DNA of 64,000 nt from an uncultured Pseudomonadota bacterium (GTDB taxonomy: Bacteria; Myxococcota_A; UBA796; SXON01). The DNA lies in assembly GCA_903885375.1 (NCBI GenBank), contig CAISIK010000027.1, positions 1 through 64,000 on the forward strand, in the 5' to 3' direction. Of this stretch, positions 1 through 64,000 are shown in pieces. The notes beneath the pieces were generated by a model. It did not search any database. It was not told where the DNA came from and saw only the letters and a list, made by a program, of their open reading frames with translations. The position numbers were made by a program, and so were the translations under genes. Position 1 is the stretch's first letter, and the number at the start of each line of letters is the position of its first letter.

Positions 1-2
1 CG

Positions 3-647
3 TCGGGCGGCGGCTCCGGTGGGAGCGGCGGTGGCGGCTCGTCGGGTGGCGGCGGTGGTGGCTCTTCGGGCGGCGGTACCGGCACGGGCGGCGGGCCGGG
101 CGGGGGCGGTGGCCCTGGCAGCGGGGGTTCGTCGAGCGGCGGCGGTTCGTCGGCCGGCGGCGGAGCCGGAATGGGCTCGGGCAGCCACGGCGGCACCAGC
201 AGCCCGGCCGGCACGGGCGGGGGCTCCCACGGGGGCAGCGGCACCGGCGCGGGCAGCACCACCAGCAGCTCCAGCGCTACGGCTGGCGACCGCAAGGCCA
301 CGCCCGGCAAGCTCGAACCCGAAGTGAACATCGGGAGCGATCTGGCCGGCTCGCAGGGCGGCACGTCCAGCCGGTTCGACCCGACGGAGGCCGAGCGCCC
401 CGACTTCGTGGCAGGCAGGTCCACCGGGCCCACCACGGCGGGCGCCACGCTTGGTCGCAGCCCCGATCGGGTCACGCCCGACTTCGGCTTCGGCTCGGAG
501 TCCAGCTCGACCGCGGCGCGCGGCGGCGCGCGGGGGATCGCGCTGCCCCTGAGTCCGGAGGAGCTGGCGCGCGCCAAGGCGAGCGGCAGCGCCGACGTCG
601 AGGAGCCCGAGGCGCCCGAGGCGCCCAAGCCTCCGGGCAAGCCCTGA
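3..647 (+). CDS. Gly/Ser-rich low-complexity protein, 5' truncated by window edge
   Basis: Open in frame from the window start; SGGGSGGSGGGG...SSGGG tract followed by a polar C-terminal region ending PEAPKPPGKP*. Confidence 0.5.
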   Translation, partial: SGGGSGGSGGGGSSGGGGGGSSGGGTGTGGGPGGGGGPGSGGSSSGGGSSAGGGAGMGSGSHGGTSSPAGTGGGSHGGSGTGAGSTTSSSSATAGDRKATPGKLEPEVNIGSDLAGSQGGTSSRFDPTEAERPDFVAGRSTGPTTAGATLGRSPDRVTPDFGFGSESSSTAARGGARGIALPLSPEELARAKASGSADVEEPEAPEAPKPPGKP

Positions 648-680
648 GCACGTACGGCCACGCCGAGATAGGCGTCGGCC

Positions 681-1361
681 GTGGCACGGCCCTCCGATCC
701 CCTCCTCCAGATGCTCCGTGAAGCGCTGCTGAAGCGCGGCCTGAGCACCACCGATCTCGCGGCACGCGCCGGCCTCTCCCGTGCGGAGTTGAAACGGCGC
801 CTCGCCGGTCAGGCCGATCTCACGGTGGATGAGTTCATCACCATCGCGCAGGCGCTCGAGCTGCAGAAGGACATGGCCGCGCTCGTGGGGGTGGCTGCGC
901 CACCGGAGGAAACTCCGGTGCACGCGGGCGCCGAGTCCGTGCCCGCGGTGCACACGCTGCACGGCGCCGCCTCCGCTGAGGAGGGCATCGATGCCTTCGG
1001 CAACCCCCCGCGCGAGCTCGTCCGCGCCGGCTTCGCCTTCGGGCTCGACATGTTCCTGAACTTCGCGGCCGCGCAGGTCCGGGAGTCCGGGGTGCCGGAG
1101 TCGGTGTTGTCCCGCTTCCCCGACACGCTTCCCATCCGCCTCGAATCGCGGTGGCATCGGCACAACCGGGCGGAATTCCGCGAGGAGGAGCTTCAGGTCT
1201 CCCTATCCTTCGATGCGCTGCGGGTGTGCACCTTCCCCTGGTCCGCGCTCCGGTCGGTGGCGTTCACGTTGCCCGACGCGCCCGTGGAGACCCCGCCGGA
1301 AAAGCCCGCGCCCGATCGCGGGGCCGGCCCCCGGCCCGTGCTGCGGCTGGTGGAAGACTGA
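681..1361 (+). CDS. HTH (XRE-like) domain fused to SspB-like ClpXP adaptor domain
   Basis: N-term LSTTDLAARAGLSRAELKRRLAGQADLTVDEFITIAQAL (HTH); C-term FREEELQVSLSFDALRVCTFPWSALRSVAF resembles the SspB fold; tail GPRPVLRLVED resembles the SspB ClpX-binding tail (..RPALRVVK). Confidence 0.6.
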   Translation: MARPSDPLLQMLREALLKRGLSTTDLAARAGLSRAELKRRLAGQADLTVDEFITIAQALELQKDMAALVGVAAPPEETPVHAGAESVPAVHTLHGAASAEEGIDAFGNPPRELVRAGFAFGLDMFLNFAAAQVRESGVPESVLSRFPDTLPIRLESRWHRHNRAEFREEELQVSLSFDALRVCTFPWSALRSVAFTLPDAPVETPPEKPAPDRGAGPRPVLRLVED

Positions 1362-2665
1362 TCCTCCTGCTCCTCGCCTGCTTCGAGCGGGAGCGGCCTC
1401 CCGCCTCGCCCCTTGCGGCGCTGGAAGTGAGCCAGCGGCCTCCCGCGCTCGGGTTCCAGCTGGGCATCAACGAGGCCCTCGCCGTGCCGGCCGCCCGTCG
1501 CGGCGGAATGGCGTCGGCGGCGGTGGAGGCCGAGCTCCAGGAGGATGCGCGGCAGGCGCGGGCGCTGGGCGCGCGCACGGTGCGGGCGCACACCTTCAAC
1601 TTCCCGCGCGTGTCCTGCGATCGGCTCGCCCGCACGCCGGAGGCGCTCGCCGACATGGATGCCTGGGTGCGCGCGCTGGGCACCGACCTCGAAGGCATCG
1701 CCATGGTGAGCCCCTGGCCCGCGAACCAGACGGCGGCCTCCACCCCGCAGTACCTCCCCGACGACCTGGGCGCCTGGGGCGCCTGCGTCACCGCGCTCGT
1801 GGAGCGCTACGACGGCGACGGCGTGGCCGACATGGCGGGATTGCAGGCCCCGGTCCGCTACTGGGAGGTCGACAACGAGACCGACCTCAAGAACACCACG
1901 CGCGCGCGCAAGGTGGATCGCACCTACGATCCGTCCACCTTTTGCACTCCCTCGGAGTACGGCCGGGTCCTGACGGTGGCCTCCGCGGCGATCCGCGCTG
2001 CGTCTTCCGATGCCCGTGTGCTCGCCCTCGGGCTCTACCGTCCCCATGCCGCTTCGGGGCAGGCCTACGCGCGCGCCGTGCTCGCGGAGCCGGGCGTTCG
2101 GGAGAGCTTCGACATCATCTCCCTCCACACCTACCACGACGATGACGGGGAGCGGCTCGCTGGCGGGATCGTGGCCGTTTCCGCGCTGGTGCCCGACAAG
2201 CCGGTGTGGGTCACGGAAGCGAGCGTGACCGACGAGGGTGGCCTCGAGGAGCAGGGTCGCAAGGTTGCGTCGTACGCGGCGTGGGCGGCAATGGCGGGGG
2301 CGGAGCGGCTCCTTTGGCACACGCTGGCCGACCCGCCGCGGCGGTCCAACGGGCGCTCGGGCAACATCGACTTCAACACCAACTCGCTGCTCCAGGCCGT
2401 GGATGGCGGCCCGGCCACGGAGAAGCCTGCGGGGGCGGTGTACCGTCACCTCGCGGGTCGGCTCGCGCTCCACGATCTCTCGGGTGCGGCGCCAGATGGC
2501 GAGGGCGCCGCGCGGCTCCGCGATGGCAGCGTGCTGCTGTTTGCGGGCTCGCGCCCGGCCCCGGCCGGCGGCCTCTCGTTGCAAACGGGCGAGGCGGTCC
2601 CGGCGGGCGGGGAGGCCTTCGCCCCCGCGTGGCTGAACGCTTCACCTCGCCTTGACGCGCGGTGA
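1358..2665 (+). CDS. Putative lipoprotein glycoside-hydrolase-like (TIM barrel) protein
   Basis: LILLLLAC lipobox-like start followed by glycosidase-like segments (YWEVDNETDL, ISLHTYHDDD, VWVTEASVTDEGG). No ATG/GTG/TTG start in frame near the signal; CTG at 1358 overlaps the upstream TGA. Confidence 0.55.
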   Translation: MILLLLACFERERPPASPLAALEVSQRPPALGFQLGINEALAVPAARRGGMASAAVEAELQEDARQARALGARTVRAHTFNFPRVSCDRLARTPEALADMDAWVRALGTDLEGIAMVSPWPANQTAASTPQYLPDDLGAWGACVTALVERYDGDGVADMAGLQAPVRYWEVDNETDLKNTTRARKVDRTYDPSTFCTPSEYGRVLTVASAAIRAASSDARVLALGLYRPHAASGQAYARAVLAEPGVRESFDIISLHTYHDDDGERLAGGIVAVSALVPDKPVWVTEASVTDEGGLEEQGRKVASYAAWAAMAGAERLLWHTLADPPRRSNGRSGNIDFNTNSLLQAVDGGPATEKPAGAVYRHLAGRLALHDLSGAAPDGEGAARLRDGSVLLFAGSRPAPAGGLSLQTGEAVPAGGEAFAPAWLNASPRLDAR

Positions 2666-2811
2666 CGTACCGGGACGTGCCGTTCCGGAAAGCGTGTGTA
2701 GATTCGAGGGATGCGCTTCACCGCTCCCCCGATGGTCGTCGCCGTTGCTCTCGGGCTCCTCAACCCGATGATCCTGAACACGGTTGCCGCGGAGCAGGAT
2801 AACGCCGAGCG

Positions 2812-5058
2812 ATGCTCCTCTGGCTCCTCGGCGGGTGTCTCGGCAGTCTCCAGCTCGGCGACCTCGTCGTCACCGAGCGGGAAGACGGAGGACTCGACGT
2901 CACTCGATTCACCGGCAAGCCTCTCCTGACCGACCTTCGCTTCGCCGTGGGGCGGGGCGACGAGGCCTACGAGTTCCAGGCCGGCAGCTACCGGCTCCTG
3001 TCCGGCTCCACCGAGTGGGAGGAGGTGCACCTCGGCAACCGCCGCGGGGATGGCTTCTGGGGCTTCGATCTGCTCGACAGCGCCAACGTGCCGGTGGGCG
3101 AGGTGCTCATCTCCCCGGTGGCCAGCACCGCGCTGTCGCTGCAGGTGGTCGCGTACGAGGGCAACCGCGTGCGCTTCGATGCGGCCTGCACGGGCGATGA
3201 CCACTTCGTCGGCGGCGGCGAGCACGCGATGGACCTCGACCATGTGGGCGAGGCCTTCGACCTCTGGGTGAGCGAGCCGGGCATCGGCAAGGTGGACAGC
3301 GAAACGCCGCCGGCCGACTGGTTCATCACCGGTACCCGGCACGCCTCGAGTACGCCCGACCCCTTCTTCATCCGGCCCGAGCCGGTCGGCGTCGTGGTGC
3401 ACACGCTCGCGCGCGTGAGCGTGAACCTGTGCACCGCCGATCGGTGGACGCTCGATGTGGCCGACGCCGGCGCCTCCTGGACGGTGCTCGACGACGACAC
3501 GCCCATGGCCATCGTGCAAACGCACGCCCTGATGTCGGGCTCTCCTGTGCTCCCGCCCGACTGGGCCTTCGCGGCCTGGGCCGATGCGGTGCGGGGTTCC
3601 GATCGGGTGCGCGCCGTCGCGGCCGAGCTCCGTGCTGCGGGGGCCGCCGCGAGCGTGATCTGGTCGGAGGACTGGCGCGGCGGCGAGTCGGGCGGCACCG
3701 GCTACCACCCCATCCCCGAGTGGGATGTGGACGAGTCGCTCTACCCGGCGCCCTCCGACCTCGACGCCGAGCTCGAGGCGGCCGGCTTCAAGTGGCTGGC
3801 CTACTTCGCGCCCTCGCTCGTGGAGGGCACGCGCGCCTGGGATGAGGGCCTGCAGTACGCGATCCGCAACAGCGAAGGCGAGCCGTACACCTACCTCGGC
3901 CCCTCGCTGACCACGACCACCGCCCCCGACCTCACCGACCCCGCCGCCGTGGACTGGGCGTTCGCGAAGATGCGCGCCTGCCTCGACATCGGCTTCGATG
4001 GCTGGATGGCCGACTACGGCGAGTGGCTGCCCACCGATGCCGTGCTCGCCAGCGGCAACGCGGAAACCGACCACAGCATGTGGCCACTCCTGTGGCAGGA
4101 GCTCTCCGCCGACGCCACCGAGGGCTACGACGCCGTGATCTTCGGGCGCTCCGGCTGGAGCGGCGTGGCCACCCTCACCGCCGTGCACTGGCCGGGCGAT
4201 CAGCGCACCAGCTTCGATGCCGACGATGGCCTGCCGAGCGTGGTGCCGATGACCCTCGGCGCCAGCGTGGCCGGCATTCCCCTCAACGGCTCCGACATCG
4301 CCGGCTACCAGTCCTTCGGCAACGACCCGAGCGACAAGGAGCTGTGGATGCGCTGGGCGGCGCTGGGCGCGTTCAGCCCGATCATGCGCACGCACCACGG
4401 CGCGTTCTCCGATGAGGACTGGCAGTTCGACAGCGACGAGGACACCCTCGCCACCTTTGCCGCGCTCAGCCGCGTGCACGTGGCGCTCTTCCCCTACCTG
4501 CGGGGGCTCGCGGAGGAGGCGGCGGAGCGCGGCACGCCGCTCGTGCGTCCGCTCTTCTTCCACCACCCGAAGGAGGACTGGGGGCGGATCGACGCCTGGC
4601 TGCTCGGCCCCTCGCTCCTCGTCGCGCCCGTGCTGGAGGTGGGAGTGCTCTCGCGCGAGGTCTCGCTCCCTGCCGGTGTGCAGTGGTTCGACTGGTGGAC
4701 GGGCGCGCCCGTCGAGAGCGGCAGCTTCGATGCGCCGCTCGGCAGCATCCCGGTCTTCGCCCCCGCGGGCGCGGTCGTGCCGCTCTTCCCGAACCCCCCC
4801 GACTCGCTGGTGGAGGGCCCGATCGCGGGCATCCGCACGCTCGCCGAGGCCGACACCGAGCGCACGGTGGTGGTCTTCGCGGGTGCATCGGGCAGCTTCA
4901 CCGAGGCCGACGGCACCGCCTACGCCTCGGATGGCGCGGGCACCAGCACGGGCAGCGCCGCCGGTACCTTCAAGGCGGGAACCTTGAAGGCCGGCGGCGT
5001 CACGCTCACGATCGAGGGCCCGACCGAACGGTCGTACACCCTTCAGGTGTGGCGCTGA
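2812..5058 (+). CDS. GH31 family alpha-glucosidase-like lipoprotein
   Basis: MLLWLLGGC signal; GH31-like DGWMADYGEWLPTDA and GSDIAGYQSFGNDPSDKELWMRWAALGAFSPIMRTH. Confidence 0.85.
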   Translation: MLLWLLGGCLGSLQLGDLVVTEREDGGLDVTRFTGKPLLTDLRFAVGRGDEAYEFQAGSYRLLSGSTEWEEVHLGNRRGDGFWGFDLLDSANVPVGEVLISPVASTALSLQVVAYEGNRVRFDAACTGDDHFVGGGEHAMDLDHVGEAFDLWVSEPGIGKVDSETPPADWFITGTRHASSTPDPFFIRPEPVGVVVHTLARVSVNLCTADRWTLDVADAGASWTVLDDDTPMAIVQTHALMSGSPVLPPDWAFAAWADAVRGSDRVRAVAAELRAAGAAASVIWSEDWRGGESGGTGYHPIPEWDVDESLYPAPSDLDAELEAAGFKWLAYFAPSLVEGTRAWDEGLQYAIRNSEGEPYTYLGPSLTTTTAPDLTDPAAVDWAFAKMRACLDIGFDGWMADYGEWLPTDAVLASGNAETDHSMWPLLWQELSADATEGYDAVIFGRSGWSGVATLTAVHWPGDQRTSFDADDGLPSVVPMTLGASVAGIPLNGSDIAGYQSFGNDPSDKELWMRWAALGAFSPIMRTHHGAFSDEDWQFDSDEDTLATFAALSRVHVALFPYLRGLAEEAAERGTPLVRPLFFHHPKEDWGRIDAWLLGPSLLVAPVLEVGVLSREVSLPAGVQWFDWWTGAPVESGSFDAPLGSIPVFAPAGAVVPLFPNPPDSLVEGPIAGIRTLAEADTERTVVVFAGASGSFTEADGTAYASDGAGTSTGSAAGTFKAGTLKAGGVTLTIEGPTERSYTLQVWR

Positions 5059-5068
5059 GCGGGTTCCC

Positions 5069-5236
5069 CTACCCGCCCAGCGCACTCCCTGACAGTGCGG
5101 CAACCAGCGCGAAGAGGTCGCTTACGCCCCCGCGCAGCTCCCCCAGTGCTCCAGCAAGCGTCATCGTCATCATGCTGGCGATGAGCGCGTACTCGATGGC
5201 GGTTGTACCGCCTTCCTCCTCGATGAGTTGCCGCAT
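5069..5236 (-). CDS. Flp/Fap-type pilin
   Basis: MRQLIEEEGGTTAIEYALIASMMTMTLAGALG: classic Flp prepilin GG/TAIEYALIA region. Confidence 0.85.
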   Translation of the reverse strand: MRQLIEEEGGTTAIEYALIASMMTMTLAGALGELRGGVSDLFALVAALSGSALGG

Positions 5237-5310
5237 TTGATCTCCCCCGGTTGTAGGGGAGTCATCGGCAGGGGGGCGAGGGCCTTGAGGAAAAAGGTCG
5301 GGGCGCGCGA

Positions 5311-6261
5311 TCAACCATCCGCGAGGCGGGCGGCGAGGTCGTCCGTGGCGGCCACGAGGCGGGCGGTGATGCCCTCCTCGAAGGCGCTGTGGCCGGCGTC
5401 GGCCACGATGTGGAGGTCGGCTTCGGGCCAGGCCCGGTGAAGGTCCCATGCGGAGCGCATGGGGCACACCACATCATAGCGACCCTGCACGATCACGCCC
5501 GGGATGTTCTTCAGCTTCCAGGCATCCTCGATGAGCTGGTTGTCGCGGGCGAACCAGCAGCGGTGCTTGAAGTAGTGGCACTCGATGCGCGCGAAGGCCT
5601 CGGCGAAGTGGCTGTCGTCGTGGCGGCGCACGAGGTCCTCGCTCACGATGAGCTTGCTGGTGCGCGCTTCCCACACGCTCCAGGCCCGCGCTGCGGCGAG
5701 GCGCACGCGCGCATCATCGCTCGTGAGGCGGCGGTAGTAGGCATCCACCAGATCGCCGTGTTCGCTCGGGGGGATGGCCGCGAGGTAGTCCTCCCAGGCA
5801 TCGGGGAAGAGCATGTCGCAGCCACGTTGGTAGAACCAGTCGATCTCGGTCTTGCGCACGAGGAAGATGCCGCGGAGGACGAGCGCGAGCACGTGATCCG
5901 GGTGGGTTTCGGCGTAGGCAAGCGCGAGCGTGGACCCCCAGCTTCCGCCGAACACCAGCCAGCTCTCGATGCCGAGCAGGACGCGCAGCCGCTCCATGTC
6001 GGCCACGAGGTCCCACGTGGTGTTCTCGCGAAGCTCGGCGTGGGGCGTGGAGCGCCCGCACCCGCGCTGGTCGAACAGGATGATGCGGTACCGCGCGGGG
6101 TCGAAGAAGCGGCGGTGGGTGGGCTCCGTGCCACCGCCGGGGCCACCGTGCACGAAGACCGCGGGAATCCCGTTGGGGTTGCCCGACTCCTCCCAGTAGA
6201 GGGTGTGAAGCTCACTGACGGCGAGCATGCCGGTGCGGTTCGGGTCGATCGGTGCGTACAT
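5311..6261 (-). CDS. pip: Proline iminopeptidase (alpha/beta hydrolase)
   Basis: VHGGPGGGTEPTHRRFFDPARYRIILFDQRGCGRSTPHA and GGSWGSTLALAYAETHP. Confidence 0.9.
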   Translation of the reverse strand: MYAPIDPNRTGMLAVSELHTLYWEESGNPNGIPAVFVHGGPGGGTEPTHRRFFDPARYRIILFDQRGCGRSTPHAELRENTTWDLVADMERLRVLLGIESWLVFGGSWGSTLALAYAETHPDHVLALVLRGIFLVRKTEIDWFYQRGCDMLFPDAWEDYLAAIPPSEHGDLVDAYYRRLTSDDARVRLAAARAWSVWEARTSKLIVSEDLVRRHDDSHFAEAFARIECHYFKHRCWFARDNQLIEDAWKLKNIPGVIVQGRYDVVCPMRSAWDLHRAWPEADLHIVADAGHSAFEEGITARLVAATDDLAARLADG

Positions 6262-6283
6262 GCCGGCTCGGTTATCACGCGCC

Positions 6284-6991
6284 TCAGGGGCGGGTGAGCG
6301 CCGGATCGTCGGGCTCGATCACCCAGGGACCGCGCCGCGTGGGCCGGTGCACGAGCTCGGCGAGGCGGGCAAGGTAGCGGGGCCGGGGCCAGGAAACGGC
6401 GCCGAATCGTTCGAGGTGGGCGGTGTGCACCTGACTGTCGATCAGCTCCACCCCACGCGCCTCGAGCCAGCGCACCAGCGTGACGAACGCCACCTTCGAG
6501 GCGTCGTCGACGTCGGCGAACATGCTCTCGCCGAAGAACACATCCCCGAGCGACACGCCGTAGAGGCCGCCCACGAGCCGCCCGTCGAGCCAGGCTTCGG
6601 CGCTGTGGGCGATGCCCTGCGCGTGCAGCCGGGTGAACGCCACCAGCATGTCGCGCGTGATCCACGTTCCGCGCTGGCCGGGCCGCTTTCGCTGCCCGCA
6701 GCGCTCCATCACCTCGCGAAACTGCGTGTCGAACCGAATCTCGAAGGGCCGCCGGGCGATGATCTTGGCGAGCGAGCGGGGCACGTGCAGGTGGGCGGGC
6801 TCCAGCACGAACCGCGGGTCGGGCGAGTGCCACCAGATCGGCTCCCCCTCGCTGTACCAGGGGAAGATGCCCTGCTGGTAGGCGGCGATGAGGCGTTCGG
6901 GGCGAAGGTCACCCCCGACGGCCAGCAGGCCTTCTTCAGCGTGCTCGGGGGGGGGGAAGACGGCAGCGTCGACGAGGCGGTACACGGGCAC
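6284..6991 (-). CDS. aat: Leucyl/phenylalanyl-tRNA--protein transferase
   Basis: EEGLLAVGGDLRPERLIAAYQQGIFPWYSEGEPIWWHSPDPR; GGLYGVSLGDVFFGESMF. Confidence 0.93.
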   Translation of the reverse strand: MPVYRLVDAAVFPPPEHAEEGLLAVGGDLRPERLIAAYQQGIFPWYSEGEPIWWHSPDPRFVLEPAHLHVPRSLAKIIARRPFEIRFDTQFREVMERCGQRKRPGQRGTWITRDMLVAFTRLHAQGIAHSAEAWLDGRLVGGLYGVSLGDVFFGESMFADVDDASKVAFVTLVRWLEARGVELIDSQVHTAHLERFGAVSWPRPRYLARLAELVHRPTRRGPWVIEPDDPALTRP

Positions 6992-7030
6992 GGCAGCATC
7001 CTACTCCCCGGCGCGGGAGCGCCAAGTGGA

Positions 7031-7651
7031 TCAGCGGCTCCACAGGCTCGGGAGCGGGTCGTCCGCCACGTCGGAGGCGTAATCCGGGAGAAGCGGCTGC
7101 AGCACGGCCCGGATGGCGGCGTGGCTCTCGAGCGCGGCGCGCAGGGGTTCCCCCCAGGGGGCTCCCCACGCTCGGGTCCAGGCGTCCCGCGCGAGGGGCA
7201 CGACGAGCTCCTCGCACGGCCATCCCTCCACGGAACCGAAGGGGTCGGCGGGAATCTGGTCGTAGTACTCCCGGAACTGGCTCGTGGGCGCGAGGATCAG
7301 CCGCAGCCCCACCGTGTCGGCGAGGGCGGCCTGAAGGCGGAGGCAGGCGTGCTCGCGCCAGTCGAGCTCGGCGTCGAGGGCGAAGCCCCAGTCGCGCTCG
7401 TGGAAGGTCTCCACCCCGTTGGTGATCCAGTGGCACAGCTCGTGGAAGATCATCTGGGCGGTGCTGTCGTCGGCATCGAGGGTGTGGCGCGGACCGAGCT
7501 CGAGGAGGCCGGTGCCATCGGTGGCGGAGAAGATGGCCGGGTTCCGACGCACGTGCAGCCCGAGGCGCCGCGCGGTGGCGAGCCAGATGAGGTCGACCGG
7601 GTCGAGGTAGCGCGACCGGATGGGCCGCTCGTAGGCGGACGCGTTCAGCAT
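7031..7651 (-). CDS. Putative zinc metallopeptidase-like protein (HEXXH)
   Basis: MIFHELCHWITNG motif with downstream acidic residues; no family recognised. Confidence 0.45.
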   Translation of the reverse strand: MLNASAYERPIRSRYLDPVDLIWLATARRLGLHVRRNPAIFSATDGTGLLELGPRHTLDADDSTAQMIFHELCHWITNGVETFHERDWGFALDAELDWREHACLRLQAALADTVGLRLILAPTSQFREYYDQIPADPFGSVEGWPCEELVVPLARDAWTRAWGAPWGEPLRAALESHAAIRAVLQPLLPDYASDVADDPLPSLWSR

Positions 7652-7672
7652 GCGGGCCGCTATCCGCCCCCG

Positions 7673-7703
7673 CGCACGCCCGGGAGTCGACCTGGGCGCG
7701 CGC
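7673..7703. repeat. Copy 1 of a ~31-33 bp dispersed hairpin-forming repeat
   Basis: cgcacgcccgggagtcgacctgggcgcgcgcg; reverse complement nearly identical to 40437-40470. Confidence 0.5.
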
Positions 7704-7736
7704 GGCAGTCACGGGAGCGCGCTACGCTGGCGGCGC

Positions 7737-8141
7737 ATGGCTCCCCCTCTGCCGCGCATCCTCTGGATCCGAATGGTCGTGGTCGCGGTCGTGGGCGCGC
7801 TGCTCCTGCTCACGCCGGTGCCCAAGCAGGTCTTCGGCAAGGGCGGCCGCGCCGCGCCGCGTTGGCGGATGTTCTCCGACGTGGGCACCGACGTATGCGT
7901 GGCCACCTACCGCGAGGGGCCGGGCGGCGAGGTGATCGCACGTTTTGCGGTCGTCGAACCCGGCGCCCGGGCCCAGTTCCCGGCCACCGGCCGCCTGCGC
8001 GGCACCGACACCTTCGAGGCCCGCACCCGCGCCATGTGCGGCGGGGGCGACGATCAGGAGGGCATCGCGGTGGACCTCCTCTGCCCCGGCCGCCCAACCC
8101 GCGAAGAAACCCGCACGCACGTGTGCGAGGGGGAGGGATGA
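7737..8141 (+). CDS. Hypothetical membrane-anchored protein
   Basis: Single N-terminal TM helix; stop overlaps the ATG of the next gene. Confidence 0.55.
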   Translation: MAPPLPRILWIRMVVVAVVGALLLLTPVPKQVFGKGGRAAPRWRMFSDVGTDVCVATYREGPGGEVIARFAVVEPGARAQFPATGRLRGTDTFEARTRAMCGGGDDQEGIAVDLLCPGRPTREETRTHVCEGEG

Positions 8142-8962
8142 ACCGCCTCCTCACCTTCGTCTCCCGGCCGGGGAGCACGCGCCATCTGGCGGTCATCCGC
8201 ATGGGCCTCGTGGCTGCCGCCTGGTCGGAGTGGGCGTCGGCGAGGATGTTCTACAAGGCCACGAGCCTGCCGGATCTCCTCGTCACCGTCATTTTCTTCC
8301 TGAGCACGACCACCGCGTTCTTCGGCTGGTTCAGCCGCGTGAGCATGGGCGTGGCGGGCGCCACCGTGATGGGGCTCGTGTACGGCTACGGGCTCTACGG
8401 CGAGGTGGACACCTACTGGCACAACCACTGCAAGGTGCTGGCCCACGCCATGCTCCTCACCGCGCTCGTTCCGTGCGGGAACCTCTGGAGCGTGGACCGA
8501 TGGCTGCAGGTGAGGCGGGCGGAGCGCCGCGGCGAGCCCATCCCCTCGTCGGATGGGGATGGCTGGGCCACGCGCCTCCTCTGTTTTGCCGAGGCCACGG
8601 TGTGGTTCTGGGGAGCGGTCGACAAGCTGAGCGTCAAGTTCCTCAGCGGCGACCGCATGCTCCAGATCATCGTGAGCTTCTACCCGGTGCTCGCGGGGTG
8701 GCTGGCCGTGGTTGCGCCGGTCCTCACGGTGGTGTCGGTGCTCACGGTGCTGCTGGAGTTCGCGCTCCCCCTCGGGCTCTGGTTCCGGCGGGGGCGCCCG
8801 CTCCTGATGGTGTCCGCGCTCCTCCTGCACGGCAGCTTCTACGTGCTGCTCCCGGTGGGCACCTTCAGCGTGACGATGATCGTCCTGCTCCTCGCCTGGT
8901 TCGATCCCGACGAGATCGACGCGCTCTGGCGCCGCCTCGACGGAACCTCCGCTGGCGCCTGA
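8138..8962 (+). CDS. HTTM-like multi-pass membrane protein
   Basis: Several hydrophobic helices; VIRMGLVAAAWSEWASA, WHNHCKVLAHAMLLTALVPCG and FLSGDRMLQIIVSFYPVLA resemble HTTM/vitamin K-dependent carboxylase-like proteins. Confidence 0.5.
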   Translation: MNRLLTFVSRPGSTRHLAVIRMGLVAAAWSEWASARMFYKATSLPDLLVTVIFFLSTTTAFFGWFSRVSMGVAGATVMGLVYGYGLYGEVDTYWHNHCKVLAHAMLLTALVPCGNLWSVDRWLQVRRAERRGEPIPSSDGDGWATRLLCFAEATVWFWGAVDKLSVKFLSGDRMLQIIVSFYPVLAGWLAVVAPVLTVVSVLTVLLEFALPLGLWFRRGRPLLMVSALLLHGSFYVLLPVGTFSVTMIVLLLAWFDPDEIDALWRRLDGTSAGA

Positions 8963-9731
8963 ACTCCTCGGGAGGGCCGCCCCGGCCCTGCTCCTCCTCG
9001 CCGTGCTGGGGGCCTGTTCCGCTCCCGCCGAGGCGCCCCCTGCGGCCGTGCCCGCCGTGGCCTCGGCGCCCACGCCCGCCGCTCTGCCGCGCGAGGCGGC
9101 CCCCGCGGAGCCTTCGCCGCCGCCCGCCGCCCCCGCCGGCTTCCACGTGGAGCGCCGCGCGCTCACCGCGCCCGAGAAGGCCGCCATGGTGGGCGTGTCG
9201 TGGCACGAGGGCTGCCCGCTCGGGCTCGACGCGCTGGTTCGGCTGGAGCTCCGGCATCGCACCCCGACCGGACCCGACGCCACAGGCGTGCTCGTGGTAG
9301 CCGCCACGGCCGCGCCCGTCGTCGAACGCGCCTTCGCCCGGATGTACGCCGCGGGCTTCCCCATCGTGCGCATGGAGCCCATCGAGGCGTTCGGCGGCGA
9401 CGACGAGGCCAGCATGGCCGTCAACAACACCTCGGCCTTCAACTGCCGGGCGCGGTACGGCGGCAAGGACTTCTCGCGCCATGCCTGGGGCGAGGCGATC
9501 GACGTGAACCCCCTCTGGAACCCGCTGGTGAAGGCCGATGCCGCCGCTCCGGGCGGGGTGCGCGTGGCGCCGGAGAGCGGGCGGCCGTGGAGCGACCGCA
9601 CCCGGGTGGAGCCCGGCAGCTTGCAGGCGGGGAGCGAGGCCGTTCGCGCCTTCACCGACGAAGGCTGGGGCTGGGGCGGCACTTGGCGGTCCCTCAAGGA
9701 CTGGCAACACTTCAGCGCCGACGGCCGTTAG
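8952..9731 (+). CDS. Peptidase M15-like (D-Ala-D-Ala carboxypeptidase-like) lipoprotein
   Basis: GKDFSRHAWGEAIDVNPLWNP...DWQHFS; LLLLAVLGACS lipobox. Start uncertain (no ATG/GTG upstream in frame; track start is 9003). Confidence 0.7.
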   Translation: MAPELLGRAAPALLLLAVLGACSAPAEAPPAAVPAVASAPTPAALPREAAPAEPSPPPAAPAGFHVERRALTAPEKAAMVGVSWHEGCPLGLDALVRLELRHRTPTGPDATGVLVVAATAAPVVERAFARMYAAGFPIVRMEPIEAFGGDDEASMAVNNTSAFNCRARYGGKDFSRHAWGEAIDVNPLWNPLVKADAAAPGGVRVAPESGRPWSDRTRVEPGSLQAGSEAVRAFTDEGWGWGGTWRSLKDWQHFSADGR

Positions 9732-9832
9732 CGGGGTGGGACCTCTGCGCCCCACTGGGGTGCACACGCCCCATCCCCCCGGCGACCCAGCCCCGGCCTT
9801 GTCGCGCAACTGTGCGCCTTCCACCATCGATC

Positions 9833-11440
9833 ATGGCTGGCATGCTTCCTGCGAGGGTGGCGGCCATGCTGCTCCTGCTCGCCTTCTCCTGCGCCCCCGA
9901 GTCCTCCGAGAGCCCCGCCAACGCCTTCCTCGCCGCCGAGGCGCAGACCGGCGTGCCGCACGAGCTGCTGCTCGCCCTTGCGGCCGCGGAGACGGGCGTG
10001 CAGCGCGTGGAGGGCGTGGAGGAGTTCCCCGGCCAGTCCGCCGGCTGGGGCGTGATGGGGCTCCGGGACGACGTCATCGAGAAGGCCGCGAAGCTGGCCG
10101 GCGTGGACGTGGAGGTCGTGCGCCGCAACGACGACGCCAACGTGCTGGCCGCCGCCAGCCTGCTCGCCGGCTACGCCGAGCTCGGCGGCATCGACACCAA
10201 CGATCTGAGCGGCTGGGCCCCGGTCGTGGCGCAGTACTCCGGCATCCGCGACGAGGAGGGGCGTCGCGAGTATGTGTGGTACGAGGTCTACGAGCAGCTC
10301 GGCAAGGGCGTGGAGGTGGAGGGCTACCGCTCCGAGCCCCGCATCGACCTCCCGGCCTACCCGCCGCCCACCCGCACCGCCTCGCGCACCGGCGACGGCT
10401 CCACCGTGTGGACCCCCTCGCCCAACTACAACAGTCGCAGCGGCGCCGGCGTGGACTACGTGATCATCCACGCCTGCGAGGGCAGCTACTCCGGGTGCTG
10501 GAGCTGGCTCACCGACAGCAGCTCCAGCGTGAGCTCCCACTACGTCGTGAACACCGATGGCAGCGAGGTCCGCCAGCTGGTCGACGAGGACCAGCGCGCC
10601 TGGCACATCAGCGCCAGCTACGACTGCACGCTCAACGGCAACCAGGACTGCGGCACCAACGGCCAGTCGATGAACACCATTTCGGTGGGCATCGAGCACG
10701 CCGGCTACACCTCCCAGACGTCGTGGGACAAGGGGCTCCTCGCGCGGAGCGCGGCGATCGCCTGCGGCGTGACCCAGCGCCACGGCGTGCCCATCGACAG
10801 CTACCACATCGTGGGCCACGGCCAGCTCCAGCCGTGGAACCGCGCCGACCCCGGCAGCGGCTGGCCATGGACGAGCTACCTCGATCAGGTCCGCTCGGCG
10901 TGCGGCTCGTCCGGTTCATCGGGCTCGTCCGGCTCGTCGGGGTCGTCCGGTTCCTCGGGGTCGTCCGGCTCCTCGGGATCGTCGAGCTCGTCGAGCAGCC
11001 TCCCCACCTCCCGCAGCTTCGTGATCGACAGCAACAACGCCGCCAACGACACCTCCGCCTACTGGATCGAGATTTCCAGCGCCTGGTTCTCCTCGGCGCG
11101 GACGAGCGGGTACTACAACACCGGCTACTGGGCCGCGCCCACCGAGGGCGTGTCGGACCCCGCGCACTTCCGCTTCGAGACCGACGCGGAGCGCTGTTAC
11201 ACGGTGGAGGCCTGGTGGCCCGCCGCGAGCGACCGCCCCTCCGCCATCACCTGGGTGGGCTGGGACGAGAACGACCACGAAGTGGGCCGCGCCACCGTGA
11301 ACCAGCAGACCAACGGCGGCAAGTGGAACTCGCTCGGCCGGTGGACGTTCCCCGCGGGCTCCAACCAGATCATGCTCTCGCGCTGGGCCGGCACCGGCAA
11401 GTACGCCGTGGCCGACGCCGTCCGCCTCACGCCCTGCTGA
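9833..11440 (+). CDS. N-acetylmuramoyl-L-alanine amidase with Ser/Gly linker and C-terminal domain
   Basis: DYVIIHACEGSYSGC...SSHYVVNTDGSEVRQLVDEDQRAWHI...VGIEHAGY...IVGHGQLQPWNRADPG (amidase_2). Confidence 0.85.
   Translation: MAGMLPARVAAMLLLLAFSCAPESSESPANAFLAAEAQTGVPHELLLALAAAETGVQRVEGVEEFPGQSAGWGVMGLRDDVIEKAAKLAGVDVEVVRRNDDANVLAAASLLAGYAELGGIDTNDLSGWAPVVAQYSGIRDEEGRREYVWYEVYEQLGKGVEVEGYRSEPRIDLPAYPPPTRTASRTGDGSTVWTPSPNYNSRSGAGVDYVIIHACEGSYSGCWSWLTDSSSSVSSHYVVNTDGSEVRQLVDEDQRAWHISASYDCTLNGNQDCGTNGQSMNTISVGIEHAGYTSQTSWDKGLLARSAAIACGVTQRHGVPIDSYHIVGHGQLQPWNRADPGSGWPWTSYLDQVRSACGSSGSSGSSGSSGSSGSSGSSGSSGSSSSSSSLPTSRSFVIDSNNAANDTSAYWIEISSAWFSSARTSGYYNTGYWAAPTEGVSDPAHFRFETDAERCYTVEAWWPAASDRPSAITWVGWDENDHEVGRATVNQQTNGGKWNSLGRWTFPAGSNQIMLSRWAGTGKYAVADAVRLTPC
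10906..11004 (+). repeat. In-frame Ser-Ser-Gly tandem repeat linker
   Basis: Repeats of tcgtccggctcg-like units encoding SSGSSGSSG...SSSSSSS inside the amidase. Confidence 0.85.
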
Positions 11441-11454
11441 GCGGGGGTGGGGCG

Positions 11455-12552
11455 ATGCGCGAATCCCGTCCGCCGTGGGGCGAAGGGCGGCTGGCTGCGC
11501 ATCGCGGCGCCGCCGTGATCCTCCTCGTGGCGCTGGGCGCCTGCGCCACCGAGGCGCCCGCGGTCGCCCCGGCCGAGCCGCTCCCGCCCCTCTCCGGGGC
11601 GGCCTGCTTCGTGCGGGAGCACGACGGCGCCGCCACCACCTGGCGACTCGATCTCGCCACCGGCGCTACGTCCGAGCTCGGTCCCGGCTTTCCGGCGGCG
11701 CCCGACCCGCTCGGGCAGGTTGTGCTCCTCGTGGCCTCGGAAGAGACGGCGGAGGGGCACCGGGAGCGCCTGTGCACCGTGTCGCAGCCGCCCGCGGGCG
11801 GGGAGTTCGTGTGCGCGGCGCTCGCCCCGGCCGCGGAGTTCGTGCGCAACCCGGCGTGGAGCCCCGACGGGAGCTTCGTGGTGTTCGAGTCGAGCGCCGC
11901 GAGCTTCCGCGACCTCTGGCGGGCCCCGCGCGGCGACGGCGAGCCGACACGGCTCACCGACGCGCCGCACGGCAGCTTCGACCCGGCCGTGTCGCCCGAC
12001 GGCACCACGCTCGCCTTCGTGTCGAGCCGCGAGGGCGACCTCGAGCTCTACACGCAGCCCATCGCGGGTGGCGAGGCGGCGCGGCGCACCCTCGCCGCCG
12101 GCGACGACCGCGCGCCGGCCTGGCGGCCCGACGGCGCCCGTCTTGCATGGCTCGCCACGCGCGGGGAGCGCGTGTCGGTGGTGACTGCGCTCCCCGATGG
12201 CAGCGATGTGGCCGAGCTCTCGCCCGAGACCGACGGCGCGATCGCCTTCTCGTGGTCGCCCGACGGCCGGCGGCTCGCGGTGCTCCGCTCGGCGGCGACC
12301 GGCGCGGAGCTCGTGGTAGTCGACGCCGTCCGCGGCTTGCGCCTCGCAGGCGCGCCCGCGGTGGCCGCCAACGCCCCTCCGGCTTGGATGCCCGGGGGCG
12401 ACGCCGTGCTGTTCGCCGCGCCCGTCGAGGGTGCGTCACGCATCGCTGCGCTCCGCACCGAAGGCGGCGCGGTGCAAGTGCTCACCTCGGGACCGGGGGC
12501 GGACTGGCTGCCGCGGGCCGCGTTCGTGCGGGGCGCCGGCGCGCCACTGTGA
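11455..12552 (+). CDS. TolB-like beta-propeller (WD40/PD40) lipoprotein
   Basis: Repeated WSPDGSFVVFESSA, VSPDGTTLAFVSSREGDLELY, WRPDGARLAWLA, WSPDGRRLAVL; LVALGACA lipobox. Confidence 0.8.
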   Translation: MRESRPPWGEGRLAAHRGAAVILLVALGACATEAPAVAPAEPLPPLSGAACFVREHDGAATTWRLDLATGATSELGPGFPAAPDPLGQVVLLVASEETAEGHRERLCTVSQPPAGGEFVCAALAPAAEFVRNPAWSPDGSFVVFESSAASFRDLWRAPRGDGEPTRLTDAPHGSFDPAVSPDGTTLAFVSSREGDLELYTQPIAGGEAARRTLAAGDDRAPAWRPDGARLAWLATRGERVSVVTALPDGSDVAELSPETDGAIAFSWSPDGRRLAVLRSAATGAELVVVDAVRGLRLAGAPAVAANAPPAWMPGGDAVLFAAPVEGASRIAALRTEGGAVQVLTSGPGADWLPRAAFVRGAGAPL

Positions 12553-12583
12553 CGGTAGCGCGGGGGGCTCCGCCGGCGCGCCC

Positions 12584-13456
12584 CTACTCGCAGGTGGAGG
12601 CGCAGGTCCACCAGCTCAGGCTCAACGCGTCAGGGGCCACGACGAGGTCCGCCGTTGTCGGTGCGTCGGCGGCCGTGCCGAGCGTACACGCGCCGCAGGG
12701 GCCCTCCACGGAGACGGGGGTCATCCCCGGGCAGGCATCGAGGTAGTACAGCGCGCCGCCCTGGGTCTGGGCCGAAGGCTGGGCCACCGGGACGTGGATG
12801 TCCTCGTTGCCGTTTTCCGTCGGCACGCTCACCTTCTGCCACACGAACGCGGTCTCGAAGCTGCCGCCGAGGGTCACCGTCGCGCCGGTCACGGGGGAGC
12901 TGGCTTCATCGAGCACGTACACGGCCACCACCCCGGCGGCGGGATCACGGGCCAGGCCGCCGAACTCCATGCGCGCGTCGAAGTGGGCGCGGTTGAACGC
13001 GCGTGCGGTCGGCAGGGTGGCCGAACTGCCGGAGCCCCGCAGGTTGGTGGGGAACCAGGTGGCGGCGTCCGTCTTGTGGGTCATCCCCACGGTCCAGGCG
13101 GCGGCCGGAAGGGGAACGCTCCAGGTGACGCCGTCACCGTTGGGGCTGCCGACTCCGGCGCTGCTGGTGAAGTTCCAGTCGGCGGTCGTGCCGGTGACGA
13201 ACGAGTAGATGGGGGTCTCGCCGTCAACCCCGGCGGCGAAGTCGAGCGTGGAAGCGGCCGTGGTCGCCCCGAGGTCGAGGTTGCCGTCGCAGGCCTCGAA
13301 CGCGGTGCCGGTGTCGGTGCCGGTGTCGGTGTCGCCGCCGGAGTCGCTGTCGTGGATGGGGCCGGTGTCCTCTGCGGTGTCGGCCGCCGATCCGGAGTCG
13401 GGAGCGTCGGTCGCGGAGCAGGCGATGGCCAGGAGGAAGAGGGCGGAGCGGTACAT
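12584..13456 (-). CDS. Hypothetical lipoprotein with acidic D/T/S/G tether
   Basis: MYRSALFLLAIACSATDAPDSGSAADTAEDTGPIHDSDSGGDTDTG. Confidence 0.65.
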   Translation of the reverse strand: MYRSALFLLAIACSATDAPDSGSAADTAEDTGPIHDSDSGGDTDTGTDTGTAFEACDGNLDLGATTAASTLDFAAGVDGETPIYSFVTGTTADWNFTSSAGVGSPNGDGVTWSVPLPAAAWTVGMTHKTDAATWFPTNLRGSGSSATLPTARAFNRAHFDARMEFGGLARDPAAGVVAVYVLDEASSPVTGATVTLGGSFETAFVWQKVSVPTENGNEDIHVPVAQPSAQTQGGALYYLDACPGMTPVSVEGPCGACTLGTAADAPTTADLVVAPDALSLSWWTCASTCE

Positions 13457-13648
13457 GCGGGAACCTCGTCGTCCGGCGTCCTACCGGCCCACCCCCGGGC
13501 CCACACCCCCACCCAACCCCCAAACGCTCCGGAGCACCGTCGGGGCGGAGGAGCGAACGACCTGTACCGAATATCTGCTATCAGACCATTTTTTGGCTGC
13601 CTGCTACGGTAGGTTCGGGGCGTCACCTTCCCGCCCCTCGGAGCGCCC

Positions 13649-14236
13649 TTGTCCCAGCCACTCTCGCTGTTCGTCCGTGAGTCCGTCCCCGCGCCCCCGC
13701 CCTCCGAGCACCGCGCCATGCGGGCGCGCCGGCCGCACGGGGTGGGTCCCGAAGCGGCGCTCCGAGCGCTGCTGCGTCGCGAGCCGGCCCTTGCGGAGCG
13801 CTGCCTGCGCCTCCTGTCTCCGCCTCCGGAGTCGGTCGAGGTCACCCTGCCCGAGCATGCGCTCCCGCTCGTGTGGCCCCTGCTCGCGGGTCGGGACCAT
13901 GAGGCGCTCGTCAGCGTGGCGCTCGACATCCGGGCGCGCAGCATCGAGGTTGCCGTGCTGAGCTCCGGATCGCCGGGGGCCACGGTGGTCGATCCCGCGC
14001 AGATCTACCGGTGGGCGCTCACGCGCTCCCGTCCGGCGGCCTCGATCCTCCTCGCCCACAACCATCCCAGCGGTGATCCGCGGCCCTCTTTCGCCGACCG
14101 CGTGGCCACCGAGCGGGTCGCGGCCGCCGGCAAGGCCCTCCACATCCCGCTCGCCGATCACTTGATCGTGGCTGATCCGGAGCGGTGGTGTTCGATGGCG
14201 GAGCTTGGGCTGCTCTCCGCGGGCGGTCGGGGGTGA
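13649..14236 (+). CDS. RadC/JAB-domain protein
   Basis: AHNHPSGDPRPSFADRVATERVAAAGKALHIPLADHLIVAD; TTG start in track. Confidence 0.85.
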   Translation: MSQPLSLFVRESVPAPPPSEHRAMRARRPHGVGPEAALRALLRREPALAERCLRLLSPPPESVEVTLPEHALPLVWPLLAGRDHEALVSVALDIRARSIEVAVLSSGSPGATVVDPAQIYRWALTRSRPAASILLAHNHPSGDPRPSFADRVATERVAAAGKALHIPLADHLIVADPERWCSMAELGLLSAGGRG

Positions 14237-14349
14237 GCGGTCGCCAGGACTCCCGTCGGCGGCCCTGGCTACGGCTAGTGCGGCGCGTCCGCTGCAGGAA
14301 GGATCGCGGACTTCGCCCCCGCGGGCCCCCCGCGCGCGCGCGAGGCCGA

Positions 14350-14820
14350 CTACTCCCGGCTGAGCGTGGCGGTGCCCACGAAGGTCACGCCCATGTTCGT
14401 GTCCTCCCAGTCGAAGTCGACGACCACCTCGCCGTCGCTGTAGGTGCCGACGCCGGGGAACTCGAGCACGTAGCCGTTGCCGATGTCGTCGGTCCACATG
14501 CTGTCGATCGCGCCATCGACCTCGCTCCCGGCCCAGTCCCCCTCCTGTGCGTAGCCGTTGGTGAAGGTGCAGGTGAGGTAGCCGACGAGGCTGCCAGCCG
14601 CGTCGATGGCCAGCTCGGCATCGCCCTCGCACTCGGTCTCGGTGCCGAAATAGGTGTTCAACCCGACGATCTCGCCGAGGTAATGGCCCTCGCTCAGGTC
14701 GGCGGGCAGGCCGCCGGTGTCGCCGCTGTCGCCCGGGTCCTTGCCGCCCGGGGCATCGTCGATGGTGGCGGTGGACTGGCAGGCGAGCAGGAAGGCGAAG
14801 GAGAACGCGGAGAGTCGCAT
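14350..14820 (-). CDS. Hypothetical lipoprotein
   Basis: MRLSAFSFAFLLACQSTATIDDAPGGKDPGDSGDTGG. Confidence 0.65.
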   Translation of the reverse strand: MRLSAFSFAFLLACQSTATIDDAPGGKDPGDSGDTGGLPADLSEGHYLGEIVGLNTYFGTETECEGDAELAIDAAGSLVGYLTCTFTNGYAQEGDWAGSEVDGAIDSMWTDDIGNGYVLEFPGVGTYSDGEVVVDFDWEDTNMGVTFVGTATLSRE

Positions 14821-14967
14821 GGATGCCTCGGGAAGGGTGCCGCGACTTACATGCCCGCGGAGGACGATTCCGATCGGCGAAACCTGGTTGGCCGCTCCCG
14901 CCCGTGCTTGCGGTGACCCCGACTCCGCGCTTGCGCATCGGGCGGGTGCGGCTACGGCGGCGCCGCC

Positions 14968-16317
14968 ATGATCCCCACCCTCCTCATCGCCGCGCCGGCT
15001 TCGGGCTCCGGCAAGACCACGGTCACCTGCGCCCTCGCCGCCGCGCTCCGCGCCCGGGGCCTCGATGTGCGGCTCTTCAAGGCCGGCCCCGACTACCTCG
15101 ACCCGACCTGGCACCAGGCGGTGTCCGGTCGGCCGTCGCGCAACCTCGACGGCTGGATGACCGGGCGCTCCGGCGTGGAGGCGGCCTTCGCCCGCGGGGC
15201 CGCGGGCGGCGACATCGCGCTCGTCGAAGGCATGATGGGCCTGTTCGATGGGCACTCCCCGACCACCCTCGAGGGCTCCGGCGCGCAGGTGGCCCAGTGG
15301 CTCGGCATTCCCACGGTGGTGGTGGTGGATGCCAGCGCGATGGCCCGAACGGCGGCCGCCGTGGTGGCGGGGCTGGCCGGCTACGAGCCCTCGGTGCCGG
15401 TGGTGGGGGTGATCTTCAACCGGGTGGGCGGCCCGGGGCATGCCGGCCTGCTCGCCGAGGCGATGAAGACGGTGCCGTCGGTGCGGTGCCTCGGTGCGCT
15501 CGCCAGCCGAAACGAGCTGGCCGTGCCGGAGCGCCACCTCGGACTCGTGTCCGCCGAGCTCGTGGCTCGGCCGGGTTGGGTGGAGGAGATGGCGGAGTGG
15601 GGGCGTTCGCTCGACCTCGATGCCCTCTTGGCGCTCGCGCGGGTGCCGACGGTGGAGGCGCCCGCCCGCCGCGTGGCGCCTGCCCGCACCCGCATCGGCC
15701 TCGCCCTCGACGCGGCCTTCCACTTCTACTACCCCGACAATCTCGACCTCCTCCGCGAGGCGGGCGCCGAGCTCGTGCCCTTCTCGCCGCTGGCCGATGC
15801 CGCCCTCCCCCCCGATCTCGGCGGGCTCTACATCGGCGGCGGCTACCCCGAGTCGCACCGGGAGGCCCTCGAAGCCAACACGGCGATGCGCGCGGCAATC
15901 CGGGCTTTCCCCGGCTGCATCTACGCCGAGTGTGGCGGGCTCATGTACCTCGGCGCGCGCCTGGCCAGCGAGGGCGGGGATGCCTCCGCGATGTGCGGGG
16001 TGCTCCCCCTCCGCACCCGGATGACGCCCCGGCTGCGCGCGCTCGGCTACCGGGAGGTCACCACCACGGTCGACACGCCGCTCGGTCCGGCGGGGATTTG
16101 CTTCCGCGGCCACGAGTTCCACTACTCCGAGCTGGAGGAGGTACCCGCGCTCTCGCCGGTGTACCGGGTGGCCGGCGCCGGGGCCCCCGAGGGCTGGCTC
16201 GGCGGGAAGGTGCTCGGCAGCTACGTGCACGCCCACTTCGGGTCGAACCCCCAGCTCGCGGCGAACCTCGTCGCGGCGTGCGCGTTGCGCGGAGGCGAGG
16301 CGCCGTCGGAGGGTTGA
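14968..16317 (+). CDS. cobB: Cobyrinate a,c-diamide synthase
   Basis: AAPASGSGKTTVTCALAAALRARGLDVRLFKAGPDYLDPTWH; AECGGLMYLG glutaminase motif. Confidence 0.9.
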   Translation: MIPTLLIAAPASGSGKTTVTCALAAALRARGLDVRLFKAGPDYLDPTWHQAVSGRPSRNLDGWMTGRSGVEAAFARGAAGGDIALVEGMMGLFDGHSPTTLEGSGAQVAQWLGIPTVVVVDASAMARTAAAVVAGLAGYEPSVPVVGVIFNRVGGPGHAGLLAEAMKTVPSVRCLGALASRNELAVPERHLGLVSAELVARPGWVEEMAEWGRSLDLDALLALARVPTVEAPARRVAPARTRIGLALDAAFHFYYPDNLDLLREAGAELVPFSPLADAALPPDLGGLYIGGGYPESHREALEANTAMRAAIRAFPGCIYAECGGLMYLGARLASEGGDASAMCGVLPLRTRMTPRLRALGYREVTTTVDTPLGPAGICFRGHEFHYSELEEVPALSPVYRVAGAGAPEGWLGGKVLGSYVHAHFGSNPQLAANLVAACALRGGEAPSEG

Positions 16318-16359
16318 GTCGGGGATGGTGCGGCGACGCGCTGTGGTTACCCTCGATCC

Positions 16360-17400
16360 ATGCCCCTGCTGCTCCTCGCGTGCGTCGGCTCCGGCCCGGC
16401 CGTCGGCGCCTCCGCGACCGAGCCGCCGGCCGATCGCGACTCCGGCGCGCCCGCGGACACCGCGGAGGACAGCGGCGCCGCCGCTATCCGCCCGCCCGGC
16501 GCCACGGTTCGCCTCGAGTTCGAAGCCGACGTCATCGGCGCCACCGTGGTGGTGACCCGACTCCACGAGGTGGACAGCTGGACCGCCTCCTTCGGTGAGG
16601 CCCTCACCAGTGCCACCGTTTCGGGCCCCACGATGGACCTTGCGCTCCCTGTCCCGGCCGTCTCGGACCTGACCACCGAGGCGGACGGGACCCAGGGCGT
16701 ACCCGGCGCGAAGTACCTGCTCACCGTGCATGACGACGGCGACGGCGACGGCGTCGTGGACGACGACGAGCCGGTTCTCGGGCACGGCACCGCCGAGCTC
16801 CTGTGGGCGGAGGCTCCCACGGGGGCGTTCGGCGGCGGATGGAACCACGTCGGCTTCGGAACGTCCTGCTATGCGCCGGGATTCGGCGTCCCGGCGCTGC
16901 CGGTGCACGTGTTTTCCACCGGCGACGATGCGATTGCCTGGACCAGCAGCGCCGCGCTCGAACGGGTCGATGCCCGGCTGGTTCTGTTCGACGAGGAAGC
17001 CGTCCGCGGGGACACGCCGGTGGGCGCGGAATTCACCATCGCCGCCTCGGGAACGCCGATCTCGCTCGAGCTGCCGCTCTTCCGTCCGGCGAGCGCCGCA
17101 GCCATCCTCGTGTACGGCGACCTCGACGCCAGTGGCAGCTGGTCGGCCGGTGACGAAACGATCGGCGGCGTGTGCGACCGCTCGGGCATGCAGGCCTTTG
17201 CGCTGTTTTCGGGCCTGCCGCTGGGGCTCGTCGAGACGTGGGCTGCGCTCGACTGGTACTGCTCCAGCGGGTACCTCCTGCCGCCGGGCTGGATCGTCGT
17301 CACCGCCCAGGATCCGCCCGAGATGCAGGGAGCGGCGGACTACTCGCCCGCGGAGGAGTACCTGACCATCGACCCGGCCTGCACACCCGACTGGATGTGA
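16360..17400 (+). CDS. Hypothetical lipoprotein, very short signal peptide
   Basis: MPLLLLACVGSG..., acidic tether RDSGAPADTAEDSG. Confidence 0.6.
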   Translation: MPLLLLACVGSGPAVGASATEPPADRDSGAPADTAEDSGAAAIRPPGATVRLEFEADVIGATVVVTRLHEVDSWTASFGEALTSATVSGPTMDLALPVPAVSDLTTEADGTQGVPGAKYLLTVHDDGDGDGVVDDDEPVLGHGTAELLWAEAPTGAFGGGWNHVGFGTSCYAPGFGVPALPVHVFSTGDDAIAWTSSAALERVDARLVLFDEEAVRGDTPVGAEFTIAASGTPISLELPLFRPASAAAILVYGDLDASGSWSAGDETIGGVCDRSGMQAFALFSGLPLGLVETWAALDWYCSSGYLLPPGWIVVTAQDPPEMQGAADYSPAEEYLTIDPACTPDWM

Positions 17401-17470
17401 GCCCGCATGTTCCGACGCCGGCGCCCCTCCTCCCTTGAGGCCTGCCCCCTCCGCGCGTTACCGGCACCCC

Positions 17471-18109
17471 ATGCTGCTCGTCAACACCGCTTCGGCCGCG
17501 TGGCTGGCCACCGTTTCCGGAATGGACGACCCCTGCTGCGCGCAGAAGGTGGTCACGGCGCTCCAGTCGGTGCCCGCCGTCACGGCGGTGGCCGCGAACT
17601 TCGAGGCCGGCCAGGCCTGCCTCCAAGCGTCGGTCCCGCTCACTTCGGGCGCGCTGGGCACGGCGTTGGCCTCCGCCGGCTACAGCCTCGTCAGCCTGGC
17701 CGAAGTGGAGGCCTGCCCCGCCGGAATGCAGCCCGCGGCCGACCCGTGGGCGGCGGCCAAGGGGCTCGATGTGGTCACGATCTCCCACGGTGCGCGGGTC
17801 GACCTCACCCCCGTGCAGGGGAAGTTCACCGTCTTCGACTTCGGCGCCCCGTGGTGCGCGCCCTGCCATACCGGCGCGGCCCTGCTCACCACGTACATGG
17901 GCAGCCACGCGGATGTGGCCGCGCGGGTCGTGTGGCTCGACGCGGGCGATGCCAAGGCCTCGTTCGCGCTGCCGGTCGTCACCCAGCACCTCGCCTTCGC
18001 CGAGGGCCTCCCCTGGTACAAGGTTGTCGGCCCGGACGGCAAGAAGCTCTACGAAGGGAGCGTGGCCAGCGCCGCGATCACGGCGATCGACCGCCGGCGG
18101 GCCCGGTGA
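17471..18109 (+). CDS. HMA/MerP-like plus thioredoxin-like protein
   Basis: VSGMDDPCCAQKVVTALQSVPAVTAVAANF; FTVFDFGAPWCAPCHTGAALL (CXXC). Confidence 0.65.
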   Translation: MLLVNTASAAWLATVSGMDDPCCAQKVVTALQSVPAVTAVAANFEAGQACLQASVPLTSGALGTALASAGYSLVSLAEVEACPAGMQPAADPWAAAKGLDVVTISHGARVDLTPVQGKFTVFDFGAPWCAPCHTGAALLTTYMGSHADVAARVVWLDAGDAKASFALPVVTQHLAFAEGLPWYKVVGPDGKKLYEGSVASAAITAIDRRRAR

Positions 18110-19155
18110 TGGCCACCGTCCGGACCCTCACGCTCCGCGCCGTCGTGGGCGCCATGCTCTACGCGATGATGGCGCCCGCCGCCCACGCCACGTGACCCGG
18201 TTGAAGCAACCCGAACCTCCAGGTTGGAGGCTCCCGCGCACAGCCGTACCTTGATGCCGGCCGGTTCCGGCTCGACACGCAGGCCATCTTCCAGGCCACC
18301 CGCATCCAGCACGTGGCCAACTGCCCCGAGGTGGACCCTCTCCTCTGCGCCACCACCGGGATTCCCGAGCACTGGCACGATCAGGCGATCACCTGGCTCC
18401 GCGTGGATGCGCTGCTCAGCGCGGGACTCGGCAAGGGGTGGGCCGTGGCTGCGGGCCTCCCGTTCGACGTTCGGGCCATCACAGTGGACTACACCCGCGA
18501 CGGTGAGCCCTACACACCGCCCTACGACGACATCCACCATAGGGACGAGGTCCTCCTCGGCCCGGTCGATGGGAGCCTCTGGCTGAAGCGGACGTGGATG
18601 GCCGGAAGTGTGGTGCTCACGCCCTCCGTGGGCAGCTCGCTCCCCATCGGGCACACCGAAGCCGACCCCTTCGCGCTCACCGAGGAGGGCAAGAAACACC
18701 AGCACATGCAGTTCGGTACGGGCACCTTCGATCCGCTCGTGAGCGTTGACGCGGTCGTTCGGGCCGGGCGGTTCGGCGCGCTGGCCACGGCGTCGTCGCG
18801 GCTCCCGATCCAGGAGGGGGCCAACGGCTACCGGGCGCCCCGCACGGTGGTGGTGAGCGTCGGGCCCACGTTCGCGGCCACCCCGAAGGTGTACACGTGG
18901 CTCCTCGCCGAAGGGGCGTACGAGGGCGAGGAGCTGTGGCACGGGGAGGCGTACGGCGGGCGGGCGTCGGTGTCGGCCTCGGCGGGCGCGCTCTACTCCG
19001 TGAACCACGACCTGTCCTTGCAGCTCACCGCGCGGGTGCCCGTCTGGGAGGCCGTGCACCACACCGACGAGGACGCATCGGTGTCCCAACCGCTCAGCGT
19101 GGCGGCGGGGGTGTCCTGGGCCTTCGGGAAGCGCGCGGTGGAAGAGGGCGAGTAG
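18109..19155 (+). CDS. Outer membrane beta-barrel/transporter-like protein interrupted by two in-frame TGA codons (candidate selenoprotein, otherwise pseudogene)
   Basis: Signal peptide MATVRTLTLRAVVGAMLYAMMAPAAHAT, then TGA (18193) P G TGA (18202) S N P N L Q..., same frame as the intact barrel ORF to 19155. Confidence 0.5.
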
Positions 19156-19192
19156 GGAAGCCGAACGCGTCGGGGTCACGTTAGGTAGAGCT

Positions 19193-20710
19193 GTGCTTTC
19201 CCTTCTCCTCGCCTGTGAAACCGAGCCGGACGCTTCGGTTCCGCTGCATGTGGATGACGGGGTGGAGCTCGGCGAGGTTCTGGCGTGCGCCGACCCCGCG
19301 CCCGCCACCACCTACACCGAGGTCGGCGAGAGCTGGGGCTTGCAGGCGCCCCTCAACCGCTTCGACCAGCACGAGGAGAGTCCCAGCATCGCCACCGGAG
19401 ACATCGATGGCGACGGTCTGGATGACGTCGTCATCGTGAACTCCAACGGGAATTCGCACCAGTACCGGAGCACCGGCGCCGGTTTCGAGGTGGTGGACAT
19501 CAGCAAGCTCATCACCTCGAACCTCGGTATCCTCCTCTTTGACACGGACGGCGACGGGGACCTCGACCTGATGTTGGGGGGCGCAACCCCGCGCACCCTC
19601 ACCAACACCGCGGGAACGTTCAGCGCCGGCCCGGCCTTGCCGGTGCTCCCCGCCGAGACGGTCGGCGAAAACGTGATGGCGCACGAATTCGCGCCGGGCG
19701 ACCTCGACGGGGACGGCGTTTTGGAGTTCTACGTTCCGAGCACCTACAATTTCGATGACTTCGAGGTGCAGTTCAACGACATGATCCTGAAGGGAGGGGA
19801 GGATGTCTGGCAATATGATGTCGATACCGTGCCTCCCGCCGTGGGCGAGCGCCACGGGATGGACGCGCTCTGGTTCGACGCAGACGCGGACGGTGACCAG
19901 GACGTGTACGTCGTGAACGACTTCGGCATGCTTCAGGGGTCGAGCACGCTCCTGCGCAACGACGGCGGCGTGCTCACTTCCCTGGAGGAGAGCTGCTACT
20001 GCGCCGCCCTGTTCAACGCCAAGGGGGTGGACGTCGATGATTTTGACGGGGACGGTCGGGTGGACATCTACGTCAGCGCCAACCCCTTCAACACCCTGTT
20101 CCAGCAGCTCGCCGACGGCACATTCGTGGATGTGAGCACGTCGGTGAACGCCTGGGCGGTCGATGCAGACGCCACCGGCTGGGGCGGCATCTTCGTCGAC
20201 TTCGACAACGACGGTCAGCGTGACCTCTTCCCCGCGCAGGGCGACCGCTGGAACCCGGCGGTGGACCATCCCCGGGTCACCGTGCCGATGAAGCTCCTCC
20301 GTCAGGACGGGGGGTGGTTTTCCGACGTGGCGGGCGACCTCGGGCTGTCGGCCACGGGTTCCTTTCGGGCCGTGTCCGCGCTCGACCTCAACGCCGACGG
20401 CGTTGAGGATCTGCTGATCACCCAGATCGAGGACCGTCCGCAGCTGTACCTGTCCGACAGCTGCACCGAAGCCGGCTGGCTGGAGGTCGAGGCCCCCATC
20501 GGGAGCCGCGTCCAGGTCGAGGCGGGAGGTCGCACGCAAACCAACTGGGTGAAGACCGACGCCGGCTACCAGTCCCACCGCGCCCCGCGCGTGCACTTCG
20601 GGCTGGGGGAGGCGGAGACGATCGACCGGCTGACCGTTACCCTTCCTGACGGTCGGGCGCTGGCGGCCACGGGGATCGAGGCGCGGCGGCGCGTCGTGGT
20701 GCCGGGCTGA
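19193..20710 (+). CDS. FG-GAP/VCBS repeat protein with ASPIC/UnbV-like C-terminus (CRTAC1-like), lipoprotein
   Basis: GDIDGDGLDDVVIVN, DTDGDGDLDLMLGG, DLDGDGVLEFYV, DFDNDGQRDLFPA; C-term LEVEAPIGSRVQVEAGGRTQTNWV. Confidence 0.85.
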   Translation: MLSLLLACETEPDASVPLHVDDGVELGEVLACADPAPATTYTEVGESWGLQAPLNRFDQHEESPSIATGDIDGDGLDDVVIVNSNGNSHQYRSTGAGFEVVDISKLITSNLGILLFDTDGDGDLDLMLGGATPRTLTNTAGTFSAGPALPVLPAETVGENVMAHEFAPGDLDGDGVLEFYVPSTYNFDDFEVQFNDMILKGGEDVWQYDVDTVPPAVGERHGMDALWFDADADGDQDVYVVNDFGMLQGSSTLLRNDGGVLTSLEESCYCAALFNAKGVDVDDFDGDGRVDIYVSANPFNTLFQQLADGTFVDVSTSVNAWAVDADATGWGGIFVDFDNDGQRDLFPAQGDRWNPAVDHPRVTVPMKLLRQDGGWFSDVAGDLGLSATGSFRAVSALDLNADGVEDLLITQIEDRPQLYLSDSCTEAGWLEVEAPIGSRVQVEAGGRTQTNWVKTDAGYQSHRAPRVHFGLGEAETIDRLTVTLPDGRALAATGIEARRRVVVPG

Positions 20711-20713
20711 CGC

Positions 20714-21190
20714 TCACGGGGCGTCTTCATCTCCGACGATGACGGCCACCGAGTCGGATGCGGCACGGCCCTCGCTGTCGGTGGCCTCCAACGTGAGCGT
20801 CACCGACACGTTCTTGAGGCTGCGGGTGTAGTCCGACGTGAACCCGAGGTACCCGTACATGCCGGTGTAGAGGTGCCCGCACGGCGCTTCCGATCCCATC
20901 GCCACCCGGTAGGTCTGGTCGGAGATGACCGACCCATCGTCGTTCCGGGTGATGGTGTAGTGCACGATCACGATCTCGTCGGTGTTCCAGAGGCGCAGGC
21001 TGCCGTAGATGTGTTCTCCGCCCTGCGCGCCGGTCACCATGAACACGGTGTCGCCCTCCTGAAGCTCCTCGAAGGTCAGCACACCGGTGCCCGCGAGCGC
21101 CGAGGGTTCCTCGTCGAAACAATCCACCGCGGTGTCCTCCGCCGTGGCGCAGGCCATCATCATCAGCGGCAGAAGGTGACGCGGAGACAT
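20714..21190 (-). CDS. Hypothetical lipoprotein
   Basis: MSPRHLLPLMMMACATAEDTAVDC. Confidence 0.6.
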   Translation of the reverse strand: MSPRHLLPLMMMACATAEDTAVDCFDEEPSALAGTGVLTFEELQEGDTVFMVTGAQGGEHIYGSLRLWNTDEIVIVHYTITRNDDGSVISDQTYRVAMGSEAPCGHLYTGMYGYLGFTSDYTRSLKNVSVTLTLEATDSEGRAASDSVAVIVGDEDAP

Positions 21191-21263
21191 GGCGCGGACC
21201 CCGGCGGGGAAGGTGCGCCATCGTACTCCCGCCGGCAGCCGGGGGACAGGGGGAGCCAACGGA

Positions 21264-22010
21264 CTACCGCCGCATGCGCCGCTCGAACCACAGCGCCCCG
21301 CCGGGCAGGAGCGCGCTCCCGAAGGCGAGGCCCGTGTCGGCGAGGCTCCAGCCGCCCGCGCGTTTCGCTTCCAGGAGGCTGTTCACGTAGAGGACAGTGA
21401 GGATGCCGTGCACCCATCCGAACCAGCCCTGGCCGCCGTCAAGCACGATGCCGGCGCCGTACTTCAGCGGCATGTACACGACGAAGAGGGCGATGGCGCT
21501 CGCGGCCTCGAAGCGGCTCCACCGCCAGAAGCCGGCGAGGATGGCCTTGGCTTCGTCGGGTGCGGGGTCGGCCGGGGGGTTCGGCAGGCCGCGGCCGAGC
21601 CAGAGGGCGATCCCCACGGCGAGGGCGGCGCCGAGCGCGGCGTAGGCGACCCACGCGCCGCCCGCCGAGCGGCCCACCATCGCGCCGATCGTGGCGCCGA
21701 GGGCCGCGCGGGCGAGGATGCCGCGGCGCGTGTTCCGCGCGGCGGGGCGGGAGCCGAGCAGGGCGAGATGCAGGGCCAGCAGGCTCAGCAGCATGCTGCC
21801 GCTCACCCAGGGGGCGCCGAGCGAGCCGCCGGCGTGCTTGAGGAGCCCGTAGCCCGCGAACCAGCTCAGGAAGAAGCCGACGGGGAGCATGCCCCACGCC
21901 GCCACGATGCGCTCCTTCTGGGATTTGGGCCCGGTCGAGAGCATCACGCCCCCGGCGAAGAGGGCGAACCCGACGAACTTCAGCACACGGAGAACGAGCC
22001 AGATGTCCAT
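21264..22010 (-). CDS. Integral membrane protein with DUF3817-like C-terminal domain
   Basis: FGWVHGILTVLYVNSLLEAKRAGGWSLADTGLAFGSALLPGGALWFERRM. Confidence 0.6.
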   Translation of the reverse strand: MDIWLVLRVLKFVGFALFAGGVMLSTGPKSQKERIVAAWGMLPVGFFLSWFAGYGLLKHAGGSLGAPWVSGSMLLSLLALHLALLGSRPAARNTRRGILARAALGATIGAMVGRSAGGAWVAYAALGAALAVGIALWLGRGLPNPPADPAPDEAKAILAGFWRWSRFEAASAIALFVVYMPLKYGAGIVLDGGQGWFGWVHGILTVLYVNSLLEAKRAGGWSLADTGLAFGSALLPGGALWFERRMRR

Positions 22011-22019
22011 GCCGGCGGG

Positions 22020-24373
22020 CTATCGCGGCCCGGCGTCGGCAGGGGGGGGCCTCGGTACGGGGCGGGCGAAGAACTCGGCGAGCTCCTCCCAGGGGCGGCT
22101 GGTCGGCGAGGGGGCCCACGCCTCGGGCAGGTAGGCCTGCAGCTCGTTCTGGAGGAACCGCCGGCACACGAGCACGACGGCGCCGCGGTCCTCGGGGCGG
22201 CGGATCACCCGGCCGGCCGCCTGTACCACCCGCGTCATGCCGGGCTGGATGGAGGCGAGGCCGAAGCCATCGTCCCACCGTCGTTCGTTCCACTCGGTGA
22301 GGAGCTGCGTTTCGAGCGTGGGGGGAGGGAACGAGGGGCCGATGATCAAGGCGGCGGCGAGGGCGCCGGCGGGGAGGTCCACGCTCTCCCCGAACACCCC
22401 GCCGAGCACCGCAGCGAGCACCCGATCCGGCTCCGCCATGGCCGCGGCCGCCTCGGAGCGGGCGGCGGGGGACATGCCCGGCCGCTGGACCACCCGCTCG
22501 CGGCCGGGGAGCTCGAGTCCGGCCATCAGGTCGTTCATCTGCTCGAAGCTGCCGAAGAAGAGCGCCACGTTGCCCGGCACCGCCGCCACGCAGCGTTCAA
22601 TGAGGTCGAGCACCCGGGGGCGCTCCCGCTCCCGGTCCTTCCAGGCGGTGGACACGCCCCGAGCCACGAGCACGAGCCGGTTCTCGGCGGGGAGGTCGGC
22701 CTCCACCGCGAGCTCGGAGAAGCGGGAGGCCGGCACACCGATGCGCTCGCGCCAGAACCAGGTGGGGTGCAGGGTGGCGCTCACGCCCACGACGGCCGCG
22801 CAGGCGGCCATGCGCTCCTCCAGCAGGAAGGCCGCATCACGGCACACGAGCTGGATGCTGGCGCCGTCGGTGAGGGTGACCACCTCCTCGCCGGCGCGGT
22901 CGGCGTAGGTGGAGAGGCGGAAGAGGGCCTGGCCCAGGAGGCGCCAGGGGTCCTCGCCGGGGCGCGGGTCGGCCTCCACGGCGCGCGCGTGCTCGAAGGC
23001 GAGGGCGTCGTAGTGGGTGAGGGTGTCGGCGAGGGCGCCTTCGTCGGGCTCCCAGGGGCGCACCTCGCCGGAGGCGGCTTCGTCGAGGAGCCAGCCGCGT
23101 ACGGTGTCGGCCAGCTCGCGGAAGGGGGCGCCCCCAGCGCCGGGGTAGCGGGTGTCGATGGCGTCGAGGAGCGAGGCGTCGAGGTGCGCGGAGGCCCACC
23201 CCCGCGCGCGGTCGGGGAGCTGGTGCGCCTCGTCGACCACCACGACGAACCGCCGCGGCGCGCCGAAGCCGAAGCAGGCGCGGAGGTGCACGTCGGGGTC
23301 GAAGGCGTAGTTGAGGTCGGCGATGACCACGTCGGCCACGTGGGCGGCGTACTCGACGGCGAGCGCCCAGGCGCAGGCCCCCTGCCGGGCGGCTTCGGCG
23401 GCCACCGCCTCGGGCAGCACGATGCCCGCTTCGGCGAGGGGCACGAGGTCGGCGAGCTCGGCGGTGCCGACACAGTCGCCCCGGGCGCATGCGGGGCAGG
23501 CCTCCGCGCGGGAGGGTACCACCACGGCGCGCAGCGGCAGGCCGGCGGCGCGCATCCGCTGGAGCGTGTCGAGCACGATCCAGCGCTGGGTGCCGCGGGC
23601 GGTGGCCCAGAAGCACCCGAGGTCGGCGCGGAAGCACTCGGCGAGGGCGCCGGCGAGCACCGGGGCGGTCTTGCCGAGGCCGGTGGGGGCGGTCAGGGCG
23701 AGCACCTCTCCCCGTGCGGCAGCGTTCTGCACCGCCTCGAGGATGTCGGCCTGGCCGAGGCGGAGCGCGGGGAAGGGGAAGGGGATCGACGCATCCCGCC
23801 GCAGGTGGCGCCACGCGAGCCAGAGGCCGCGGGCCCGCACGCGGGCGGCGAGCCAGGCCCGGAGCCAGGCGGCGAAGGAGGGGTCGGCGTGCATCGGCAC
23901 GACGCGTTGGCTGCCATCGACCAGCGACACGAGGCGCAGCCGGCCCTGCGGGCGCGGGAGCTTCGCGGCTTCGGCCATGAACAGGTAGGCGCACAGCTGG
24001 CGCGACCAGGCCTCGGCCACCTCGGCCGAGGCGAGCGCCGCTTCGCCGAGGCCCACCGACTTCACCTCCTCCACGAGTGTGTGGCCGTCGAGCATCTCCA
24101 CCACGCCGTCCACCCGTGCGGTGATCACGCACCGCCAGTCCTCCACCTCCTCCGTGTGCCGCCAGCTCTCCTCGTGCCGGGTGCCCTCCTCCGCCGTTTC
24201 CCTCGCCGCCCGGTGGGCGCCCGCCCCGGCCCGGGCGCGGGCGCGCGGGGACATCGCCAGCCCGCCCAGCTCCGCGCGCGCGCCTCCGAGGTCGCGCACG
24301 GCGAGCTCGAGCGTGCGGGTATCGTCGTGCCAGCGCAGCAAGGCGCCCCCGCATATCGCAGTGGAAGTGACAT
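22020..24373 (-). CDS. PD-(D/E)XK nuclease-like domain fused to Rad3/XPD/DinG-type helicase
   Basis: N-term ARVDGVVEMLDGHTLVEEVKS...WSRQLCAYLFMAE; TGLGKTAPVLAGAL Walker A; CPACARGDC; VVDEAHQLPD; QAAGRVIRRPEDRGAVVLVCRR. Start uncertain. Confidence 0.75.
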
Positions 24374-24429
24374 TCGGGGACGAACCCGGGGCGCCGTCCG
24401 GGGTCTGGGACGTCTCCCCCGGAGTTCCC

Positions 24430-26079
24430 ATGATCCTGCTCTTGATCGGTGCCGCCTTCTCGTCCGACTATGCCGCCGAAGCCAAGGAGAGGATGAAGCT
24501 CAGCTTCGACCTCGACGCGGTGCAGGCCGAGCTCGCCGCCCCGCCGGCCCCGGCCTCCGCCGCGCGCAAGGGCCGGGCGCAGGCCGAGGTCTACATCCCG
24601 CTGCCGCCGCCGCTGCCGCTGGAGCCGAACTCGGAGGTGGAGCGCGTGCTGGTGCTGCGCGACCGCGCCGTGGTGACCCGTGCCCGCACGGTGGAGCTGG
24701 CGGCCGGCACGCAGCGGGTGCGCTTCGAGGGCCTCCCGGCATCCATCGACACCACCACGCTCGCCGCCGATCTGCGCGTGGGCCGCGGCCGCGTGGTGGG
24801 CGTGGAGCTCGTGTCGGGCACGGGCGACGTCGAAGAGACCGAGCGCATCGAGGGCATCCGCAAGCGGGCGGAGGCGCTCTCGGCCGAGCTCGGCGGCCTG
24901 CGCGACCGCATCGAGTCCATCCTCGTGCAGCGGGCCTACCTCGACCGCTCCCTGCTCGGCGCCAGCGAGGCCACGCGCACCGCCCCCACGCTCGACGTCG
25001 TGAAGGGCACGCTCACCTTCCTCGGGGAGGCCGAGCGCGACCTCGCCAGCCGCCTGCGCGAGCACGAGGAGAAGGCCGGAAAGATCGGCGAGGAGCTCGC
25101 CCCGCTCCTGGTGAAGCTCCGCGACCCCAGCGCCACGGGCCTGACCGTGCGGGTGGACGTGGAGATGCCCGCCGCCGGGAAGGTGGACGTGGCGCTCCGC
25201 TACGGTGTCCTCGGCGCATCCTGGTCGCCGACCTACAGCGCGCGCCTCGACCCGGATGCCGCCGGGGTCACCTTCGAGACCCAGGCGCTCGTGCAGCAGT
25301 ACACCGGTGAGCTCTGGAAGGACGCCCGCATCGAGCTCTCCACGGCACGGCCGCTCGTGGGCGGGGCGGCGCCCGAGCTCACGCCCTGGCTGCTCGACGA
25401 GTACGGCGTGGACGCCAGCAGCATCGGGAGCACGGGCGGCGCGAGCTCCGGCGCCGGCGCGCGCGTGTACCCCGTGGACGGCAAGCGGACGCTGGCCGGC
25501 GATGGTTCGCAGGCCCGCTTCCCGCTCGCGTCGGTCACGGGCAACGTCGCGCTCGCGCTCGACACCGTCCCGCGCATCACGCCCGAGGTGTTTCGGAGCG
25601 GCCAGTTTGTGTGGACGTCCGAGAGTCCGCTCCTCCCGGGCCCCGTGGCCAGCTTCGTGGGCGGCGACTACGTCGGCAGCGCCACCATCGGCGCCATTGC
25701 CCCCGGGGAGGCCATCGGGCTCGGATTCGGGGTGGAGGACCGGGTCAAGGCCGAGCGCACGCTCGTGTCCCGGAAGATCGAGCACCTGCTGGGTTCGCGT
25801 ACGAAGACGACCGTCCGCTTCCGCACCACGGTCCGCAATTTCGGCAAGGCGGCGGCGGTGGTGAACCTCCGCGACCAGGTCCCCGTCTCCCAGGTGGACC
25901 GGATCACGGTGTCGGCCGTGGAGAGCTCGCTGGCGTCGAACGTGGACCCGACCGCTCCGGCGGGGGTGCTTGGCTGGTCGCTCTCCGTGCCGGCCGGCGG
26001 GTCGCAGCAGGTGGAAATCTGCTTCTCGGTGACGGCGCCGCGCGAGCTCCAGGGGCGGGTGGATCAGATGCTTTTGTGA
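24430..26079 (+). CDS. DUF4139 / mucoidy inhibitor MuiA family protein
   Basis: VERVLVLRDRAVVTRARTVELAAGTQRVRFEGLPASID; YGVLGASWSPTYSARLDP; QQYTGELWKDARIELSTARP. Confidence 0.8.
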   Translation: MILLLIGAAFSSDYAAEAKERMKLSFDLDAVQAELAAPPAPASAARKGRAQAEVYIPLPPPLPLEPNSEVERVLVLRDRAVVTRARTVELAAGTQRVRFEGLPASIDTTTLAADLRVGRGRVVGVELVSGTGDVEETERIEGIRKRAEALSAELGGLRDRIESILVQRAYLDRSLLGASEATRTAPTLDVVKGTLTFLGEAERDLASRLREHEEKAGKIGEELAPLLVKLRDPSATGLTVRVDVEMPAAGKVDVALRYGVLGASWSPTYSARLDPDAAGVTFETQALVQQYTGELWKDARIELSTARPLVGGAAPELTPWLLDEYGVDASSIGSTGGASSGAGARVYPVDGKRTLAGDGSQARFPLASVTGNVALALDTVPRITPEVFRSGQFVWTSESPLLPGPVASFVGGDYVGSATIGAIAPGEAIGLGFGVEDRVKAERTLVSRKIEHLLGSRTKTTVRFRTTVRNFGKAAAVVNLRDQVPVSQVDRITVSAVESSLASNVDPTAPAGVLGWSLSVPAGGSQQVEICFSVTAPRELQGRVDQMLL

Positions 26080-26197
26080 GCCGCGCAGCTCCAGGACGAC
26101 GCCCCCTTCGCCCGCTGCGGGAGCAGCAGGCGAGCCGGTGGCCCGCGAGGTGCCCGCTGTCCCTGTTTCTCCCTTCTCCGCCGGGTTAGGCGAGCCG

Positions 26198-26677
26198 ATG
26201 GAACACGCCAACGTTGGCCGCCTCCGCGAGTTCTACGCCGCGTTCAACCGTCGGGATGCCGCGGCGATGGCGGCGCTCTACGCGCCCGAGGCGACCTTCT
26301 CCGACCCCGCGTTCCCCGGCCTCCGCGGTCGGGAAGTTCCCGGCATGTGGGCGCAGCTCTGCGGCGCCGCCAGCGAGCTGAAGGTGGAGCTGGTGTCGGT
26401 GAGCGCCACCGACACCGAAGGCGTGGCCCACTGGGAGGCCTGGTACCCCTTCGGCCCCGGCAAGCGGCCCGTCCACAACGTGATCCACGCCCGCTTCCGC
26501 TTCGAGAACGGCCGCGTGGTCGAACACGTGGACGAGTTCGACTTCTGGCGGTGGAGCCGTCAGGCGCTCGGCGTGGTGGGCCTCCTGCTCGGGTGGAGCG
26601 CGTGGCTCCGCGCGAAGGTCCAGGGCCAGGCGCGAAAGGGCCTCGATCGTTTCCTTGCGCAGCAAGCGGGCACCTGA
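26198..26677 (+). CDS. SnoaL/NTF2-like protein
   Basis: LREFYAAFNRRDAAAMAALYAPEATFSDPAFPGLRG. Confidence 0.75.
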   Translation: MEHANVGRLREFYAAFNRRDAAAMAALYAPEATFSDPAFPGLRGREVPGMWAQLCGAASELKVELVSVSATDTEGVAHWEAWYPFGPGKRPVHNVIHARFRFENGRVVEHVDEFDFWRWSRQALGVVGLLLGWSAWLRAKVQGQARKGLDRFLAQQAGT

Positions 26678-26705
26678 CGCGTCAAGGGTCGGATAGACTC
26701 CCCCT

Positions 26706-27845
26706 GTGACGTTGACCGTTCCCCCGCCGCTCCCTGCCACCGCGCCGGTGCTCTGCGTGGGGGGTCCGGTGTGGACGACGCTCGTCGCCGCGTTGCGCCC
26801 CGGTGCCCGGCTGGCGGCCGATCCGGTGGGCTTCGCCGAAGGGTTCGCCGAGGGCGCGTACGCGCTGGTGCTGGTGGACCTCGCCACGATCTGGGCCGAT
26901 CCCATCGAGCTCGCGCTCGCCCTGCGTCGGCGCCACCCGGAGGTGCGCCTCGCCGCCCTCGGCGCTCCGGCCGCCGAGGCGCTCCTGCGCTTTGCCGCCG
27001 TGGGGTTCGCCGAGGTCTACGGCGCCTCCCCCGAGGGCATCACCCAGCTCGCGGCCCGCCTCGCCGCCAGCGCAGCGCCCGCGGTGGCGGCCTCCTCTCC
27101 TCGCGAAGCGGAGCTGGAGCGGGAGTTGGCGGCCCTCCGCCAGAACGGCGACCGCCGCTTCGCCGCCGAGGTGGCGCACGACCTGCGCGAGCCCTTGCGA
27201 ACCCATCGCCTCCTGCTCGAACGCGTGGAGGGCCAGCTCGCCCTCGGGGATGGTGAGGCCGCCGCGGCGCTCCTCGCGCGCCTGTACGACGCCACCGCGC
27301 GCATGGAGGAGCTGATCGACGGCGCCCTCGCCGACCTTCAGCCGGCCGCCAACCCCGATCCGAGCCCCCCCTCCTCGGTGGACCGGGTGCTCGACGAGGT
27401 CCTCGACCAGCTCTCCGCCCTCATCGAGGAGACCAGCGCGCGCATCGAGCGCGGCCCGCTCCCCGAGGTGGGGGTGGCCGCCTACCCGCTGCGCCAGTTG
27501 CTCCAGAACCTCGTCGTCAACGGCATCCGCCATGGCGGCACGCCCCCTCGCGTCCACGTTTCGGCCCGGCGGGATGGTGAGCTGTGGCGGCTCCGGGTCC
27601 GCGATTGGGGCCCGGGGGTGCCGCTCGCGGAGCGCGACTCCATTTTCCGCCCCTTGGCCCGGCTCGCCGGGAGCGCGCCCACGCCGGGGCACGGCCTCGG
27701 GCTGGCGATCTGCCGCAAGCTCGCCGAACGGGCGGGCGGCAGCATCGAGGTGGCCGATGCGGAGGGTGGCGGCGCGGTCTTCGTCGTCAGCCTTCCCGCC
27801 GTCTCCGGCGAAGAACGAACCGAAGAGATGCGTCTGGAATCTTGA
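26706..27845 (+). CDS. Sensor histidine kinase with N-terminal pseudo-receiver-like region
   Basis: EVAHDLREPLRTHRLLLERV; NLVVNGIRHG; WGPGVPLAERDSIFRPL; GHGLGLAICRKLAERAGG. Confidence 0.85.
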   Translation: MTLTVPPPLPATAPVLCVGGPVWTTLVAALRPGARLAADPVGFAEGFAEGAYALVLVDLATIWADPIELALALRRRHPEVRLAALGAPAAEALLRFAAVGFAEVYGASPEGITQLAARLAASAAPAVAASSPREAELERELAALRQNGDRRFAAEVAHDLREPLRTHRLLLERVEGQLALGDGEAAAALLARLYDATARMEELIDGALADLQPAANPDPSPPSSVDRVLDEVLDQLSALIEETSARIERGPLPEVGVAAYPLRQLLQNLVVNGIRHGGTPPRVHVSARRDGELWRLRVRDWGPGVPLAERDSIFRPLARLAGSAPTPGHGLGLAICRKLAERAGGSIEVADAEGGGAVFVVSLPAVSGEERTEEMRLES

Positions 27846-27870
27846 CATGCCAATAGCTGGGGTGTACAAT
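27842..27870 (+). promoter_or_regulatory. Sigma70-like promoter TTGACA-N17-TACAAT
   Basis: ttgaca 27842-27847, 17-nt spacer, tacaat 27865-27870; 40 nt upstream of the 27911 start. Confidence 0.75.
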
Positions 27871-27910
27871 CTGTCGCAGTCACAGGTCTCCCCTGCCCCA
27901 CTCTCCCGCC

Positions 27911-30058
27911 ATGCGCCTGCTCCTGCTCGAAGACTCCCCCGCGGAGTACGAAAACCTGCTCGTCTGGCTCCGTCCCCACTTCCAGATCGACCACGTCACC
28001 TCCGTGGCGGGCGTCCGAAAGCTGCTGGCGGGGAACCGCTACGACGTAGGTCTCATCGACCTCTGTGTAGATGACAGTCGCGACCTCGCCACCTTCCTGA
28101 CGGTTCGCGAGCTGGCGCCCGAGCTCCCGGTGGTGGTCCAGAGCGGGCTGCAGGAGGATGCGATCGCGCTCGAAGCGGTGGCTCGCGGCGCTCAGGACTA
28201 CCTCGTCAAGCGGAGTTTCACGGCCGAGCTCGTGCGCCGCGCGCTGCGGTACGCCATGGAAAGGGCGGGCGCCGAGCGCGAGCTTCGCGAAAGTCGGGAG
28301 CGCTACCAGCTCGCGCTCGCGGGCGCCCGCGACGGCATCTGGGACTGGAACGTGCTCACCGGCACCTTCGTGGTGTCCGAGCGGTGGTGCGCCATGCTCG
28401 GCCTTGCACCTGGCGAGTTCGGGCTCGAAGTGGAAGACTGGCTCCTGCTCATGCACCCCGCGGAGCGCGACGCCGTGTGGAGTACGCTCCAGGAGCATCT
28501 CGCCGGCGCTACGCCCCACTTCGAGATCGAGCACCGCATGCACCACGCGGCCGAGGGGTGGGTCTGGGTGCGGTCGCGCGGCATGGCGGTGCACGATGCC
28601 GCCGGGCGGGTGACCCGGGTGGCGGGCTCGCAGAGCGATGTGACCGAGCGCCGCGCCGTCGAAGCCGAGCTCGTCCGGCGGGCTACCACCGACGACCTCA
28701 CCGGGTTGGCCAACCGTGCCGCGTTCCTGGCGCGCCTGCAGGAGGCCTCCGACCGTCTCGACGGGAACCCCCGGGGCGCGTTCGGCCTGCTCTTCCTCGA
28801 TCTCGACCGGTTCAAGGTGATCAACGACAGCCTCGGCCACCAGGTGGGCGATCGCCTCCTGATCGCGGTGGCCCAGCGCCTTAGCCTCGGCGTTCGCCCC
28901 GGCGATCTCGTGGCGCGCCTCGGCGGCGACGAGTTCGCCATCCTCGCCGAGCCGGTGGACGGTCCACGCGCGGCCGAGGAGCTCGCGGCGCGGCTCCACC
29001 GCACCCTCGCGCAGCCCTTCGTGCTCGGCGACAACCAGGTCTTCGCCAGCGTGAGCATCGGGATCGTGGCCTGCGAGAGCAAGGGCGGCGACGCGGAGGA
29101 GCTGCTCCGCAACGCCGACATCGCCATGTACCGGTCGAAGCGCGCCGGGCGCGCGGGCACCGAACTCTTCGCCCAGGCCCACCACGCCGCCGTGGCCGGG
29201 CGGCTCGACCTCGAAACGGGGCTGCGCCGTGCGCTCGCGGAGGGCGGCCTCAGCCTGAACTACCAGCCCATCGTGGGCCTGCCGGGCGCAGAGCTCGTGG
29301 GCTTCGAGGCCCTCGTGCGGTGGACCCAGCCCGATGGGCGCTCGGTCGACCCCTCCGTGTTCATCCCGCTCGCCGAGGAGACCGGCCTCATCGTGGAGTT
29401 GGGCGCGTGGGTGATGCAGGAGGCCTGCGCGCGCATGGCCATGCTCTCGCGTATGCACGACGGCGCCTCCGACCTCGCGATCAGCGTGAACGTGTCGTCG
29501 CGCCAGTTCGCCCACGGCGACATGTACGAGCTCGTCCGCAGGGTGCTGACGGAGACGGGGCTGCCCGCCTCGCGGCTCGTGCTCGAGCTCACGGAAACGG
29601 CGCTCATGGAGAACCCCGTCACCGTCACCGATGTGCTCACGCGCCTGCGCGCCCATGGGGTGCGCGTCCACCTCGACGACTTCGGCATCGGCTACAGCTC
29701 GCTCAGCTACCTCCAGCGTTTCCCCATCGACAGCCTCAAGATCGACCGCTCCTTCACCCAGGGCGTGCCCGGCCAGTCCGGCGACGAGGCCATCGTGCGG
29801 GCCATCCTCTCGCTGGCCAGCGCGCTCGGCATGGAGGTGGTGGCCGAGGGCGTGGAGAGCGCGGCGCAACTTGCCCACCTCGCCGGCCTGCACTGCGGCT
29901 TTGGTCAGGGCTACCTGTTCTCGCGCCCCGTCGAGTCGCGTGCGCTCGATGGGCTCCTGGGTCGCGACTTCCGACCGAAGGCGCTGCCCCTTGCGCTGGA
30001 GCGACCGCTCGCCTTCGGGCACCGCCGTCGGGCGGGAGAGCGCGTGGCCCAGGGCTGA
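27911..30058 (+). CDS. Response regulator receiver-PAS-GGDEF-EAL protein
   Basis: REC MRLLLLEDSPAEYENLL; LARLGGDEFAIL; FEALVRWTQPDG; DDFGIGYSSLSYLQRFPIDSLKIDRSF. Confidence 0.92.
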   Translation: MRLLLLEDSPAEYENLLVWLRPHFQIDHVTSVAGVRKLLAGNRYDVGLIDLCVDDSRDLATFLTVRELAPELPVVVQSGLQEDAIALEAVARGAQDYLVKRSFTAELVRRALRYAMERAGAERELRESRERYQLALAGARDGIWDWNVLTGTFVVSERWCAMLGLAPGEFGLEVEDWLLLMHPAERDAVWSTLQEHLAGATPHFEIEHRMHHAAEGWVWVRSRGMAVHDAAGRVTRVAGSQSDVTERRAVEAELVRRATTDDLTGLANRAAFLARLQEASDRLDGNPRGAFGLLFLDLDRFKVINDSLGHQVGDRLLIAVAQRLSLGVRPGDLVARLGGDEFAILAEPVDGPRAAEELAARLHRTLAQPFVLGDNQVFASVSIGIVACESKGGDAEELLRNADIAMYRSKRAGRAGTELFAQAHHAAVAGRLDLETGLRRALAEGGLSLNYQPIVGLPGAELVGFEALVRWTQPDGRSVDPSVFIPLAEETGLIVELGAWVMQEACARMAMLSRMHDGASDLAISVNVSSRQFAHGDMYELVRRVLTETGLPASRLVLELTETALMENPVTVTDVLTRLRAHGVRVHLDDFGIGYSSLSYLQRFPIDSLKIDRSFTQGVPGQSGDEAIVRAILSLASALGMEVVAEGVESAAQLAHLAGLHCGFGQGYLFSRPVESRALDGLLGRDFRPKALPLALERPLAFGHRRRAGERVAQG

Positions 30059-30171
30059 GAGCGTTCGAGGGGGAGATGCGCCGCGACCCGTCCCCCGGGG
30101 ATCGTGGGCAGGCGCGCATCTCGGCGCCCCCGGGGCTGACCTCGGCCGGTTCGGCGCGCTAAGCGCGGCCG

Positions 30172-32463
30172 GTGCGCATCCCGCTGCCCATCGATGCCGC
30201 CCTCGCCGAGGTGCGCGCCGCCCTCGAGGAGCACGGCGCTGTGGTGCTCGAAGCGCCCCCGGGCTCGGGCAAGACCACCCGGGTGCCGCTCCTCGTGGCG
30301 GAGCTGGTGGAGGGGCAGGTCTGGGTGCTCGAGCCCCGCCGGGTGGCGGCGCGGGCCGCGGCGCAGCGGGTGTCGCAGGAGCTCGGCGAGCCCGTGGGGC
30401 AGACCGTGGGCTACGCCATGCGCCTCGATCGGCAGGTCGGCGCCCGAACGCGCGTGGTCTACGTCACGGAGGCGCTCCTCACCCGCCGCCTCGATGACTT
30501 CGACGAGCTGGGCGCCGTCGTGCTCGACGAGTTCCACGAGCGCAGCATCCACACCGATGTGGCCCTCGCGTGGGTGCGCCAGCTCCGTCGCGCCCGGCCG
30601 GCGCTCAAGCTGGTCGTGATGAGCGCCACGCTCGAGGCCGAGGCGGTGGCCCGTTTCCTTCAATGCCCCCGCGTGCGGTCCGAGGGCCGGCGCTTCCCCG
30701 TGGACATCCGGCACCTCGACCGGAAGGACGAGCGCCCCCTCGAAGTGCGCCTCTCCGCGGCGGTGCGCGCGGTCACCGGCAACGTCCTCGCCTTCCTCCC
30801 CGGCATCGGCGAGATCGAGCGCGCTGCGGCCCTGCTCACCGACTTCGACGTGGCGCTCCTGCACGGCGAGCTCGATGGTGCCGCGCAGGACCGCGCCCTG
30901 CGCGCGCCCGATCCGGGCTCCACGCGCCGTCGGGTGGTGCTGGCCACCAACGTGGCGGAGACGAGCGTCACCGTGGAGGGCATCGACACCGTGGTCGATT
31001 GCGGGCTCGTGCGGCAGGCCGCGTGGGACCCGTGGTCCGGCCTCCCCACGCTCGACCTCGTTCCCATCGCGCGCGACTCCGCCGCCCAGCGCGCCGGGCG
31101 CGCCGGGCGCCTCGGACCGGGCACCTGCCTGCGGCTGTACAGCGCTGGTGATCACGACTCCCGCCCCGCGCAGACCGCGCCGGAGGTCCGTCGCATCGAC
31201 CTCGCCGCCACCGTGCTGGCGTTGGGGGGGCGCGAGCTCGAATGGTTCGAGGCGCCCACGCCGGCGGCCTGGCGGGCCAGCGTGGCGCTGCTCGAGCGCC
31301 TCGGCGCGCTTCATGGCGGGGCGCGCACGCCGATCGGCGACGAGATGGCGCGGCTCCCGCTCGCGCCCCGCCTCGCGCGTGTGCTCCTCGAAGGCGCGGC
31401 GCTCGGCGTCGGCCGGCAGGCGGCCTCGCTCGTCACGCTCTTCGGGCGGCGCCTCTCCGGCGATCTCGTGGACCGCGCGCTGGATGGTGAGGGCGATGCG
31501 GGGGAGCGGCGGCGCCTGCTGGGGCTCGTGGATGCGCGCGGACCGGAAGCGAAGGCCCCCGAGGCGGCGCTCCGTCAGGCGCTGCTCGCCGGCTTCCCCG
31601 ACCGGGTGGCGCGCCGGGAGGGGGGGCGCGTCCGCCTCGCGGACGGTGGCGCCGCCGAGTGCGAGTCCGCCCGCGATGGCTTCGTGGTGGTGACCGAGGT
31701 GGACCGCGTGGGCACCCGGGTGCGCGCCCGCTCGATGACCCCGGTCGACGAGGGCTGGCTCCTCGAACGCGCGGAGGTCCGGGTCACGATGGGGTGGGCC
31801 GGCGAGCGCGTGGAGGTCCGCGAGGCGCTCCAGTTCGGCGACCTCGTGCTCGACGCCTCACCCGGCAAGGGCGACCCGGAGGCCGTCGCCCGCCTGCTGC
31901 ACGAACATGCCCGCGCGGTGATGCACCGGCACGTCCCCGACTGGGAGCGCGGGGTCGCCGTGCTCGGCCGCGTGCGCTTCCTCCGCCGCCGGGGGGAGGA
32001 GCTCCCGGAGCTGGAGCTCGACACGCTCGCGGCCGCCTTGTGCCGCGGCTGCCGCTCGCTCGGCGACCTCGAGTCCACCTCGCTCGTCTCCACCATCCGC
32101 GAGGCGCTCCCCGACCCCGCCCGCCTGGACCGGCTCGCCCCCGAATTCGTCCGCCTCCCCGGCCGGCTGCGCGCGCCGGTCGGCTACGACACCGACGAAC
32201 CCTGGGTGGAGTCCCGCATGCAGGACTTCTTCGGCCTCGCCGACGGTCCCCGCGTGGCGGGCGACACCCCGCTCGTTTTGCGCCTCCTCGCGCCGAACTA
32301 CCGGCCCGTGCAGGTCACCACCGACCTCGCGGGCTTCTGGGCGCGCCACTACCCGGGCCTCCGCAAGGAGCTCATGCGGCGCTATCCCCGGCATGCGTGG
32401 CCGGAAGATCCCCGCAACGCGGTCGTCGAGCCGAAGCCGGAGCGGGATACTCGACGCCGATGA
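30172..32463 (+). CDS. hrpB: ATP-dependent helicase HrpB
   Basis: EAPPGSGKTTRVPLLV, LDEFHERSIHTDVALA, TNVAETSVTVEGIDTVVDCG, QRAGRAGRLGPGTCLRLY. Confidence 0.93.
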   Translation: MRIPLPIDAALAEVRAALEEHGAVVLEAPPGSGKTTRVPLLVAELVEGQVWVLEPRRVAARAAAQRVSQELGEPVGQTVGYAMRLDRQVGARTRVVYVTEALLTRRLDDFDELGAVVLDEFHERSIHTDVALAWVRQLRRARPALKLVVMSATLEAEAVARFLQCPRVRSEGRRFPVDIRHLDRKDERPLEVRLSAAVRAVTGNVLAFLPGIGEIERAAALLTDFDVALLHGELDGAAQDRALRAPDPGSTRRRVVLATNVAETSVTVEGIDTVVDCGLVRQAAWDPWSGLPTLDLVPIARDSAAQRAGRAGRLGPGTCLRLYSAGDHDSRPAQTAPEVRRIDLAATVLALGGRELEWFEAPTPAAWRASVALLERLGALHGGARTPIGDEMARLPLAPRLARVLLEGAALGVGRQAASLVTLFGRRLSGDLVDRALDGEGDAGERRRLLGLVDARGPEAKAPEAALRQALLAGFPDRVARREGGRVRLADGGAAECESARDGFVVVTEVDRVGTRVRARSMTPVDEGWLLERAEVRVTMGWAGERVEVREALQFGDLVLDASPGKGDPEAVARLLHEHARAVMHRHVPDWERGVAVLGRVRFLRRRGEELPELELDTLAAALCRGCRSLGDLESTSLVSTIREALPDPARLDRLAPEFVRLPGRLRAPVGYDTDEPWVESRMQDFFGLADGPRVAGDTPLVLRLLAPNYRPVQVTTDLAGFWARHYPGLRKELMRRYPRHAWPEDPRNAVVEPKPERDTRRR

Positions 32464-33458
32464 AACAAGTCTGGATTCCCCGCCCGGGTGCCCCCGAAAT
32501 CCTTGAAGTGCGCGAGGCGCCGGACCCGAAGCCCGCCCCCGGTCAGGTGCGCGTGGCCGTCGAGGCCGCCGGCATCAACTTCGCCGACGTGGCCGCGCGG
32601 CTCGGCAACTACCCCGACGCCCCGCCCTACCCCTTCGTTCCGGGCTACGAAGTGGCCGGTCGGATCGACGCCGTCGGCGAGGGCGTGGCCCCCGAGCGCG
32701 TGGGCGAGGACGTCTTCGTGATGACCCGCTTCGGCGGCTACAGCTCGATGGTGTGCGCCCCCGCACCCACGGCGGTTCGCCGCCCTGCAGGGATGAGCGC
32801 GGCGGTGGGCGCGGCGCTGCCCGTCAACTACCTCACGGCCTGGATGATGCTCCGCGTGATGGGTCGCGTTGCGGCGGGCGACCGGGTCTTCATCCACAGC
32901 GCGGGCGGCGGCGTGGGCCTCGCCAGCATCGACCTCTGCCGCGCTGCGGGCGCGGAGATCTGGGGCTCCGCGGGCCGGAGCAAGCACACCTTCCTCGCCG
33001 AGCGCGGGGTGCACCACCTGCTCGACTCCCACACCGACGAGTGGCCCACCGAGGGCATGGACCTCGTGCTCGACCCGATCGGCGGTCCGAGCTGGGCGCG
33101 CGGGCTGGCCGGCCTCCGCGCGGGCGGGCGGCTCGTCTGCTTCGGGCTCAGCGCGGGCTCCACGGGCAGCACGCCATCGAAGTGGACGCAGCTCAAGGCA
33201 GCCCTGGGCATCCCCTGGTTGCAGAGCAACCCCGTGGCGCTCATCAACGCCAACAAGGGCGTGCTCGGCGTCAACATGGGGCACCTGTGGGATGAGTCGG
33301 AGCGCGTCCTCGCGTGGACCCGGGAGATGGTCGGGATGTGGGAGGTGGGGCACCTGCGCCCGCATGTGCATGCTTCGTTTTCGTTCGAACAGGCGGCCGA
33401 GGCGCATGCGCTCATTCATCGGCGGGAGAACGTCGGGAAGGTGTTGCTCACCCCTTGA
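32460..33458 (+). CDS. Zinc-binding alcohol dehydrogenase / quinone oxidoreductase family protein
   Basis: VAVEAAGINFADVAARLGNYPDAPPYPFVPGYEVAGRIDAVG; HSAGGGVGLASIDLCRAAGAEIWGSAGRSKH. Confidence 0.88.
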   Translation: MKQVWIPRPGAPEILEVREAPDPKPAPGQVRVAVEAAGINFADVAARLGNYPDAPPYPFVPGYEVAGRIDAVGEGVAPERVGEDVFVMTRFGGYSSMVCAPAPTAVRRPAGMSAAVGAALPVNYLTAWMMLRVMGRVAAGDRVFIHSAGGGVGLASIDLCRAAGAEIWGSAGRSKHTFLAERGVHHLLDSHTDEWPTEGMDLVLDPIGGPSWARGLAGLRAGGRLVCFGLSAGSTGSTPSKWTQLKAALGIPWLQSNPVALINANKGVLGVNMGHLWDESERVLAWTREMVGMWEVGHLRPHVHASFSFEQAAEAHALIHRRENVGKVLLTP

Positions 33459-33514
33459 GGGGCGGCCGGGCACGACGCGGCGACCGTCGGCGCGGCGGGG
33501 GCGAGGAGCCCCGG

Positions 33515-36100
33515 CTACCAGACGCCGTTGGTGATCTTGAGCGAGTACTCCTGGCAGGAGTAGGTCGTGCTCGTGCGGAACACGTGGATGTAGTAGTCGT
33601 TGCTCAGGTCGTCGCACTCGTTGTATTCGGAGGCGGCGGCGCAGGTGCGGTAGTCGCTCGGGATGGTGTGGGAGCCGTCGCCCACGTCCTCCTGGTAGAC
33701 CTCGTACTCCGAATAGCCGCTGCCCTCGGGGTCGGTGCCGGAGCCGGTGCTGCACTCCAGCTCGCTCGTGGTGCAGCCGCCCTCGTACACCACGAAAGCG
33801 TACTCGCTGCTGCCGGCCGTCAGCTCCACGTGGAAACGGTAGTTGTTGTAGGTGCCGCTGACCGTGTCGGAGGTGGTGATGGAGTACCAGTCGTCGTCGC
33901 TGGCGTCGAGGATGTTGCCGTTGAACTCGATGGTGGCGGTGCCGTCGGCCGCGAGGGTGCTCCAGTCCACCACGGGGTCGGCGCAGCTGTCGCCGTAGGC
34001 GGTGGTGTCCTCGTAGTCATCCACCGGGTCGCACACCTCGGTGCCGACGATGTTGGACACGGCGGAGGTGTTGCCCGAGGCGTCGGTGGCGGTGGCGTAG
34101 AACGAGTAGGAGAGGCCCGCGGTGAGGCCTTCGCTGAAGCTGAACGTGCCCGCGCCGTTGGCGGTGGCGGTGTCGGTCGTGACGCCCGAGCTGCTGGAGA
34201 TGTACAGCGTGACGTCGGCGAAGGGCTCCGTGGAGCCGCTCACGGTGGCGCTCGTTTCGTTCCGGTACGGGTCGACCGAGTTCAGGATCGGCGCGTCGGG
34301 CGCGGTGTAGTCGCCGACCAGCGCGGAGTCGGTGCCGGAGCCGCTGGTGGCCGTGCCATCGCTGGCGGTCACGGTGCAGGCCCAGGTCTCGCCATCGCTT
34401 GTGTAGGAGGACGCCACGGTGTTGCTGGTGACGGCCGAAACCACGCCGTTCACGGTCCACGCGTAGGTGTAGGTGATGGCATCGCCGTCATCGTCGGTGC
34501 TGGCGCCGGTCACGGTGCAGGTGAGGGTGTCGTCGTCTTCCGGATAGTTCGGCGTGACATCCACCGAGGGCGCCGTGGGGGTGCTGTTCTGGATCGTGCG
34601 CGTGCCGGAGATCACGGAGGCGCCGAGGTCGTAGCCGTCCCACGGGAAGATCTCGACGGTGATGTCGTCGCCCTTCACGAAGTACGTGCCCGCGAGGGTG
34701 GGGTCGGTGGCGCCCGCGATGGCGGCCCCGTTGAGGTACCACTGGTAGGTCTCGCCCTCGGCATCGCCGTCGGGGTCGGAGTAGCCGGTGGCGTTCGCGG
34801 TGAGCGTGTCGTTGGTGTAGGCCGTGGCGGGCGTGATCGTGGCGCTGGTGAGCGAGGGCGGGCCGTTGCCGATCGTGGCGCTGTCGGTGCCGGCGGGGCC
34901 GTCGGAGGCGCCGTCGTTCGGCACCACGTACACGGTCCAAATGTCGCCGCGGGAGGTGGCGCTCGCCGGCAGGGGGTTGCTGGTCCGGCCCGAGTCCACG
35001 CCGTTGAGGTACCAGAAGTAGCTGTAGGTGATGGCGTCGCCATCGGCATCGTAGCTGGGGGTCACGACGGAGACGGCGAGCGGATCGCCCGAGCCCGCGG
35101 GGTCGGGGGTGATGGCCACCGTGGGGGCTTCGGGAGGCTCGTTGATGTAGAGCGTGGCGTAGTCGACCGCGGTGATGCCGTCGGTGTCGGTGGCGGTCAC
35201 GGTGATGGTGTGGACACCGTGGCTGAGCGCGTCGTAGGTGAAGTCGGCGGTGCCATCGCTGCCGGCGCCGCGGGTGGAGAAGATGCCGTCGATGTCGCTC
35301 TCCCACACGAGCCCCACGGCATCGGGGGTGTCCTCGGCGTCGCCCACCGTGGCCTCGAAGTACACGACCTCGCCGATGTTGGCGCGGTCGCCCGACTTCG
35401 GCGCGACGAGGGTGAGGGTGGGACGGGAGCCGGCGGCCACCTGCACGGTGGTGGTGTCGGAGCCGGTGCGGCCCGTGGTGTCGGTGACGGTGAGGGTGAG
35501 CTGGTGCTCGCCTTCGCTCAGTGTGGCGGTGCCGGTGGTCTTTCCATCGCTCGACGGGCTCGACGAGAAGGGCAGCGCGCCATCCCTCGACGAAACCCAG
35601 GCCACCGTGAGCTGCTCGGGAAGGTCCTCGCCGTCGGACACCGCGCCCTCGAACAACGTGAGCTGGTTGGAGAAGTACTCGCCGCCGAACTCGGGCGTGA
35701 CGATCTCGGCGATGGGCGCGTCGTTCTTCTGCACGGTGACGTGCACGGTGCCGACCGCCGATTCGCCGTCGGGATTGATCGCGGTGAGCGTGACGGTGGC
35801 ATCGCCGCGGCTGAACACGGTGGCGCATTCGGAAACGCCGTTGGTGTCGAACACGGCGCCTTCGCAGACCGTGCCGCCGTTGATGGCCCAGGTGGCGCTG
35901 ATCGAGGTCAGCGACGTTTCGAAGTTCTCATCGACCACGCGGCCGCGCATGTTGACGGCCACGCCCTCGTTGAGCGAGGCCCCATCGGCCGGCGACTCGA
36001 TCGCCACCACCGGCGGCTTCGTGAATTTGGTGACGCCGTTGGTGTTCTCACACCCAGCGAGGACGAGGACGGTGCTGAGCACGAGGAGGGCGGGTCGGAT
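33515..36100 (-). CDS. Large Ig-like/PKD-type repeat lipoprotein, possible ATC start
   Basis: IRPALLVLSTVLVLAGCENTNG followed by many repeated beta-sandwich-like units (e.g. DGDAITYTYAWTVNGVV, DPDGDAEGETYQWYLNGA). Track start is GTG at 36082. Confidence 0.75.
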   Translation of the reverse strand: MRPALLVLSTVLVLAGCENTNGVTKFTKPPVVAIESPADGASLNEGVAVNMRGRVVDENFETSLTSISATWAINGGTVCEGAVFDTNGVSECATVFSRGDATVTLTAINPDGESAVGTVHVTVQKNDAPIAEIVTPEFGGEYFSNQLTLFEGAVSDGEDLPEQLTVAWVSSRDGALPFSSSPSSDGKTTGTATLSEGEHQLTLTVTDTTGRTGSDTTTVQVAAGSRPTLTLVAPKSGDRANIGEVVYFEATVGDAEDTPDAVGLVWESDIDGIFSTRGAGSDGTADFTYDALSHGVHTITVTATDTDGITAVDYATLYINEPPEAPTVAITPDPAGSGDPLAVSVVTPSYDADGDAITYSYFWYLNGVDSGRTSNPLPASATSRGDIWTVYVVPNDGASDGPAGTDSATIGNGPPSLTSATITPATAYTNDTLTANATGYSDPDGDAEGETYQWYLNGAAIAGATDPTLAGTYFVKGDDITVEIFPWDGYDLGASVISGTRTIQNSTPTAPSVDVTPNYPEDDDTLTCTVTGASTDDDGDAITYTYAWTVNGVVSAVTSNTVASSYTSDGETWACTVTASDGTATSGSGTDSALVGDYTAPDAPILNSVDPYRNETSATVSGSTEPFADVTLYISSSSGVTTDTATANGAGTFSFSEGLTAGLSYSFYATATDASGNTSAVSNIVGTEVCDPVDDYEDTTAYGDSCADPVVDWSTLAADGTATIEFNGNILDASDDDWYSITTSDTVSGTYNNYRFHVELTAGSSEYAFVVYEGGCTTSELECSTGSGTDPEGSGYSEYEVYQEDVGDGSHTIPSDYRTCAAASEYNECDDLSNDYYIHVFRTSTTYSCQEYSLKITNGVW

Positions 36101-36121
36101 GAGACACCTCCGGAAGTGTGG

Positions 36122-36150
36122 AGTATACGGCGGAACTCCACGAGCAACAA
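36122..36150 (-). promoter_or_regulatory. Sigma70-like promoter TTGTTG-N17-TATACT (minus strand)
   Basis: Reverse complement: caacaa 36145-36150, agtata 36122-36127; GGAGG SD at 36107-36111. Confidence 0.55.
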
Positions 36151-36212
36151 GCTCGGCGAGTCCGTTCTCCTGCGCACCGTCTACGCGGGGCGTCGAGGGT
36201 CGCTCGGGCCGG

Positions 36213-36437
36213 TCAGCCGCCCTCGTCGCCTACCGCTTCCACCGGGCAGCTCTCCAGCGCGAAGCGGAAGAGGTCGAACTCCGCCGGAACGTGGGCGCGT
36301 ACGTAGGCCTTGCGCGCCTCGTCCCGCCCGAAGATCTCGGGCGAGATGTCGGTGCAGGTGTCGCAAGAAACGCAGGTGAGGTCCACGAACCAGGGGCCCG
36401 GGGCATTGCGGGGGTGTCGGCGGGAAGGGTCCGGCAT
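36213..36437 (-). CDS. Single-cluster [4Fe-4S] ferredoxin
   Basis: LTCVSCDTCTDISPEIFGRDE...ALESCPVEAVGDE. Confidence 0.8.
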   Translation of the reverse strand: MPDPSRRHPRNAPGPWFVDLTCVSCDTCTDISPEIFGRDEARKAYVRAHVPAEFDLFRFALESCPVEAVGDEGG

Positions 36438-36439
36438 GT

Positions 36440-37525
36440 TCAGCCTCGGTGGCCATGAACGACGCGGGCGCTCTCGCGGAGGTCGGGGCCGGTCACGGTG
36501 CCGGCTCCTTCGGTTCGCAGACCGTGGTCGTCGGGTTGTTCATCACTGCGCTGCCCACGGCGGGCGGCGATTCGTTCGAGGAGGGCCGGCTCGGGCTCGC
36601 GGCGGAGCACCTTCCGGATGATGGCCTCCGGGTTTCCGGCCACGGGGAAGAGCTCGGCGGGGTCGTAGTGGTAGCCCATCGAGTAGAGCCCGGCGCAGAC
36701 CGGATCGAGCGCGCAGGCATCGCACGCGGGTGCCTTGCCGTGGAGGAACTGCTTCTGGAGGACGAAGCCCTTCTTGTCGAGGAAGCGGATGCAGCGCTCC
36801 TCCTCCTTCACGATCTTGCGGGTTTCCGTCGAACTTTCGGCGTACTCGGGCATGTAGCAGAGGGGCACGCGCTCGGCGCGGAAGGTGCGGCCCACCTGGG
36901 TCAGAAAGCGCATGGCCCGGCGCAGCGAGAGCTCGAACTCGCCGAGGCGCGGGATCACGTCCGGGTTGCGCTCCGCCCGGTTCATGTTCGGGTCCATGTT
37001 GTTCCACACGAAGTGGCGCACGTGCGGGTGCCGGCCCACCACCCAGCGCACCGTCTCGTCGAGGTGGTCGCTGTTGTAGGCGTTGATGACGGTGTTGATG
37101 TCGGCGGTGATGCCGAGGGTGCCCACGTGGCCGAGCGCGCTGTCGATGTGGTGGTGGCTCCCCGGCGTCTGCGTGAGGAAGTCGTGCACCGCCTCGCGGC
37201 TGGAATGGAGGCTCAGGTGCACGTGGGTGAGCCCGCTCTCCACCAGCTCACGGAGGAAGGGCAGCTCAGAAATCCGCTGACCGTTCGTGATCATGCGGAT
37301 GAACAGCCCTTTGCTGTGGGCGTACTGCACGGCCGGCAGGAGCAACGGGGCGATGGTGGGCTCGCCGCCGGTGAGGATGATGCCGTCGTAGCCGCGGGCC
37401 ACGAGATCATCGATGGAGTCGCGCATCTCCTGGTCGCTCAGGCTCACCCCGCTGGGCGGGTTGCTGCAGAAGCGGCACGCCTGCTTGCATTCGCGGGTGA
37501 GCTGGAGGTAGCCGAGGTTCGCCAT
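36440..37525 (-). CDS. Radical SAM protein B
   Basis: LTRECKQACRFCSNPPSG (CX3CX2C); GIILTGGEPTIAP; C-term CDACALDPVCAG; start overlaps upstream stop (ATGA). Confidence 0.88.
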   Translation of the reverse strand: MANLGYLQLTRECKQACRFCSNPPSGVSLSDQEMRDSIDDLVARGYDGIILTGGEPTIAPLLLPAVQYAHSKGLFIRMITNGQRISELPFLRELVESGLTHVHLSLHSSREAVHDFLTQTPGSHHHIDSALGHVGTLGITADINTVINAYNSDHLDETVRWVVGRHPHVRHFVWNNMDPNMNRAERNPDVIPRLGEFELSLRRAMRFLTQVGRTFRAERVPLCYMPEYAESSTETRKIVKEEERCIRFLDKKGFVLQKQFLHGKAPACDACALDPVCAGLYSMGYHYDPAELFPVAGNPEAIIRKVLRREPEPALLERIAARRGQRSDEQPDDHGLRTEGAGTVTGPDLRESARVVHGHRG

Positions 37526-39246
37526 CAGCTCCGCCGGCCGGCTTCGGTGTCGATGAAGGGGACGGGGCGGTTGGCCGGCACCGGAATGCGGAAGGGGGGC
37601 GCCTGGGGCGCGGCCCCCGCGGCGAGGCGCGGGTCGGGATCGTCGGCGGGCCAGGCGAGGAGCTGCGCGGCGGCATCGATGGCCCACTCGCCGGTCAGCG
37701 GCTGGAGCTGCACGAAGCCGTGCGCCCGGAGGGACTGCAGATGCTGGCCCCGGCAGGAGCCGGCAACGGGGCAGGCGGAGCAGCGAAGGGAACGCGCGTA
37801 GTAGTGCTCGCCCACGTACTCATCCACGAACGCGTCGATCTGCCAGCGGCCATCGGCGTGGAAGAGCTGCGTGTCGAGGCGACGGGGGGCGCGTTCGAGC
37901 CGGGTTCCCGGCGCGAGGCAGGCGGGCAGGTTCTCCACCCGCACCCGGCGACCGAGCGCGAGGAAGAAGGCGCGCCAGTCGGGGTCGAGCGCCAGTGATT
38001 CGCTGGCCTTCGGCCGCGTGGGCGCGTGGATCACGCAGCGGTCATCGAGCCGATCGGGGGACTGGAGGAGCGCCTCCGCGAAGGTGCGGTCGAGACGGAG
38101 CTCCACCTCCACGCCGAGCGCCAGCGCGGCGTCGAGCTCCTCGAACCCTTCGACGATCACCCGCGAACCGGGCGGGAGCAGGGTGCCGGCGGGGACGGCG
38201 CTGGCGGGAATCCGCAGCGGCCCGATGGGCGCGGGCGGGAGCGCGGCCACGCCGAGCCAGCGCACGCCGGCCGGGGCGTGCGCCGCCAGCGCGAACTCCG
38301 CGCCGATCGCGAACTCGTCGAAGCCGCCTGCGTGCGCGCGGGCCACGTGCCGGTCGAGCGTGGAGCAGAAGGGCTCGATGAAGCAGTGGGGGCAGCGCTT
38401 GGCGTCGCGGCAGTCGATGGGCGTGCCCTCATCGAGGTAGCGGCGGAACTGCACGCGGCGGCCGCCCACCTCGTCGAGCATCTTGTGCGGGTCCTGGATG
38501 AGCTCCTCGAGCCCTTCGAGGTGCTGGACGGGAAAGCGGTTGGTCCAGATGTGGAAACCCGGCACCCGCGCGTAGCGGAAGACGCGCCGCAGCGCGTCGG
38601 CGTGGGCATCGACGTCGTAGAAGAGCTCGGCGCGGTGCTCGAACGCCTCGCCCTGTGGGATCACATGCAGGAGGTCGAACTCCCGGACGCCCACCCGCGA
38701 GCAGAGCGCCACGATGGCCTCGAGGTGCTCCACGTTCTGCTTGTTGATGCAAACGTCGACGTTCACGATCACCCGGCCATCCCGCACCGCGCGGATCATG
38801 GCGCGCATGAGGTTCTCGAACCCGTTCTTCGTCTTCGTGAGGTGGTCGTGCAGCTCGGGGGTGTGCCCGTGGAGCGAGAAGGTGATCTCGTCGAGCCCGG
38901 CGGCCACCGCGCGCAGGAAGAAGGCCCGGTCGGCGAGCTTCTGCCCGTTGGTGACGGTCTGCACCCATCGGTAGCCCTGCGCCTTCGCGTAGGCGACGAC
39001 GTCGTGAAAGCGGGGGTGGATCGTGGCCTCGCCGCCGCTCACCACGAGCCGGCTCGCGTGCTTCTCCTCGCGACCCCGGCGCACCTCCACGCAGATGTCC
39101 TCGAAGCTCATGAAGCGGCCGTCCTGGGCTTCGGCGTCGAGGCAGAAGATGCACTTGCTGTTGCACGCGGCCGTGAGCCGCACCCAGTGCTTGCTCTCGT
39201 TGGCGACCCCTTCGTGGTCGAGCGTGATGGCCTGCGGCGCTTGCAT
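37525..39246 (-). CDS. Radical SAM protein A (long, SPASM-like C-terminus)
   Basis: LTAACNSKCIFCLDAEA; LVVSGGEATIHPRF; CPHCFIEPFC and CSACPVAGSC. Confidence 0.85.
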   Translation of the reverse strand: MQAPQAITLDHEGVANESKHWVRLTAACNSKCIFCLDAEAQDGRFMSFEDICVEVRRGREEKHASRLVVSGGEATIHPRFHDVVAYAKAQGYRWVQTVTNGQKLADRAFFLRAVAAGLDEITFSLHGHTPELHDHLTKTKNGFENLMRAMIRAVRDGRVIVNVDVCINKQNVEHLEAIVALCSRVGVREFDLLHVIPQGEAFEHRAELFYDVDAHADALRRVFRYARVPGFHIWTNRFPVQHLEGLEELIQDPHKMLDEVGGRRVQFRRYLDEGTPIDCRDAKRCPHCFIEPFCSTLDRHVARAHAGGFDEFAIGAEFALAAHAPAGVRWLGVAALPPAPIGPLRIPASAVPAGTLLPPGSRVIVEGFEELDAALALGVEVELRLDRTFAEALLQSPDRLDDRCVIHAPTRPKASESLALDPDWRAFFLALGRRVRVENLPACLAPGTRLERAPRRLDTQLFHADGRWQIDAFVDEYVGEHYYARSLRCSACPVAGSCRGQHLQSLRAHGFVQLQPLTGEWAIDAAAQLLAWPADDPDPRLAAGAAPQAPPFRIPVPANRPVPFIDTEAGRRS

Positions 39247-39286
39247 CGCTCGCAAGGTAGCATGCGGCCGACCCGGGTCGCGCGGC

Positions 39287-40432
39287 ATGGCTCCAGCATA
39301 TCCCCCTTCGCCCTGCACCTGGCCCGCGGGGCGGGATGACATCGGCCCCTGGCGGGCCCGCCAGCTTCGCCTCGTGGCACGCCGCCTGTTCACCGGCCCC
39401 CACGACCTCCCGCCGTGGGCGGCGGGCGCCTGGGCCTCCATCCGCGAGCCGCTGGCCGCCGTGATGGGGCAGCACACGGGTGTTTTCCTGTCGGCGCTGG
39501 CGCTCCCCACCGTGGGCGCGCCGCTCGCCGCGGGCGACCTCCTCTCCGCCCTGCCGCACCTGCTCCTCGAGCTGGCCCGCCGCGGCGTGATCGGCGAGCA
39601 GGGCCTCTGGTGGGGGGCGCCGGTCTCGCGGCTCGTGAGCCCGGCGCTCGGCGCCGACCGGCGCTTCAACCCGCCGCTCGTGGGCGTGCTGTTCGAGTCC
39701 GGCATCGTCACCCTGCGGCCCACGGAGGAGTGGCGGCTCGCGCCCGAGGCCGTGCCCACGGCGTGGCCGCTCGAACATGGCGGGTGGCTGCTCGGCGCCG
39801 ACACCAACCCGCTCGCCATGAACGAGGCCCACCCCGACAAGTCGGGCAACGCGCTCTCGTTCGGGAGCGTCCCGGTGGCGGAGTGGCTGTCCGCCCTCAA
39901 CACGGCCCGCGGGCGCCTCCACGCGTTCATCCCCGAGCTGGCGCGGGAGCATGCGAACGTGCTCGTGGGCATCGTTCCCGTGGGGCAGGACGACCAGATG
40001 AGCCTGTCGGCGTCGTACCAGGAGGCGCCCGGCCTGGCCTACCTCTCGCTGCACCCCGATTCGCTCACCATGAGCGAGGCCCTCATCCACGAAACCCAGC
40101 ACTCCAAGCTCAACCTCGTGGCCTGGACCGACGCCGTTCTCGAGAACCACGGCGAGCTCTACCGCAGCCCGGTGCGGCCCGACCCGCGGCCGCTTTGGGG
40201 GGTCATGCTCGCCGTGCACGCATTCCTCCCGGTGGCGCGCCTCCACCGCGCGCTCCTCGATGCCAGCGCGCCGGAGGCCAACCCCCGGCGCTACGTCGAG
40301 GTGTGCCGGGTGAACCACGAGGGCATGGAGGTGCTCCGCGCGGCCGCCCGCCCCACCCCCGCCGGCGCCGCCATCCTCGCCGGCATGGATGCGCTGGAGC
40401 GCGCCCTGTGGGAAGTGAGCGGCGCGGCCTGA
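39287..40432 (+). CDS. HEXXH-motif putative peptide-modification protein (TIGR04267-like, aKG-HExxH peptide beta-hydroxylase-like)
   Basis: MSEALIHETQHSKLNLVAWTDAVLENHGELYRSPVRPDPRPLWGVMLAVHAFLPVARLHRAL. Confidence 0.75.
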   Translation: MAPAYPPSPCTWPAGRDDIGPWRARQLRLVARRLFTGPHDLPPWAAGAWASIREPLAAVMGQHTGVFLSALALPTVGAPLAAGDLLSALPHLLLELARRGVIGEQGLWWGAPVSRLVSPALGADRRFNPPLVGVLFESGIVTLRPTEEWRLAPEAVPTAWPLEHGGWLLGADTNPLAMNEAHPDKSGNALSFGSVPVAEWLSALNTARGRLHAFIPELAREHANVLVGIVPVGQDDQMSLSASYQEAPGLAYLSLHPDSLTMSEALIHETQHSKLNLVAWTDAVLENHGELYRSPVRPDPRPLWGVMLAVHAFLPVARLHRALLDASAPEANPRRYVEVCRVNHEGMEVLRAAARPTPAGAAILAGMDALERALWEVSGAA

Positions 40433-40436
40433 CCGG

Positions 40437-40470
40437 GGCGCGCGCCCGGGTCGACTCCCGGGCGTGCGCG
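40437..40470. repeat. Copy 2 of dispersed hairpin repeat (inverted relative to copy 1)
   Basis: gggcgcgcgcccgggtcgactcccgggcgtgcgcg; core matches the reverse complement of 7673-7703 with about one mismatch. Confidence 0.5.
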
Positions 40471-40501
40471 GCGGTTCACGGGTGGGGGAGAGCCGTCCGG
40501 A

Positions 40502-40523
40502 GGGCGGGTTATCCAACCCGCCC
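40502..40523. terminator. Perfect 9-bp hairpin between convergent genes (possible bidirectional terminator)
   Basis: GGGCGGGTT-ATCC-AACCCGCCC. Confidence 0.5.
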
Positions 40524-40689
40524 GACGCCGAAGGCCGGAAAGCGAAGCTTGGAGGCGGGAGGGAAGGCGGCGGTAGGGGGCGGGCGCCAGCTCGCCCCCT
40601 TGCAAGAAAGCCAAACGGAGCGGCCCGCGCGCGTCGAGCCCGGGCGCCAGCCGACGATCAATCCCAGCGGGCCGCGCAGTGAGCCGGCC

Positions 40690-42312
40690 TCAGCTCTGGC
40701 GCATGCCCGGCGCTTCGCGGCCCACCGCCACCACGTAGTCGTCGTAGCTGCCCTCCCAGGCGCGCGGCCCCTCCGGACCGAGCTCGAGCACGCGGTTGGC
40801 GAGGGCGCGGAGGAACGCACGATCGTGGCTCACGAACACGACGGTGCCGTCGTAGTCGTCGAGCGCCTTCATCAGCGCGCGCTTGGTGCCGAGGTCGAGG
40901 TGGTTGGTGGGCTCGTCGAGCACGAGGAGGTTGGGGGCGTCGTAGAGCATCTTGGCCAGTGCGAGTCGGGACTTCTCGCCGCCGGAGAGCACGTCGATCG
41001 GCTTGTCGATGTCATCACCGGAGAAGCCGAAGGCGCCGGCGAGGCTGCGAATCACGCCCTGGCCCTCGCGGGAGGCGTGGGCCTCGAGCTCCTCGAAGAC
41101 CGTCCTCGTCACGTCGAGCTGCTCCACCTGATGCTGGGCGAAGTACCCGAGCGTCACGCTGGCGCCGATCTTCACCTCGCCGGCGTCGGGCGTGAGCACC
41201 CCGGCGAGCATCTTCAGGAGCGTGGTCTTGCCGGAGCCGTTCTCGCCCATGATGGCCCAGCGTTCGCCGCGGCGCACCATGAGGTCGGCGCCGTTGTGAA
41301 CACGGCGGGTGCCGTAGGATTTGCGGAGGGCGGTGGCGGTGATCACGTCGTTGCCGCTGCGATCGGGGCGCTTGAAGGCGAAGTGGCGCTCCACCATCCG
41401 GCGGGGGGGCTCCACGCGCTCGATCTTCTCGAGCTTGCGGGCGCGGCTCTGAACCTGGCTGGCCTTGGAGGGCTGGGCCTTGAAGCGTTCGATGAACCGG
41501 AGCTCCTTGGCGAGCATCGCCTGCTGGCGCTCGTACTCGGCCTCGCGCTGCGCCGCGTCGAGGGTGCGGGCCTTCTCGTACTGGTCGTAGTTGCCGGTGT
41601 AGGTGCGGATGTGGCCGCCGTCGATCTCCACGATCTTGTCGACCACCCGGTTCATCACGTCGCGATCGTGGCAGGTCATCAGCACCGCGCCCGGGTAGTC
41701 GCGGAGCCAGGTCTCGAGCCAGATGATGCTCTCGATGTCGAGGTAGTTGGTGGGCTCGTCGAGCAGGAGGAGCTCCGGCCGGGCGAGCAGCAAGCGGGCG
41801 AGCTGCACGCGCATGCGCCAGCCGCCGGAGAGCTGGCCCAGCTTGCCGTTCATCTCCTCCTGGCCGAAGCCGAGGCCGGAGAGGATGGTGCGGGCGCGGG
41901 AGTCGAGGTCGTAGCCGCCGCCCGCCTCGAAGGCGGCCTGAACATCGCCGTAGCGCTCGAGGATGCGGTCGTAGTCGGGGTCGTCGACATCGCCCAGCTT
42001 CGCTTCGAGGAGCGCGAGCTCCTCCCCGGCTTCGGCCACCGAGCCGGCGCCCGCCATGGTCTCCGTGAGGACACTCTTGTCGCGCCACTCGGCGAAGTCC
42101 TGGCGGAAGTACCCCACCGTGAGCCGCCGCGGGCGCTCGACCGACCCCTCGTCGGGCCGTTCCTCGCCCAGGATGAGCCGGAAGATCGTGGTCTTGCCCG
42201 AGCCGTTGGGGCCCACGAGGCCCACCTTCTCGCCAGGGTTCACCTTGAACGAAGCATCCACGAACAGCACCTGCTGCCCGTGCTGGCGCGTGACGTTGTT
42301 GAAGTCGACCAA
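40690..42312 (-). CDS. ABC-F family ATP-binding protein
   Basis: Two ABC modules: GLVGPNGSGKTTIFRLILG, LSGGWRMRVQLARLLLARPELLLLDEPTNYLDI; GENGSGKTTLLKMLAG, LSGGEKSRLALAKMLYDAPNLLVLDEPTNHLDL. Confidence 0.93.
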   Translation of the reverse strand: MVDFNNVTRQHGQQVLFVDASFKVNPGEKVGLVGPNGSGKTTIFRLILGEERPDEGSVERPRRLTVGYFRQDFAEWRDKSVLTETMAGAGSVAEAGEELALLEAKLGDVDDPDYDRILERYGDVQAAFEAGGGYDLDSRARTILSGLGFGQEEMNGKLGQLSGGWRMRVQLARLLLARPELLLLDEPTNYLDIESIIWLETWLRDYPGAVLMTCHDRDVMNRVVDKIVEIDGGHIRTYTGNYDQYEKARTLDAAQREAEYERQQAMLAKELRFIERFKAQPSKASQVQSRARKLEKIERVEPPRRMVERHFAFKRPDRSGNDVITATALRKSYGTRRVHNGADLMVRRGERWAIMGENGSGKTTLLKMLAGVLTPDAGEVKIGASVTLGYFAQHQVEQLDVTRTVFEELEAHASREGQGVIRSLAGAFGFSGDDIDKPIDVLSGGEKSRLALAKMLYDAPNLLVLDEPTNHLDLGTKRALMKALDDYDGTVVFVSHDRAFLRALANRVLELGPEGPRAWEGSYDDYVVAVGREAPGMRQS

Positions 42313-42343
42313 GAGCGGCTCCGCGGGGGGGCCGCGGCGTAGC

Positions 42344-42997
42344 TCACGCGCGGGCAGAAGGCGAGGGGAGGTGCTCTCCGCCGCTCATCAGGAGCTTCTC
42401 GTGCCCCACCACGCCGCAGGAAACGAAGAACTTGACCGCTTCTTCCACGCTCATGTCGATGTCGGTGACATCGTGGCGCGAGAGGATGACCGGGTAGCCG
42501 AGGTGGAGGTGGTTGGAGGGGAAGAACACGACGAGCCGGTCATCCCCTTCGAGCGCCGAAGCGTTCTCCTTGGCCACGAACCCGAGCGTCCACCTGCCGA
42601 CCATGGGGTACTCCACGAGGACCACCCGCCGAAAAGGCTGCTTCGACTCCCCCGTGAAGGGCGCGACGATCTGGCGGGAGGCGTTGTAGAGCGACCGCAC
42701 CACGGGGAGGCGCTCGATACCCGACTCGATCGAGGAGATCATCCGCTTGAAGAACAGCTTGTTGGCCAGGATGCCGATGACGAGCACGAGCGCGGCGGTG
42801 ACCACGAGCCCGAGCCCCGGCACGTGGATCGGGCGCGCGAAGAGCACGGACAGCAGCGCATCCGTTCGTTTGCCGAGCACCCCATCCACCGTGCCGAGCA
42901 CGATCGACAGCACCTGGAAGGTGATGAAGAGCGGCAGCAGGGCGAGCAGGCCGGTGAGGAAGTACCGCCGAAGGTTGTCGGTCCATTTCGATCGCAC
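42344..42997 (-). CDS. DUF502 family membrane protein
   Basis: LRRYFLTGLLALLPLFITFQVLSIVLGTVDG; IPGLG-like segment; LVEYPMVGRWTLGFV. Confidence 0.85.
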   Translation of the reverse strand: MRSKWTDNLRRYFLTGLLALLPLFITFQVLSIVLGTVDGVLGKRTDALLSVLFARPIHVPGLGLVVTAALVLVIGILANKLFFKRMISSIESGIERLPVVRSLYNASRQIVAPFTGESKQPFRRVVLVEYPMVGRWTLGFVAKENASALEGDDRLVVFFPSNHLHLGYPVILSRHDVTDIDMSVEEAVKFFVSCGVVGHEKLLMSGGEHLPSPSARA

Positions 42998-43066
42998 GAC
43001 CCAATCCCCCGCGGAACGTTGTGCACCGATCGGCGCCGCGACAAGCCGGCGCCGCCGATGTCTCGC

Positions 43067-44134
43067 TCAGTCGGTCGTCTGGACCACGAGGCCGAGCCGG
43101 TCGCACTCTCGCGTGAGCGCGCCGAGCTCGGCCTCGAGCGGTCGACCGGTGAAGGTGATGGTGCGGGCGCCCTCGCCGTGGAGTTTTACGAGGCGCTGGC
43201 GGAGCGTGCGCGAGTTGTCGGTGTCGGCGACGTCGAGGACAGCGTGCGCGGCGCCTGGCGGCTGCGGGCCCGCCGGACGCAGCTCCTCGGTGCCCCAGCG
43301 CGCCACGTAGGCGGCGTCCACGCCGGGACAGATGGGGCGCAACGCGCAGTGGGTGCACGGCGGCGGCCAGAGGGGAGCCGCCGCCGCCTCCACCGCGATC
43401 GCCGAGTAGCGGTCGGGCTGGGCCACGTCGCGGCGGTCGCCGAGGAGCGCGAGCAGGTCGGGCGCCACGCAGGGGGGGAGCCCCACCACGTCGAGCTCCA
43501 CGCCCTCGGCCCGCGCGCGCTCGGCGGCGGCGCGGATCGGCTCGGCGAGCAGCTCCCAGCGCGGCAGGAGCATGCGGGCCTCCCCCACCGCGGCGCCCAC
43601 CTCCCGCCCCACGTGGGCGCGCACCGACCGCGCGCCCAGCGCCCCGGCCACGCCCACCGTCTCCGCGAGGAGCGGCGCCCCCGTGCGGGTGAGCACGGTG
43701 TTCACCCGCAGGCCGAGGCCGGCGGCCACGCTGCGTCGGGCTGAAGCCACCGCCCGCTTGAAGCTGCCGGGCGTGCGGGTGAGCCAGTCGTGCACCGCCG
43801 CCGTGGGCGCGTGCAACGCAAGGGCCACATCCGTGAGGCCCGCCGCCCGTAGGGCCCCCGCCGCACCCGCCGCGGCGAGCACGGACCCGTTGGTCTGCAG
43901 GGCGATGCGTTGGAAACCCGCCTGGCGCGCGAGCCCGAGCAGATCGAGCAGGTCGCTCCGCAGGGTGATCTCCCCGCCGGCGAGCACGACGCCCTCACGG
44001 TGCGGCAGGCGGGCGAGCGCCGCCGCCAGCTCGGGCAGGCTCGCTTCGCCATGCGCCGCGCGGAGCGCCTCCTGGTCGCAGAAGCGGCAGCCCTGGTTGC
44101 AACGGAAGCCCGTCCGGAGGTCGGTCCAGCGCAT
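43067..44134 (-). CDS. Radical SAM protein C
   Basis: FRCNQGCRFCDQEA; VVLAGGEITLRSD; LALHAPTAAVHDWLTRTPGSFKRA; CTHCALRPICPG. Confidence 0.85.
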   Translation of the reverse strand: MRWTDLRTGFRCNQGCRFCDQEALRAAHGEASLPELAAALARLPHREGVVLAGGEITLRSDLLDLLGLARQAGFQRIALQTNGSVLAAAGAAGALRAAGLTDVALALHAPTAAVHDWLTRTPGSFKRAVASARRSVAAGLGLRVNTVLTRTGAPLLAETVGVAGALGARSVRAHVGREVGAAVGEARMLLPRWELLAEPIRAAAERARAEGVELDVVGLPPCVAPDLLALLGDRRDVAQPDRYSAIAVEAAAAPLWPPPCTHCALRPICPGVDAAYVARWGTEELRPAGPQPPGAAHAVLDVADTDNSRTLRQRLVKLHGEGARTITFTGRPLEAELGALTRECDRLGLVVQTTD

Positions 44135-44137
44135 CGG

Positions 44138-45193
44138 CTACTTGATGGCGCTCAGCTCGGCGTCCCCGTGGATGGGGAGGTAGTTCTTCCACACCCCCTC
44201 GCAGACGTTACCGTACCGGCACCCCTCGCACCGGGCTTGCGGCTGCGTCTTCAGGTCGTACCGCTTGCGGTCCTGCCAGTTGAAGCGCGCGCGCCCGTCT
44301 TCGATCTGCGCGATGCCGTCGGGGAAGCCGTCGGCGGTGAGCGTCTTGATCGAGCAGTCGGTGTCCAGGTCGCGGAACTCGCCGATGTACTTGCGGGCGA
44401 GCGCCTTGTTGCCGAGCAGCTCGGGGGGCAGCACGCAGAGCGGGAAGCTGCCCAGCGTGAACGTGCGCTTGTAGTGTAGCTCGTTGAGCAGCACCGCCTT
44501 GAGGACGTAGGGCACGACATCGGTGAGGCGTGGCACGAGGCTCGTTTCTTCCTCGGCGTAGCCCTCGGAGCGCACGAAGTTCGCCCGCACGTCGTCGAGG
44601 CCCAGCTCGAAGAAGAAGCGGAGGATGTTCGGGAGGTAGCGGTAGTTCCAGGCGTTCACCACCACGTTTACCGACACGTTGTCGCGCATGTGCCCCTCCG
44701 CCTTCTTCTGGAGGAGGTACTGGAGGCCGGACTTCTTCTTCTCGAAGTTGCCGGGTACGCGGGTGAGCGCATCCTCCAGCCGCGGGGTGTGGCCGTGCAT
44801 CGAGATCGTCACGCGGGTGAGCCCGGCGTCGATGATGCGGTCCACGAAGTCGTGGCGGAAGAACTTGGTGCCGTTCGTAGCGAGCGCGATCCGGGTGTAG
44901 CCGAGGTCGCGGGCGAGGGTGACCGCCTGGATGATCCACGGGTAGGTGGTGGGCTCGCCGCCCAGAAAGCCGAGCGAGCGCGTGCCGTTGGCGTACCAGC
45001 GGCGGATTTCCGCCTCCATCTCCGGCCAGGGCATGTACCGGCGCATCTCGGTAGCCGGCAACCCATCGAGGCAGAAGACACACTTGTTGTTGCAGATCTT
45101 CCCGACGTTGATCTCGACGTTGCGCCGCGTGTCACGCCAGAGGTCGCTCCCGCCTTCGGTCAGCGGAGCGGGAGCGGGGCTGACCTCGTTCAA
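44138..45193 (-). CDS. Radical SAM protein D
   Basis: VGKICNNKCVFCLDG; LGFLGGEPTTYP; ISMHGHTPRLEDALTRVPGNFEKK; CEGCRYGNVCEG. TTG start overlapping upstream stop (TTGA). Confidence 0.87.
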   Translation of the reverse strand: MNEVSPAPAPLTEGGSDLWRDTRRNVEINVGKICNNKCVFCLDGLPATEMRRYMPWPEMEAEIRRWYANGTRSLGFLGGEPTTYPWIIQAVTLARDLGYTRIALATNGTKFFRHDFVDRIIDAGLTRVTISMHGHTPRLEDALTRVPGNFEKKKSGLQYLLQKKAEGHMRDNVSVNVVVNAWNYRYLPNILRFFFELGLDDVRANFVRSEGYAEEETSLVPRLTDVVPYVLKAVLLNELHYKRTFTLGSFPLCVLPPELLGNKALARKYIGEFRDLDTDCSIKTLTADGFPDGIAQIEDGRARFNWQDRKRYDLKTQPQARCEGCRYGNVCEGVWKNYLPIHGDAELSAIK

Positions 45194-46146
45194 GTGGCCT
45201 CCATGGCGTGGAGTTCGCCGTGACCGTACAGTTCGACATACCGCGCGAAGACCCCGTGACACAAGCGATTCCAGCTACAGGACTCGCATACGGCCGGCTG
45301 GGTGCGCTTTCGGTCGGGCGCCCACGAGTAGATGCCCTCGAGCGAGACCCGGTCGGGGTGGCGGGTCCACTCGAAGGTCACGCGCGGGTTCCAATGGAGA
45401 TCGTTCGCGTACATGCGGGCCTCGCCGAGCACGCAGGCGGGGAGGCCGAAGAACCGCACGATGGAATTGCCCGCGGCCGCGAGGATCTTCGGCACCAGCG
45501 GGCGCACCTCGTCGAGCCGCAGGGTGAGCGCCTCGTAGGCCTGCTCGCCGGCGCCTTCGGGCGTGACGTTGGAGATCACGATCAGCTCGGCGCCCCGCGC
45601 GCTCGCGAGCCGCACCGTCTCCACGATGTGCTCGGCGTTCTCCCGCACGAGCACGGTGTTCACGAAGGTGCGGAAGCCGGGGAAGCTGCGGGCGTTGGCC
45701 ATGGCGGCCGAGAGCCGGTCGAAGCTGCCCTTGCGTCGCGTCTGGGCGTCGTGGACCTCGGCGGTGGGGCCGTGCAGCGAGAACAGCGCCTCGCTCAGCC
45801 AGGGCAGGGCGCGGGCGGCAAACGCGGGGTCGGCGAGCCGGGTGCCGATGGTGCCGATGCTCGTGCGCATGCCGAGCTTTCGGGCGAGCTGGAGGATTTC
45901 GACGAACTGGGGGTGGATCGTGGGCTCGCCGCCCGTGAAGTGCACCCCGTCGATGCCGCGCTCCGCCTGCTCGCGGAGCACCCGAGCCACCCGCCCGAAG
46001 GTGACGGGAAAGGCGGCGTAGTCGGCCATCCGGGTCTCTTCCGAGCAGAAGGTGCAGCGCTCCGGGCAGTGGTAGGTGATGTGGAACTCGAGCCGGCGCA
46101 TGGGCTGGCCGGAGACCGGGTCGATCCAGGGGGGGGGCTCCGTCAT
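45190..46146 (-). CDS. Radical SAM protein E
   Basis: ITYHCPERCTFCSEETR; VHFTGGEPTIHPQF; FSLHGPTAEVHDAQTRRKGSFDRL; CESCSWNRLCHG. Confidence 0.88.
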   Translation of the reverse strand: MTEPPPWIDPVSGQPMRRLEFHITYHCPERCTFCSEETRMADYAAFPVTFGRVARVLREQAERGIDGVHFTGGEPTIHPQFVEILQLARKLGMRTSIGTIGTRLADPAFAARALPWLSEALFSLHGPTAEVHDAQTRRKGSFDRLSAAMANARSFPGFRTFVNTVLVRENAEHIVETVRLASARGAELIVISNVTPEGAGEQAYEALTLRLDEVRPLVPKILAAAGNSIVRFFGLPACVLGEARMYANDLHWNPRVTFEWTRHPDRVSLEGIYSWAPDRKRTQPAVCESCSWNRLCHGVFARYVELYGHGELHAMEAT

Positions 46147-47147
46147 GCTTCCGCCAGCCGTTCGCGGCGCGCGAAGTAGGCGGGGTAGAGCCGGTTGCAC
46201 AGCCGGGTGAGGGCGGCATCGGCGGCGGCGGTGCTCTGCATCACGTGCTCGCCCAGGGTGTCGTGCAGGAAGCCGCCCGCCTCCTGGCCGGCGGCCACCA
46301 GCGCCTCGGCGGCTGGCGGGGCATCGAGGGTACCGAGGGCGAAGCGCTCGCGGAGGTGGTCGAGGTTGCCCGCGAGGATGAGGTTGTTCGCGTAGATTCG
46401 GCGGTCGCTGTCCACCACGAAGCCGGTGTTGTAGAAGGCGACGGGCGCCCGCACGAAGAGGTTGCGCAGGTAGAGGCGCTCGCCGGCCGCCCACGCGCGC
46501 TCGAAGGCGGCGGCGATGGCCGAGAAGGATTGGTTCAAGGCTTCGAGTTGTTCGGGGCGCCAGGGCAGGTAGTAGCCCGGGAGCAGGTTGAACCGGCGAA
46601 CGCCGAGCGAGCGCAGGTACGCGAAGTTGTCGGCGGCCCGCGCGGCCGTGCTCGGCGCGATGGTCTGGGTGACGACGAAGCGCGGCAGACCGAGGAGCCT
46701 CGGCAGGAGCGCCACCACCCGATCGTGCGAGGGCGACCCGCGGCGGAGCCCGTCGTGGTCGCGGGCCACGCCATCGAGGCTCAGCGTGAGTGTGACGCTC
46801 GGGTGGGCGTGCAGCCACGCGATCCAGTGCTCGTCGAGGTGGGTGCCGTTGGTGCTGAGGTACACGTTCACCTCGGACGGCGCGGCGTCCACCGCCGCCT
46901 TCACCACCTCGGGCACCAGCAGCGGCTCGCCGCCGAAGAGCTTGGCGTCTCCCCCGCCGTAACGTTCCACGAAGAGGGCGATGGCGCGCCGGGCGTCGTC
47001 GGCGCCGAGGTCGGGCTCACCGTCCTTCACCGTGGGGCAGTAGGCGCAGCGCAGGTCGCAACGGCGCGTGACCACGAGGATCAGCGCGTTGCGCCACCGT
47101 TCGGCGCGAACGCCGCTACCACTGGCCGTGACTGCCGTGGCTGCCAT
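46143..47147 (-). CDS. Radical SAM protein F
   Basis: VVTRRCDLRCAYCPTVKDGE; KLFGGEPLLVPEVVKAAV; YLSTNGTHLD; LSLDGVARDHDGLR. Likely ATG at 47147 lies inside the precursor repeat. Confidence 0.85.
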   Translation of the reverse strand: MAATAVTASGSGVRAERWRNALILVVTRRCDLRCAYCPTVKDGEPDLGADDARRAIALFVERYGGGDAKLFGGEPLLVPEVVKAAVDAAPSEVNVYLSTNGTHLDEHWIAWLHAHPSVTLTLSLDGVARDHDGLRRGSPSHDRVVALLPRLLGLPRFVVTQTIAPSTAARAADNFAYLRSLGVRRFNLLPGYYLPWRPEQLEALNQSFSAIAAAFERAWAAGERLYLRNLFVRAPVAFYNTGFVVDSDRRIYANNLILAGNLDHLRERFALGTLDAPPAAEALVAAGQEAGGFLHDTLGEHVMQSTAAADAALTRLCNRLYPAYFARRERLAEA

Positions 47148-47583
47148 GCGATCCGTGGCTGCCGTGGGAGCCGTGGGAGCCGTGGCTGCCGTGGGAGCCG
47201 TGGGAGCCGTGGCTGCCGTGTGATCCGTGGCTGCCATGCGATCCGTGGGAGCCGTGGGAGCCGTGGGAGCCGTGCGATCCGTGCGAGCCGTGCGAGCCGT
47301 GGCTGCAATGCTGCGCGAGGAGCACGGCCGTGCTGTCGGGCGCCGTGCCGCTCCGGTCGAGGAACGAGGGGTCGAGCTCCATCTCGCCCGCGGACGCCTG
47401 CAGGAGCAGGAGCGACTGGGCCACAGCGTCGGTCGGCTGGTTGGCCGCTTTGGCTTCCTGAGCCTGGAGGAGCTGGAAGGCCTCCCGCTTGAGCGTGGGG
47501 AACTCCGCCTCCTCGGCGGCCTTCACCCAGTCGGCTCCGGCTTTCTTCCCCGGGAACGGGGCCTTGGGATCGTCTTTGCTCAT
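47116..47583 (-). CDS. His-Xaa-Ser-type repeat precursor (HxsA-like RiPP precursor candidate)
   Basis: 155 aa; leader MSKDDPKAPFPGKKAGADWVKAAEEAEFPTLKREAF... then AQHC-(SHG)x20-QW; ATGA-coupled to the HxsB-like gene. Confidence 0.85.
   Translation of the reverse strand: MSKDDPKAPFPGKKAGADWVKAAEEAEFPTLKREAFQLLQAQEAKAANQPTDAVAQSLLLLQASAGEMELDPSFLDRSGTAPDSTAVLLAQHCSHGSHGSHGSHGSHGSHGSHGSHGSHGSHGSHGSHGSHGSHGSHGSHGSHGSHGSHGSHGQW
47125..47304 (-). repeat. 20 tandem 9-bp units encoding Ser-His-Gly
   Basis: Read directly: gccgtgact gccgtggct gccatgcga ... gccgtgcga gccgtggct on the + strand. Confidence 0.95.
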
Positions 47584-49100
47584 GCCATCACCTCGCCCGA
47601 AGGCGCGTAGGGAGTGGTGCCGGGCCGGGAACGCTGGATGGTCCAGCGGCGGAAGATGCGTTCGATGGAGCCGTCGGTGTCGTTGGCGAGGAGGTGGTAC
47701 AGGTACTGCTGCACCCCGTAGAACTCCTGGCACTTCCGGGAGAGCGGACGCTGCCCGAAGATGTCCCCGTCGAACATGTAGTTGTGCAGCGGCTGCACGC
47801 CGCACGTGGGCTTGTACACGCACGAGTGGCAGGCCGGCAACGAGTCCTGGATGGAGGCGACCGCGAGCGCGCGTACGGTGGGGTGCCGCAGCACCTCATC
47901 GAAGGTGGACGACTCCACGTGCCCCAGCTTGAAGAAGTCGTTGCCCATGTGGGCGGCCATGCGGCCTTCATCGTCGGTGTAGATCGCCCCGTCGAAGTTG
48001 TAGGCGAGCTGCGCGCTGCCGGAGCCGCAGGGCGAGCGGCAGTCGCTGTAGTTCGGGTCGTCAGGGGTGAGCATCTTCGTGAGGAAGATGGAGGCGAGCC
48101 GCTCCTGCACGAACACACCCTGCCGGTTCAGGTCGAGGATGTAGTCCAGCGTGGTGCGGTAGAACTCGAGGAACTCGGGCATCGTGTACCCGATCTGCTT
48201 CCACGTGTTCACCGCGAACCCGAAGGGGTTCAGGGGGCGAAGGTGCAGGCTGCGAATGCCGCGGTTCACGTACTCGTCGACGATCTCGCGCCCCCGGTCG
48301 AGCGAGTACCGGGTCGTCGTCATCAACGCATCCACGTGGAAGAGGTCGGGGTCGAAGCCCCGACGCACCCACTCGCCGTTGAAGCGGTTCATCCAGTGGG
48401 TGACGGTTTCCCAGGAGCTGGACTTCTCCATCCAGCCGCGGTTCTTGTCGTGGAGGTCCTGCGGGCCATCGAGCGAGGTGCATACCATCACGCCGCGGTC
48501 GAGCAGGTAGTTCATCTTCTCGTCGGTCATCAGCGTGAGGTTCGACACCAGCGAGAGGAGGAGCTCCCTGTTCTCGTAGCGGTTCTTCTCGAGCGCGTAG
48601 TCGCAGATGAACTGGATCACGGGGAAGTTGGCCGTGGGCTCGCCGCCCTGGAACTCGAAACCAAGCACGGGCGAGGGCGACCGGAACACGAAGTCCACCA
48701 CCTTCCGCGCGGTTTCGAGGGACATGTCGGTGTCCACCCGGTCCATGTCGGTGCGGCTGGCGTGGCAGTAGCGGCAGGCGTGGTTGCAGCGCAGCGTCGT
48801 GACGACGGCGTGCAGGTGCGGGCCATGCTGGAGGAAGGCCTTCTTCCGCCGCAGCTTGGCCGCGAGCGCATCGATGTCCATGTCGCGCTTGAGGAAGTAC
48901 CGGCGGCGGAGCGACTCGTAGAGCTCCTCCCCCGGCTGCACCTTGCCAGCGATGAACCGGCGGAAGTCCTCCGGGCTGAGGAAGAGGTGCTCGCCCACGT
49001 CGTTGGTGAGCAGCACACGACCATCCACCATGCCGTAGCGGAAGAAGCCGACGGACTCCTTGTCGAAGGTCGCAGGGTCGACGATGAGCGGGGTGTGCAT
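47580..49100 (-). CDS. HxsB-like radical SAM/SPASM maturase
   Basis: TLRCNHACRYCHASRTDMDRVDTDMSLETARKVVDFVFRSPSPVLGFEFQGGEPTANFPVIQF; TSLDGPQDLHDKNRG; SPCGSGSAQLAYNFDGAIYTDDEGRMAAHMGNDFFKLG; CHSCVYKPTCGV. Confidence 0.9.
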   Translation of the reverse strand: MHTPLIVDPATFDKESVGFFRYGMVDGRVLLTNDVGEHLFLSPEDFRRFIAGKVQPGEELYESLRRRYFLKRDMDIDALAAKLRRKKAFLQHGPHLHAVVTTLRCNHACRYCHASRTDMDRVDTDMSLETARKVVDFVFRSPSPVLGFEFQGGEPTANFPVIQFICDYALEKNRYENRELLLSLVSNLTLMTDEKMNYLLDRGVMVCTSLDGPQDLHDKNRGWMEKSSSWETVTHWMNRFNGEWVRRGFDPDLFHVDALMTTTRYSLDRGREIVDEYVNRGIRSLHLRPLNPFGFAVNTWKQIGYTMPEFLEFYRTTLDYILDLNRQGVFVQERLASIFLTKMLTPDDPNYSDCRSPCGSGSAQLAYNFDGAIYTDDEGRMAAHMGNDFFKLGHVESSTFDEVLRHPTVRALAVASIQDSLPACHSCVYKPTCGVQPLHNYMFDGDIFGQRPLSRKCQEFYGVQQYLYHLLANDTDGSIERIFRRWTIQRSRPGTTPYAPSGEVMA

Positions 49101-49330
49101 CACGCCTGCGCCCGCCGCGTGAGGATGGTCTCGAACAGGGCGTGATTGCCCAGCTCGTCGGCCAGCCGTTCCCGCACGCTCTCGCGCACCGGCACGATGT
49201 TCACCAGCCAGTCGGCCTCGGACTCGCCGAGCTCCGACGCCCCCAGCGCGGTGAAGCGGCTCGCCGCCCGGGCCACCGCATCGCCATCGTAGAGCGACTT
49301 GTGGAAGCGGAGCTGCAGCGGCTCAGCCAT
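49100..49330 (-). CDS. Small HxsD-like protein, second copy
   Basis: MAEPLQLRFHKSLYDGDAVARAASRFTALGASELGESEADWLVNIVP; 76 aa. Confidence 0.5.
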   Translation of the reverse strand: MAEPLQLRFHKSLYDGDAVARAASRFTALGASELGESEADWLVNIVPVRESVRERLADELGNHALFETILTRRAQA

Positions 49331-49748
49331 TGGTGGGCTTCTCCCACGGCACCGGGATGTCCAGATCGTCGCTGGCCATCTCTTCGGCATCGAGCTCGGC
49401 GAGCAGCTTGTCGATCGTGGAGGGGCCCTCGGCGGCGAAGAGGGCGCGCGCGAGGATGTACTCGCGGAGGCGGCCGTTGCTCTCGCCGATCTGCTTGCGG
49501 AGCGCCTGGTTCAACAGCTCGTTCGCGAACTGGCCCGACAGCGATTCGAGCTCCTCCGCCGAAGCCGGCCCGCGGGCGCGAAGGGCCACGACCACCTGAC
49601 GGTCGGCGGCGCGGTCGAGAAAGACGTAGGCTTTGTCGATGAACAGGTACGCGGCGCCCATGATGACGTCGAGCGCGTAGATCGACTCATCAATGGTGAA
49701 CCGGACGCGGCGTTCGGAGACTTCGGCCTGGAGGGCGTTGTCGCTCAT
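49323..49748 (-). CDS. HxsD-like protein
   Basis: VRFTIDESIYALDVIMGAAYLFIDKAYVFLDRAADRQVVVALRARGPASAEELESLSGQFANELLNQALRKQI. Confidence 0.7.
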   Translation of the reverse strand: MSDNALQAEVSERRVRFTIDESIYALDVIMGAAYLFIDKAYVFLDRAADRQVVVALRARGPASAEELESLSGQFANELLNQALRKQIGESNGRLREYILARALFAAEGPSTIDKLLAELDAEEMASDDLDIPVPWEKPTNG

Positions 49749-50239
49749 GCGGAGGGGGCTCCCGGCGCGAGGCGGTGGGCCGCCGCAGCCATGGCATCGG
49801 GGTGGGACCACACGCGGTCGGCGTGGGGGCTGAGCTCGCGGATGCGGGCGAGGTCGGAGTTTTCGTTCTCGGCGGCCACGGCGGCCAGCCGACGCAGCGC
49901 GCGGCCGAGGGACTCCTCCATCTCGGCGGTGCCATCGCCGCCATCCATCACGATGAAGTCGAGGAGCTCGGTAGAGGCCGGCCCTCGCGGGGCGCCGTTC
50001 CGAAGGCAGACATCCACGCGCACCTGGCGGCCGGCCGCGTGCGCCATCGTGAGGGTGACGGCGCCCTGGGCGGGCGGGTACACCCGCTGCAGGCGCCACC
50101 CGAGCCCCAATTCCGCGTCCGGACCGAGCGGATGGAAGAGGAACCCGGGATGGAGCGCCTCGGCGGCGAGGGCTGCGCCCGGCGCGGCGGCGGCGATTCC
50201 GAAGAGCGCGAACTGGACGAAGGAGCGCCGGGTGTTCAT
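49745..50239 (-). CDS. Tat-signal exported protein of unknown function, first gene of the Hxs-like operon
   Basis: MNTRRSFVQFALFGIAAAAPGAALAAEA; stop overlaps the start of the HxsD-like gene (ATGA). Confidence 0.7.
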   Translation of the reverse strand: MNTRRSFVQFALFGIAAAAPGAALAAEALHPGFLFHPLGPDAELGLGWRLQRVYPPAQGAVTLTMAHAAGRQVRVDVCLRNGAPRGPASTELLDFIVMDGGDGTAEMEESLGRALRRLAAVAAENENSDLARIRELSPHADRVWSHPDAMAAAAHRLAPGAPSA

Positions 50240-50329
50240 GGGCAGGGTTCCCCGAAGGTGGAGAATATCGCGAACCGGGTAGGGGCGGGCGATTTTCTCC
50301 CCCGCGCGGTGCGTTAGCCGGGGTACGGC

Positions 50330-51925
50330 ATGATCGAATTCCTTGTGCTCGGTACAGGCGTGGCGGGCTTGTCCTTCGCGCTGAAGGCGGCGCGGCACGG
50401 CCGGGTCCGCGTCATCACGAAGACCACTCGCGACGAGTCGAACACCAACTACGCGCAGGGCGGCATCGCCGCCGTATGGTCGCCCGACGACTCGGCGGAA
50501 GACCATGTCCGCGACACGCTGGTGGCCGGGGCGGGGTTGTGCCGTGCGGAGGCGGTGGAGCAGACGGTGCGGGAGGCTCCTGCGGCCGTGCGCGAGCTGA
50601 TCCGGCTCGGGGTGGCCTTCTCGCAGTCGGGTGGCGAGTACAGCCTCCATCGGGAGGGCGGGCACAGCGCGCGCCGCATCCTGCACGCCGACGACCTCAC
50701 CGGCGCCGAGCTAGTGCGGGCGCTCCTCGCCGCGGCGGCCGCCGAGCCGAACATCGAGCTCGTCGAGCACCAGATCGCGGTCGACCTCGTGACCGAGAAC
50801 TCGCTGGCTCGGCGGCGCGGGCGGTCGCCCGTGGAGCCCGATCGTGTGCTGGGTGCCTACCTGCTCGACGTGAGGACCGGCGTGGTGCGCGTGGAGAAAG
50901 CGCGGATCGTGGCGCTCTGCACCGGGGGCGCCGGCAAGGTGTACCTGTACACGTCGAACCCCGACATCGCGAGCGGGGATGGCATCGCGATGGCCTGGCG
51001 GGCGGGCGCCCGCATCGCGAACATGGAGTTCGTGCAGTTCCACCCCACGATCCTGTTCCACCCGCACGCCAAGAGCTTCCTCATCTCCGAGGCGCTGCGG
51101 GGGGAGGGCGGCATCCTGCGGCTGAAGAACGGCGAGGCGTTCATGCGCCGCTACGACCCGCGCGCCGAACTCGCCTCGCGCGACATCGTGGCCCGCGCGA
51201 TCGACGCGGAGCTGAAGCGCCGGGGCGACGACTCCGTCTTCCTCGACATGACGCACCTCCAGCGGGCCGACCTGCAGGCCCGCTTCCCGAACATCTACCA
51301 CCGCTGCCACGAGCTGGGCATCGACATGGCCACCCAGCCGATCCCGGTCGTTCCGGCGGCCCACTACTTCTGTGGGGGCGTCCAGACCGACCTCGAAGGC
51401 GAGTCGAGCGTGCACAACCTCTTCGCCATCGGCGAGTGCGCCTCCACCGGGCTCCACGGCGCCAACCGTCTCGCCTCCAACTCCCTGCTCGAGGCCGTGG
51501 TCTTCGCGGACCATGCCGCCCGCCTCGCGGTGGCCCGCCTCCAGGACGAGCCTCCCCCCGATGTCGACGTCCCCGAGTGGGACCCCGGCCGCGCCGTGGA
51601 CAGCGACGAGCAGGTCGTCATCACCCAGACCTGGGACGAAGTGCGTCGCTTCATGTGGAACTACGTGGGCGTCGTTCGCACCACGCGCCGCCTCCTCCGT
51701 GCGCGCGCCCGGGTGGCGCTGGTGAAGGACGAGATCCACGACTACTACTGGGACTTCCGGCTCACCGCCCCGCTGGTGGAGCTCCGCAACCTCGCCACCG
51801 TGGCCGAGCTCGTCGTGGAGAGCGCGCTCCGCCGTCGCGAGAGCCGCGGCCTGCACCACTCGCTCGACTACCCCGATCTGGACCCCCGCGGCGTCCGGGA
51901 CACCGTGCTGCAACGCCGCTGGTAG
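50330..51925 (+). CDS. nadB: L-aspartate oxidase
   Basis: LVLGTGVAGLSFALKAA; NTNYAQGGIAAVWSPDDSAEDHVRDTLVAGAGLC; ECASTGLHGANRLASNSLLEAVVF. Confidence 0.93.
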   Translation: MIEFLVLGTGVAGLSFALKAARHGRVRVITKTTRDESNTNYAQGGIAAVWSPDDSAEDHVRDTLVAGAGLCRAEAVEQTVREAPAAVRELIRLGVAFSQSGGEYSLHREGGHSARRILHADDLTGAELVRALLAAAAAEPNIELVEHQIAVDLVTENSLARRRGRSPVEPDRVLGAYLLDVRTGVVRVEKARIVALCTGGAGKVYLYTSNPDIASGDGIAMAWRAGARIANMEFVQFHPTILFHPHAKSFLISEALRGEGGILRLKNGEAFMRRYDPRAELASRDIVARAIDAELKRRGDDSVFLDMTHLQRADLQARFPNIYHRCHELGIDMATQPIPVVPAAHYFCGGVQTDLEGESSVHNLFAIGECASTGLHGANRLASNSLLEAVVFADHAARLAVARLQDEPPPDVDVPEWDPGRAVDSDEQVVITQTWDEVRRFMWNYVGVVRTTRRLLRARARVALVKDEIHDYYWDFRLTAPLVELRNLATVAELVVESALRRRESRGLHHSLDYPDLDPRGVRDTVLQRRW

Positions 51926-51935
51926 GCGGCCGGCA

Positions 51936-53072
51936 TCACCAGGGGATGGCGGCCACCCGGCGCGCTTCGAGCACGGCAGTCTGGAGGTCGAGCTCGGCGG
52001 CCACCAGGTCGGCGCGCGCGCCGGCCAGATCGTCCTGAAGGCGCAGCAGCTCGATGGAGGCGCTGATGCCGGCCGCCACGCGCGCCTGCCCCGCGGCGAG
52101 GGCCGCTTCGCCGAGCGCCACCCGCGCCGCCTGCGCCTCCTGCACCATCTCCGCCGTGCGCGCCTGCTCGGTGGCCACGGCCTGCGCGGTCGTGAGCTTC
52201 CGCCGGAGGGTGTCGTAGGAGAGCTCGGCGATGCGCACGCCGAGCGCCTTCGACCGCTCGCGCAGGAACGGCCCCACCACACCCGGAAGCGACCAGGTGC
52301 CGGTGACGGTGACGGTCCAGCTCACGGGCTCCAACGCGCTCGAGGCCGCGAGCCCGCCCTTCGGCAGCCAGCTCGCCGCTGCCTCCCAGTGCGCCCATCG
52401 GGCCGCTTCACGCTCGGCGCTCGCGGCCTCCAGCCAGGGTGAGGTCTGCGGCTCGGAAGGCAGGGCCAGCGGTTCGGGGGACTCGAGCTCGCCGAGGTCC
52501 TCCACCTGGAGGGCGAACTGCAGCTGCAGCCTCGCTTCACGCACGCGGGACTCGGCGCGCATCCGTTGGGCGCGCGCCACGAGGTGGGCGGACTCGGCGC
52601 TCTGCCGGAGCAGGTCGCTGTCGATGCCCGCGGCCGCGCGCTGGCCCACGGCGGTGGAGATGTCGGCCGCGGCGCTCTCGGTGAGGCGCGCCGCGGCGAG
52701 GGCGCGCTCGGCCTGCAGCGCCCCGATGAAGAGCTGGGCGGCGGCGTACTGCGCGTCGAGGGCCGTTCCGCGGGCCGTGTAGCGCGACGCCTGCGCGAGG
52801 CTGGACCGCTCGGCGGCGTCGAGCCAGCGCACGGCGTCGAGCGCGCCCACCGACACCGACATCGAGGAGGTGGCCACGCTGGCGCCGCCGGTCCACGAGC
52901 GCTGCAGCGACACCGCCGGGGTGGGGCCCAGCGCCGACCACGCCCGGCCGGAGTCGAGCGCGGCCTGGCGCGCCTGGAGGGAGGCGATCTCCGCCTGGGG
53001 GTTCACCTCGGCAGCGCGCTCCACGGCGCCCTGGAGGGTGAGGGCATGCGCGAGGGAAATCAGGAACATCAT
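51936..53072 (-). CDS. TolC-like outer membrane efflux protein
   Basis: LTLQGAVERAAEVNPQAEIASLQARQAALDSGRAWSALGPTPAVSLQ; coiled-coil Ala/Arg-rich repeats. Confidence 0.75.
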   Translation of the reverse strand: MMFLISLAHALTLQGAVERAAEVNPQAEIASLQARQAALDSGRAWSALGPTPAVSLQRSWTGGASVATSSMSVSVGALDAVRWLDAAERSSLAQASRYTARGTALDAQYAAAQLFIGALQAERALAAARLTESAAADISTAVGQRAAAGIDSDLLRQSAESAHLVARAQRMRAESRVREARLQLQFALQVEDLGELESPEPLALPSEPQTSPWLEAASAEREAARWAHWEAAASWLPKGGLAASSALEPVSWTVTVTGTWSLPGVVGPFLRERSKALGVRIAELSYDTLRRKLTTAQAVATEQARTAEMVQEAQAARVALGEAALAAGQARVAAGISASIELLRLQDDLAGARADLVAAELDLQTAVLEARRVAAIPW

Positions 53073-54484
53073 GCAGAAAGGCGCTCCTCGGCCGAAGGGC
53101 CGGACCCGATCAGTTGCTCCAGCTCGGCGATGTGCTTGGGCACCCGTCCGCTCAGGACCTCCGGCTCGCCGCCCTGCTCGGTGGGCGGACGAATGCGGAC
53201 GTCGTCCTCGATCCGGATGCCGCCGAGGCCGAGCCACCGTTCGGCCTCCTCGAAGTTCACCTGCTCCCCGAAGCGCGCGCGAAGCGCCCGATCGTGGAGG
53301 ATGGCGGGCACGAGGTAGAGGCCCGGCTCGATGGTGACCACCATGTCGGCTTCGAGATCGAGGTCCATCCGCAGGTAGCGGGCGCCGAACTGGAGCGGGC
53401 GCGAGCGGCCGGCGGCGTAGGCGGGCCGGTCGCCGAAGTTCTCGAGGTCGTGCACGTCGAGCCCGATGAGATGGCCCACGCCGTGGGGGAAGAAGAGGCC
53501 CGCCGCGCCGGACTCGACCAGATCGTCGACCGGGCCGCGCAGCAGGCTGAGGTCGCACAGGCCTTCGGCGAGCATCCGCGTGGCGGCAAAGTGGATGTCC
53601 CGGTACCGTTGGCCGGCCCGGCACATCGTGATGCACGCTTCGTTCGCCGCGAGCACGAGGGAGTAGAGCGCGCGCTGCCGCCCGTCGAACCGGCCGTTCA
53701 CGGGCCAGGTGCGCGTGATGTCGCTCGCGTAGCCGCCCACGGACTCCGAGCCCGCATCGACGAGCAGCAGATCGCCGTCGCGCAGGGGGTTCGGGTAGTC
53801 GGGGTTGTGAAGCACCTCCCCGCGCACGGTGACGATGGGGTGGTAGCTGGTCACGGCGCCGCGGGCGGCGATGAAGGCTTCGAACAGGGCGGCGAGGCCG
53901 CGCTCCGAGCCGCCCACGCGGGTGGCGCGCATCAGCATGCGGTGGCCGGCCCCGGCTAGCTCGGCGGCTTCGCGCATCTCGGCGAGCTCGTGTGCATCGC
54001 GCGTGCGCCGGAGCTGGATGACCGCATCGACCAGCGAGCGGGGCCCCGGCGAGGCCGGGTAGGCCAGCCGGCGGCCGCTGAGGCGGGCGAGCCGGGCCGT
54101 GATGGCGGGGTCGGGCACGGCCAGCGTGAGGAGGCGCCCGGCGTGGGCTTCGGCCGCATCGCCCAGCTCGCCGAGCGGGCGGGCGTGCTCGATCCCGAGG
54201 CGCTCCGCCCGGGCATGGATCGAGGGCACCTCGCCGTGCCAGAGCTCATCCCCCGGTTCGGGCGGGGCGAGGAAGATGGTGCAGGCCCCATCCACGAGGA
54301 GCGCGAAGGCCCCTGGCTCGGTGCACCCCGTGAAGTAGAGGAAGGTGCTGTCGGAGCGGAAAGGGAGGCTGTTGATCGGGAGGTTCCGCGGCCGCGTGCC
54401 GTTGTTTCCGAGGAGCACCGGCGCGCCCACGAGCGCGCAGAGCGCCTGCCGCCGGCGAGCCCGCACCGCGCTCAGCGCCTCCAA
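53069..54484 (-). CDS. Xaa-Pro aminopeptidase-like (M24)
   Basis: LLVDAGSESVGGYASDITRTWPVNGRF; FFPHGVGHLIGLDVHD; VVTIEPGLY. TTG start inferred. Confidence 0.88.
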   Translation of the reverse strand: MEALSAVRARRRQALCALVGAPVLLGNNGTRPRNLPINSLPFRSDSTFLYFTGCTEPGAFALLVDGACTIFLAPPEPGDELWHGEVPSIHARAERLGIEHARPLGELGDAAEAHAGRLLTLAVPDPAITARLARLSGRRLAYPASPGPRSLVDAVIQLRRTRDAHELAEMREAAELAGAGHRMLMRATRVGGSERGLAALFEAFIAARGAVTSYHPIVTVRGEVLHNPDYPNPLRDGDLLLVDAGSESVGGYASDITRTWPVNGRFDGRQRALYSLVLAANEACITMCRAGQRYRDIHFAATRMLAEGLCDLSLLRGPVDDLVESGAAGLFFPHGVGHLIGLDVHDLENFGDRPAYAAGRSRPLQFGARYLRMDLDLEADMVVTIEPGLYLVPAILHDRALRARFGEQVNFEEAERWLGLGGIRIEDDVRIRPPTEQGGEPEVLSGRVPKHIAELEQLIGSGPSAEERLSA

Positions 54485-55002
54485 GTGAGCTCCGCGACCC
54501 CATGGCTGCCCTGCAAACGGAGCGCGGTAGGCGTTTGGCTGCCGCACGCCTCCGCCGGCCAGGTGAGCTTGAACACCCGATCCCAGTCGGTGATGTGCGG
54601 GTAGAGCGTGCGGTCGAGCTCGCTGGGCTTCTTGAGCTCGACCACGCGGGCCGGCCCACTGCAGCGGACGTCGCCCACGAGGAGGCTCACCGTCCACGGC
54701 GCGGAGCCATCGTCGGCGATGTGCAGCACTTCCTTCCAATGGCTGGTGGCCGAAAGGACGATGCCGATGCCTTGGGCGGCCGCAGGCGGAGCGCCCACAT
54801 CGGCCGTGAGGTGCCCGATGCGGGCGGCCTGCGCCGCCACGACCGCCGGGGTGAGCAGCGTGGCGCGGGCGAGCAGCGCGGTGTGCCAGCCGTCGTACAG
54901 CCGCGCTTCGGCCGTGGCGCCCGCGATCGCGGCTTCATAGGCCCGGCGCTCCGCTACCTCGCTGGCGCCGGCGGTGGCCGCGAGCACGAACCACGCCGCC
55001 AT
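54472..55002 (-). CDS. Hypothetical exported protein
   Basis: MAAWFVLAATAGASEV signal; start overlaps pyrE stop. Confidence 0.6.
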   Translation of the reverse strand: MAAWFVLAATAGASEVAERRAYEAAIAGATAEARLYDGWHTALLARATLLTPAVVAAQAARIGHLTADVGAPPAAAQGIGIVLSATSHWKEVLHIADDGSAPWTVSLLVGDVRCSGPARVVELKKPSELDRTLYPHITDWDRVFKLTWPAEACGSQTPTALRLQGSHGVAELTWRR

Positions 55003-55538
55003 CACGCCTCGAGCTCCGCCCGCCGAACCAGGGTGCGGAGGGTGAACCCGCGCTCGGCGAGCGCCTCCGCGGCGCCCTCCTCGCGGTCCACCACGGTGAA
55101 GCACTGGACCACCCGGAGCCCTTCGGACTCGGCGCGGTCGACCGCTTTCAGCAAGGAGCCGCCGGTGGTCGTGGTGTCCTCCACGATGGCCACCTCGCTC
55201 CCATCGGGCAGGTTGGCGCGCCCTTCCACCCAGCGCTGCAAGCCGTGGCCCTTGGGCTCCTTGCGCACGATGAAGGCGTGAACGGGCCGCCCGCGCACCA
55301 CGCTGATGCTGGATACGGCGCTCGCGATGGGGTCGGCCCCCATGGTGAGGCCCCCCACGCCCACCACGCCCGGAAGGAGCGCCTCGTGGATGAGGGAGCC
55401 GATGAGGAAGCTGCCCTCGGCGTTGAGGGTCGTTTGCCTGGCATCGACGTAGAAGTCGGACTCCCGACCGGAGGCCAGGGTCACCTTCATTCGACGATAG
55501 GACTTCTCCCGGAGGAGCTCAACCAGTCGGGCGCGCAT
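55002..55538 (-). CDS. pyrE: Orotate phosphoribosyltransferase
   Basis: FYVDARQTTLNAEGSFLIG; VAIVEDTTTTGGSLLKAV. Confidence 0.92.
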   Translation of the reverse strand: MRARLVELLREKSYRRMKVTLASGRESDFYVDARQTTLNAEGSFLIGSLIHEALLPGVVGVGGLTMGADPIASAVSSISVVRGRPVHAFIVRKEPKGHGLQRWVEGRANLPDGSEVAIVEDTTTTGGSLLKAVDRAESEGLRVVQCFTVVDREEGAAEALAERGFTLRTLVRRAELEA

Positions 55539-55563
55539 CTCCCCCGTCTATCGTGGTGTCGGC

Positions 55564-56346
55564 TCAGCCGAGCAGCCAGTCTCCGACGTCGGCGATCACC
55601 TGCTCCTTGCCGAGCTCGTTCACCAGCTCGTGGAGCATCCCGGGGTACTCCTGCACGCTCCCGCCGATCTTCGCGGCCACGGCGCGGGCGGCCACGGCAT
55701 CGGTGATGGGGTCGGAGTCCGAGAGGAAGAAACGAACCGGCATCGAAGGGGCCGGCATGGCCGCCACCCGGGCCTGCGCCGCGGTCATCTCGGTGAACCA
55801 GCGGGCCGTGACCTTGGCGTACACGTTGGGGTCGGCGAGGTAGGCCTGGCCCACGGCGGGGTCGCGCGAGAGGTGCGCGGGGTCGAGATCGTTGGCCAGC
55901 GCCAGCGTGGGCCAGAGCTTCGAGAGGCCGCGGCCGAGGCCGGCCTTCCAGCCGGGCACCTTCATCTTCACGCCGCAGAGCGGGTTGGAGAGGGCCAGCC
56001 GGGCGGGGGCGAGGCCCGCACGCACGGAGTCGAGCGTGATGAGGCCGCCCATGCTGTGGGCGAACATCCGCCAGTCCGGGCGGAGCGTGCTCGCCACGGC
56101 GTTCACGTCGGCCACGTAGTCTCCCCAGCTCAGCACGTGGCTCCGGGCGCCGCCCGAGTTGCCGTGCCCTCGGGGCTCCATCACCGTGACGCGCGCGCCC
56201 CGGGCCGCCCACGCGGAGGCCACGTGCGTGTACCGGCCCGCATGCTCGGCGAGGCCGCCGAGCACGAGGATGTCGCGGGCGCCATCGCCGTGCACGACCG
56301 CGTGGATGCGGGTGCCATCGGCCGAGGTGACGAAGGTGGACTCCAT
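55564..56346 (-). CDS. Alpha/beta hydrolase (monoacylglycerol lipase-like)
   Basis: VLGGLAEHAGRYTHVASAWAARGARVTVMEPRGHGNSGG; AHSMGGLITLD. Confidence 0.87.
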   Translation of the reverse strand: MESTFVTSADGTRIHAVVHGDGARDILVLGGLAEHAGRYTHVASAWAARGARVTVMEPRGHGNSGGARSHVLSWGDYVADVNAVASTLRPDWRMFAHSMGGLITLDSVRAGLAPARLALSNPLCGVKMKVPGWKAGLGRGLSKLWPTLALANDLDPAHLSRDPAVGQAYLADPNVYAKVTARWFTEMTAAQARVAAMPAPSMPVRFFLSDSDPITDAVAARAVAAKIGGSVQEYPGMLHELVNELGKEQVIADVGDWLLG

Positions 56347-56350
56347 GCGA

Positions 56351-57214
56351 TCAGTTCGCGAACAGGTCGGACTCACGCGCGAGCAGGGCGGCGGCCTTGC
56401 GTTTCTCGGCCTCCATCTCCGGGGCCACCTCGACGAGGCGGTCGCTCGGGGCCTGGATCACCCAGTTGAGCTCCCGCTCGAAGGTCTCCTTGTCCTGCTT
56501 CTTCACCGCCCACTCGCCCGCGAGGAGCACATGGGTGCCCAGGAAGTCGGGGTAGGCGGCGATCGCCTTGTCGAAGTGCTCGCGGCTACGGGTGAGGTCC
56601 TGCCCGGCGAAGCTCGGGATGGCCGAGTAGTACGCGCCCCAGTACCGGTCCGGACCCGAGTAGTAGTAGGTGGGCTCGAGCTCGCCCGCGCGGGTGATGT
56701 ACGCCTTCACGGTGGGGAGGTACTTCAGCGTGGTGCCGATGCCCGAGGCCTTCGCCCACTTGCCGAGCGAGGAGCTCGTCCAGTACAGGCAGGGCACGTC
56801 GGGGGCCTGGAAGGCGCGGGCGGCCGTGGCTTCCGTTTCATCACCCTTGGCGAGCAGGGCGGTGAACTCGGTGTTGATGGCGAGGCACTTCTTGCCCCAC
56901 TCGATGGCGGTGGCCCATGCGGCGATCTGGGCTTCCTTCTCGGTCTCGTGGCCATCGCCGAGGAAATACCAGCCCCGGAGGAGATGCATCGCGGTGTCAC
57001 GATCGCTGGGGTTGGTGGCGTAGAGCGCCTCGTACTTCTGCAGCGCCACCTGAAGCTGGGCCTTGTCGCCCCGGTTGGCCCAGGCCGCTTCGGCCTCGGC
57101 CTTCAGCGTGCTGACGGTTTCGGATGCCACGGGCTGGGTGGGAAGTTCGGCGATCGCGTAGGTGCCGGCCGGCTTGGCGCAGCCCGCGAGGGCGAGAAGG
57201 ATGAAGGTCGACAT
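56351..57214 (-). CDS. TatT-family (TRAP transporter T-component) lipoprotein
   Basis: MSTFILLALAGCAKPAG; TPR-like helices; ELEPTYYYSGPDRYWGAYYSAIPSFAGQDLTRSREHFDKAIAAYP. Confidence 0.75.
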   Translation of the reverse strand: MSTFILLALAGCAKPAGTYAIAELPTQPVASETVSTLKAEAEAAWANRGDKAQLQVALQKYEALYATNPSDRDTAMHLLRGWYFLGDGHETEKEAQIAAWATAIEWGKKCLAINTEFTALLAKGDETEATAARAFQAPDVPCLYWTSSSLGKWAKASGIGTTLKYLPTVKAYITRAGELEPTYYYSGPDRYWGAYYSAIPSFAGQDLTRSREHFDKAIAAYPDFLGTHVLLAGEWAVKKQDKETFERELNWVIQAPSDRLVEVAPEMEAEKRKAAALLARESDLFAN

Positions 57215-57236
57215 GGTACTCCAGAAAGGGTGGCGA

Positions 57237-57265
57237 TTTCTACGTAGTTGGGGCCCGCTTGTCAA
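57237..57265 (-). promoter_or_regulatory. Sigma70-like promoter TTGACA-N17-TAGAAA (minus strand)
   Basis: tgtcaa 57260-57265 and tttcta 57237-57242 on the + strand; upstream of the 57214 start. Confidence 0.7.
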
Positions 57266-57397
57266 CTCCCGCGACCTTCGCCGAGATCCGCCGACCGTCG
57301 TGACATCGTCGGGCATCCGACGCGACCACATGTCGCACGTGGCCTGCTCAAGGTGCCCGCCCGGCGGTCGATACGGTACCGTTCAGGCACGAACTGC

Positions 57398-58933
57398 ATG
57401 CAAGAAGCCGCCAACATCGGCGGGATCAATCCCGCCGACCTGCCCTCGCCGCCCGCTGCGGTGGCTCGAGTGGTGCGGCTGGCGTCGGATCCGGAGGTCA
57501 CCTCCGACAAGCTGGGGGCGGTGATCGCGTCGGACCCGGCGTTCACGGCCGAGCTCCTCCGCACGGTCAACTCGCCGTTCTACGGGCTGCAGGCGCCGAT
57601 CACCGCCGCATCGCGCGCCGTGACGGTGCTCGGCATCCGGCCGCTCCGCAACCTCGCCATCTGCTTCGCCGTTCGCGACTCCCTGCGAAACTCGGCGTTC
57701 CGGACGCAGGACCTCGAGCTCTTCTGGGAGGACTGCCTCCGCCGCGCCGTGGCCGCCCGCGTGCTCGCCCGCACCTCCGGCCTCGTGGCGCCCGAGGAGG
57801 CCTTCACCGTCGGCCTCCTTCAGGACTTCGGCATGCTCGCCATCCTGCGCGCGAACCGGAAGGACTTCGCGCAATGGCCCAAGTGGCGCGCCATGTCGCC
57901 GGGCGACCGGCACGACGACGAGATGGAGCGCTTCGGGCTCGCGCACGATGGCATCGCCGACCTGCTGGGAACCCGGTGGGGTCTGCCGCCGGGGCTCGTG
58001 GGCGCGCTGACGTGGCATCACCGGCCCGACGATGCCGCCTGTCCTCCGGCGCATCGGGTCATGGCCCGTTTGGCCTGGCACGCCGACCTCATCTGCGCGC
58101 TCATCGCCTCGCCGACGTCCGATGGGCTCACGGAGGTGCGGGAAGCGCTCGCCGCCGACTACAACCTCCACGACGAGGCCGCCGACCGCGTGCTCGAATG
58201 CATTCCCCTCGAGGTGGAGCAGGCTGCCACCGGGCTGGGCATGCGCGTGGGCCACCAGCCGAACTTCGCGAGCATCGTGGCCGAGGCGAGCAAGACGCTC
58301 GTCGAGATGAACTCCACCTACGAGGAGCTCACGGTCAAGTTGGAGCGTGCGCTCGCCGAGAAGGAGGCGCTCATGGAGCGCCTGCAGGAGGCCAACGCCG
58401 CGCTCGCGCGACTGGCCTACTTCGACCCGCTCACGGGGCTCTCCAACCGGCGGCACTTCGACGGCATCTTCCGCGACTCGCTCACCAAGGCGGCACAGGC
58501 CGGCACGGTGGTGTCGCTGGTGATGGTCGACCTCGACCAGTTCAAGTCGGTGAACGACACCTACGGCCACGGCGTCGGGGACATCGTGCTGCGCAACTCG
58601 GCCAACGCCATCATCAAATGCTGCCACGATGGGGACGTGAAGGCCCGCCTCGGAGGCGAGGAGCTGGCCGTGTTGCTTCCCGGCTGCGACGCCCAGAAGG
58701 CTTTCGGGGCGGCCGAACGGTTCCGGCAGGCGATCGAGGCCGGCCAGGTGACGACCCAGCAGGGCGTGCTCAAGGTGACCGCTTCGTTCGGCGTGAGCAC
58801 CTTCCAGGGCAGCGGCACGCGGGTGGACGTGGAGCGGCTGGCTCAGGTGCTCACCGACATCGGCGACAAGGCGCTCTACCAGAGCAAGCACAACGGCCGG
58901 AACCGCACCACCATCGGGGGCGTGGTCAGGTAG
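57398..58933 (+). CDS. HDOD-GGDEF protein (GGEEL variant)
   Basis: LPSPPAAVARVVRLASDPEVTSDKLGAVIASDPAFTAELLRTVNSPFYG; LARLAYFDPLTGLSNRRHFD; RLGGEELAVLLPG. Confidence 0.9.
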   Translation: MQEAANIGGINPADLPSPPAAVARVVRLASDPEVTSDKLGAVIASDPAFTAELLRTVNSPFYGLQAPITAASRAVTVLGIRPLRNLAICFAVRDSLRNSAFRTQDLELFWEDCLRRAVAARVLARTSGLVAPEEAFTVGLLQDFGMLAILRANRKDFAQWPKWRAMSPGDRHDDEMERFGLAHDGIADLLGTRWGLPPGLVGALTWHHRPDDAACPPAHRVMARLAWHADLICALIASPTSDGLTEVREALAADYNLHDEAADRVLECIPLEVEQAATGLGMRVGHQPNFASIVAEASKTLVEMNSTYEELTVKLERALAEKEALMERLQEANAALARLAYFDPLTGLSNRRHFDGIFRDSLTKAAQAGTVVSLVMVDLDQFKSVNDTYGHGVGDIVLRNSANAIIKCCHDGDVKARLGGEELAVLLPGCDAQKAFGAAERFRQAIEAGQVTTQQGVLKVTASFGVSTFQGSGTRVDVERLAQVLTDIGDKALYQSKHNGRNRTTIGGVVR

Positions 58934-59011
58934 ACGGTCGCGAGCGCCGCATGCGCGAAGGGCCATCATGTCGCGATGGCCCTTCGGCGTTTCCACCCCG
59001 GGGGGCGCGCC

Positions 59012-59983
59012 TCAGCGCTGGAGCTGTTCGGCCAGACGGGCGCGCTGCGCCGGGTCGAGGTCCGTGAAGCGGAGGAAGACCTGTTCCTCGCCCTCGATGA
59101 CCTCCACGCGCGCCACCGTACGGAGCACCCGCTCGCCCCCGAGCCGAAGCTCCACGCTTGGGTGCATCTCCCCGTGCACGAGGTCGTCGTCGCCGGGGTT
59201 GCGGGTCACGAAGATGCCGGCGAGCGAGAGTCTCCCTCCGGGCTTGAGCCGCACGCCCACGGCGTCGTCGTGCAGGAGCACGATGGCGTCCGGAACGAGC
59301 CGGGGACGGTCGAGGGCGCGCAGGCGAAGCTGGCCGCGCTCGGTCTCCGTGACCCAGCTGATGAGGCGGCAACGGTCCGCGGCCGAGAGCTCGTCGAACT
59401 GCAGGCCCACCACCGTGGACTCACCGTGTCGACCCTCCTGCGTGGCCACGCGCTTCACCGTGGCGGAGGTGAGGATGCCGGGTGGTGGTCCCACCGGGAG
59501 GTGGACGAAGTCCACGGCCTGTCCGAAGGCGAGCCGTTCGTCGCCGGGCTCGCCACGTACGGCACACCCGCCGCCGCTCACGTCGAGGACGGTCCGGCTG
59601 AGCAGCGCCGCGCCCGCCTGGATGCGGAGCTCCAGACCGGAAGGCGCGGGCACGCGCAGGTACCGGCGACGCTGCACCCGTTCGAGGTCCCGCGGCTTCT
59701 CCACGAGGATGCCCTGGTTGGTGGCGGCGAGCACGCGGCATTCGCCCACGTGGGGGAGTCCCCCGAAGAGGAGCTCCAGCCGCACCCGGGGCAGAAGGCG
59801 CTCGAGCACGAGGTTGCCGTGCGTCGGGAACACGGGCGCCAACCAGAGGGCCTCGTCCGTGCTCGCCGTCACGCTCGTCTGGAAGGCCCCCCCCGACTGG
59901 TCGAGGTAGAGCCGGATGGACGTCCCCACCGCGGTGGCGAGCTCGACCACATCTTCCACGGGTCCCGGGGGCGAGAGGCGCAC
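59012..59983 (-). CDS. PilZ-domain protein (YcgR-like)
   Basis: ERVQRRRYLRVPAPSGLELRIQAGAALLSRTVLDVSGGGCAV. Confidence 0.75.
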   Translation of the reverse strand: MRLSPPGPVEDVVELATAVGTSIRLYLDQSGGAFQTSVTASTDEALWLAPVFPTHGNLVLERLLPRVRLELLFGGLPHVGECRVLAATNQGILVEKPRDLERVQRRRYLRVPAPSGLELRIQAGAALLSRTVLDVSGGGCAVRGEPGDERLAFGQAVDFVHLPVGPPPGILTSATVKRVATQEGRHGESTVVGLQFDELSAADRCRLISWVTETERGQLRLRALDRPRLVPDAIVLLHDDAVGVRLKPGGRLSLAGIFVTRNPGDDDLVHGEMHPSVELRLGGERVLRTVARVEVIEGEEQVFLRFTDLDPAQRARLAEQLQR

Positions 59984-60025
59984 AGGCCACTCATCGGGCG
60001 CGGGGGGAGGGAACTTGAGGACGGG

Positions 60026-60964
60026 CTAACGGACCCGCTCGAGAAGCTTGACGAAGGCGGCAACCGCTTCGCCGGGTGGGAAGCACCAGGCGAGCTCCAC
60101 CTGCACGGGCCGACCGCGGTGCACCACGGCATCGAGCACGCGTGCCGGGGCGCGGAGCACGCGGTCTTCACCCCGCCAGAGCTCCACGGCCTCCAGCGTT
60201 GCGCCCGGGGTGAGGTCGCGGTCGAGGGCCTCGGCGCTCAGCGTGACGCCCTCGAGCGTGGCATCGAGCACGACGCGCGTGCGGGGTGTGCCATTTGCGG
60301 CCAGCACCACCCGCGTGTCGGCGAAGGCCTGGACGGCGCGCTGGGCCGCCTCGCGGCGGCCGGTGCGGGTCTGCCCGCGCACCCAGGCATCGAGCCGTTT
60401 GGCATCGGCGCCGTGGAGGCCGAGGAGGTCGAAGCCGGCCTGGCGTTGTCCCGAGGCAAGGGTGCGGATGTGTCGCACGGCCGCGGCGCCTGCGATGGGC
60501 GGGCCCAGCGGCAGCGTGAACTGGACCTCGGCCAGGGCCGCGCCTTCGGCCGGCTCCCCGCCCTCGCCCAGGAGCGCGACACCGAGGCCGCGCGCGCTCA
60601 GGTCGAGCACCGGGCGACGCAGCACGGTGTCGCCGACCGAGAACAGGACGGTCATGCCGGGGGGCGCGGCAATCCGCGCGCTCACCCGCTGCTGGATGGG
60701 CCGCAGCTCGTCGGGGCGGGAAATCCGGATGTCGCCTCCGGTCCGCCGGAGCTCCCCCTCGAAGGCCCAGGCGCGGTTGGACACATGCAGGGAAACCCGC
60801 CCGCGGCCGTGGGTGGGCAGCATTCCCGGCTTTCCGGGCGCGAGCACCGCGAAGCGGAGCTCGTCGGCTTCGAGGCCGACGAGGCGCGCCGGCACGGGGT
60901 TCTCCCCTCCACCGAAGCGCAGCTCGGCGGGGGAGGAGGCGGCAACGGCCCGACTCAGCACATC
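60026..60964 (-). CDS. PilZ-domain protein (YcgR-like), second copy
   Basis: PIQQRVSARIAAPPGMTVLFSVGDTVLRRPVLDLSARGLGVAL. Start uncertain. Confidence 0.65.
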   Translation of the reverse strand, partial: DVLSRAVAASSPAELRFGGGENPVPARLVGLEADELRFAVLAPGKPGMLPTHGRGRVSLHVSNRAWAFEGELRRTGGDIRISRPDELRPIQQRVSARIAAPPGMTVLFSVGDTVLRRPVLDLSARGLGVALLGEGGEPAEGAALAEVQFTLPLGPPIAGAAAVRHIRTLASGQRQAGFDLLGLHGADAKRLDAWVRGQTRTGRREAAQRAVQAFADTRVVLAANGTPRTRVVLDATLEGVTLSAEALDRDLTPGATLEAVELWRGEDRVLRAPARVLDAVVHRGRPVQVELAWCFPPGEAVAAFVKLLERVR

Positions 60965-61088
60965 GTGGAGGTCGGGGGTCCGGCGCGGCAGTTGCAGGAG
61001 AGGGTCCGGTGTGGGCGGAGAATAACGGCATGGCGACGATCGTGCGGGAGCTGGCGGATGCGTCGCGCGGGGCGGGTTAGCTCGCGCC

Positions 61089-62564
61089 ATGCTGCTCGCC
61101 GATCCGCCGTTGGCGTTGACCTTTGACGATGTCCTGCTCCAGCCGGGACACTCGACCCTCCTCCCCCGCGATGCCGATGTTTCGTCGTCGCTCACCCGCC
61201 GGCTTCGGCTGAACGTCCCGGTGCTCAGCGCCGCGATGGACACCGTCACCCAGGCCGAGATGGCCATCGGGATGGCCCGACTCGGCGGCATGGGGGTGCT
61301 CCACAAGAACATGAGCCCGGCCGCCCAGGCCGGCGAGGTCCGCAAGGTCAAGAAGGCGATGACCGGCGTCATCCTCGACCCGATCACCGTCGGCCCCGAC
61401 ACCACGCTCCGGCACGCGCGCGCGTTGATGCGCGAGAACGGCGTGAACGGGCTCCCGATCGTGGAAGGACCGCGCGTGGTGGGCATCCTCACCAACCGCG
61501 ACCTGCGCTACGAGCGCAACCTCGACCAGCCCGTGCGCAACGCGATGACGTCGGAGCACCTCATCACGTGCCCGCCGGGCACCGGCCTCGAGCGCGCCCG
61601 CGATCTGATGCAGGAGCACCGGGTCGAGAAGCTCCTCGTGGTGGATGAGCACCAGAACCTGCGGGGGCTCATCACCTTCAAGGACGTGGAGGCCACCACC
61701 ACCCACCCCCTCGCCGTGCGCGACGCGCGCGGGCGCCTCTGCTGCGGTGCCGCAGTGGGCGTGGGCGCCGACCGCGACATCCGCATCGCCGCGCTGGTGG
61801 AAGCCGGGGTGGATGTGATCGTGATCGACACGGCCCATGGCCACAGCGAAGGGGTGCTGCGGGCCGCGCGCGAGGTGCGCCGCCTCTGGCCCGACCTCCA
61901 GATCATCGTGGGCAACGTGGCCACCTACGACGCCACCCTCGCCTGCATCGACGCCGGTGCCGACGCCGTGAAAGTCGGCATCGGGCCCGGCAGCATCTGC
62001 ACCACGCGCGTGGTGGCGGGCGTGGGTGTTCCGCAGCTCACCGCCATCGCCGACAGCGCGCGGGCCGCGAGCCGCAGCGGCATCCCGATCATCGCCGACG
62101 GGGGCATCAAGTTCTCGGGCGACGTGGGCAAGGCCATCGCCGCCGGCGCCGACGTGATCATGGCCGGCTCGCTCTTTGCCGGCACGGATGAAGCGCCCGG
62201 CGAGGTCGTGCTCTACCAGGGCCGCTCCTACAAGAGCTACCGCGGCATGGGCAGCGTGGAGGCCATGCAGGCCGGCAGCTCCGACCGGTACTTCCAGGAC
62301 GACGCAGGCGACCCCGAAGCCCTCACCCGCAAGCTCGTGCCCGAGGGCATCGTGGGCCGGGTGCCCTACAAGGGTCCGGTGTCCGACACCGTCCACCAGC
62401 TCATCGGCGGCCTGCGGGCGAGCATGGGCTACACCGGCTGCGCCTCCATCCCGGAGATGAAGGAAAAGGCGAAGTTCGTGCGGATGACCGCCTCCGGCCT
62501 CCGCGAGAGCCACGTTCACGACGTGATCATCACCAAGGAAAGCCCCAACTACCGGATGGAGTGA
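61089..62564 (+). CDS. guaB: Inosine-5'-monophosphate dehydrogenase
   Basis: [27 protein letters not shown] domains; [44 protein letters not shown]. Confidence 0.97.
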
Positions 62565-62567
62565 GGC

Positions 62568-63263
62568 ATGAACAAGGTCTTCGAGTCGGCAGCCGCGGCG
62601 ATCGCGGACATTCCGGATGGTGCGGTGCTCATGGCCGGCGGCTTCGGCCTCTGCGGCATCCCGGAGAACCTCATCATGGCGCTGCGCGAGCGGGGCACGC
62701 GCGGGCTCACCGTCATCTCCAACAACTGCGGCGTTGATGACTGGGGTCTCGGTCCGCTCCTCCAGAGCCGGCAGATCCGGAAGATGATCAGCAGCTACGT
62801 AGGCGAGAACAAGGAGTTCGAGCGGCAGTACCTGTCGGGCGAGCTGGAGGTGGAGCTCTGCCCCCAGGGCACCCTCGCCGAGCGCGTCCGGGCCGGCGGC
62901 GCGGGCATCCCCGCCTTCTTCACCCCCACCGGCTTCGGCACCGTGGTGGCGGAGGGGAAAGAAACCCGCGAGTTCGATGGCCGTAGCTACGTGATGGAGC
63001 GCGCGCTCGTCGCCGACTTCGCGTTCGTGAAGGCCTGGAAGGCCGATCGCCAAGGCAACCTCGTGTACCGCCACACCGCCCGCAACTTCAACCCGATGAT
63101 GGCCACGGCGGGTCGGATCACGGTCGCGGAGGTCGAGGAGCTCGTGGAAGACGGCGAAATCCACCCCGACGCCGTGCACACCCCCGGCATCTTCGTGCAG
63201 CGGGTCATCCGCGGCCACGACTACCAGAAGCGCATCGAGCGCCGCACCACCCGGGAGGCCTGA
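62568..63263 (+). CDS. scoA: 3-oxoacid (succinyl-CoA) CoA-transferase subunit A
   Basis: [41 protein letters not shown]. Confidence 0.93.
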
Positions 63264-63265
63264 CC

Positions 63266-63919
63266 ATGCCCATGACCCGCGATGGCATCGTGAAGCGCGC
63301 CGCCGAAGAGCTGCGCGACGGCTACTACGTGAACCTCGGCATCGGCATTCCCACGCTCGTGGCGAACCACATCCCCCCGGGGGTGGACATCGTGCTCCAC
63401 AGCGAGAACGGCCTCTGCGGCATGGGCCCCTTCCCGCTCGAAGCCGACGTCGACCCCGACCTCATCAACGCCGGCAAGCAGACCGTGACGGCCCTCCCCG
63501 GCGCGAGCTTCTTCTCCAGCGCCGACAGCTTCGCGATGATCCGCGGCGGCCACATCCACCTCACCATCCTCGGCGCCATGCAGGTGAGCGCAGGGGGCGA
63601 TCTCGCCAACTGGATGATCCCCGGCAAGATGGTGAAGGGCATGGGCGGCGCGATGGACCTCGTGTCGGGCGCGCGCCGTGTGGTGGTCACCATGGAGCAC
63701 ACCGCCAGGGGCGAGCCCAAGCTGCTTGCCGCGTGCAACCTGCCGCTCACCGGGGTGGGCTGCGTGGACCTGCTCATCACCGACTACGGGGTGTTCACCT
63801 TCGAGGGCGGGCTCACGCTCACCGAGATCGCGGAGGACCTCTCGGTGGAGGAGGTCCGTGCCGCCACGGCTGCGCCGTTCGCGGTGGCGCCGAACCTGCG
63901 GCGGCTCGCGCTGGATTGA
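63266..63919 (+). CDS. scoB: 3-oxoacid (succinyl-CoA) CoA-transferase subunit B
   Basis: [39 protein letters not shown]. Confidence 0.93.
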
Positions 63920-64000
63920 GGGGGAGGGCTTGGGGGCGATCCGCGTTCGCCCCGTTGCTCTTCGGGCCGGCCCTGCCGCGGATCGCGGCGCAATCGGGGT

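Follow-up and report, generated by a model that had tools for sequence, protein, structure and literature searches.

The fdhF-type bSECIS of E. coli is a small hairpin located directly 3' of the UGA, with an 11-nt spacing to its stem and a GGU-containing loop. The published bSECIS model allows a stem of 4-16 bp, a loop of 3-9 nt with a G in its first two positions, a distance of 16-37 nt from the UGA and an energy <= -7.5 kcal/mol (PMC13188914). Selenoproteins with two selenocysteines (Sec) in a UxxU motif include a Prx-like oxidoreductase (PF00578), the metal-binding protein NF041115 and an FmdB-family protein. Outer-membrane selenoproteins are represented by the GSU2204 family (MtrB/PioB-like, NF041027) and by the FCYXU type of TonB-dependent receptor (NF049945), each harboring one Sec. 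Twelve-strand outer-membrane barrels are found in the COG4313 channel (PDB 4rl8), in FapF (PDB 5o65) and in PF13557-like proteins.

The locus described here lies in the window, i.e., the whole 64,000-nucleotide stretch that was analysed (Table 1). On comparative grounds, its barrel gene almost certainly encodes a selenoprotein: the TGA pair stands at the same place in near relatives, Sec and Cys exchange in homologues, a 3' hairpin covaries, the selenocysteine machinery is encoded in the genome, and SelB correlates with the Sec form. As in the preliminary description, a signal peptide and a barrel-like ORF share one frame split by TGA codons at exactly 18193 and 18202, after which the frame stays open to a TAG at 19153-19155. 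With both TGA codons read as Sec, the product is MATVRTLTLRAVVGAMLYAMMAPAAHAT-U-P-G-U-SNPNLQVGG.... Its ATG shares one base with the TGA of the upstream thioredoxin-like ORF (TGATG, 18107-18111), an overlap that had also been pointed out. A small-x-small motif immediately precedes the first Sec/Cys in 66 of 81 genes by pattern count, and Sec29 would be at or near the first mature residue, within about two residues of the mature N-terminus and ahead of the barrel.

Table 1. Features of the barrel gene and its partner in the window
Feature	Position	Strand	Basis and remarks
Partner gene, secreted HMA + thioredoxin-like protein, CAPC active site	17471..18109	+	Pfam; stop overlaps barrel start
Predicted selenoprotein gene	18109..19155	+	Translation, homologues, predicted structure; 348 aa with both TGA as Sec
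Signal peptide region	18109..18192	+	Sequence and pattern count over homologues; AHA motif immediately before T-U
First UGA, Sec29	18193..18195	+	Homologues (n=84): Sec 69, Cys 12
Second UGA, Sec32	18202..18204	+	Homologues (n=84): Sec 76, Cys 8
bSECIS hairpin CCUCCA-GGU-UGGAGG	18216..18230	+	Fixed codons in window type, covariation in other type, bSECIS rules

The protein had been described as an outer-membrane protein with UPGU after the signal peptide. The predicted model (pLDDT 87) agrees with this, displaying a 12-strand outer-membrane barrel, and refines the placement of the motif, which would lie ahead of the barrel, at or close to the start of the mature protein. In the model, UPGU is found in a low-confidence tail preceding the first strand (pLDDT <50), and its modelled position relative to the His residues or the lumen is therefore of equally low confidence. 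The closest structures are FapF (5o65) and the COG4313 channel (4rl8), with Z about 23 over 249-264 residues (4rl8_C: Z 22.9, 249 residues, 2.7 A). A sequence-profile search of the PDB returned nothing meaningful. PF13557 matches 4 of 60 family members at E <= 0.01 (best 6e-5) and not the window protein. Across 60 sequences, P35 and the two Sec/Cys columns do not vary at all, and His 68, 90, 143, 144, 197 and 199 hardly vary.

Homologues were searched in the window's own genome and in those of 57 relatives (58 in all), and are present in 20 of the relatives. Every full-length one carries the in-frame TGA pair in the same position and is free of internal TAA or TAG; the two matches devoid of TGA are partial and do not extend to the motif, and in one gene (L003) a third TGA is the natural stop. 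A scan of genome contigs yielded 80 loci from Myxococcota, Acidobacteriota, Planctomycetota and Poribacteria, phyla being taken from record titles. Two of the contigs (L048, L055) bear the name of Klebsiella pneumoniae MAGs in their titles, although the search tool assigns their genomes (G012, G014) to the same family as the window; the titles look mislabelled. Over 84 distinct genes, the motif reads UxxU in 69, CxxU in seven, CxxC in five and Cys at the second position only in three, the U1/C2 form being absent; Cys and Sec thus occupy exactly the two TGA positions, where the preliminary description had proposed to look for Cys. Two additional loci (L094, L104) read UPAU too, by eye. The pattern used to collect the 84 genes admits only Sec or Cys as its second residue, and the evidence for a lack of TAA/TAG therefore comes from the relatives and from a phylum-wide search of 377 genomes, in which strong matches carry two TGA, one or none, and never TAA or TAG. 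A tree built without the motif requires at least seven changes at the first position and at least three at the second.

The sequence CCTCC-AGGTT-GGAGG is found exactly where a bSECIS-like hairpin had been announced, its start 11 nt after the second TGA. It falls within the published limits, with two amendments to its earlier drawing: the stem gains an A-U pair, reaching 6 bp, and the loop is GGU, located 17 nt from UGA2 and 26 nt from UGA1. The region after UGA2 has an MFE of -9.6 to -10.4, and the folding energy of the hairpin taken alone is not unusual (z -0.46). The hairpin is supported by conservation and covariation, not by energy. Leu37 and Gly40 have third bases that are free at the protein level, and in the 35 genes of the Leu-Pro-Val-Gly type these bases pair in 35/35 cases (C-G 19, G-C 10, U-A 3, U-G 2, G-U 1); shuffling them gives 18.3 pairs on average, and 35 was reached in 0 of 20000 shuffles. 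Over the six-pair helix of 31 distinct sequences, which are related and hence not independent events, 97% of cells are paired and covariation scores 0.383, to be compared with 0.140 when shuffled and <=0.089 when the helix is slid. Complete switches from C-G to G-C and from C-G to U-A are included. In the 24 genes of the window type, the codons CTC and GGA are fixed, even though GGA accounts for 9% of their remaining Gly codons, and T is the third base of codon 39 in 23/24 versus 8%, thereby providing the A-U pair that closes the stem around the GGU loop; binomial figures for this bias ignore relatedness and are not usable as probabilities. The hairpin segment is lost in all five CxxC genes. 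An Rfam scan of the window gave no match at the gathering threshold. Poribacterial members L096, L102 and L107 (UGAUSNPAIPR) harbor, by inspection, another candidate hairpin of different sequence (AUUCCAC-GCG-GUGGGAU) in roughly the corresponding position. A second stem proposed to span the second TGA, GGTTG-AAG-CAACC, is present at 18199-18211 and is not conserved: it was rejected as part of the mechanism, being stem-compatible in 4/24 close and 6/35 other homologues, and its synonymous sites show no association.

The genome encodes the selenocysteine machinery for which a search had been suggested. SelA is found on the window's own contig (G000:C27:228504-229775), and the genome also has SelB, SelD (G000:C192:23599-24522) and a tRNA-Sec with anticodon TCA. 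SelD has its own in-frame TGA, and the genome therefore encodes at least one other selenoprotein. Among 22 genomes reached via the loci, of unstated completeness, SelB is above the cut-off in 14/14 with the Sec form versus 2/8 with the Cys form (Fisher p 4e-4, or 2e-3 counting a fragmented SelB in the genome of L091). One Sec-form relative (G026, 80% complete) yielded no tRNA-Sec above the cut-off.

The partner protein matches Pfam HMA above the cut-off (1.9e-6) and Thioredoxin weakly (0.013); its start is likelier the ATG at 17471 than the TTG at 17435 of the ORF list. A thioredoxin-like ORF is located immediately upstream in 49/84 loci and is absent from the sampled Planctomycetota, Poribacteria and Polyangium loci. 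It carries an HMA domain in the window, in Acidobacteriota and in others. Myxobacterial partners (L057, L062, L066, L067 and others) possess a Cys/His-rich segment, CEHxVPxxxCTRCNPxL...DWCxEHxVPESQCxxCHPDL, that has no Pfam match and resembles, in one weak match, a portion of a Planctomyces sp. SH-PL62 protein annotated as an RND efflux adaptor. About 17 more members exceed 420 aa and are apparently barrel-thioredoxin fusions. Of the six long members scanned against Pfam, all have a thioredoxin after the barrel and two (L079, L100) also a C-terminal cupredoxin (Cupredoxin_1); L087, L099, L113 and L114 probably share this fusion, judging by their common C-terminal ending. Some members have His-rich C-termini. 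The gene pair is flanked upstream by a secreted or lipoprotein-like ORF (16360-17400) without Pfam or NCBIfam match, and directly downstream, on the same strand, by an FG-GAP/VCBS repeat protein with an ASPIC/UnbV C-terminus (19193-20710).

Several other readings of the two UGAs have to be weighed. A pseudogene, an assembly error or two nonsense mutations would account for an otherwise open frame broken by two stops, at the first of which standard ORF calling ends (18195). The homologues already refute this reading, which retains practically no probability: the same TGA pair recurs in dozens of genomes from several phyla, cultured isolates among them, strong matches lack TAA/TAG, and substitutions in near relatives are mostly synonymous on either flank of the UGA pair, the 22-codon signal segment being short and weakly constrained in one pair of relatives. 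Two nonsense mutations or indels had been deemed less likely at the outset, which the same TGAs in every full-length homologue from the 57 relatives bear out. It is also highly improbable that the UGA is read as another amino acid or that translation restarts downstream, with no Sec involved. Downstream ATG/GTG/TTG starts do exist, e.g., GTG 18313, but a restart would cost the signal peptide, which is in one frame with the SNPNLQ segment, both being conserved on either side of the UGAs (SNPNLQ.GG immediately follows the second Sec in most relatives); moreover, Cys occupies both sites in other members, the SECIS covaries, and SelB correlates with the Sec form. A selenoprotein with efficient Sec decoding at UGA2 alone, UGA1 being weak or differently served, would fit the seven C1/U2 homologues found against no U1/C2, as well as the single conserved hairpin lying nearer to UGA2. 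This is unlikely, however, as 26 nt falls inside the bSECIS range of 16-37 nt (PMC13188914) and U1 is retained in 69/84 homologues. From its distances to the two codons, one bSECIS can serve both UGAs, and likely does.

In the preferred explanation, SelB and Sec-tRNA-Sec would decode both UGAs, directed by the bSECIS at 18216-18230. Signal-peptide cleavage would leave Sec-Pro-Gly-Sec at, or within a few residues of, the periplasmic N-terminus of the predicted 12-strand channel. The UxxU motif may act as a redox-switchable soft-metal ligand, held reduced by the co-encoded or fused thioredoxin, and may work together with the barrel's conserved His in handling a thiophilic metal at the outer membrane, copper being the likeliest. 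The upstream thioredoxin-like genes and the barrel-thioredoxin and barrel-thioredoxin-cupredoxin fusions give good support to the link with thiol reduction. The metal link is one of association, supported by the HMA domain on the thioredoxin, the cupredoxin fusions, the Cys/His-rich segment, the conserved His and the His-rich C-termini. The main rival, a real possibility though less likely than not, also has a selenoprotein, in which UxxU would be a thiol/selenol oxidoreductase or redox gate, fed by thioredoxin for disulfide exchange or peroxide reduction, with no metal. It draws on the mimicry of CxxC by UxxU and on thioredoxin being the most constant neighbour or fusion partner, but leaves aside that these thioredoxins repeatedly bear HMA, Cys/His-rich or cupredoxin parts and that His is conserved in the barrel. 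The metal-handling role itself is given a chance ranging from somewhat below even up to even, and for this reason the full explanation, a selenoprotein forming a thioredoxin-reduced soft-metal channel, is held at about even. More tentatively, and a little short of even, the system may be a selenium-dependent metal relay of the outer membrane, in which the metal-domain thioredoxin would both reduce a Sec-Pro-Gly-Sec N-terminus that loads or gates the channel and supply it with a soft metal such as copper, one SECIS serving two Sec.

The barrel proteins seem to form a selenoprotein family that is widespread and has so far gone undescribed, with its two Sec placed at the exported N-terminus. Members come from at least four phyla and usually occur next to a thioredoxin or fused to one, which in many cases bears a metal-binding domain. 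No Pfam or NCBIfam (release 20.0) model matches the barrel of the window. Across diverse members, NCBIfam (release 20.0) likewise gave no barrel match, thioredoxin-type matches being confined to the fusions and the partner; a few members show weak generic barrel matches. Current annotation probably cuts these genes short, since they lack a family model. None of the 119 prokaryotic selenoprotein families in a 2026 inventory fits by domain and motif, and the portions of text searched in the deep-Sep results and the dual-code paper contain no such family. Searches of the open literature for myxobacterial or myxococcotal selenoproteins returned no matching papers, and in the literature found, selenoproteins of the phyla carrying the barrel family are little covered. 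What looks like a protein motif, LPVGG/LQ.GG, is for the most part an RNA element that the CxxC homologues have lost, and it illustrates cleanly how a SECIS can shape the sequence of a protein. Carriers in culture, among them Archangium violaceum and Polyangium fumosum, make 75Se and metal tests direct.

Compared with the described systems, the other UxxU selenoproteins (PF00578, NF041115, FmdB family) have different domains, and their NCBIfam models do not match the barrel family. The GSU2204 family and the FCYXU type are likewise located in the outer membrane, but with one Sec, other motifs and other domains, and without NCBIfam match to the barrel family. The COG4313 channel, FapF and PF13557-like proteins share the 12-strand barrel with the predicted model of the window protein when compared by fold, the identity to the first two being just 10-12%. 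Finally, the window hairpin resembles the E. coli fdhF-type bSECIS in its 11-nt spacing to the stem and its GGU-containing loop, and differs from it in being a single element in reach of two UGAs 9 nt apart.

Follow-up and report, generated by a model that had tools for sequence, protein, structure and literature searches.

Two radical SAM enzymes and a predicted alpha-KG-HExxH-type hydroxylase as probable members of an extended HxsA4 RiPP pathway

The closest described relatives of the hydroxylase considered here belong to the TIGR04267-type family, and their chemistry is diverse. The fused enzyme ChlBH beta-hydroxylates Asp and His and requires a preinstalled cyclophane (PMC12636437; Morishita et al. 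2024 via PMC12636437). This agrees with the His/Asp beta-hydroxylase activity that the initial annotation of this DNA had given for the family. For other members Gln/Asn hydroxylation or backbone cleavage is described; PflC and PosC do both, with Gln as the hydroxylated residue (PMC12636437). Family membership therefore leaves the target residue unfixed. The second known frame is that of the His-Xaa-Ser (Hxs) systems, for which no modified product was found in the literature searched, to which access was partial.

The window analysed is a stretch of 64,000 nucleotides from an uncultured Pseudomonadota bacterium (GCA_903885375.1 CAISIK010000027.1:1-64000). Judged from its sequence, the block at 43-50 kb is an Hxs system of the HxsA4 type, since HxsA4, HxsB and HxsD score over their curated cut-offs. 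On the minus strand we find the SHx-repeat precursor HxsA4 (47116..47583; a leader followed by HC-(SHG)20-QW; NF038313 122.6 bits against a cut-off of 55), the radical SAM/SPASM maturase HxsB (47580..49103; TIGR03978 510.9 bits against 370), an HxsD-like protein (49100..49330; NF038315 54.8 bits against 41) and HxsD (49323..49748; TIGR03976 65.6 bits against 50). Next to these lies a conserved protein with a Tat-like N-terminus (49745..50239, minus strand; TIGR01409 13.8 bits, below the cut-off of 16.7), which by synteny is located between rB (see below) and HxsD in compact relatives.

The same strand carries the radical SAM genes r43 (43067..44134; Radical_SAM 55.6 bits), of which a similar gene adjoins rA in several relatives, r44 (44138..45193), r45 (45190..46146; Radical_SAM 80 bits) and the PapB-like r46 (46143..47237; Radical_SAM 53.9 bits; NF047865 79 bits, below the cut-off of 340). 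In r46 the annotated start and the SHG repeats overlap, though in different frames, and the true start of the gene is probably downstream. The HxsC component is less obvious: the best HxsC score in the window is 83.7 (for rB) against a cut-off of 267.9, and r44 reaches 153 bits against HxsC4 (NF038332, cut-off 500). We nevertheless take r44 as the HxsC4 counterpart, because the genes at the same position beside HxsA4 in two other genomes (G205 and G212) score 627 and 631.

At 36-40 kb the ferredoxin, radical SAM B (rB), radical SAM A (rA) and HEXXH genes are all intact ORFs, bringing the radical SAM genes of the set to seven (HxsB, r44, r43, r45, r46, rA and rB). The ferredoxin (36213..36437), rB (36440..37525) and rA (37525..39246, 573 aa) are on the minus strand and the HEXXH gene (39287..40432) is on the plus strand. 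rA and rB meet in TGATG with an overlap of 1 nt, rB and the ferredoxin are 2 nt apart, and rA and HEXXH diverge from start codons approximately 40 bp apart. Positions and junctions thus agree with the coupled minus-strand genes and divergent HEXXH gene described initially. A sigma-70-like promoter was searched for between rA and HEXXH and none was found.

Assignment of the HEXXH protein to TIGR04267, as proposed in the initial annotation, is well founded: a profile search gives 86.8 bits for TIGR04267.2 ('aKG-HExxH-type peptide beta-hydroxylase') against a cut-off of 40, and the fold agrees. The motif itself is HETQH at residues 268-272, followed by SPVRPDPRP...AVHAF at 294-313, and both HEXXH and the downstream SPxRxDxRP block are invariant in 17 homologues. 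An AlphaFold2 model built from these homologues (pLDDT 88.5) superimposes on SjiH-Ni (22ob; Z 28.4 over 359 residues, rmsd 3.6) and on the HExxH domain of ChlBHExxH (8s5f; Z 24.5 over 295 residues, rmsd 3.3), whereas the next best structural match has a Z of only 7.6. A profile search of PDB sequences returns the same two proteins (E 1e-17 and 9e-13), and the HExxH helix is shared in the alignment, as is the P-R-D-RP block; in the profile alignment with ChlH the HE, H, P, R, D, RP and G positions are shared. No paper on the SjiH enzyme was found among the literature matches. Based on profile and fold, the protein is very likely a 2-oxoglutarate hydroxylase. The loop DTNPLAMxEAHPDKxGN is strongly conserved in the subfamily, partly with low pLDDT, and is perhaps the substrate loop.

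Pfam Radical_SAM recognises both radical SAM proteins (E values of 7e-19 and 2e-16; 69 bits for rB), and both carry the CxxxCxxC motif and auxiliary-cluster cysteines typical of radical SAM/SPASM RiPP maturases. In rA the motif (C28/32/35) and two further sets (C279/285/288/294 and C443/489/492/498) are invariant in 24 homologues; in rB the motif (C13/17/20) and one auxiliary set (C223, C268/271/277) are invariant in 16. Named NCBIfam cut-offs are not reached (rA at best 88 bits against 500, rB 84 against 268). The radical SAM core of the rA model (AF2, pLDDT 88.9) finds the RiPP maturase SkfB among its best matches (Z 19.1). A duplicated radical SAM module was considered for the C-terminal half of rA and rejected, as profile comparison yields no confident match, the probabilities being 6.5% to rB and 2.5% to its own N-terminal half. 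The ferredoxin is a small single-cluster [4Fe-4S] protein (Pfam Fer4_13 48.5 bits, E 1.5e-12) and a putative electron donor; gene maps of relatives show it beside rB only in the window's own family.

Gene order in relatives shows that the two blocks belong together. In the window and in its closest relative L041 (protein identity 77-94%, gene order identical) they are split by ABC-F and DUF502 genes (in the window by nothing else), and in compact relatives HEXXH, rA, rB, HxsD, HxsB and the SHG precursor form a single continuous locus. The arrangement in relatives is HEXXH<- ->(r43-like)-rA-rB-(Tat-like gene)-HxsD-HxsB-HxsA4-r46-r45(-r44), and one example (L054, genome G068) has almost no gaps and a single precursor. 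HxsB and rB are each found in 46 of 93 relatives, rA in 45 and HEXXH in 41, and these are largely the same genomes. The 36-40 kb genes can consequently no longer be regarded as a 'second arm', as they were at first: rA and rB are near-universal partners of HxsB and HxsA4, and adjoin HxsD-HxsB in many relatives. The absence of a visible second precursor, on the other hand, stands. The few small ORFs that lie outside the known genes of the window have marginal and inconsistent matches in relatives, none of them convincingly conserved, and the compact loci leave no space between genes for another precursor; the idea that the 36-40 kb genes have a precursor of their own was rejected on both grounds.

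Similar tendencies are observed in a phylogenetic profile of 207 Myxococcota genomes, most of which are MAGs and many fragmented. HxsB is present in 73 genomes, rA in 68 (excluding one weak match to another radical SAM gene), HxsA4 in 67 and HEXXH in 54. rA and HxsB occur together in 66 genomes, against 2 with rA alone and 7 with HxsB alone (OR 622); for HxsA4 and HxsB the OR is 536. For HEXXH and HxsB the counts are 49 with both, 5 with HEXXH alone and 24 with HxsB alone (OR 53), and for HEXXH and rA the OR is 42; P-values are tiny throughout, in Fisher tests that take no account of shared ancestry. Five genomes have HEXXH but no HxsB. One (G053) is known from a fragmented assembly in which rA and rB are present, and the other four (G102, G118, G151 and G211) match the HEXXH queries only weakly. 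Three of these four were placed in the HEXXH tree, where they fall outside the single clade that unites the proteins of Hxs genomes apart from all others; extra Nannocystis HEXXH copies fall outside as well.

Physical linkage is looser than co-inheritance. HEXXH and rA are at most 10 kb apart in 16 of the 47 genomes having both, spread over 7 families, while in f12 and most of f14 HEXXH is far from the other pathway genes. In genomes assembled into few, long contigs, such as G152 (5 contigs) and G111 (20 contigs), HxsA4, HxsB, rA and HEXXH lie far apart or on different contigs, yet all are kept, which suggests that function and not just position links them. The unlinked HEXXH genes that were checked neighbour regulatory genes or unrelated enzymes; no radical SAM partner or precursor was recognised beside them, save a weak partial rA-like match in L202. 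The co-occurrence that the initial annotation had put forward as its check is thus seen in the 207 genomes for HEXXH and rA with HxsB, and the independent occurrence of the two blocks that it had named beforehand as contrary evidence is not.

The profile also separates a core from an accessory part. rA and rB are near-universal members of the HxsA4 pathway, whereas HEXXH is an optional, lineage-dependent tailoring enzyme, absent from 24 of the 73 HxsB genomes, the f16 genomes sampled among them. Those HEXXH-less genomes whose precursors were read keep the same (SHG)n core, ending in SW. HEXXH is therefore not required for core processing, and the core sequence alone does not imply hydroxylation. 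The idea that core sequence governs the presence of HEXXH was likewise dropped, as genomes with and without it have the same cores.

Taken together, we consider it fairly probable that the 36-40 kb and 43-50 kb genes form one extended HxsA4 RiPP pathway in which HEXXH hydroxylates the same peptide, with Cbeta of the SHG histidines as the likeliest site. The parts of this reading differ in strength. On the grounds of gene content, family, fold, shared locus and co-inheritance we infer that HxsA4 is the substrate of the 36-40 kb enzymes, and that all these genes belong to one pathway is highly probable. Given such a pathway and a 2-oxoglutarate hydroxylase, His Cbeta as the target, by analogy with the family, comes close to an even call without quite reaching it. 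Following the Hxs annotation, HxsB, the HxsC4-like r44 and the other radical SAM enzymes, aided by HxsD, would modify the SHG core; co-inheritance and synteny suggest that rA and rB act on this same (SHG)n core, probably with electrons from the adjacent ferredoxin. HEXXH, using Fe(II)/2-oxoglutarate, would most likely follow a radical SAM step, as in ChlBH, and most likely beta-hydroxylate the SHG histidines, the residue and carbon being those suggested by family chemistry. Of the initial proposal, then, action on the same SHG precursor is supported by co-occurrence and the shared locus, and histidine beta-hydroxylation is retained as the likeliest outcome.

The alternative that survives best, though unlikely, is that HEXXH acts elsewhere on the SHG peptide: on the Cys/His at the start of the repeats, on the C-terminal Gln-Trp/Ser-Trp or on a side chain made by a radical SAM enzyme. 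Core termini are strongly conserved across the precursors read (mostly HC at the start, SW or QW at the end), and the Gln hydroxylation by PflC and PosC would fit such a site (PMC12636437). However, HEXXH co-occurs with QW and SW termini and with Cys-less cores (e.g. L197 and L199), so no site tracks the enzyme.

Less probable still is oxidative backbone cleavage, in which alpha-hydroxylation of the repeat glycines would break the SHG polymer up into fragments with C-terminal amides, much as PflC cuts behind a glutamine string. Gly is every third core residue, and alpha-hydroxylation of small residues with cleavage to amides is the reaction of PflC and PosC (PMC12636437), but PflC cuts at a single recognised motif and not within repeats, and the lineages lacking HEXXH share the same core. 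That HEXXH is a zinc peptidase trimming the leader is very improbable: the motif is zincin-like and PflC hydrolyses a leaderless peptide with several metals (PMC12636437), yet among solved folds SjiH and the oxygenase ChlBHExxH come closest, with a wide gap to the next match, and HEXXH-less lineages would need a different protease. Equally improbable, despite the distant HEXXH genes of families f12 and most of f14, is that the substrate of rA, rB and HEXXH is some other precursor with its gene elsewhere, and that they are merely near the Hxs genes, given the near exact rA-HxsB co-occurrence, the single precursor of the compact loci, the lack of a convincingly conserved small ORF and the neighbourhoods of the unlinked HEXXH genes described above.

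If HEXXH does act on HxsA4, alpha-KG-HExxH chemistry would extend to partners and a substrate new to that family in the literature searched. A broader and quite tentative reading is that throughout the Myxococcota an alpha-KG-HExxH hydroxylase, together with as many as seven radical SAM enzymes, converts (Ser-His-Gly)n into a repetitive cross-linked, beta-hydroxylated polyhistidine peptide, possibly metal-binding, which would be a new class of modified peptide. Culturable Nannocystis species hold both HxsA4 and HEXXH, making the product directly testable; Nannocystis exedens DSM 71 is one of these, and has an rA homologue (L141) as well.

Compared to known systems, rA resembles SkfB and other RiPP radical SAM/SPASM maturases in its radical SAM core and auxiliary-cluster cysteines, but it has an extra C-terminal half, in which a second set of cysteines is conserved, and passes no family cut-off. 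With PflC/PosC and BpmH (PMC12636437, PMC12257519) the locus shares a HEXXH enzyme that is free-standing and belongs to a RiPP pathway; in those systems, however, the partners include MNIO enzymes in place of the Hxs radical SAM enzymes, and Gln-rich or aromatic peptides are the substrates. ChlBHExxH is similar in its HExxH fold, its HExxH and SPxRxDxRP blocks and its radical SAM partner, whereas in the window the genes are separate, the precursor is a different one, the radical SAM partners come from other families and identity is about 15-16%. The enzyme families are known, and their combination appears new as far as the partial literature searched shows. The Hxs systems (NF038313, TIGR03978, NF038332, TIGR03976) are likewise close: HxsA4, HxsB and HxsD of the window pass their cut-offs and r44 is syntenic with genes passing for HxsC4, but the window adds r43, r45, r46, rA, rB (none of which passes a family cut-off among the matches listed), the HEXXH hydroxylase and the Tat-like protein. 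To the HxsA4 type this work thereby adds two near-universal radical SAM enzymes, rA and rB, and an optional HEXXH enzyme, co-inherited even when scattered.

The ending of the SHG-repeat precursor HxsA4 (47116-47583, minus strand) differs according to the gene that follows it. In the window and the compared loci of relatives, 27 distinct precursors directly followed by r46, a PapB-like radical SAM gene, end in Gln-Trp, whereas the 38 precursors from the compared loci that end in Ser-Trp are in no case directly followed by r46. Four Gln-Trp exceptions to this pairing occur among the compared loci. These patterns suggest that the C-terminal Gln-Trp is the site of r46 action.

The called r46 reading frame (46143-47237, minus strand) begins, in a different frame, within the precursor's SHG-repeat stretch, and the same overlap is seen at L054. 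The real start is probably located downstream.

Precursors also vary in repeat number and leader. SHx units range widely, from 4 to about 50 (L050 in G030, L055 in G042, L077 in G027), and at L050 the precursor is encoded twice, by one gene of 20 repeats and another of 43. The leaders of L160-L173 and L179, from lineages without the predicted peptide hydroxylase HEXXH, and of L177 contain a hydrophobic, twin-arginine-like segment (for example KITRGQAAAIGSFLLMAG; KVTRRNFLSKTGWAVLAASG in L177), hinting that such precursors may be exported; other leaders are without it.

Several genomes contain a second, more distant copy of the maturase HxsB (L093, L094, G004, G005, G027 and others), which in L093 and L094 adjoins a second HxsD partner protein and genes resembling the radical SAM genes r43 and r45. 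L082, L127 and L155 derive from metagenome-assembled records titled Klebsiella pneumoniae, evidently mislabelled since the Hxs loci inside are of Myxococcota type.

Directly downstream of the ferredoxin gene, within a stretch of unusual GC skew, the window encodes a large protein (33515-36082, minus strand) that carries bacterial Ig-like domains (Big_13, Big_6) and whose N-terminus resembles that of a lipoprotein.

Follow-up and report, generated by a model that had tools for sequence, protein, structure and literature searches.

Within the His-Xaa-Ser (Hxs) system, the nine-gene radical SAM operon described here likely forms part of an HxsA4-branch cluster for RiPP-type maturation, a reading that we favour as the explanation of the locus as a whole. 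It lies in a 64,000-nucleotide stretch of DNA (the window) from an uncultured Pseudomonadota bacterium with a myxobacterium-like genome. A first-pass annotation had placed nine genes at 43067-50239 on the minus strand, and all nine were recovered at these positions and on this strand, together with all five CX3CX2C motifs that it had listed, each of which is conserved in orthologues (Table 1). Seven of the eight gene junctions fall between -8 and +3 bp and, because neighbouring genes overlap or are at most 3 bp apart there, the nine look like a single translationally coupled operon; the spacing at the eighth junction, between the precursor and rS2, depends on the choice of rS2 start. The five radical SAM enzymes annotated are the correct number for 43067-50239 but too few for the conserved cluster, which, judged by comparison with relatives, extends to 33515 and totals seven through the addition of rS6 and rS7; an HExxH hydroxylase and an Ig-like lipoprotein also belong to it, and all four of these outlying genes had been missed.

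Table 1. Genes of the HxsA4-type cluster in the window and those lying between its two halves
Feature	Position	Strand	Model match or detail
Tat-signal protein, operon head	49745..50239	-	164 aa; ~110-aa domain
HxsD	49323..49748	-	TIGR03976
HxsD-like protein	49100..49330	-	NF038315
HxsB radical SAM/SPASM maturase (CNHACRYC)	47580..49100	-	TIGR03978
Precursor HxsA4, 155 aa	47116..47583	-	NF038313, repeat selection, orthologues
rS2 radical SAM core protein (CDLRCAYC), PapB/HxsB-like	46143..47147, start uncertain	-	
rS3 HxsC-like radical SAM (CPERCTFC), one auxiliary-cluster Cys set	45190..46146	-	
rS4 HxsC4-like radical SAM (CNNKCVFC)	44138..45193	-	
rS5 HxsC-like radical SAM (CNQGCRFC)	43067..44134	-	
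ABC-F ATPase and DUF502 protein, between the two cluster halves	40690..42997	-	
aKG-HExxH-type peptide beta-hydroxylase, predicted (HETQH)	39287..40432, start approximate	+	TIGR04267
rS6 radical SAM (CNSKCIFC) with C-terminal extension	37525..39246	-	
rS7 HxsC-like radical SAM (CKQACRFC)	36440..37525	-	TIGR03977 below cut-off
Predicted lipoprotein, Ig-like domains	33515..36082	-	lipobox LAGC, Big_13, Big_6

The gene set is common to relatives from several families and orders. At three loci (L065, L069 and L072) the rS5 and HExxH genes are directly adjacent, with HExxH, rS6 and rS7 following straight after rS5 and no ABC-F or DUF502 gene in between, and these two genes probably lie outside the cluster proper in the window. 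The HExxH gene adjoins rS5 or rS6 in relatives, and at L053, which comes from another family, rS7, HExxH and rS6 are placed divergently next to the operon. The block of rS6, rS7 and the lipoprotein is retained in relatives, at times on the opposite side of the operon; the lipoprotein gene adjoins rS7 or abuts the Tat gene, the latter at L040, L042, L044, L075 and L077. A 2110-aa repeat lipoprotein encoded upstream of the Tat gene at L068 was considered as a further member and rejected because its matches elsewhere resemble low-complexity Asp-rich repeats. Separately, one cluster (L042, 2256-3767) holds two SHG precursors, of 42 and ~19 units, alongside another gene of the Tat type.

The precursor passed the HxsA4 model (NF038313; 122.6 bits, cut-off 55), while HxsA (TIGR03979) was absent from its NCBIfam matches up to E = 1. 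It consists of a leader of ~93 aa followed by HC(SHG)20QW at the C-terminus, which makes the roughly 20 Ser-His-Gly units of the earlier description exactly 20. These units are encoded by nine different 9-mers and, relative to the commonest of them, carry 27 synonymous and no non-synonymous differences; pooling the arrays of every locus read gives 1177 and 22, against an expectation that ~74% of random changes would be non-synonymous. As the codon variation is almost purely synonymous, the array is kept at the protein level, and the repeat is under strong selection as a protein sequence. The same variation between units rules out a slippage artefact, and the Pfam Collagen match to the array, which contains no Pro, reflects Gly at every third position alone. 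Among precursors the number of units ranges from 9 to more than 40 while the unit sequence stays strict, and a Cys stands just ahead of the first unit in 52 of 54. Written as a strict regular expression, the leader motif fits 41 of these 54, the others being similar by eye, and inspection by eye of precursors of the window's lineage revealed no evident signal peptide.

The affiliation with Hxs proposed in the first-pass annotation is borne out by four models, that for HxsA4 and those for the three genes upstream of it. HxsB, on which the proposal hinged, passed TIGR03978 (510.9 bits, cut-off 370) and has eight Cys conserved across 52 homologues; HxsD passed TIGR03976 (65.6 bits, cut-off 50) and the HxsD-like protein NF038315 (54.8 bits, cut-off 41). 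An AF2 model of HxsD (pLDDT 84) has the order strand-strand-helix-strand-strand-helix, and the best matches in a fold search were RPB11-like chains (E 1.5e-3, TM ~0.44-0.54), a weak match from which the modelled HxsD would weakly resemble RPB11-like dimerisation subunits. The search was also read for the winged-helix fold of an RRE, and no PqqD-like chain was present among the 50 matches listed. That HxsD and the HxsD-like protein might form a heterodimer is a guess on our part. In the Tat-signal protein the twin arginines R4 and R5 are invariant in 25 orthologues. The protein had no Pfam match, and its AF2 model (pLDDT 82.6) gave no match in the PDB better than E 0.096, suggesting that, as modelled, the ~110-aa domain is of no known family or fold.

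Neither HxsC (TIGR03977, cut-off 267.9 bits) nor HxsC4 (NF038332, cut-off 500 bits) was passed by any protein of the cluster, the best scores being 83.5 bits for rS7 and 153.2 bits for rS4, respectively, in agreement with the earlier proposal that HxsC had been replaced. Elsewhere in the phylum, true HxsC was detected at L090 and L093 (378-395 bits) and true HxsC4 (606-631 bits) at L054, L057 and L091, beside precursors ending in Ser-Trp; the models therefore work and the window's cluster truly differs. The place of HxsC is taken by one core enzyme of the PapB/HxsB-like kind together with five separate paralogues that are HxsC-like. The paralogues rS3-rS7 each form a clade of their own that spans families (support 0.957-1.0), and the SAM-cluster Cys are conserved in each radical SAM enzyme, with auxiliary Cys conserved in HxsB and rS3-rS7. 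The best model for rS2 was PapB, below cut-off (79.5 bits, cut-off 340), and its only four conserved Cys are the SAM-cluster motif and one further residue, leaving it without a SPASM cysteine set. The DNA from the precursor stop to where the first conserved strand of rS2 is encoded contains no start codon, so that translation of rS2 probably starts inside the repeat DNA, at ATG 47147 or 47237. Below-cut-off matches were also obtained for rS3 (NF038332, 86.5 bits; TIGR03977, 62.6 bits) and rS5 (NF038332, 87.8 bits), both of which have seven conserved Cys; rS4, whose probable start is a TTG overlapping the rS3 stop, has eight, and rS6 has eleven. In the C-terminal part of rS6 the auxiliary-type Cys pattern occurs again without a CX3CX2C motif, as would result from loss of the SAM site in a second HxsC-like domain.

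The HExxH enzyme passed TIGR04267 (86.6 bits, cut-off 40), and both His of its HETQH motif are conserved. Beta-hydroxylation of His and Asp has been reported for HExxH enzymes, among them ChlH, which hydroxylates both residues in a cyclophane-bearing peptide (PMC12636437). In the lipoprotein, Big_13 and Big_6 scored above cut-off. Its C-terminus in the window is TNGVW, and most orthologues end TNG(V/A/T)W, sharing a terminal Trp with the precursor, and NGL or NGR stands at the end of a few.

Profile searches of 377 genomes of the phylum placed HxsA4 above cut-off in 115, and HxsB was present in 110 of 113 HxsA4 genomes, a co-occurrence for which any significance is inflated by shared ancestry. 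One copy of rS2 was found in each of 43 of the 377 genomes, 41 of them also with HxsB, and it lies mostly on the contig of the precursor, directly after it. The SHG precursor and the HxsB gene are unlinked in other families of this phylum; operons homologous to the window's that lack a repeat peptide were not encountered for this cluster type. Five loci (L046, L047, L049, L050 and L051) have HxsA4 with no HxsB within ~10 kb and HxsB elsewhere in the same genomes. A DNA-pattern scan of named genomes returned, among the matches listed, comparable SHG arrays with HxsB-like genes close by in Elusimicrobia and Patescibacteria, SHG-Trp precursors in Nannocystis, and records titled Myxococcota, Deltaproteobacteria and Polyangia. 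The related arrays in Elusimicrobia and Patescibacteria (L104, L108, L116, L135, L148 and L175) differ in ending RGGWC and have HxsB-like genes and additional radical SAM genes nearby, and some of their precursors seem to carry an N-terminal signal peptide. A short contig titled Rhodobacterales (JAACDH010000489.1, L128) encodes orthologues of rS2, rS3 and rS4, which could reflect transfer or mis-binning. The cluster also occurs in a public record titled Klebsiella pneumoniae (CAMBIK010000147.1; L149 / L065) that appears identical to a contig from a genome in the same genus as the window; the Klebsiella title seems to be an error, from mislabelling or mis-binning of the assembly.

All intact precursors read in the phylum have Trp as their last residue, and the residue before it varies with the presence of rS2. 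All precursors from rS2 clusters (32 distinct) end in Gln-Trp and 60 precursors not beside rS2 end in Ser-Trp. Further Gln-Trp precursors that were read all came from rS2 genomes, and for two Gln-Trp cases, in genomes 78-83% complete, no rS2 was found. In three genomes (G150, G116 and G188) the two kinds coexist, the Gln-Trp form next to rS2 and the Ser-Trp form away from it. HxsB proteins from Gln-Trp clusters form one clade (support 1.0); the position of L053, a locus from another family, inside this clade points to transfer of the unit as a whole. The single clade rules out repeated covariation or convergence as the source of the association and makes Gln-Trp with rS2/rS3 one co-inherited cluster type, which probably arose once and was inherited together. 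Such co-inheritance supports a cognate pair, although it falls short of proof that Gln-Trp is what rS2 acts on.

From these observations we infer the enzymatic steps that follow, their order, the envelope location and the purpose of the pathway. The leader would be recognised by the maturases, with HC(SHG)20QW as a polymeric core. With help from HxsD and the HxsD-like protein, HxsB most likely modifies the Ser-His-Gly array repeatedly, a step that would most likely be the modification common to all HxsA4 systems; our best guess at its chemistry is a cross-link from His to a neighbour inside each three-residue unit. Most likely, the Gln-Trp C-terminus is modified or required by rS2 and rS3, and rS4-rS7 and the HExxH oxygenase may add further changes to the precursor, the latter possibly beta-hydroxylation of His; it is plausible that, as first proposed, the repeat bears several different modifications. 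Handling or display of the product in the cell envelope is suggested by the Tat protein and the lipoprotein. Counting against this maturation pathway are the precursors unlinked from HxsB in some families, the single origin of the link between Gln-Trp and rS2, the two incomplete genomes with Gln-Trp in which no rS2 was found, and the outcome of a search across clusters for a recurrent dedicated transporter or protease, which found none.

The last result speaks for a rival reading, in which the modified poly-(Ser-His-Gly) would never be cut to a peptide and would serve instead as a structural or metal-binding envelope scaffold associated with the Tat protein and the Ig-like lipoprotein. We hold this to be possible, if less probable than the maturation pathway: a variable number of strictly repeated units fits a polymer, and the lipoprotein gene abuts the Tat gene at several loci. 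On the other hand, the likeness to collagen comes down to Gly periodicity in an array without Pro, none of the cluster's genes was recognised as metal-handling, and the precursor of the window's lineage lacks an evident signal peptide. The enzymes might alternatively be divided between substrates, with HxsB and one or two partners alone acting on the repeat and rS5-rS7 and the HExxH enzyme directed at other targets such as the Tat protein or the lipoprotein. The grouping of rS6, rS7 and the lipoprotein in many loci, the detection of rS5 in fewer clusters than rS2/rS3, and the TNGVW end of many lipoprotein orthologues all point this way, yet some lipoprotein orthologues end NGL, NGR or without Trp, and rS6 or rS7 also occurs at SHG loci with no lipoprotein of this family detected in the stretch read; we consider such a division rather unlikely. 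That the several HxsC-like enzymes are redundant or decayed duplicates without separate function is very improbable. Their best-scoring models do put them in one broad HxsC-like group, and the C-terminal part of rS6 has auxiliary-type Cys without CX3CX2C, but the well-supported clade of each enzyme across families and the retained SAM-cluster and auxiliary Cys indicate that each has long been maintained separately.

With canonical Hxs (HxsA/HxsB/HxsC/HxsD, TIGR03976-TIGR03979) the window's cluster shares HxsB and HxsD, and H-G-S within its array is a His-Xaa-Ser repeat; it differs in having seven radical SAM enzymes rather than two, no protein passing HxsC, a precursor without a TIGR03979 match, and an additional HExxH hydroxylase, Tat protein and lipoprotein. 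With the HxsA4/HxsC4 variant (NF038313, NF038332 and NF038315) it has in common HxsA4, the HxsD-like protein and an SHG array ending in Trp, whereas its enzyme nearest to HxsC4 reaches 153 bits against the cut-off of 500. HxsA4 and HxsC4 are already named in NCBIfam, and the window's cluster represents a large variant within the HxsA4 branch, as yet uncharacterised. To our knowledge, seven radical SAM enzymes around one precursor are unusually many for a RiPP-like pathway. An HExxH hydroxylase is likewise found with radical SAM enzymes in the ChlH and PflC/PosC systems; here, by comparison, the genes are separate, the radical SAM partners many and the substrate a polymeric Ser-His-Gly array. 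According to PMC9062424, the radical SAM enzyme of the TvgB poly-cyclopropylglycine pathway acts many times along a short TVGG repeat; with one such enzyme and an unrelated precursor, TvgB is an analogy for repeated action only. The literature searched, which included few subscription papers, contained one relevant discussion of HxsB and HxsC, in that paper, and no characterised Hxs product.

The interest of the cluster lies in the many enzymes gathered on one strict three-residue repeat, each radical SAM enzyme being separately conserved, and in the natural two-way comparison between Gln-Trp with rS2/rS3 and Ser-Trp without them. Together, these features make the role of each enzyme testable singly. 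A more specific reading, which we regard as doubtful, is that the seven radical SAM enzymes and the aKG-HExxH oxygenase form one conserved pathway that turns poly-(Ser-His-Gly)-Gln-Trp into a heavily cross-linked, His-rich envelope polymer, with Gln-Trp as the specific handle for rS2/rS3; if true, it would represent a class of ribosomal biopolymer so far undescribed.

Follow-up and report, generated by a model that had tools for sequence, protein, structure and literature searches.

The gene at 47116–47583 is, by its sequence, a real coding gene under purifying selection, and its product, HxsA4, serves as precursor for a peptide that is made on ribosomes and then modified by enzymes, as indicated by its family membership, leader, repeat register and operon. 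It lies in the window, the 64,000-nucleotide stretch of DNA analysed here, from what is taken to be a lineage of Myxococcota. The HxsA4 family is already named and chemically uncharacterised, and the window's precursor is a fresh member of it. The His-Xaa-Ser (Hxs) system is widespread and was named over a decade ago, reportedly by Haft and Basu. The locus is a variant of it, whose set of enzymes has no name and which includes a probable partner protein bearing a twin-arginine (Tat-like) signal (Table 1). Both the enlarged set of genes and the connection with Tat seem to have gone unrecognised so far. To my knowledge, seven radical SAM genes around one 155-residue peptide are unusual.

Table 1. 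Coordinates of the precursor, its repeat array and the surrounding genes in the window.
Feature	Position	Strand	Basis or remark
HxsA4 precursor peptide, 155 aa	47116..47583	−	NF038313 score, residue counts, purifying selection
Array, 20 SHG units	47125..47304	−	Tandem Repeats Finder, codon comparison; variation wholly synonymous
HxsB radical SAM/SPASM maturase	47580..49103	−	TIGR03978 510.9 bits (cut-off 370)
HxsD-related small protein (HxsD_rel)	49100..49330	−	NF038315 54.9 bits (cut-off 41)
HxsD	49323..49748	−	TIGR03976 65 bits (cut-off 50)
Unnamed 164-aa protein, twin-arginine (Tat-like) signal	49745..50239	−	Overlaps HxsD start; upstream of HxsD in QW-type loci
rS1, PapB-like radical SAM	46143..47147	−	NCBIfam scores below cut-offs; kept in QW-type clusters
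rS2, HxsC/HxsC4-like radical SAM	45190..46146	−	NF038332 86.5 bits, below cut-off
rS3, HxsC4-like radical SAM	44138..45193	−	NF038332 153.3 bits (cut-off 500)
rS4, HxsC4-like radical SAM	43067..44134	−	NF038332 87.8 bits; conserved at family level
r5, radical SAM, ~573 aa	37525..39246	−	Satellite pair with r6; NF038332 88.1 bits, below cut-off
r6, HxsC-like radical SAM	36440..37525	−	Overlaps r5; TIGR03977 83.8 bits (cut-off 267.9)

The precursor gene and its repeat register

Translation of the ORF gives 20 SHG units without interruption, 21 His, a sole Cys at residue 93 and a GQW-stop end, with 9 K/R and 14 D/E in the first 90 residues. This confirms the original prediction of a charged leader, a lone Cys, a 20-fold SHG repeat and a terminal Gln-Trp. 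The 155-residue ORF scores 122.6 bits against the NCBIfam HxsA4 profile NF038313 (cut-off 55), and the precursor scores 84.9 bits with this profile in a six-frame search. A profile search for classical HxsA (TIGR03979, cut-off 121.65) found no match anywhere in the genome, bearing out the predicted difference from HxsA proteins, and the HGS array occurs only once within the source genome. Tandem Repeats Finder puts this array at 47125–47303.

The 20 units are encoded by nine distinct 9-mers, and their 27 base differences from the 9-mer consensus, which include switches between AGY and TCN Ser codons, cause no amino-acid change; by random change in a 9-mer, a single substitution would be silent in ∼26% of cases and a pair in 5%. 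A chance origin of the array is therefore excluded. Between the window and its nearest relative, locus L039, the leader has a dN of 0.055 and a dS of 0.75 (dN/dS ∼0.07). A non-coding or frame-shifted tract might be suspected, as this is a simple tandem repeat whose copy number often changes, but it is refuted by these 27 synonymous differences, by the dN/dS of the leader and by the frame being kept in relatives, and its probability is next to nil. The original prediction had staked itself on this point, naming an unconserved leader or broken frames in homologues as the outcome that would count against it; both leader motif and frame are kept, which favours the precursor.

Related loci supplied 127 unique precursors, most of them retrieved with a pattern containing Cys. 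Their arrays start with HCS in 125 cases, end in HGS-W or HGQ-W in nearly all, and comprise between 6 and 59 units. These starts and ends set the repeat register as H-x-S. In the window, the leader spans residues 1–91 and the core reads (HCS)(HGS)19(HGQ)W, the last unit having Gln in place of Ser. Since relatives share this register, the window's Cys occupies the 'x' position of unit 1; the Cys is single, as predicted, but does not stand immediately before the repeat.

Cys conservation was counted in HMM-selected loci only, as pattern-selected loci are biased for Cys. HMM selection gave 81 unique precursors, of which 76 start with HCS (75 by automatic call plus the interrupted array of L189, which likewise starts with HCS), three with HAS and two with HGS. 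The Cys is thus kept in ∼94% and replaced by Ala or Gly in five, and on the HxsB tree it was lost about four times, with HxsB staying. The core process therefore does not depend on the Cys, which weakens the earlier idea of a cross-link or anchoring site. Of 855 inner units, 854 have His and all have Ser, and the middle residue is Gly in 828, with 27 exceptions (25 Ala, one Ser and one Cys). Trp is the last residue of all 78 complete HMM-selected precursors, preceded by Ser (SW) in 51 and by Gln (QW) in 27. The alignment of homologues that had been proposed as a check thus bears out a variable repeat number and a mostly kept Cys; the QW end, by contrast, is not universal. The longest arrays (42 to 59 HxS units) occur in L112, L128, L225 and L205, at times as two precursors in tandem.

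The leader carries the motif F/L-P-x-hydrophobic-x-K/R, followed by L and E, which in the window reads FPTLKREAFQLLQAQE. This pattern, written after reading the sequences, matches 71% of 145 leaders, in both subtypes, versus 0.3% after shuffling. The window's protein thus has both features of HxsA4 membership, the H-x-S array and the conserved leader.

Operon, subtypes and proposed Tat-signal partner

The operon runs, 5′ to 3′, from the Tat-signal protein through HxsD, HxsD_rel, HxsB, HxsA4, rS1, rS2 and rS3 to rS4. Most junctions are overlaps of a few bases; the HxsB stop overlaps the HxsA4 start (ATGA), and the rS1 ATG lies 32 bp within the HxsA4 gene. HxsB (TIGR03978) and HxsD (TIGR03976), both above cut-off, flank the precursor and place the locus in the His-Xaa-Ser system. 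The iterative modification that had been suggested from the regular His/Ser spacing is strongly backed by these adjoining genes and by HxsA4 membership. The r5/r6 pair, 4 kb beyond the operon, brings the radical SAM total around the one precursor to seven, including HxsB. The radical SAM proteins of the operon retain the CX3CX2C motif; rS1 is devoid of auxiliary-cluster Cys, and rS2–rS4 have a CX2CX5C motif, near the C-terminus in rS2. None of the six radical SAM proteins beyond HxsB reaches the cut-off for HxsC (TIGR03977, 267.9; best in the genome ∼84 bits) or HxsC4 (NF038332, 500; rS3 153.3, others under 90), and the conserved operon includes neither an exporter nor a protease. Homologues of r5/r6 adjoin precursors of both subtypes across the phylum; in L072, L185 and L207 they are at times divergent and ≤30 bases from the HxsA4 precursor. 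Directly downstream of r6 (33518–36229, reverse strand) is a large protein with bacterial Ig-like domains, a lipoprotein-like start and a Trp end.

Across the phylum, HxsB exceeds its cut-off in 125/377 genomes and HxsA4 in 115/377. HxsA4 is present in 11/11 sampled genomes of the genus, which fits a core function, and the gene order from HxsD to rS4 is kept across genus and family on every contig of sufficient length. rS4 was found in the window's own family; its profile matches outside the family were discarded as low-complexity artefacts. Stand-alone precursors have no maturase among their conserved neighbours, and in the 18 such genomes checked HxsB was always found elsewhere. For non-redundant loci with HxsB and sufficient downstream sequence, automatic calling places rS1 in none of 24 SW loci and in 27 of 29 QW loci; of the remaining two QW loci, one has a fused ORF with rS1 in it. 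This is not repeated co-evolution, a reading that was rejected: as the ending changes only once on the HxsB tree, the association of QW with rS1 amounts to one lineage event. The SW subtype, having fewer enzymes, offers a comparison case for the QW subtype.

The Tat-signal protein lies directly upstream of HxsD in 45/48 QW-type loci, and its family may be the operon's ninth component. Profile searches found no Pfam or NCBIfam domain in it. The twin Arg is present in most members of the family, and SW loci contain more remote ones. The assignment of Tat signals is by motif; just two sequences pass the TIGR01409 cut-off (16.7), and the window's partner scores 13.8. Separately, the precursor itself bears a Tat-like signal within its leader in 23 cases, each either SW-type or truncated at the end of a contig (e.g., KLTRRDFLSSSSVVLLATAGTAIA). 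The Tat protein occurs in the locus of none of these 23, versus 47 of the 124 that carry no signal (Fisher p 1.2e-4, which ignores descent and locus length, and a partner may seem missing where the locus sequence is short). In the leaders of L144, L148, L159, L108, L115, L169 and L117, the maturase motif is accompanied by a twin-arginine-like signal and by what may be an AxA cleavage site. The 49745–50239 protein is probably an exported partner, and these observations suggest export of the modified peptide by the Tat route, a carrier of folded, finished proteins. If right, this link would show the product's destination and the reason for making it first in the cytosol.

Proposed modification and rival explanations

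A structural model of HxsB (pLDDT 86.5, pTM 0.88) has, at residues 22–92, three strands followed by three helices, which is the order of an RRE. Its alignment with CteB (Z 35.6) begins at residue 19 and so spans the CteB RRE; anSME is likewise a top structural match (Z 36.1), and EpeE structures align at Z about 16. The CX3CX2C motif is intact in 45/46 HxsB proteins, and most lack some of the Cys residues of auxiliary cluster I. In the model, HxsB thus has both features of an RRE-guided radical SAM maturase, the leader-binding domain and CX3CX2C, and is predicted to bind the leader. By profile, it is nearest to thioether makers (PapB 98, CcpM 96, SCIFF/CteB type 82 bits) and the sulfatase maturase (77 bits); its scores for the cyclophane-forming enzymes (XyeB 51, YhhB 47, GrrM 38, FxsB 37 bits) are far below their cut-offs of 310–450. 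In L202, an HxsB homologue with the CX3CX2C Cys replaced in the alignment, possibly an inactive paralogue, lies beside an intact precursor. HxsD was rejected as the leader-binding RRE domain, as its model (pLDDT 86; element order beta-beta-alpha-beta-beta-long alpha) does not have the winged-helix order; its best Foldseek match, an RNA polymerase subunit (E 1.6e-3), fell to background level with a second aligner (Z ≤7.5).

The explanation I favour, and hold to be rather probable, is that leader-guided radical SAM enzymes modify HxS unit after HxS unit in the cytosol, and that Tat then delivers the product to the envelope. The RRE-like N-terminal domain of HxsB would dock the leader motif of HxsA4, and HxsB would then work along the core and modify each H-x-S triplet, aided by HxsD/HxsD_rel and the HxsC-like radical SAM proteins. 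The modified product would reach the envelope by its own Tat-like signal, as in some relatives, or by a Tat-exported partner, as in the window. There it probably serves a physiological role, for instance in handling metals, and not as an antibiotic.

As to the reaction, the searchable literature reports none for any Hxs enzyme. The leading guess, a tentative one, is a His-Ser cross-link per unit, in which the His ring may be joined to the Ser beta-carbon two residues on, giving a three-residue ring. It is prompted by a repeat period equal to the ring size, by the fixed His and Ser and by precedent for both partners, as HaaB and YhhB form His C2 to C-beta bonds and MscB a Phe to Ser C-beta bond (PMC11002830). 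Against it stand the profile scores of HxsB, nearer to thioether makers and the sulfatase maturase than to ring formers. The number of enzymes also counts against the favoured explanation, seven being more than one uniform modification needs. A radical SAM assembly line of up to seven enzymes, turning an open-length HxS polymer into a His-Ser cross-linked chain that Tat exports, either on a fused signal or through a dedicated partner, would be a new polymer class of Myxococcota, which I think improbable.

HxsB might instead oxidise each Ser in the manner of anSME, yielding for instance formylglycine, and metal would then be bound by the abundant His. The structural match to anSME and the fully conserved Ser agree with this, as does the invariant D378, which a profile alignment places at anSME D277, presumably the catalytic base; this alignment also speaks for the favoured explanation. 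Such an Asp may be common in SPASM proteins and is therefore not diagnostic, and oxidation would work without a His fixed so strictly two residues ahead of the Ser; I regard it as unlikely. Conversion of His or Ser to D-forms along the array is quite unlikely: the periodic sequence suits iterative action, and HxsB has an invariant C208 outside the cluster motifs, recalling the Cys with which known peptide epimerases return a hydrogen atom (PMC8326336), but the EpeE structures match the model far less well than CteB and anSME.

The two other alternatives leave the array itself unmodified. That the single Cys forms a thioether or anchors the product, with the array as a passive spacer, would suit both the similarity of HxsB to thioether-forming maturases and the retention of Cys in 76/81 precursors; the five Ala or Gly variants, the repeated loss of Cys while HxsB stays, and a His/Ser strictness that a spacer would not keep make it very unlikely. 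The last possibility is a collagen-like or metal-binding repeat protein that undergoes no modification at all. HxsA4 does match Pfam Collagen (PF01391, 39.3 vs 27.2 bits), with Gly at every third residue, and 21 His could bind metal. This match reflects composition only and the array has no Pro, so HxsA4 is not filed as collagen-like; with maturase genes and leader conserved, and His and Ser stricter than Gly, this reading is highly improbable.

Relation to known systems

The window shares with the HxsA4 system (NF038313) the leader, the HCS start, the HGS array, the terminal Trp and the HxsB and HxsD partners. It differs in that its lineage ends in HGQW rather than HGSW, in that it has no protein passing the HxsC cut-off but has, close by, six other radical SAM proteins of HxsC/PapB-like type, and in adding a Tat-signal partner outside the named set. 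Triceptides (MscB/FxsB, GrrM/OscB, XyeB, YhhB, HaaB) resemble it in their aromatic-x-third residue motif, with His and Ser each precedented as partners (PMC11002830); by profile, however, HxsB falls outside their enzyme families, and a ring in HxsA4 is hypothetical. The closest folds to the HxsB model are the thioether maturases CteB/PapB and anSME, and CteB has the RRE and SPASM layout seen in the model. HxsA4, in contrast to the CteB/PapB systems, has only one Cys for 20 units, and most HxsB differ from these maturases and anSME in their incomplete auxiliary cluster I Cys set. In the TvgA/TvgB poly-cyclopropylglycine system, a single radical SAM enzyme likewise acts on all units of a short tandem repeat (PMC9062424), but motif and enzyme family are others and Hxs partners are absent.

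The lineage is a clean test case: its operon is compact, its single precursor has a uniform core, and Cys-less variants exist in nature, as does the SW subtype. Precursors of a different end were also observed: L087, L113 and L167 pair HxsB with HCS(HGS)n precursors that end in Tyr or a Cys-rich tail and have a hydrophobic segment in the leader, L087 and L113 being from MAGs labelled Buchananbacteria and Parcubacteria. Finally, L067 and L069 are public MAG contigs labelled Klebsiella pneumoniae with Hxs precursors of the Myxococcota type, and these labels look wrong.
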